Positions 1 to 11,856 of a stretch of DNA of 11,856 nucleotides are shown here, in pieces. The stretch covers positions 1-11,856 of the forward strand of contig JALVAU010000068.1 of the NCBI GenBank assembly GCA_027011025.1, written 5' to 3'. This stretch comes from Campylobacteraceae bacterium (GTDB taxonomy: Bacteria > Campylobacterota > Campylobacteria > Campylobacterales > Sulfurospirillaceae). The stretch's first letter is position 1, and every line of letters starts with the position of its first letter. Below the pieces are notes generated by a model. It had not been told where the DNA came from. It did not search any database and saw only the letters and a list, made by a program, of their open reading frames with translations. A program made the position numbers and the translations under genes.

Positions 1-538
1 ACCAACCAGATTAGGGAGCTCTATCGGCATAAGTATAGTAAAAGATAAAGAAGATTTGGATTATGCCCTGGATGTAGCTTTTGAGTTTGATACACAAGTT
101 GTTATAGAGCCTTTTATAGAGGGGATTAAAGAGTATAATCTAGCTGGTTGCAAAAGCGATAAATATGATTTTTCCATCATCGAAGAGCCTCAAAAAGAGG
201 AATTTTTGGATTTTGATAAAAAATACCTTGATTTCTCTAGAACAAAAAGAGTAAACAAAGCAGAGTTGAGTGAAGAGTTGAGTGAAAAAATAAAAGAGTC
301 ATTTATAAGGCTGTATGAACCTCTATTTGCAGGCTCTCTTATAAGATGCGATTTCTTTGTTATTGAGGATGAAGTCTATATAAATGAGATAAATCCTGTA
401 CCGGGAAGCCTTGCAAACTATCTGTTTGATGATTTTGAGAAAGTATTAACAAGCCTCTCTAAACATCTTCCAAAAACAGTAAATGTTCCTCATCTTTACA
501 GGTATATTGATAAAATAAACTGTGCAAAAGGTAAATAA
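1..538 (+). CDS. ddl: D-alanine--D-alanine ligase, C-terminal part (5' end outside window)
   Basis: ATP-grasp enzyme that joins two D-alanines using ATP in the cytoplasm; the dipeptide is later added to the peptidoglycan precursor by MurF. The frame is open from base 2 to the TAA at 536-538, so about 178 C-terminal residues are present and the gene is cut by the window edge. The first codons read PTRLGSSIGIS, the Ddl ATP-binding segment (family form KP.xLGSSxG). Further on are VIEPFIEGIKEYN (ATP/adenine strand) and FFVIEDEVYINEINPVPGS, the Mg2+-binding end of the ATP-grasp fold, with the acidic and Asn residues of the NEIN motif and the PGS loop that holds the D-Ala substrate. Family proteins are about 300-350 aa, so roughly half is missing upstream. 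A TTG at 56 is not a real start, because conserved Ddl sequence lies before it. The next gene has its own promoter 3 bp after this stop. Confidence 0.93.
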   Translation, partial: PTRLGSSIGISIVKDKEDLDYALDVAFEFDTQVVIEPFIEGIKEYNLAGCKSDKYDFSIIEEPQKEEFLDFDKKYLDFSRTKRVNKAELSEELSEKIKESFIRLYEPLFAGSLIRCDFFVIEDEVYINEINPVPGSLANYLFDDFEKVLTSLSKHLPKTVNVPHLYRYIDKINCAKGK

Positions 539-540
539 TC

Positions 541-549
541 TGCTATAAT
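541..549 (+). promoter_or_regulatory. Extended -10 promoter for the antitoxin-like / hydrolase / murF unit
   Basis: TGCTATAAT is a full extended -10 element (TGn plus consensus TATAAT). It lies 34 bases before the ATG at 583, with transcription expected to start near 556. No good -35 hexamer is visible at the right distance, as is usual for sigma-70 promoters in Campylobacterota. It begins 3 bases after the ddl stop, so ddl read-through and this promoter could both feed the downstream genes. The call rests on sequence match only. Confidence 0.6.
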
Positions 550-570
550 ACATAAAATTATATGTATTTT

Positions 571-574
571 GAGG
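571..574 (+). promoter_or_regulatory. Shine-Dalgarno that sets the start of the Phd-like gene at 583
   Basis: GAGG is followed by 8 bases and then ATG at 583. An upstream in-frame ATG at 562 has no Shine-Dalgarno and lies only a few bases after the expected transcription start, so 583 is the better start. Confidence 0.6.
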
Positions 575-582
575 TAAAACTT

Positions 583-798
583 ATGATTTCCTATACGCAA
601 GATGAGATAATGACAGCAACTGATGTAGTGAGAAATTTTAGTTCCGTGCTAAAAAGCATAGCAAAAAAAGAGAAAGAAAAGGTGGTTATTGTTAAAAATA
701 ACCATTTTGATGCTGTGATGATTAGTGTGGATAAATATGAAAAATTGGTTGAAGCCATGGGAATACTGGAAAAAATTTACAATAAGACAAAAAAATAA
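583..798 (+). CDS. Phd/YefM-type antitoxin-like small protein, no toxin gene adjacent
   Basis: A 71-residue protein. From about residue 11 (TATDVVRNFSSVLKSI) through VVIVKNNHFDAVMISVDKYEKL it follows the Phd/YefM antitoxin N-terminal fold: helix, helix, a 'V.I.KN...AV.IS...YE.L' strand pair, then a helix. In that family this part forms a dimer that binds operator DNA, and a separate C-terminal tail neutralises a toxin. Here only about 15 residues follow the fold (ILEKIYNKTKK at the end), so the toxin-binding tail is minimal. Neither neighbour is a toxin: ddl is upstream and an alpha/beta hydrolase overlaps its stop (TAATG, one shared base). I recall a small ORF at the same place between ddlA and the hydrolase in Campylobacter. 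It may act as an autoregulator of its own cell-wall transcription unit rather than as half of a toxin-antitoxin pair; that role is inference. The start was chosen by the GAGG at 571. Confidence 0.75.
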   Translation: MISYTQDEIMTATDVVRNFSSVLKSIAKKEKEKVVIVKNNHFDAVMISVDKYEKLVEAMGILEKIYNKTKK

Positions 799-1514
799 TG
801 GCGATAAAAGAGATAATATACGACAATATAAAATACAATATAAGTTATAAAATATGCAATAAAAACAGAGAAAAGAGAGTTGTTTTTTTACATGGTTGGG
901 GAAGCAATAAAGAGATCATGCACGATAGTTTTGCAAAATATCTTGATGATTTCTGCTTATATTTTATCGATATGCCCGGATTTGGTAATTCTAGCATAAA
1001 AGAGCCTCTTGGCACTAAAGAGTATGCCCGCATCTTAAACCTATTTTTAGAATCTCTACATGTAGAGAAAAATATCATATTTGGACACTCTTTTGGTGGA
1101 AAAGTGGCAATCTTGATGGATCCTGATATTTTAGTGCTTTTAAGTAGTGCCGGTATATTAAACAAAAAGAGCTTTAAGACAAGAGCCAAAATCAAAATAT
1201 TTAAAATTTTAAAACCGTTATTTGGATCAAAACTCTATAAGATATTTGCAACAAAAGATGTTGAGGGTTTGAGTCAAACCATGTATGAGACACTAAAAAA
1301 AGTTGTAGATGAGGATTTTTCAAATATTTTTGCCAATTTTAAAAATAGAGCATTGATTTATTGGGGAAAAGAGGATAGGGCAGTGCCTTTGAGCAATGCT
1401 TATACTATAGATTCTTTGATAAAAAATAGTAAGTTGCGTGTGTATGAAGGAGATCATTTCTTCTTTCTAAAAAATGCCGGTCAAATTTGCCAAGATTTTC
1501 AAAAGGATATTTAG
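798..1514 (+). CDS. Alpha/beta hydrolase, cytoplasmic, substrate unknown
   Basis: A 238-residue single-domain alpha/beta-hydrolase. The oxyanion-hole HGWG is at residues 32-35. The nucleophile elbow GHSFGG carries Ser98, the acid is Asp193 in WGKEDRAVP, and the catalytic His220 is in EGDHFFFL, so the triad is complete and in the expected order. FIDMPGFGNSS near residue 57 is the usual strand-loop before the first helix. There is no signal peptide or membrane segment. Its ATG shares one base with the stop of the antitoxin-like gene, and its stop abuts the murF start, so it is co-transcribed with murF. In Campylobacter I recall a hydrolase at the same place beside murF, which suggests a conserved but uncharacterised role linked to envelope synthesis. 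The sequence resembles the general esterase/BioH-like group, but the substrate cannot be read from it. Confidence 0.88.
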   Translation: MAIKEIIYDNIKYNISYKICNKNREKRVVFLHGWGSNKEIMHDSFAKYLDDFCLYFIDMPGFGNSSIKEPLGTKEYARILNLFLESLHVEKNIIFGHSFGGKVAILMDPDILVLLSSAGILNKKSFKTRAKIKIFKILKPLFGSKLYKIFATKDVEGLSQTMYETLKKVVDEDFSNIFANFKNRALIYWGKEDRAVPLSNAYTIDSLIKNSKLRVYEGDHFFFLKNAGQICQDFQKDI

Positions 1515-2948
1515 TTGCAATATTTTTATCTGTTTACTCACATCATTTTTACTCTGACCTTAGGATACTACTTTATGAGTGCCATGCAGTGGTACAGCTA
1601 TAAAATAGAGCGTGTAGTTTTGCATTTTAAAAGATATGATTGGCATTTTTATTTTTTTATTATTCCTATTTTTGTCTATTATTTAAGTGGTATATATTTT
1701 GTATATTATTTTTATATTTTGCTTATTCCAACTCTTGTTTTGTGGCAGAGAAAACTAGATAAAAAACTTGTTTTTACTGCGCGCATAAAAAGATTTTTTG
1801 GCTTCTTAGCTTTGGCTGTAATTTTCCAAGATACTCTATGTTTTATAAGCTCAAAATGCGTAGTTTATGGTGTTATATTGCCTCTTTTCTTTTCGTATCT
1901 TGCTAGTTATCTGTTTGAAAAAATTCTCTTTTACAACTACAAAAAAGAAGCGCTCGCAAAGCTTAACTCCAATAAACATTTAAAGATTATAGCCATCACA
2001 GCAAGTTATGGCAAAACAAGTATTAAAAATTTTCTATATGAAGTACTTTCAAGCAAATATAGAGTTTACAAAACTCCAAGAAGCGTAAATACGCTAGCCG
2101 GAATTATCAAGGATATAAATGAAAATTTAAGTGATGATTTTGATTTTTATATTGTCGAAGCAGGGGCTAGACAAAAAGGCGATATAGATGAGATCGCTAA
2201 ATTCATAAATCCACATATCGCCATAGTAGGACAAATAGGTGAGCAACATCTGGAATATTTTAAAAGTTTAGAAAATATCAGAGATACTAAAATGGAACTT
2301 TTAAATTCAAACAGACTTGAAAAATCCTTTATACACAAGAGTGCAAATGTAAAACCAGATAAAAATATGACAATCTATGCAGATCAAATCAAAAATATAG
2401 AAGCTGATTTGAGTGGCATAAATTTTCAGTTTTTACTCAATAATGAAGATATAAATTTTCACACAAAACTTTTAGGCTCTTTTAACGCAAATAATTTAGA
2501 AGTAGTTATTTTAGTAGCACTCTATCTAGGGGTGGGCATAGAAAATATCAAAAAAAGCCTAAAAAATTTACAAGGTGTCGAGCATAGACTTCAAAAGATA
2601 GAAGCAAATGGCAAAATTATCATTGACGACAGTTTTAATGGCAACCTTGAAGGGATGTTAAGCTCTTATGATCTAGTGTCAACTTATGATGGCAGAAGAG
2701 TCATAGTAACTCCGGGTATCGTAGAGAGCAGTGAAGAAGCAAATATAAAATTAGCTAAAAAAATAGATGAAGTTTTTGATCTAACTATAATAACAGGCAA
2801 GATAAACTCAAAAATCTTAAATAAGCATATAAATAGAAGTGAAAAATTGATACTAAAAGACAAAGATAATCTACAAAACATACTTGCCAAACATACATCA
2901 GCAGGCGATTTAATACTATTTTCAAATGATGCTCCAACCTTTATGTAA
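1515..2948 (+). CDS. murF: UDP-MurNAc-tripeptide--D-alanyl-D-alanine ligase, membrane-anchored form (MurF)
   Basis: Adds D-Ala-D-Ala to the UDP-MurNAc-tripeptide with ATP, completing the pentapeptide precursor. It has 477 residues. Residues 1-140 are hydrophobic and aromatic-rich, with several predicted membrane segments (about 4-20, 45-75, 95-135). They replace the soluble UDP-binding domain of classical MurF. The Mur-ligase core follows: the ATP loop ASYGKTS at 163-169 (Lys167), NT at 192-193, EAGARQKGDI at 215-224, IGEQHLEYF with His245, Lys259 in IRDTKMELL (candidate carbamylated Lys), GSFNANN at 321-327, VEHR with Arg358, and the C-terminal-domain motif DDSFNGN at 371-377. Start is TTG at 1515, directly after the hydrolase stop, with AAGGAT at 1504-1509 as ribosome site; no ATG is available before Met21, which lies inside the membrane region. 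Being downstream of ddl, which makes its substrate, supports MurF over other Mur ligases. Confidence 0.88.
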   Translation: MQYFYLFTHIIFTLTLGYYFMSAMQWYSYKIERVVLHFKRYDWHFYFFIIPIFVYYLSGIYFVYYFYILLIPTLVLWQRKLDKKLVFTARIKRFFGFLALAVIFQDTLCFISSKCVVYGVILPLFFSYLASYLFEKILFYNYKKEALAKLNSNKHLKIIAITASYGKTSIKNFLYEVLSSKYRVYKTPRSVNTLAGIIKDINENLSDDFDFYIVEAGARQKGDIDEIAKFINPHIAIVGQIGEQHLEYFKSLENIRDTKMELLNSNRLEKSFIHKSANVKPDKNMTIYADQIKNIEADLSGINFQFLLNNEDINFHTKLLGSFNANNLEVVILVALYLGVGIENIKKSLKNLQGVEHRLQKIEANGKIIIDDSFNGNLEGMLSSYDLVSTYDGRRVIVTPGIVESSEEANIKLAKKIDEVFDLTIITGKINSKILNKHINRSEKLILKDKDNLQNILAKHTSAGDLILFSNDAPTFM

Positions 2949-2989
2949 TTTTTTAATGTTTAAATTTTGTCTATTTTTTATTATAACTT

Positions 2990-3006
2990 TGTTATATTGT
3001 TATAGT
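2990..3006 (+). promoter_or_regulatory. Tandem extended -10 elements upstream of pta-ackA
   Basis: Two overlapping-phase extended -10 motifs, TGTTATATT (2990-2998) and TGTTATAGT (2998-3006), lie in a very T/A-rich stretch after murF. The second would start transcription around 3013-3014, exactly at the left arm of the inverted repeat, so the pta mRNA would begin with that hairpin. A third AT-rich candidate (TATAAC, 3012-3017) overlaps the repeat. No -35 is evident. Moderate support only, because the whole region is AT-rich. Confidence 0.45.
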
Positions 3007-3013
3007 ATTATTA

Positions 3014-3082
3014 TAACTGACCTTACACACTATATCACATCATCAGCAAACAAAAAAGAGGTATAGTGCGTAAGGTCAGTTA
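3014..3082 (+). repeat. Long inverted repeat (22-nt arms) between murF and pta
   Basis: The left arm 3014-3035 (TAACTGACCTTACACACTATAT) pairs with the right arm 3061-3082 (GTATAGTGCGTAAGGTCAGTTA). The match is 20 of 22 by strict complement, with a 25-base loop that is A-rich at its end. The right arm is followed by a run of A, not T, so it is not a textbook intrinsic terminator for murF. It sits between the candidate pta promoter and the pta ribosome site, so it would form a structured 5' leader or serve as a protein-binding palindrome. GCGTAAGGTCAGTTA in its right arm recurs with 13 of 15 identities at 6441-6455, so it may belong to an interspersed palindromic repeat family. Confidence 0.75.
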
Positions 3083-3104
3083 AAAAAATTATTTAGGGGG
3101 AGAC

Positions 3105-5198
3105 ATGAAGGCTGATAGTCTATATATATCATCATTAGAGCCGGCTGCAGGCAGTTTGATAATAACAATGGGAATTATGGAGCTATTGAAAGGAAAACTA
3201 GGAAGGGTTGCTTTTTTTAGACCTGTTATAGATGTATCTAGTGAAAAAGACCACGATATCTCTTTTGTACTAGAAAAATATGCACTTGATATGAGCTATG
3301 AAGATACTTATGGTTTTACCACGCATGAAGTAGAAAACTTTATGGCAGAAAACAAATTTAATTATTTTATCGAATCTCTGTTAGAAAAATTTAAAAAATT
3401 AGAAAATAGCTATGACTTTGTGGTTGTTGAAGGTTTGCATAACTCCTCTTTTTCCAACACTGTTGATTTTGATATTAATCTTGCTATTGCACAAAATTTA
3501 GGAGCTCCCTATATCAGTGTATTGAAAGGAAAAAATAAGAGTGCTACAGAAATATTTGATGAAATTTCAATCGAGAAAGATTCGATAAAAAATGCCGGGT
3601 GTGTTCATATAGCTACATTTGTAAATAGAATTGATCCAAAAGTTACAAATGAGCTCAGAGGCAATCTATTATCTCTTGACACTAAAGATTCTCCAGTATA
3701 TCTACTAGAGGAGGTAACTGAGTTAGATACTCCTACTGTTGCTGAAATCAAAAAAAATCTTGGGTGTATTCAGATACTTGGTGAAGAAAAAGACTTAAGA
3801 AGAGTTGTAAAACAGAGTAAAATTGCCGCGATGAAACTAGAGAATTTTTTAGAATATCTAGAAGATGGCGACTTGATTATTGTTCCGGGAGATAGATCAG
3901 ACATTATCATAGGCTCACTCAGTTCAGTTTTCTCTAAAAATTATCCAACAATTTCTGGTATACTTTTAACAGGAGGTATATTGCCTCATAAATCTATCAA
4001 AAAATTGTTCAGCGGATTTGATAGATGTACTATGCCAATACTTAGTGTTGAAGAAGACACATATACCACTGCTATGAAAGTCAAGGATGTACCAGCTACT
4101 ATCACTCCACAAAGTGATAGAAAAATTGCTCTTGCCATGGGTCTTTTTTCATCTAATGTAGATACAAATTATCTCGGAAATAAAATAGTATCAGAAATTA
4201 CAAGTGATACCATAACTCCTATTATGTTTGAATTTGGTCTTTTTGAGAGGGCAAGAAGTGATAAAAAAAGAATCGTTTTACCAGAGAGTGGAGATGAGAG
4301 GATACTAAGAGCTACAGAGATACTTCTTAGAAGAGATGTTGCTCAAATCATACTTCTTGGAGATAAAAAAGAGACTTTAGAAAAGAGTAAAACTTTAGGT
4401 ATAGATATATCAAAAGCTACATTTATAGATCCTAAAACATCTCCATTGATGGATAAATATGTAAATATTTTCTATGAATTAAGAAAGAAAAAAGGCTTGA
4501 GCCTTGAAGTTGCAAAACAATCACTCGAGCTAGACAGTTATTTTGCAACTATGATGGTTCATTGCGGTGATGCAGACGGTATGGTTTCAGGCGCAGTTCA
4601 TACTACACAAGACACCATAAGACCGGCACTTCAAATCATAAAAACAAAACCTGATATATCTATCGTTTCTAGTGTATTTTTTATGTGTCTTGAAACTAAA
4701 GTCTTAGTATATGGGGATTGTGCAGTAAATCAAGATCCAAATGCCGAGCAACTTGCTCAAATTGCTATGACTTCGTCACAAACTGCGAAAATGTTTGGAA
4801 TTGAGCCAAGAGTTGCTATGCTTTCATACTCAACCGGAGATTCTGGCAAAGGTGATGAAGTTGAAAAGGTCAGAGATGCTGCAAATATAGTAAAAGAGAA
4901 GATGCCTGACTTATTGGTTGAAGGACCTATTCAATATGATGCTGCTATAGATAAAAAAGTGGCAAAAACAAAACTTCCAAATAGTAGAGTTGCAGGAAGA
5001 GCTACCGTATTTATCTTCCCTGATTTAAACACAGGAAACAATACATACAAAGCAGTCCAAAGAAGTTCAGGCGCTATAGCTATAGGACCTGTTTTACAAG
5101 GTTTAAACAAACCGGTAAATGATCTAAGCAGGGGTTGCTTAGTAGCTGATATCGTCAATACGGTTGCGATTACCGCCATACAAGCACAAGGAGTCTAA
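3105..5198 (+). CDS. pta: Phosphate acetyltransferase, long (three-domain) form
   Basis: Cytoplasmic enzyme interconverting acetyl-CoA + phosphate and acetyl-phosphate + CoA. The 697 residues match the long Pta class. The N-terminal BioD-like P-loop-fold domain (about 1-215) has a degenerate nucleotide loop (EPAAGSLIIT, no Walker lysine), as also in E. coli Pta. A DRTGG domain follows (about 220-345; GDRSDIIIGS at 262-271, GILLTGG at 285-291). The catalytic PTA domain runs from about 380 to 697, with RIVLPESGDERILRA, CGDADGMVSGAVHTT, YGDCAVNQDPNAEQLA, SYSTGDSGKG, GPIQYDAA, and FPDLNTGNNTYKAVQR near the end. The start is supported by a strong Shine-Dalgarno, AGGGGGAG at 3095-3102. The stop is 3 bases before ackA, so the two form an operon. 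In autotrophic Campylobacterota the pair can run either way, assimilating acetate or gaining ATP from acetyl-CoA; which way cannot be told here. Confidence 0.97.
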   Translation: MKADSLYISSLEPAAGSLIITMGIMELLKGKLGRVAFFRPVIDVSSEKDHDISFVLEKYALDMSYEDTYGFTTHEVENFMAENKFNYFIESLLEKFKKLENSYDFVVVEGLHNSSFSNTVDFDINLAIAQNLGAPYISVLKGKNKSATEIFDEISIEKDSIKNAGCVHIATFVNRIDPKVTNELRGNLLSLDTKDSPVYLLEEVTELDTPTVAEIKKNLGCIQILGEEKDLRRVVKQSKIAAMKLENFLEYLEDGDLIIVPGDRSDIIIGSLSSVFSKNYPTISGILLTGGILPHKSIKKLFSGFDRCTMPILSVEEDTYTTAMKVKDVPATITPQSDRKIALAMGLFSSNVDTNYLGNKIVSEITSDTITPIMFEFGLFERARSDKKRIVLPESGDERILRATEILLRRDVAQIILLGDKKETLEKSKTLGIDISKATFIDPKTSPLMDKYVNIFYELRKKKGLSLEVAKQSLELDSYFATMMVHCGDADGMVSGAVHTTQDTIRPALQIIKTKPDISIVSSVFFMCLETKVLVYGDCAVNQDPNAEQLAQIAMTSSQTAKMFGIEPRVAMLSYSTGDSGKGDEVEKVRDAANIVKEKMPDLLVEGPIQYDAAIDKKVAKTKLPNSRVAGRATVFIFPDLNTGNNTYKAVQRSSGAIAIGPVLQGLNKPVNDLSRGCLVADIVNTVAITAIQAQGV

Positions 5199-5201
5199 GC
5201 C

Positions 5202-6383
5202 ATGAAAATCTTAGTGCTAAACAGCGGAAGCTCTTCTATAAAATTTCAACTCTTCAATGCCAAAACAAATGAATCACTAGTAGCCGGCATTATAGAGCAA
5301 ATAGGAGAAAAACTCTCCCATGCAAAGATAAAGTATGGGGACAAGGAGTTAGAGAGAAATATAGCTATTCCAAACCATAAAGAGGGTTTGGAGATTATGA
5401 ATTCACTTTTAATAGAGTCAAAAATCATAAAAGATTTGTGTGAAGTTGATGGCATAGGGCATAGAGTTGTACATGGCGGGGAAGAGTTTTCAAAACCCGT
5501 AATTATAAATGAAAATGTGATAAAACAGATAGAGAAACTTATACCACTAGCACCCCTTCACAATCCTGCAAATTTGGAGGGAATAAAGAGTTCTATCGAG
5601 CACTGTCCAAATGTTCCCCAAGTAGCTGTATTTGATACAGCTTTTCACTCAAGCATACCACCTCATGCCTATATGTATGCACTCCCTTATGAAACTTATG
5701 AAAAAGATGGGGTGCGAAGATATGGATTTCATGGAACATCTCACCATTTTATAGCAAAAGAGGCAGCTAAATACTTAAATATAGATGAAGATAAACTAAA
5801 TGCCATAACCCTGCATTTGGGAAATGGTGCTAGTATGAGTGCTGTAAAAAATGGAAGAAGCATAGATACATCCATGGGCTTAACTCCGCTTGAGGGATTA
5901 ATCATGGGAACAAGATGTGGCGATATAGATCCTGCTATCATATTTTACCTAGCAAGAGTTGAGGGATTAAGTATAGATGAACTTGATAGTATGCTAAACA
6001 AAAAGAGCGGGCTTAAAGGAATCTGCGGTAATAATGATATGCGAGAAGTCGGTGAAATGGCAAAAAACGGCGACGAAAAGGCTAAGCTTGCATTGGAAAT
6101 GTTTAGCTATAGAATCAAAAAATATATTGGCTCCTACTCCGCAGTTTTGGGTAGGGTTGATTGTCTGATTTTTACAGGCGGTATCGGTGAAAATGATATA
6201 GATGTAAGAAAAAACAGTTGTTCTGGCTTAGAAAACTTGGGTATATCTCTTGATCTAGAAGCAAATAACCAAAGAGCAAAAGAGATATTGGAGATAAACA
6301 AAAAAGAGAGCAGGGTAAAAGTTTTAGTAATTCCGACAAACGAAGAGTTAGAAATTGCTTTGCAGGTTAAATCTATGATATAA
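5202..6383 (+). CDS. ackA: Acetate kinase
   Basis: Interconverts acetyl-phosphate + ADP and acetate + ATP in the cytoplasm, completing the pathway started by Pta. It has 393 residues, the normal length for the ASKHA-fold acetate kinases. The first phosphate-binding segment VLNSGSSSIKFQ carries Asn7. Arg88 lies in GIGHRVVHGGE, the catalytic Asp145 in VFDTAFHSSIP, and His177 in YGFHGTSHHF. LHLGNGAS follows at about 205-211, then Arg238 in MGTRCGDIDP, FTGGIGEND in the nucleotide-binding region, and NEELEIA at the C terminus with the Mg2+-site Glu. All key residues are present. The Shine-Dalgarno AAGGAG (5188-5193) is inside the end of pta, 8 bases before the ATG, which suggests translation closely following pta. 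The gene ends convergently with the minus-strand Mrp-E-like gene, with a palindrome between them. Confidence 0.98.
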   Translation: MKILVLNSGSSSIKFQLFNAKTNESLVAGIIEQIGEKLSHAKIKYGDKELERNIAIPNHKEGLEIMNSLLIESKIIKDLCEVDGIGHRVVHGGEEFSKPVIINENVIKQIEKLIPLAPLHNPANLEGIKSSIEHCPNVPQVAVFDTAFHSSIPPHAYMYALPYETYEKDGVRRYGFHGTSHHFIAKEAAKYLNIDEDKLNAITLHLGNGASMSAVKNGRSIDTSMGLTPLEGLIMGTRCGDIDPAIIFYLARVEGLSIDELDSMLNKKSGLKGICGNNDMREVGEMAKNGDEKAKLALEMFSYRIKKYIGSYSAVLGRVDCLIFTGGIGENDIDVRKNSCSGLENLGISLDLEANNQRAKEILEINKKESRVKVLVIPTNEELEIALQVKSMI

Positions 6384-6406
6384 AATTAGGCAAGATTTTT
6401 AGCTCC

Positions 6407-6465
6407 TACGCGATACAAACAAGCTTTGCTCATTTGTATCGCGTAAGATCGGTTATAAATTTTTT
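6407..6465 (+). terminator. Palindrome between convergent operons, probable transcription terminator / repeat-family member
   Basis: TACGCGATACAAA (6407-6419) and TTTGTATCGCGTA (6433-6445) are perfect 13-bp inverted arms around a 13-base loop. On the plus strand a T6 run follows at 6460-6465, 14 bases beyond the stem, so it is an imperfect intrinsic terminator for ackA. On the minus strand no T-run follows directly. The right flank GCGTAAGATCGGTTA (6441-6455) resembles 3068-3082 and reaches into the stop codon (6453-6455) of the minus-strand gene. Ending two converging operons is the likely role; membership in a repeat family is inferred from the shared 15-mer. Confidence 0.6.
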
Positions 6466-6923
6466 AGTGTTCTCTCAAAATCTCCGGCTATCTCTTCACC
6501 CGCTTCTTTTACATCTGAAGTTACCACATCGATCCAGTGTATGAAAAGAGTATCATCTCGCACATCCATAGTTATGGTTCCGGGAGTCAAAGTTATACTG
6601 TTTGCCAACATCAGTTTTTTGTAGTCCTCTTTTAAATTGGTTTTTATAGCTACAATTCCAGGATTTATAGGAAGTTTTGGGTCTATCACTCTTTTGGCTA
6701 CATCCCAATTTGCTAAAACCAAGGCTTTTAAAAATGTGTATAGATATATGATATATGCAAGAGGTCTGAATCTAAAACTATCACTACTAGGATAGTTTTT
6801 TACATACAACATAGCTATGATAAAAGATACGATAAAACCGGTTGTGAGTTCTTGAATATCAAAACTCATAGTAAGACCAACCCAGATTATAAATAAAAAA
6901 ATAGTCCAAAATAAAAATCTCAT
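6453..6923 (-). CDS. Mrp-type cation/proton antiporter subunit E (MnhE/MrpE-like)
   Basis: A 156-residue membrane protein of the MrpE/MnhE family, last gene of the minus-strand operon. Two or three hydrophobic segments fill the N-terminal half (about 3-20, 25-42, 55-72). A soluble C-terminal part carries the family signature ANSITLTPGTITMDV and then LFIHWIDV. In Mrp antiporters and in archaeal Mbh complexes, MrpE-like subunits belong to the small-subunit sodium/proton module in the cytoplasmic membrane. Its ATG overlaps the stop of the ferredoxin-like gene by four bases (ATGA), so they are translationally coupled. The usual partners MrpF, MrpG and MrpB are not in the window and, if present, should lie upstream of the operon part seen here. 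Its presence points to an Mrp-like ion module in this complex. Confidence 0.88.
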   Translation of the reverse strand: MRFLFWTIFLFIIWVGLTMSFDIQELTTGFIVSFIIAMLYVKNYPSSDSFRFRPLAYIIYLYTFLKALVLANWDVAKRVIDPKLPINPGIVAIKTNLKEDYKKLMLANSITLTPGTITMDVRDDTLFIHWIDVVTSDVKEAGEEIAGDFERTLKNL

Positions 6924-7330
6924 GACGCTTCCTCCCCTATGTTTTTATGATTTTTGGGCATATAGAGAAAGTTATCGGGATCACAATCTGCATGTGTACA
7001 AATATTGTCAAGTTTAAGTGAGCCAGGAGGGCACACATCAGTACAAAGTGAACACCAGCAACATCTTCCATAGTCGATTCTAGGAATACATCCACTTGTG
7101 TTTTTTACATTGTACTCTTTGTCTGGATGAATCATATCTATGGCATCATTCATGCAAATCTCTTCACAACTTGCACATCCTACGCAAGTTTCCAGATTAT
7201 TTATATGAAAACCTCTATATCCAATGGGAATATCTTTTTTAACTTCAGGATATGTGAGTGTTCTAGGATGCTCAAAAAGAGTTCCTATCGCACTTAGCGG
7301 TGATAAAACACCTTTTACATCTATAGCCAT
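6920..7330 (-). CDS. NuoI-like 2x[4Fe-4S] ferredoxin subunit of a complex I / energy-converting-hydrogenase-type complex
   Basis: A 136-residue peripheral electron-transfer subunit. It has two CxxCxxCxxxC clusters: Cys49-52-55-59 (CVGCASCEEIC) and Cys90-93-96-100 (CCWCSLCTDVCPP), matching the N6a/N6b pair of NuoI/HyfH. Residues 25-45 (PEVKKDIPIGYRGFH) correspond to the amphipathic lead-in that docks NuoI-type proteins on the membrane. Four further cysteines (81, 91, 111, 116) lie around and after the second cluster, including CTHADC at 111-116, which is unusual for NuoI. In this type of complex it would take electrons from or give them to soluble ferredoxin, since no NADH module is visible. 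Start ATG at 7330 lies after a purine-rich AAGGGG site, ten bases beyond the NuoD-like stop. Confidence 0.9.
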   Translation of the reverse strand: MAIDVKGVLSPLSAIGTLFEHPRTLTYPEVKKDIPIGYRGFHINNLETCVGCASCEEICMNDAIDMIHPDKEYNVKNTSGCIPRIDYGRCCWCSLCTDVCPPGSLKLDNICTHADCDPDNFLYMPKNHKNIGEEAS

Positions 7331-7340
7331 AATTTTCCCC

Positions 7341-8456
7341 TTATCTTTCTATTTCCGGTGGGCAAATACCCAACGAATTCATCGTCATCGCAACATCTGC
7401 TAATTCAGAATCTACCAACAGTTTTTCAAGAAGTGTATATGCATGCACCAAAGAAGGTCCTCTTACTTGCATTCTTCTTATCTTTTCACTTCCATCACCT
7501 GCCATATAGTAACTCATAGCACCTCTTGCGCTTTCTGTTTGTACATATGTATCATCTGCAGGAAGTTTAAACTTTCTATGCTTTGGAATCTTTTGTAATA
7601 TATCACCCTCTTTAGGCATCTGTTTTATGATTTGTCTCAAAATTCTTATGGATTGAAGCATCTCGTCTCTTCTGACGATCGCTCTTGCATAAACATCTCC
7701 ATCTTGCTGTATCGGTATGTCAAAATCCAACTTATCATACATCAAGTATGGCATATCTTTCCTGACATCCTTTTGGATTCCGCAGGCTCTCATGGTTTGT
7801 CCTACATAGCCATTTTTTAAGACTTCATCCCTGTTTACTACACCTACTCCAATAGCTCTTTTTTTGAAGATGACATTATCAAAAAAAGTATTGTTATAGA
7901 CTATAATTCTTTTTTCATAATAATCCAACAAATCAGACAGCTTGTCTAAAAATCCCTCAGGCAAATCTCTTCTTACACCGCCTGGAAAAGCGTACATGTG
8001 ATAGACTCTACCGCCTGTTAACTCTTCAAAAAGATCAAGCATATAGTCTCTATCGCATACTGACCACTGAGGTATAAGTCCTAGACCGATAGATCCTGCT
8101 TGTCCACCCATCCACAAGAACATAGTCGCTAGTCTTTGCATCTCTAAGACCATTGTTCTTATATATTTTGCTTTTTCACTGATTTCAAGTCCTGCAAGAT
8201 TTTCAACTGCTCTTGCAAAATTTTCTTCATTTGGATCAGGTTCTGGCACACAGATTCTGCAGACAATAGTAAAAGCCTGTACAACTGTTCTTCGCTCAAC
8301 AAGTTTTTCAAATCCTCTGTGAAGATATCCCACATGTGTTTGAGCTCTCTTTATAGTTTCACCAAGCAAATCAAGCTCTACACTCATATTTCCTGTGATT
8401 CCCGGATGTTGAGGTCCATGAAATATTTTGATAGTATTTTTTAGATTATTCTTCAT
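7341..8456 (-). CDS. NuoD / [NiFe]-hydrogenase-large-subunit-like catalytic subunit with an incomplete metal site
   Basis: A 371-residue 49-kDa/large-subunit family protein. The N terminus is close to NuoD: HGPQHP at 13-18 and THVGYLHRGFEKLVE at 40-54. Unlike NuoD it has a CxxC, Cys66-Arg-Ile-Cys69, where group 4 hydrogenases carry their first NiFe-binding pair, but followed by PEPDPNEEN instead of the hydrogenase pattern. The C terminus reads SLGICPPEIER: Cys365 fits the first Cys of DPCxxC, while the second position is Glu368 as in NuoD. The protein ends at Arg371, with no tail for a maturation protease. The quinone-pocket His of NuoD (in PSTHG) is replaced (PGITG). So three of four NiFe cysteines remain and the quinone signature is absent. 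It overlaps the NuoC-like gene by 11 bases. Most like Ehr or Mbx-type large subunits; its substrate is unknown. Confidence 0.88.
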   Translation of the reverse strand: MKNNLKNTIKIFHGPQHPGITGNMSVELDLLGETIKRAQTHVGYLHRGFEKLVERRTVVQAFTIVCRICVPEPDPNEENFARAVENLAGLEISEKAKYIRTMVLEMQRLATMFLWMGGQAGSIGLGLIPQWSVCDRDYMLDLFEELTGGRVYHMYAFPGGVRRDLPEGFLDKLSDLLDYYEKRIIVYNNTFFDNVIFKKRAIGVGVVNRDEVLKNGYVGQTMRACGIQKDVRKDMPYLMYDKLDFDIPIQQDGDVYARAIVRRDEMLQSIRILRQIIKQMPKEGDILQKIPKHRKFKLPADDTYVQTESARGAMSYYMAGDGSEKIRRMQVRGPSLVHAYTLLEKLLVDSELADVAMTMNSLGICPPEIER

Positions 8457-9054
8457 TTTTCACCTCATCACTTGGATTGTTTTTTGCCTCAAGTGCCGCT
8501 TTTGCTTCGGCTTCTTGCTGTGCTTTTAGTTTCGCAGCTTTTTTTGCTTCTCTCTTCTTTTTCATCTCTTCTTTTGCATCAAGTGCATCACCTCTTTGTT
8601 CCCGGAAAGGGTTCATACTATTTACATACTCCAAAGTATCAAAATCTCTTCTTAAAGGAGGCATATTATCCCAATACTCCAAAGCAAAATCTATAAGTGT
8701 CGGATGTCCTGGAAAATCAACGCCAAACATTTCATGCATCTCTCTTTCCATTATCTCAGCCTGAGGCCAAATCGTATGCATAGTAGGTAAACTTGCATTT
8801 TCTCTTTGTATCTTTGTTTGAACCATAACCACATGATCTCTATCTTTGGTTTGCAAACAGTATGTGATAGTAAAAAATCCATCCTCCAAGTCATCTCTGC
8901 AATTTATGGAATCAAGTGTGATATATCCAAACTCATTTAAAAAACTAAGTAAAAGTGATTCCAATCTTTCAAAACCTACAGTAACACTATAGAGGTAATC
9001 TTGTTTTTGCACGAGTTGTAGTGATAATTTTTCTAACTTTGATGCTAAATCCAT
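8446..9054 (-). CDS. NuoC-like (30-kDa) subunit with a charged Ala/Lys/Glu C-terminal tail
   Basis: A 202-residue structural subunit of the hydrophilic arm that packs on the NuoD-like and NuoI-like subunits. The 30-kDa-subunit signature is clear at 101-138: IMEREMHEMFGVDFPGHPT, then PPLRRDFD. Residues 1-100 form the alpha/beta domain. From about 157 to 202 the sequence becomes an Ala/Lys/Glu-rich helix or disordered tail (KEEMKKKREAKKAAK, then EAEAKAALEAKNN), well beyond the usual end of the family after PLRKDF. The ATG at 9054 shares one base with the NuoB-like stop (TAATG) and has GGAGGT 8-9 bases before it. It is separate from the NuoD-like gene, not fused as in E. coli NuoCD or HycE, although the two overlap by 11 bases. 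Confidence 0.9.
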   Translation of the reverse strand: MDLASKLEKLSLQLVQKQDYLYSVTVGFERLESLLLSFLNEFGYITLDSINCRDDLEDGFFTITYCLQTKDRDHVVMVQTKIQRENASLPTMHTIWPQAEIMEREMHEMFGVDFPGHPTLIDFALEYWDNMPPLRRDFDTLEYVNSMNPFREQRGDALDAKEEMKKKREAKKAAKLKAQQEAEAKAALEAKNNPSDEVKNEE

Positions 9055-9689
9055 TATGCTTTACCTCCACTTTTGAGATTGTACCAGTCTGTTTCATAAG
9101 ATGGGTCTATATGACCTCCAAGCACTCTCTTCTGATTTTCTTTGTAGAATTCAAAATTTTCATCATATTTTTCCCAGCCTGCTTTTTCTCCATTTCTAAT
9201 TCTCTCTTGAAGAAGCACAAAACCGTCTATCACAGCTTCAGGTCTTGGCATACAGCCTGTAACCGATACATCTATCGGGAGATAATCATCTAGCTTTTTT
9301 ATGGTATTATAAGAGTCCCAATACATACCACCGTTTATCGGACAACTGCCAAGAGTCATTATGTATCTTGGTTTTTGCATCTGTTCATATGTTCTTATTA
9401 CTCTTCTAAGAGTCTTGTATGCTAAATAACCGGATAAGATGATCAAATCAGCCTGTCTAGGGGTTGCTACACCTACAACTCCCATCCTCTCAGCATCATA
9501 TCTGCTTGTGAAGGTTGGGGGCATCTCAATAGCACCACATCCTGTTCCATAAGCTACGACAAAGATACTCCTGCTTCTAAACCATCGAACGGCTTTTTCC
9601 ATTATATCGTGAGTATTTGCCAAGCCACTCTCTTCAAATTTACATTTTAAGCTGCCATCCGTGCTACTGCCGTAAAAACCACTTTCCAT
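9054..9689 (-). CDS. NuoB / small-subunit-like [4Fe-4S] protein lacking one cluster cysteine
   Basis: A 211-residue subunit that normally holds the terminal [4Fe-4S] (N2) cluster passing electrons to the NuoD-like active site. Family signatures are strong: TPRQADLIILSG near 76-87, RTYEQMQKPRYIMTLGSCPINGG with Cys116, and DVSVTGCMPRPEAV with Cys146. Where NuoB has two adjacent cysteines (CC.xE), this protein reads YGTGCGAIEM with Cys51-Gly52 (TGT GGT at 9539-9534), so one ligand is missing. The only other cysteine is Cys16. The C terminus, after about residue 165, is a longer polar tail than in NuoB. Start: the frame opens at a TTG (9725) inside the NuoH-like gene. The ATG at 9689 is preferred because AGGGAG (9700-9695) lies five bases before it; ATG at 9692 is possible too. 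Confidence 0.9.
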   Translation of the reverse strand: MESGFYGSSTDGSLKCKFEESGLANTHDIMEKAVRWFRSRSIFVVAYGTGCGAIEMPPTFTSRYDAERMGVVGVATPRQADLIILSGYLAYKTLRRVIRTYEQMQKPRYIMTLGSCPINGGMYWDSYNTIKKLDDYLPIDVSVTGCMPRPEAVIDGFVLLQERIRNGEKAGWEKYDENFEFYKENQKRVLGGHIDPSYETDWYNLKSGGKA

Positions 9690-9699
9690 CATTTCTCCC

Positions 9700-10593
9700 T
9701 TATCCAAACCAAACGATTCTAGCAAGTCCCAAGACAGCTATCAGCGTAGGCAATTTCATCAAAAAATCAACTGCTTGTTCAACTTTGTATCTTCCATATA
9801 CGATACCTATGAAGATAATAGCAACAAAAATAGTAAAAGTTTTAAGAACCAACATAACTAATGAATCAGCACCACCCAAAAACAGATCAACTATCAAAAC
9901 AAGTTTTGCAAATGCAAAGAGCGAACCCTGACTCATAAGAAGTGCTAAAAATTTTCCGCTAAACTCTGTTCTAGGACCGGAATAGACCTCCTGAGGGGCT
10001 CCTGGAATATCAAATGGTGATGCACCAAAAAAACCAACCATAGATATCATAGCACCTATAAAAAGAAGAGGGTGATTGATGATATTTAAACCAGCTGTTT
10101 TTTGAAGATCTATGATGTGTACTATATCGCTACTGTTCGCAGCTATGATTAAACCAACAACAGCTATGTAAAATGGCAATTCTAAGCCGATGAGTCTAGT
10201 CAGACCTCTGACTACTCCCATAACACCAAAAGGATTTCCACCTGTTCCAACTGCCAATGCATTTCCAAGAGGTCCAAGTACCATCAGATAAAGCAACACA
10301 AACAGATTTCCTTGGCTAGTTACACTTCTTAAAAAATCACTATCACTAAAAACAGGAACCAAAACAAGCGTCAAAACAGCGCCCGTAGCCATAATCACAG
10401 GTCCTAAATAGAACATCCAGCCATAAGAGACCGTATTGTTTTTTGAAAATAGTTTGATACTGTCATAAAATGATTGATACACGGTTGGACCATATCTGCC
10501 TTGAATTCTAGCTGTTATATTTCTATATAAACCAAAATAGATAAATCCAACTACATATGCCAACATGATAAGTAAAATAATTTGAAAAATCAT
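9700..10593 (-). CDS. NuoH / HyfC-HycD-like membrane subunit linking the redox and ion-pumping arms
   Basis: A 297-residue polytopic inner-membrane protein with about eight predicted helices. Residues 28-53 (ARIQGRYGPTVYQSFYDSIKLFSK) match the conserved cytoplasmic loop of NuoH/HycD, which has GPxxxQxxxDxxKL. Residues 192-213 (SPFDIPGAPQEVYSGPRTEFSG) match the second loop, with Glu202 and Glu210 present; the first acidic residue of that loop in many NuoH proteins is Gly198 here. The PRTEFSG form is closer to energy-converting hydrogenases than to respiratory complex I. In these complexes it anchors the NuoB/NuoD-like subunits and starts the charged path across the membrane. Its ATG overlaps the antiporter stop (TGATG), with GGAGTTAAC upstream as ribosome site, and its end is followed at once by the NuoB-like gene's ribosome site. 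Confidence 0.93.
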   Translation of the reverse strand: MIFQIILLIMLAYVVGFIYFGLYRNITARIQGRYGPTVYQSFYDSIKLFSKNNTVSYGWMFYLGPVIMATGAVLTLVLVPVFSDSDFLRSVTSQGNLFVLLYLMVLGPLGNALAVGTGGNPFGVMGVVRGLTRLIGLELPFYIAVVGLIIAANSSDIVHIIDLQKTAGLNIINHPLLFIGAMISMVGFFGASPFDIPGAPQEVYSGPRTEFSGKFLALLMSQGSLFAFAKLVLIVDLFLGGADSLVMLVLKTFTIFVAIIFIGIVYGRYKVEQAVDFLMKLPTLIAVLGLARIVWFG

Positions 10594-11856
10594 CAGTTAA
10601 CTCCTATGAAAAACAGTGCACTGAAAAAGAGCAGGATTATAATCATCGTATTATGTATATTTCCATAATACATCCTACTGAAAAGTTCAGATGTTTTTTT
10701 GGTTTGTATTGCCAGCGATTCGTAAAAAGAGGATGAACTTCTTTTGAGTATGGCATTTACAAATTTGATTCTATAAAGATCAGTCCCAAATCCAAAACCA
10801 AAGTGCAAGGATGTATCTTGTGTTGGAACTTCCCCGCAATAGCTTATATCAAATCTATTTAGATTGTTTTTGGCTTTTGATTTGATTCTTGTGATGAGTA
10901 GAAGTATCAATACAAAAAACACAACAAAAGCGCTCATGATGAAAAATCCATTGAAACTGCCAACTGCACTATTCATCACGCCTAATCCGCTGTAAGGTAT
11001 GGTTGAGAGTGAAAATTCCACCAATATAGGATTTATTATCTTTATAAATGCCCCCGGGAATGTTCCTGTTAATACAAGCAAAAGTGCAAGTATAATTTGA
11101 GGAATCAGATAACTGATCGGTACCTCTTTGGTTGTTTCTAAATTTTTTGAAGTCGGATGTCCTAAATATATACCATATACAAGTTTGTAACAGTATAAAA
11201 ATGAAGCTGCACCAGAGAAGAGCATACCTATAAGAATCAGTGCAAATTTTGTGTCAATCGCAGCATTGTACATCATAAATTTTGAAGCAAAACCACCAAG
11301 AGGAGGCATACCCGCAAGTCCGATGATGCCTATTAGAAGCATCACAAATGAGACAGGAGTCCTATATATCAGACCACCTAATTGGCTAAATTTATTTTTA
11401 CCGGTTTGAGCCACAATCGCTGCTACATTTATAAATAGAAGCAATTTGATGATAGTGTGTATAAGTGTATGATACATAGCCCCCGCAACACCATAAGCAG
11501 TTCCAAAACCTATGACGGCTATTATGTAGCCTAGTTGTGCGATTGAAGAGTATGCCAATAGTCTTTTTACTTCATCTTGAGTTATAGCTTTAAATGTAGC
11601 TATTATTGAAGTAGCAACACCAATCCAAGCTAAAACATAACCAAAATCAGTACCGTTTAATATTGTGCCAAACATCATCTTTAACTCTTGATATCCTATT
11701 ATGTTTCCATATACCAAAAAGAGCCCGTATATACCCATTTTTGACATGACGGCTGAGAGGATAGAGCTAAAAAGATCAGGTGCTTTTGAGTAGGTATCTA
11801 CTACCCAATAGTGCAAACCAATCACACCGGCTTTTGTAAAAAAACTGAGTGAAAAG
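10593..11856 (-). CDS. NuoL/M/N-MrpD-type ion-translocating membrane subunit (5' end outside window)
   Basis: Polytopic antiporter-like subunit, the proton or sodium pump of complex I and Mrp-type complexes. The frame stays open from the TGA at 10593-10595 to the window edge, giving 420 residues; a GTG at 11825 is inside the protein, not its start. The first residues FFTKAGVIGLHYW carry the conserved helix-7 Lys, followed by DTYSKAPDLFSSILSAVMSKMGIYG with the helix-8 Lys. Further on are QDEVKRLLAYSSIAQLGY, a TLIHTIIKLLLF segment with the His/Lys of helices 11-12, and GMPPLGGFASKF, all hallmarks of a working channel. A non-membrane C-terminal stretch (ISYCGEVPTQDTS, then FGFGFGTDLYR) and one last helix follow, a type of extension seen in hydrogenase-4-like and Mbh/Ehr antiporter subunits. 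N-terminal helices are missing. It is the first visible gene of the operon. Confidence 0.92.
   Translation of the reverse strand, partial: FSLSFFTKAGVIGLHYWVVDTYSKAPDLFSSILSAVMSKMGIYGLFLVYGNIIGYQELKMMFGTILNGTDFGYVLAWIGVATSIIATFKAITQDEVKRLLAYSSIAQLGYIIAVIGFGTAYGVAGAMYHTLIHTIIKLLLFINVAAIVAQTGKNKFSQLGGLIYRTPVSFVMLLIGIIGLAGMPPLGGFASKFMMYNAAIDTKFALILIGMLFSGAASFLYCYKLVYGIYLGHPTSKNLETTKEVPISYLIPQIILALLLVLTGTFPGAFIKIINPILVEFSLSTIPYSGLGVMNSAVGSFNGFFIMSAFVVFFVLILLLITRIKSKAKNNLNRFDISYCGEVPTQDTSLHFGFGFGTDLYRIKFVNAILKRSSSSFYESLAIQTKKTSELFSRMYYGNIHNTMIIILLFFSALFFIGVN

Follow-up and report, generated by a model that had tools for sequence, protein, structure and literature searches.

Results

A seven-gene cluster at the end of a contig

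The window, i.e., the whole stretch of 11,856 nucleotides analyzed here, comes from a member of the Campylobacterota, a host assignment made in the original prediction and borne out by the near-identical MAG locus L009. Seven successive minus-strand open reading frames occupy positions 6453-11855, with overlaps of 1-26 bases and a single 10-base gap. Their Pfam matches follow the order Proton_antipo_M, NADHdh, Oxidored_q6, Complex1_30kDa, Complex1_49kDa, 4Fe-4S, and MNHE, in agreement with the predicted run of overlapping antiporter, NuoH, NuoB, NuoC, NuoD, NuoI, and MrpE homologues, and the cluster holds no NuoE/F/G gene, so that the NADH module is missing, as had been claimed. The 4Fe-4S protein (MbsN) scored above the cut-off for one model only (Fer4, 21.7 versus 21.1 bits). 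The features of the locus are:

10593..11855, minus strand: MbsH', MrpA/NuoL-type antiporter subunit with a C-terminal extension (PF00361); 5' end open at the contig end
9700..10593, minus strand: MbsM, NuoH-like membrane anchor (PF00146; best PDB match 6u8y_M)
9054..9725, minus strand: MbsJ, NuoB-like, with a predicted proximal 4Fe-4S cluster (TTG start; best PDB match 6u8y_J; residue tables)
8446..9054, minus strand: MbsK, NuoC-like (PF00329; best PDB match 6u8y_K)
7341..8456, minus strand: MbsL, NuoD-like (best PDB match 6u8y_L; tree; residues)
6920..7330, minus strand: MbsN, NuoI-like, 136 aa with two 4Fe-4S motifs (Fer4; best PDB match 6u8y_N)
6453..6923, minus strand: MbsA, MrpE-like, last gene of the operon (PF01899; best PDB match 6u8y_A)
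6404..6448, no strand assigned: hairpin between the 3' ends of the convergent ackA and mbsA (sequence; folding)
3105..6383, plus strand: pta (two-domain phosphate acetyltransferase) and ackA (acetate kinase), convergent neighbors given for context (PF01515, PF00871)

The window is the entire contig, so it is the assembly and not biology that truncates the gene at 11855; full-length copies of MbsH' were found at loci L004 and L009, the latter with 590 aa. The hairpin, with folding energies of -22.1 and -30.5 kcal/mol on the two strands, likely serves as a shared two-way terminator for ackA and mbsA; a terminator scan gave 0 terminator-like hits and left it unflagged. The convergent pta-ackA arrangement is also present at L009.

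Subunit set and gene order in relatives

Gene order was followed at 11 related loci, two of which are cut by contig ends. The nine that span the whole cluster all carry 13 genes in identical order, with the 13 subunit types complete: Mrp A-type and D-type antiporters, MrpB/C/E/F/G types, and NuoB/C/D/H/I types. The window itself retains seven of these 13 genes, the rest being lost with the contig end; the D-type antiporter gene, the only one of the six missing upstream genes that was sought, was not found in the window's own assembly. What had been taken for a hybrid operon is the 3' part of a 13-subunit set. A single operon order everywhere was rejected, as two operons are interrupted, that of L051 by restriction and other genes that separate M, J, and K, and that of L060 by a nucleotidyltransferase gene directly before mbsJ.

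A fixed genetic partner adjoining the operon was not found; the flanks vary between species. The gene next or next but one to mbsA concerns carbon, ferredoxin, or sulfur metabolism at eight of the 21 readable loci (ackA twice, PGI then PFK twice, POR, zwf, a CoA-disulfide-reductase-like gene, and prpE), and these eight include two close pairs (the window with L009, L029 with L030); the other 13 have no such neighbor.

The make-up of the cluster also bears on whether NAD(P)H, instead of ferredoxin, could be the partner, with MbsN docking or replacing a GltD-like flavoprotein. The best NCBIfam match of MbsN is the N-terminal part of PRK13984, and in the divergent relative G472 (56% identity in MbsL) a 593-aa protein adjoining MbsL has as its best match, over nearly its full length, this model, in which a NuoI part precedes a GltD-like one. 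However, MbsN itself has 136 aa and no flavin domain, and none of the nine spanning loci has an additional gene within its 13-gene cluster, which makes such a link very improbable.

Relationship to the sulfane sulfur reductase of P. furiosus

All nine subunits compared with PDB entries (six from the window and three copies from relatives; the B, C, D, and G subunits were left out) matched the Pyrococcus furiosus MBS structure 6u8y best, above MBH, Mrp, and complex I. MbsH' (L004 copy, 6u8y_X) scored 235 bits versus 141 for MBH, and MbsA 136 versus 84.5 for stand-alone Mrp. The other scores were 138 versus 77 bits with MbsM, 219 versus 120 with MbsJ, 308 versus 211 with MbsL, 60 versus 46 with MbsN, and, by a narrow margin, 41.7 versus 38.8 with MbsK. 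MbsL is about 40% identical to P. furiosus MbsL. In the MbsL tree, 46 MBS-type sequences, among them those of P. furiosus and the window, split with a UFBoot of 99 from an outgroup of four sequences only (HycE and three NuoD; neither MbhL nor Fpo was included), so that the NuoD-like protein groups with archaeal MBS and apart from NuoD.

Some comparisons would suit a complex I relative that passes electrons from ferredoxin to quinone. MbsL passes the NCBIfam NuoD equivalog model PRK06075 (388 versus 360 bits), two NuoB subfamily models are passed as well, and in fold the AlphaFold model of MbsL (pLDDT 91.7) is equally close to complex I and MBS and does not separate them (6u8y_L ranks third in Foldseek and is absent among the 50 matches listed in VIA). 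Against this quinone-reducing alternative stand the grouping of MbsL with MBS in the tree, the missing equivalents of the quinone-site residues His38 and Tyr87 of Nqo4, and the nuo operon that the host's own genome already has, whose NuoD carries the His; we regard it as highly improbable. On the strength of this separate nuo operon, for which a check had been proposed, together with the tree and the residues, a remnant of canonical complex I was rejected. The NuoD of the nuo operon has Thr at the Tyr position, so the Tyr alone is not decisive here.

Plasmid carriage was rejected: 88 plasmid records matched, all below 60% identity, and the 20 records listed lie at 35.9-36.6%, about the level of NuoD; in six of these 20 the matching stretch carries a gene name, and in all six it is nuoD.

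By these comparisons, the cluster is the 3' part of a predicted MBS/MBX complex (membrane-bound sulfane sulfur reductase), in line with the original prediction, which had named Ehr and archaeal Mbx/MBS complexes as the nearest known kinds.

Active-site and pump residues

In MbsL, C69 and C365 correspond to C85 and C385 of P. furiosus MbsL, i.e., two of the four NiFe-ligand cysteines are kept, and both occur in all 240 homologues examined, while the other two occur in none (0/240). Thr stands at the His38 position of Nqo4 and Ile at Tyr87; among the homologues, His is found in the former column in 2/240 and Tyr in the latter in 0/240. The claim that neither the NiFe site nor the quinone His is intact therefore holds, and an active hydrogenase was rejected on its ligands. 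Neither of the two outcomes named beforehand as refuting the prediction was observed, given the grouping apart from NuoD and the incomplete NiFe ligands. In MbsJ, the predicted cluster ligands C63, C128, and C158 match C28, C93, and C123 of P. furiosus MbsJ and are kept in 120/120 of the closest homologues; the loop is as long as in P. furiosus MbsJ and shorter than in HycG. A Gly replaces the spare cysteine C25 of P. furiosus MbsJ, which is missing in 120/120 of the closest homologues. What had been described as the lack of a standard active site is, judged by these residues, the pattern typical of MBS, in which two of the four NiFe cysteines are kept, the proximal cluster has three cysteines, and the quinone His/Tyr are missing. 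The published account of P. furiosus MBS, with its polysulfide-reducing activity and structure, describes signature features that match those of the window (PMC7684303), which weighs against the undescribed redox partner that had been proposed.

The natural absence of C25 agrees with the published activity of the P. furiosus C25A enzyme. The two MbsL cysteines (C85 and C385) are dispensable in the published P. furiosus assay, and their invariance (240/240) is hard to square with being functionless, which poses a testable question. MbsL further carries an extra cysteine, C66, in 120/120 of the closest homologues, which together with C69 makes up the pair C66-R-I-C69, located two residues away from where the quinone Tyr would stand. 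That C66 is an invention of this lineage was rejected, as it is also present in 15 of 108 other homologues, and the smallest clade containing all 137 C66 sequences has 223 members.

Most pump residues are also kept: K217, K248, H336, and K399 of MbsH' in the window, E128 in all seven full-length relatives aligned, and D196, E203, and E211 of MbsM. E104 and E193 of MbsM, two acidic residues of the proposed charge axis, are not kept; they are also absent from E. coli NuoH and HycD.

MBS-holding genomes and the direction of electron flow

The complex was found in six of the 397 Campylobacterota genomes sampled. The host's own genome contains ATP-citrate lyase (ACL), a marker of the reductive TCA (rTCA) cycle, in line with the carbon fixation background that had been suggested, so reduced ferredoxin is probably needed for carbon fixation. 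Among the nine MBS-holding genomes searched, the own genome included, eight have an ACL domain, and all nine have POR_N-family 2-oxoacid oxidoreductases; no NQR2/RnfD-type match was found in eight of the nine. The last two observations suit the forward direction as well.

These gene contents would suit the same complex working in reverse, with the ion gradient driving the uphill reduction of ferredoxin by sulfide or polysulfide to supply the 2-oxoacid synthases of the rTCA cycle, and in a co-expression study of Endoriftia the network neighbors of Mrp-Mbx are described as rTCA and not CBB (PMC11636981). On the other hand, described Campylobacterota autotrophs use the rTCA cycle as a rule (PMC6908604), and with the complex so rare in the genomes sampled, most of them must make ferredoxin another way. 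The divergent variant of G472 occurs without an ACL match, and the nearest characterized relative runs forward. Operation in reverse appears the less likely reading but a serious rival, at perhaps one chance in a handful.

A link between MBS and phosphofructokinase was dropped, since four of six MBS-holding genomes versus 105 of 397 overall are too few; three of these four fall in one family, and the own genome and G061 lack the gene. Nitrogenase as the ferredoxin user was likewise rejected, with a strong NifH match in one of nine genomes (G335) and weak ones in the rest.

Discussion

Our preferred reading, which we consider probable, is a ferredoxin:polysulfide oxidoreductase with an Mrp antiporter as its foundation, which would work mainly forward and pump H+/Na+. 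MbsN, with its two 4Fe-4S clusters, would accept electrons from reduced ferredoxin and hand them on to the proximal cluster in MbsJ, whose free iron, left by only three cysteine ligands, may cleave the S-S bond of polysulfide or a related sulfane or disulfide where the former quinone chamber, enclosed by MbsL, MbsJ, and MbsM, ends. MbsM would relay this change both to the H+ pumps MbsH' and MbsH and to the Na+ module of Mrp type, made up of A, B, C, and E, so that energy may be conserved as an ion gradient. Activity, substrate, and ion are suggested by analogy with P. furiosus, and we know of no biochemistry for any closer relative. The forward direction, in which the complex would serve as an electron sink for ferredoxin from pyruvate/2-oxoacid oxidation under anoxic conditions with sulfur, is suggested by gene neighbors and physiology.

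P. furiosus MBS (6u8y) shares with the window's relatives the 13 subunit types and two antiporter-type pumps, and with the window the kept C85/C385 and the loss of the other two NiFe cysteines, the three-cysteine MbsJ cluster, and the lack of the quinone His/Tyr. The window differs in the Gly at MbsJ C25, the extra MbsL C66, and an MbsM without E104 and E193. Its mbsA (MrpE) is last in the operon, whereas in P. furiosus mbsA is the first gene. Complex I (Nuo) and the group 4 NiFe hydrogenases (MBH, Hyc) share fold and modules, but in the window's complex the NADH module and the quinone His are missing and the NiFe ligands are incomplete. In bacteria, MBX has been published for Thermotoga and for the symbiont of Riftia. 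Thermotoga maritima MBX is described as a 13-subunit complex predicted to reduce sulfur with ferredoxin, with mbxA up 4.36-fold with S0 (PMC9431562); by this description it is a bacterial 13-subunit MBS homologue like the present one, but from a heterotrophic hyperthermophile. For Endoriftia, the Riftia symbiont, a putative Mrp-Mbx complex is described in a sulfur-oxidizing, rTCA-capable bacterium (PMC11636981). Tubeworm-symbiont homologues (Lamellibrachia and Escarpia) fall in the same MBS clade as the window but on a separate branch, with Pro and not Cys at residue 66 in all eight named ones checked. Among the open-licence papers listed by our searches, none reported MBX/MBS in Campylobacterota or Chromatiaceae. 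The complex is thus a machine of familiar type whose host is little described and has ordinary complex I as well.

A more speculative version, which we hold only tentatively and think doubtful, is that the active site has been re-plumbed. The C66-R-I-C69 pair beside a site-differentiated 4Fe-4S cluster without C25 resembles, by analogy alone, disulfide reductases such as ferredoxin:thioredoxin reductase that combine a cluster with a dithiol, and the substrate might then be an organic persulfide or disulfide and not free polysulfide. The complex might run in reverse in rTCA autotrophs and, in purple sulfur bacteria, act in the dark as a reductase carrying electrons from stored glycogen to stored sulfur.

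Sources that name these proteins use the subunit names of NADH-quinone oxidoreductase (NADH dehydrogenase), under which a sulfur-linked ion pump would lie hidden in Campylobacterota and purple sulfur bacteria. MBS chemistry could become more accessible to study in hosts that are not hyperthermophiles. Should the complex prove to be the enzyme that reduces sulfur in the dark in Chromatium-type bacteria, it would offer a candidate for a long-standing physiological observation.

Identity and gene order of the operon

The seven closely packed minus-strand genes between the contig end and position 6453 were assigned by Pfam, gene by gene, to an antiporter, NuoH, NuoB, NuoC, NuoD, a NuoI-like 4Fe-4S protein (with a weak score) and MrpE. 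The original prediction of an antiporter-NuoH-NuoB-NuoC-NuoD-NuoI-MrpE array on this strand was accurate. All nine subunits compared with the PDB had their best sequence match in the membrane-bound sulfane sulfur reductase (MBS) of Pyrococcus furiosus (6u8y), with B, C, D and G outside the comparison and the query copies of H', H and E taken from the related loci L004 and L009.

Best PDB match (P. furiosus MBS, 6u8y) versus the next kind of complex, in bits
MbsL: 308 versus 211
MbsJ: 219 versus 120
MbsN: 60 versus 46
MbsM: 138 versus 77
MbsH': 235 versus 141
MbsH: 238 versus 157
MbsE: 161 versus 51
MbsA: 136 versus 84.5
MbsK: 41.7 versus 38.8

In a tree of NuoD-type proteins (n = 50), 46 MBS-type sequences, including P. 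furiosus MbsL and that of the window, were separated from three NuoD and HycE with a UFBoot value of 99 (98 for the same split in the re-rooted version). The complex is real and of a known kind, a bacterial MBS/MBX, for which there is apparently no description from these hosts in the open literature searched.

The window is the entire contig C68 of a 1.97 Mb assembly in 494 contigs, and its antiporter gene is truncated at the contig end. The full-length form in relatives has 590 aa and is preceded by MrpF, MrpG, MbhD-type, MrpB/MbhE-type, MrpC-type and MrpD-type genes. Of 11 loci compared, two were cut by contig ends, and all nine that span the cluster carried 13 genes in the order B-C-D-E-G-H-H'-M-J-K-L-N-A. 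The MrpD-type gene, the only one of the six upstream genes sought in the window's own assembly, had no match there; because it is carried by L009, a near-identical locus in a Campylobacteraceae MAG and the nearest named relative (96.0–99.7% identity over the proteins of common genes), this is most simply read as an assembly gap. Elsewhere in the window, a Phd/YefM-type antitoxin-like gene (562–798) is flanked by D-Ala-D-Ala-ligase-like and alpha/beta-hydrolase genes.

Several relatives were divergent or interrupted; in two of them (L051 and L060), foreign genes lie within the J part of the operon or ahead of it.

Divergent or interrupted MBS loci
L005, 11524–11990: mbsA divided over two frames, either a sequencing error or a broken gene
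L051 (G535:C130), 1109–9024: defence-like genes between M, J and K, namely a fusion of a cytosine methylase with an Eco47II-type endonuclease domain, a NOV_C protein of 1444 aa and a DUF1016/YhcG nuclease
L060 (G435:C91), 5745–7336: SdiA-regulated-family gene and nucleotidyltransferase (galU-like by reading) directly upstream of mbsJ, at the expected place of mbsM; similar genes near MBS in L031 and L049 (by reading only)
L062 (G472:C117), 119–3256: MbsL 56% identical, followed by a 593-aa NuoI-GltD-like fusion

The best match of the fusion was PRK13984 (643 bits, below that model's cut-off of 946), which suggests a putative NAD(P)H-linked MBX variant. No match to ATP-citrate lyase was found in the genome of its host.

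Active-site residues

P. furiosus MBS has lost the quinone residues H38/Y87, its MbsL keeps two NiFe cysteines (C85 and C385), and its proximal cluster is bound by MbsJ C28, C93 and C123 (PMC7684303). In the window MbsL, the quinone residues are likewise replaced, by Thr and Ile, and C69 (=C85) and C365 (=C385) are retained; the window MbsJ retains all three cluster cysteines and has Gly in place of C25. In P. furiosus, MbsJ C25 and MbsL C85/C385 are described as playing no role in dimethyl trisulfide reduction (PMC7684303). Conservation was assessed in two sets of MbsL homologues (240 in total), the best 120 among 3268 matches to the window protein and the best 120 among 5020 matches to P. 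furiosus MbsL. These are top matches rather than random samples, and the two sets have no identical sequence in common. C69 and C365 were invariant (240/240), the other two NiFe cysteines occurred in none, and His stood at the His38 column in two. Among the best 120 of 1832 MbsJ matches to the window, near relatives of 57–90% identity, the C25 position was always Gly and the three ligand positions always Cys.

MbsL residue 66, two positions after the Tyr87 equivalent, was Cys in 120/120 window-type homologues, 0/12 of the Thermococcales type and 15/108 others, among which Pro was commonest (90/108). Pro was present in all eight named tubeworm-symbiont sequences, and C66 in Chromatium okenii, Thioflavicoccus, Thiocystis, Sulfurospirillum sp. 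1612 and Sulfurovum PC08-66; C66 does not define a single clade. Residue 225 was Cys in 114/120 window-type homologues. C66 may pair with C69, and such a pair might be likened to that of ferredoxin:thioredoxin reductase.

Membrane arm

The window MbsH' has equivalents of K217, K248, H336 and K399, and that of E128 was present in all seven full-length relatives aligned. Conserved residues of MbsM include D196, E203 and E211, and the charge axis departs in two places from the one put forward for P. furiosus MBS, E104 (Val in the window) and E193 (Ser); neither was acidic in any of eight relatives aligned, and E. coli NuoH and HycD likewise lack acidic residues there. Since the pump residues are mostly kept, the membrane arm looks functional as judged from its sequence.

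Distribution and genomic context

MbsL was matched at E ≤ 1e-60 in 10 of 397 Campylobacterota genomes, six with the MBS type (75–100% identity) and four with NuoD (37–38% identity, quinone His present). MBS-type MbsL occurred in 7/10 genomes of the window's genus and in 17/175 (one at 56%) of the family of genome G335, Sulfurovaceae by inference from Sulfurovum matches. Homologues with a named host were found in, among others, Sulfurospirillum sp. 1612, Sulfurovum sp. PC08-66, C. okenii, Thiocystis minor and Thioflavicoccus mobilis and, further off, in tubeworm symbionts and Thermococcus.

The window's own genome encodes a separate nuo operon on contig C112 (part of NuoB, C, D, two short genes replacing E and F, NuoG, H, I, J, K, L and part of M; several named by reading), NiFe hydrogenase, POR_N-family proteins and ATP-citrate lyase; an NQR2/RnfD-type protein had no match there. 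The canonical NuoD of these Campylobacterota (L032, 8263–9489; L022–L025) kept the quinone His and had Thr at the Nqo4 Tyr87 position (PTTDRMDY) in 5/5 sequences read. Separately, L033 (G000:C64, 2–4171) holds three further antiporter genes, NuoL/M/N-like by reading, and L034 (G000:C429, 45–2842) pairs an antiporter with a NuoH-like protein, similar to the membrane arm of a group 4 hydrogenase-type complex.

Direction of electron flow

Forward flow, from ferredoxin to sulfur, is the activity of the characterized relative, P. furiosus MBS, and expression of T. maritima mbxA rises with S0 (PMC9431562). Carbon, ferredoxin or sulfur genes adjoin mbsA, directly or one gene off, in 8 of 21 readable loci; the other 13 had none beside it.

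Genes adjoining mbsA
Window and L009: ackA
L029 and L030: PGI then PFK (the PGI of L029 identified from its similarity to that of L030)
L056: POR
L061: zwf
L057: flavoprotein; best PDB matches coenzyme A disulfide reductases, below NCBIfam cut-offs among the matches listed
L028: prpE

These neighbours lean weakly toward disposal of electrons from carbon oxidation. Reverse operation, in which an ion gradient drives ferredoxin reduction, is plausible in rTCA autotrophs. The Mrp-Mbx of the Riftia symbiont lies next to the rTCA network, and the same study places MBX with the complexes whose function or direction is unknown (PMC11636981). In C. okenii, glycogen is possibly oxidized to PHB and stored sulfur reduced to H2S, for which the available portions of the genome paper name no reductase (PMC6374484). 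MBX is a candidate for the sulfur reductase of purple sulfur bacteria such as C. okenii, and the cysteine pattern of this MBS/MBX merits a test.
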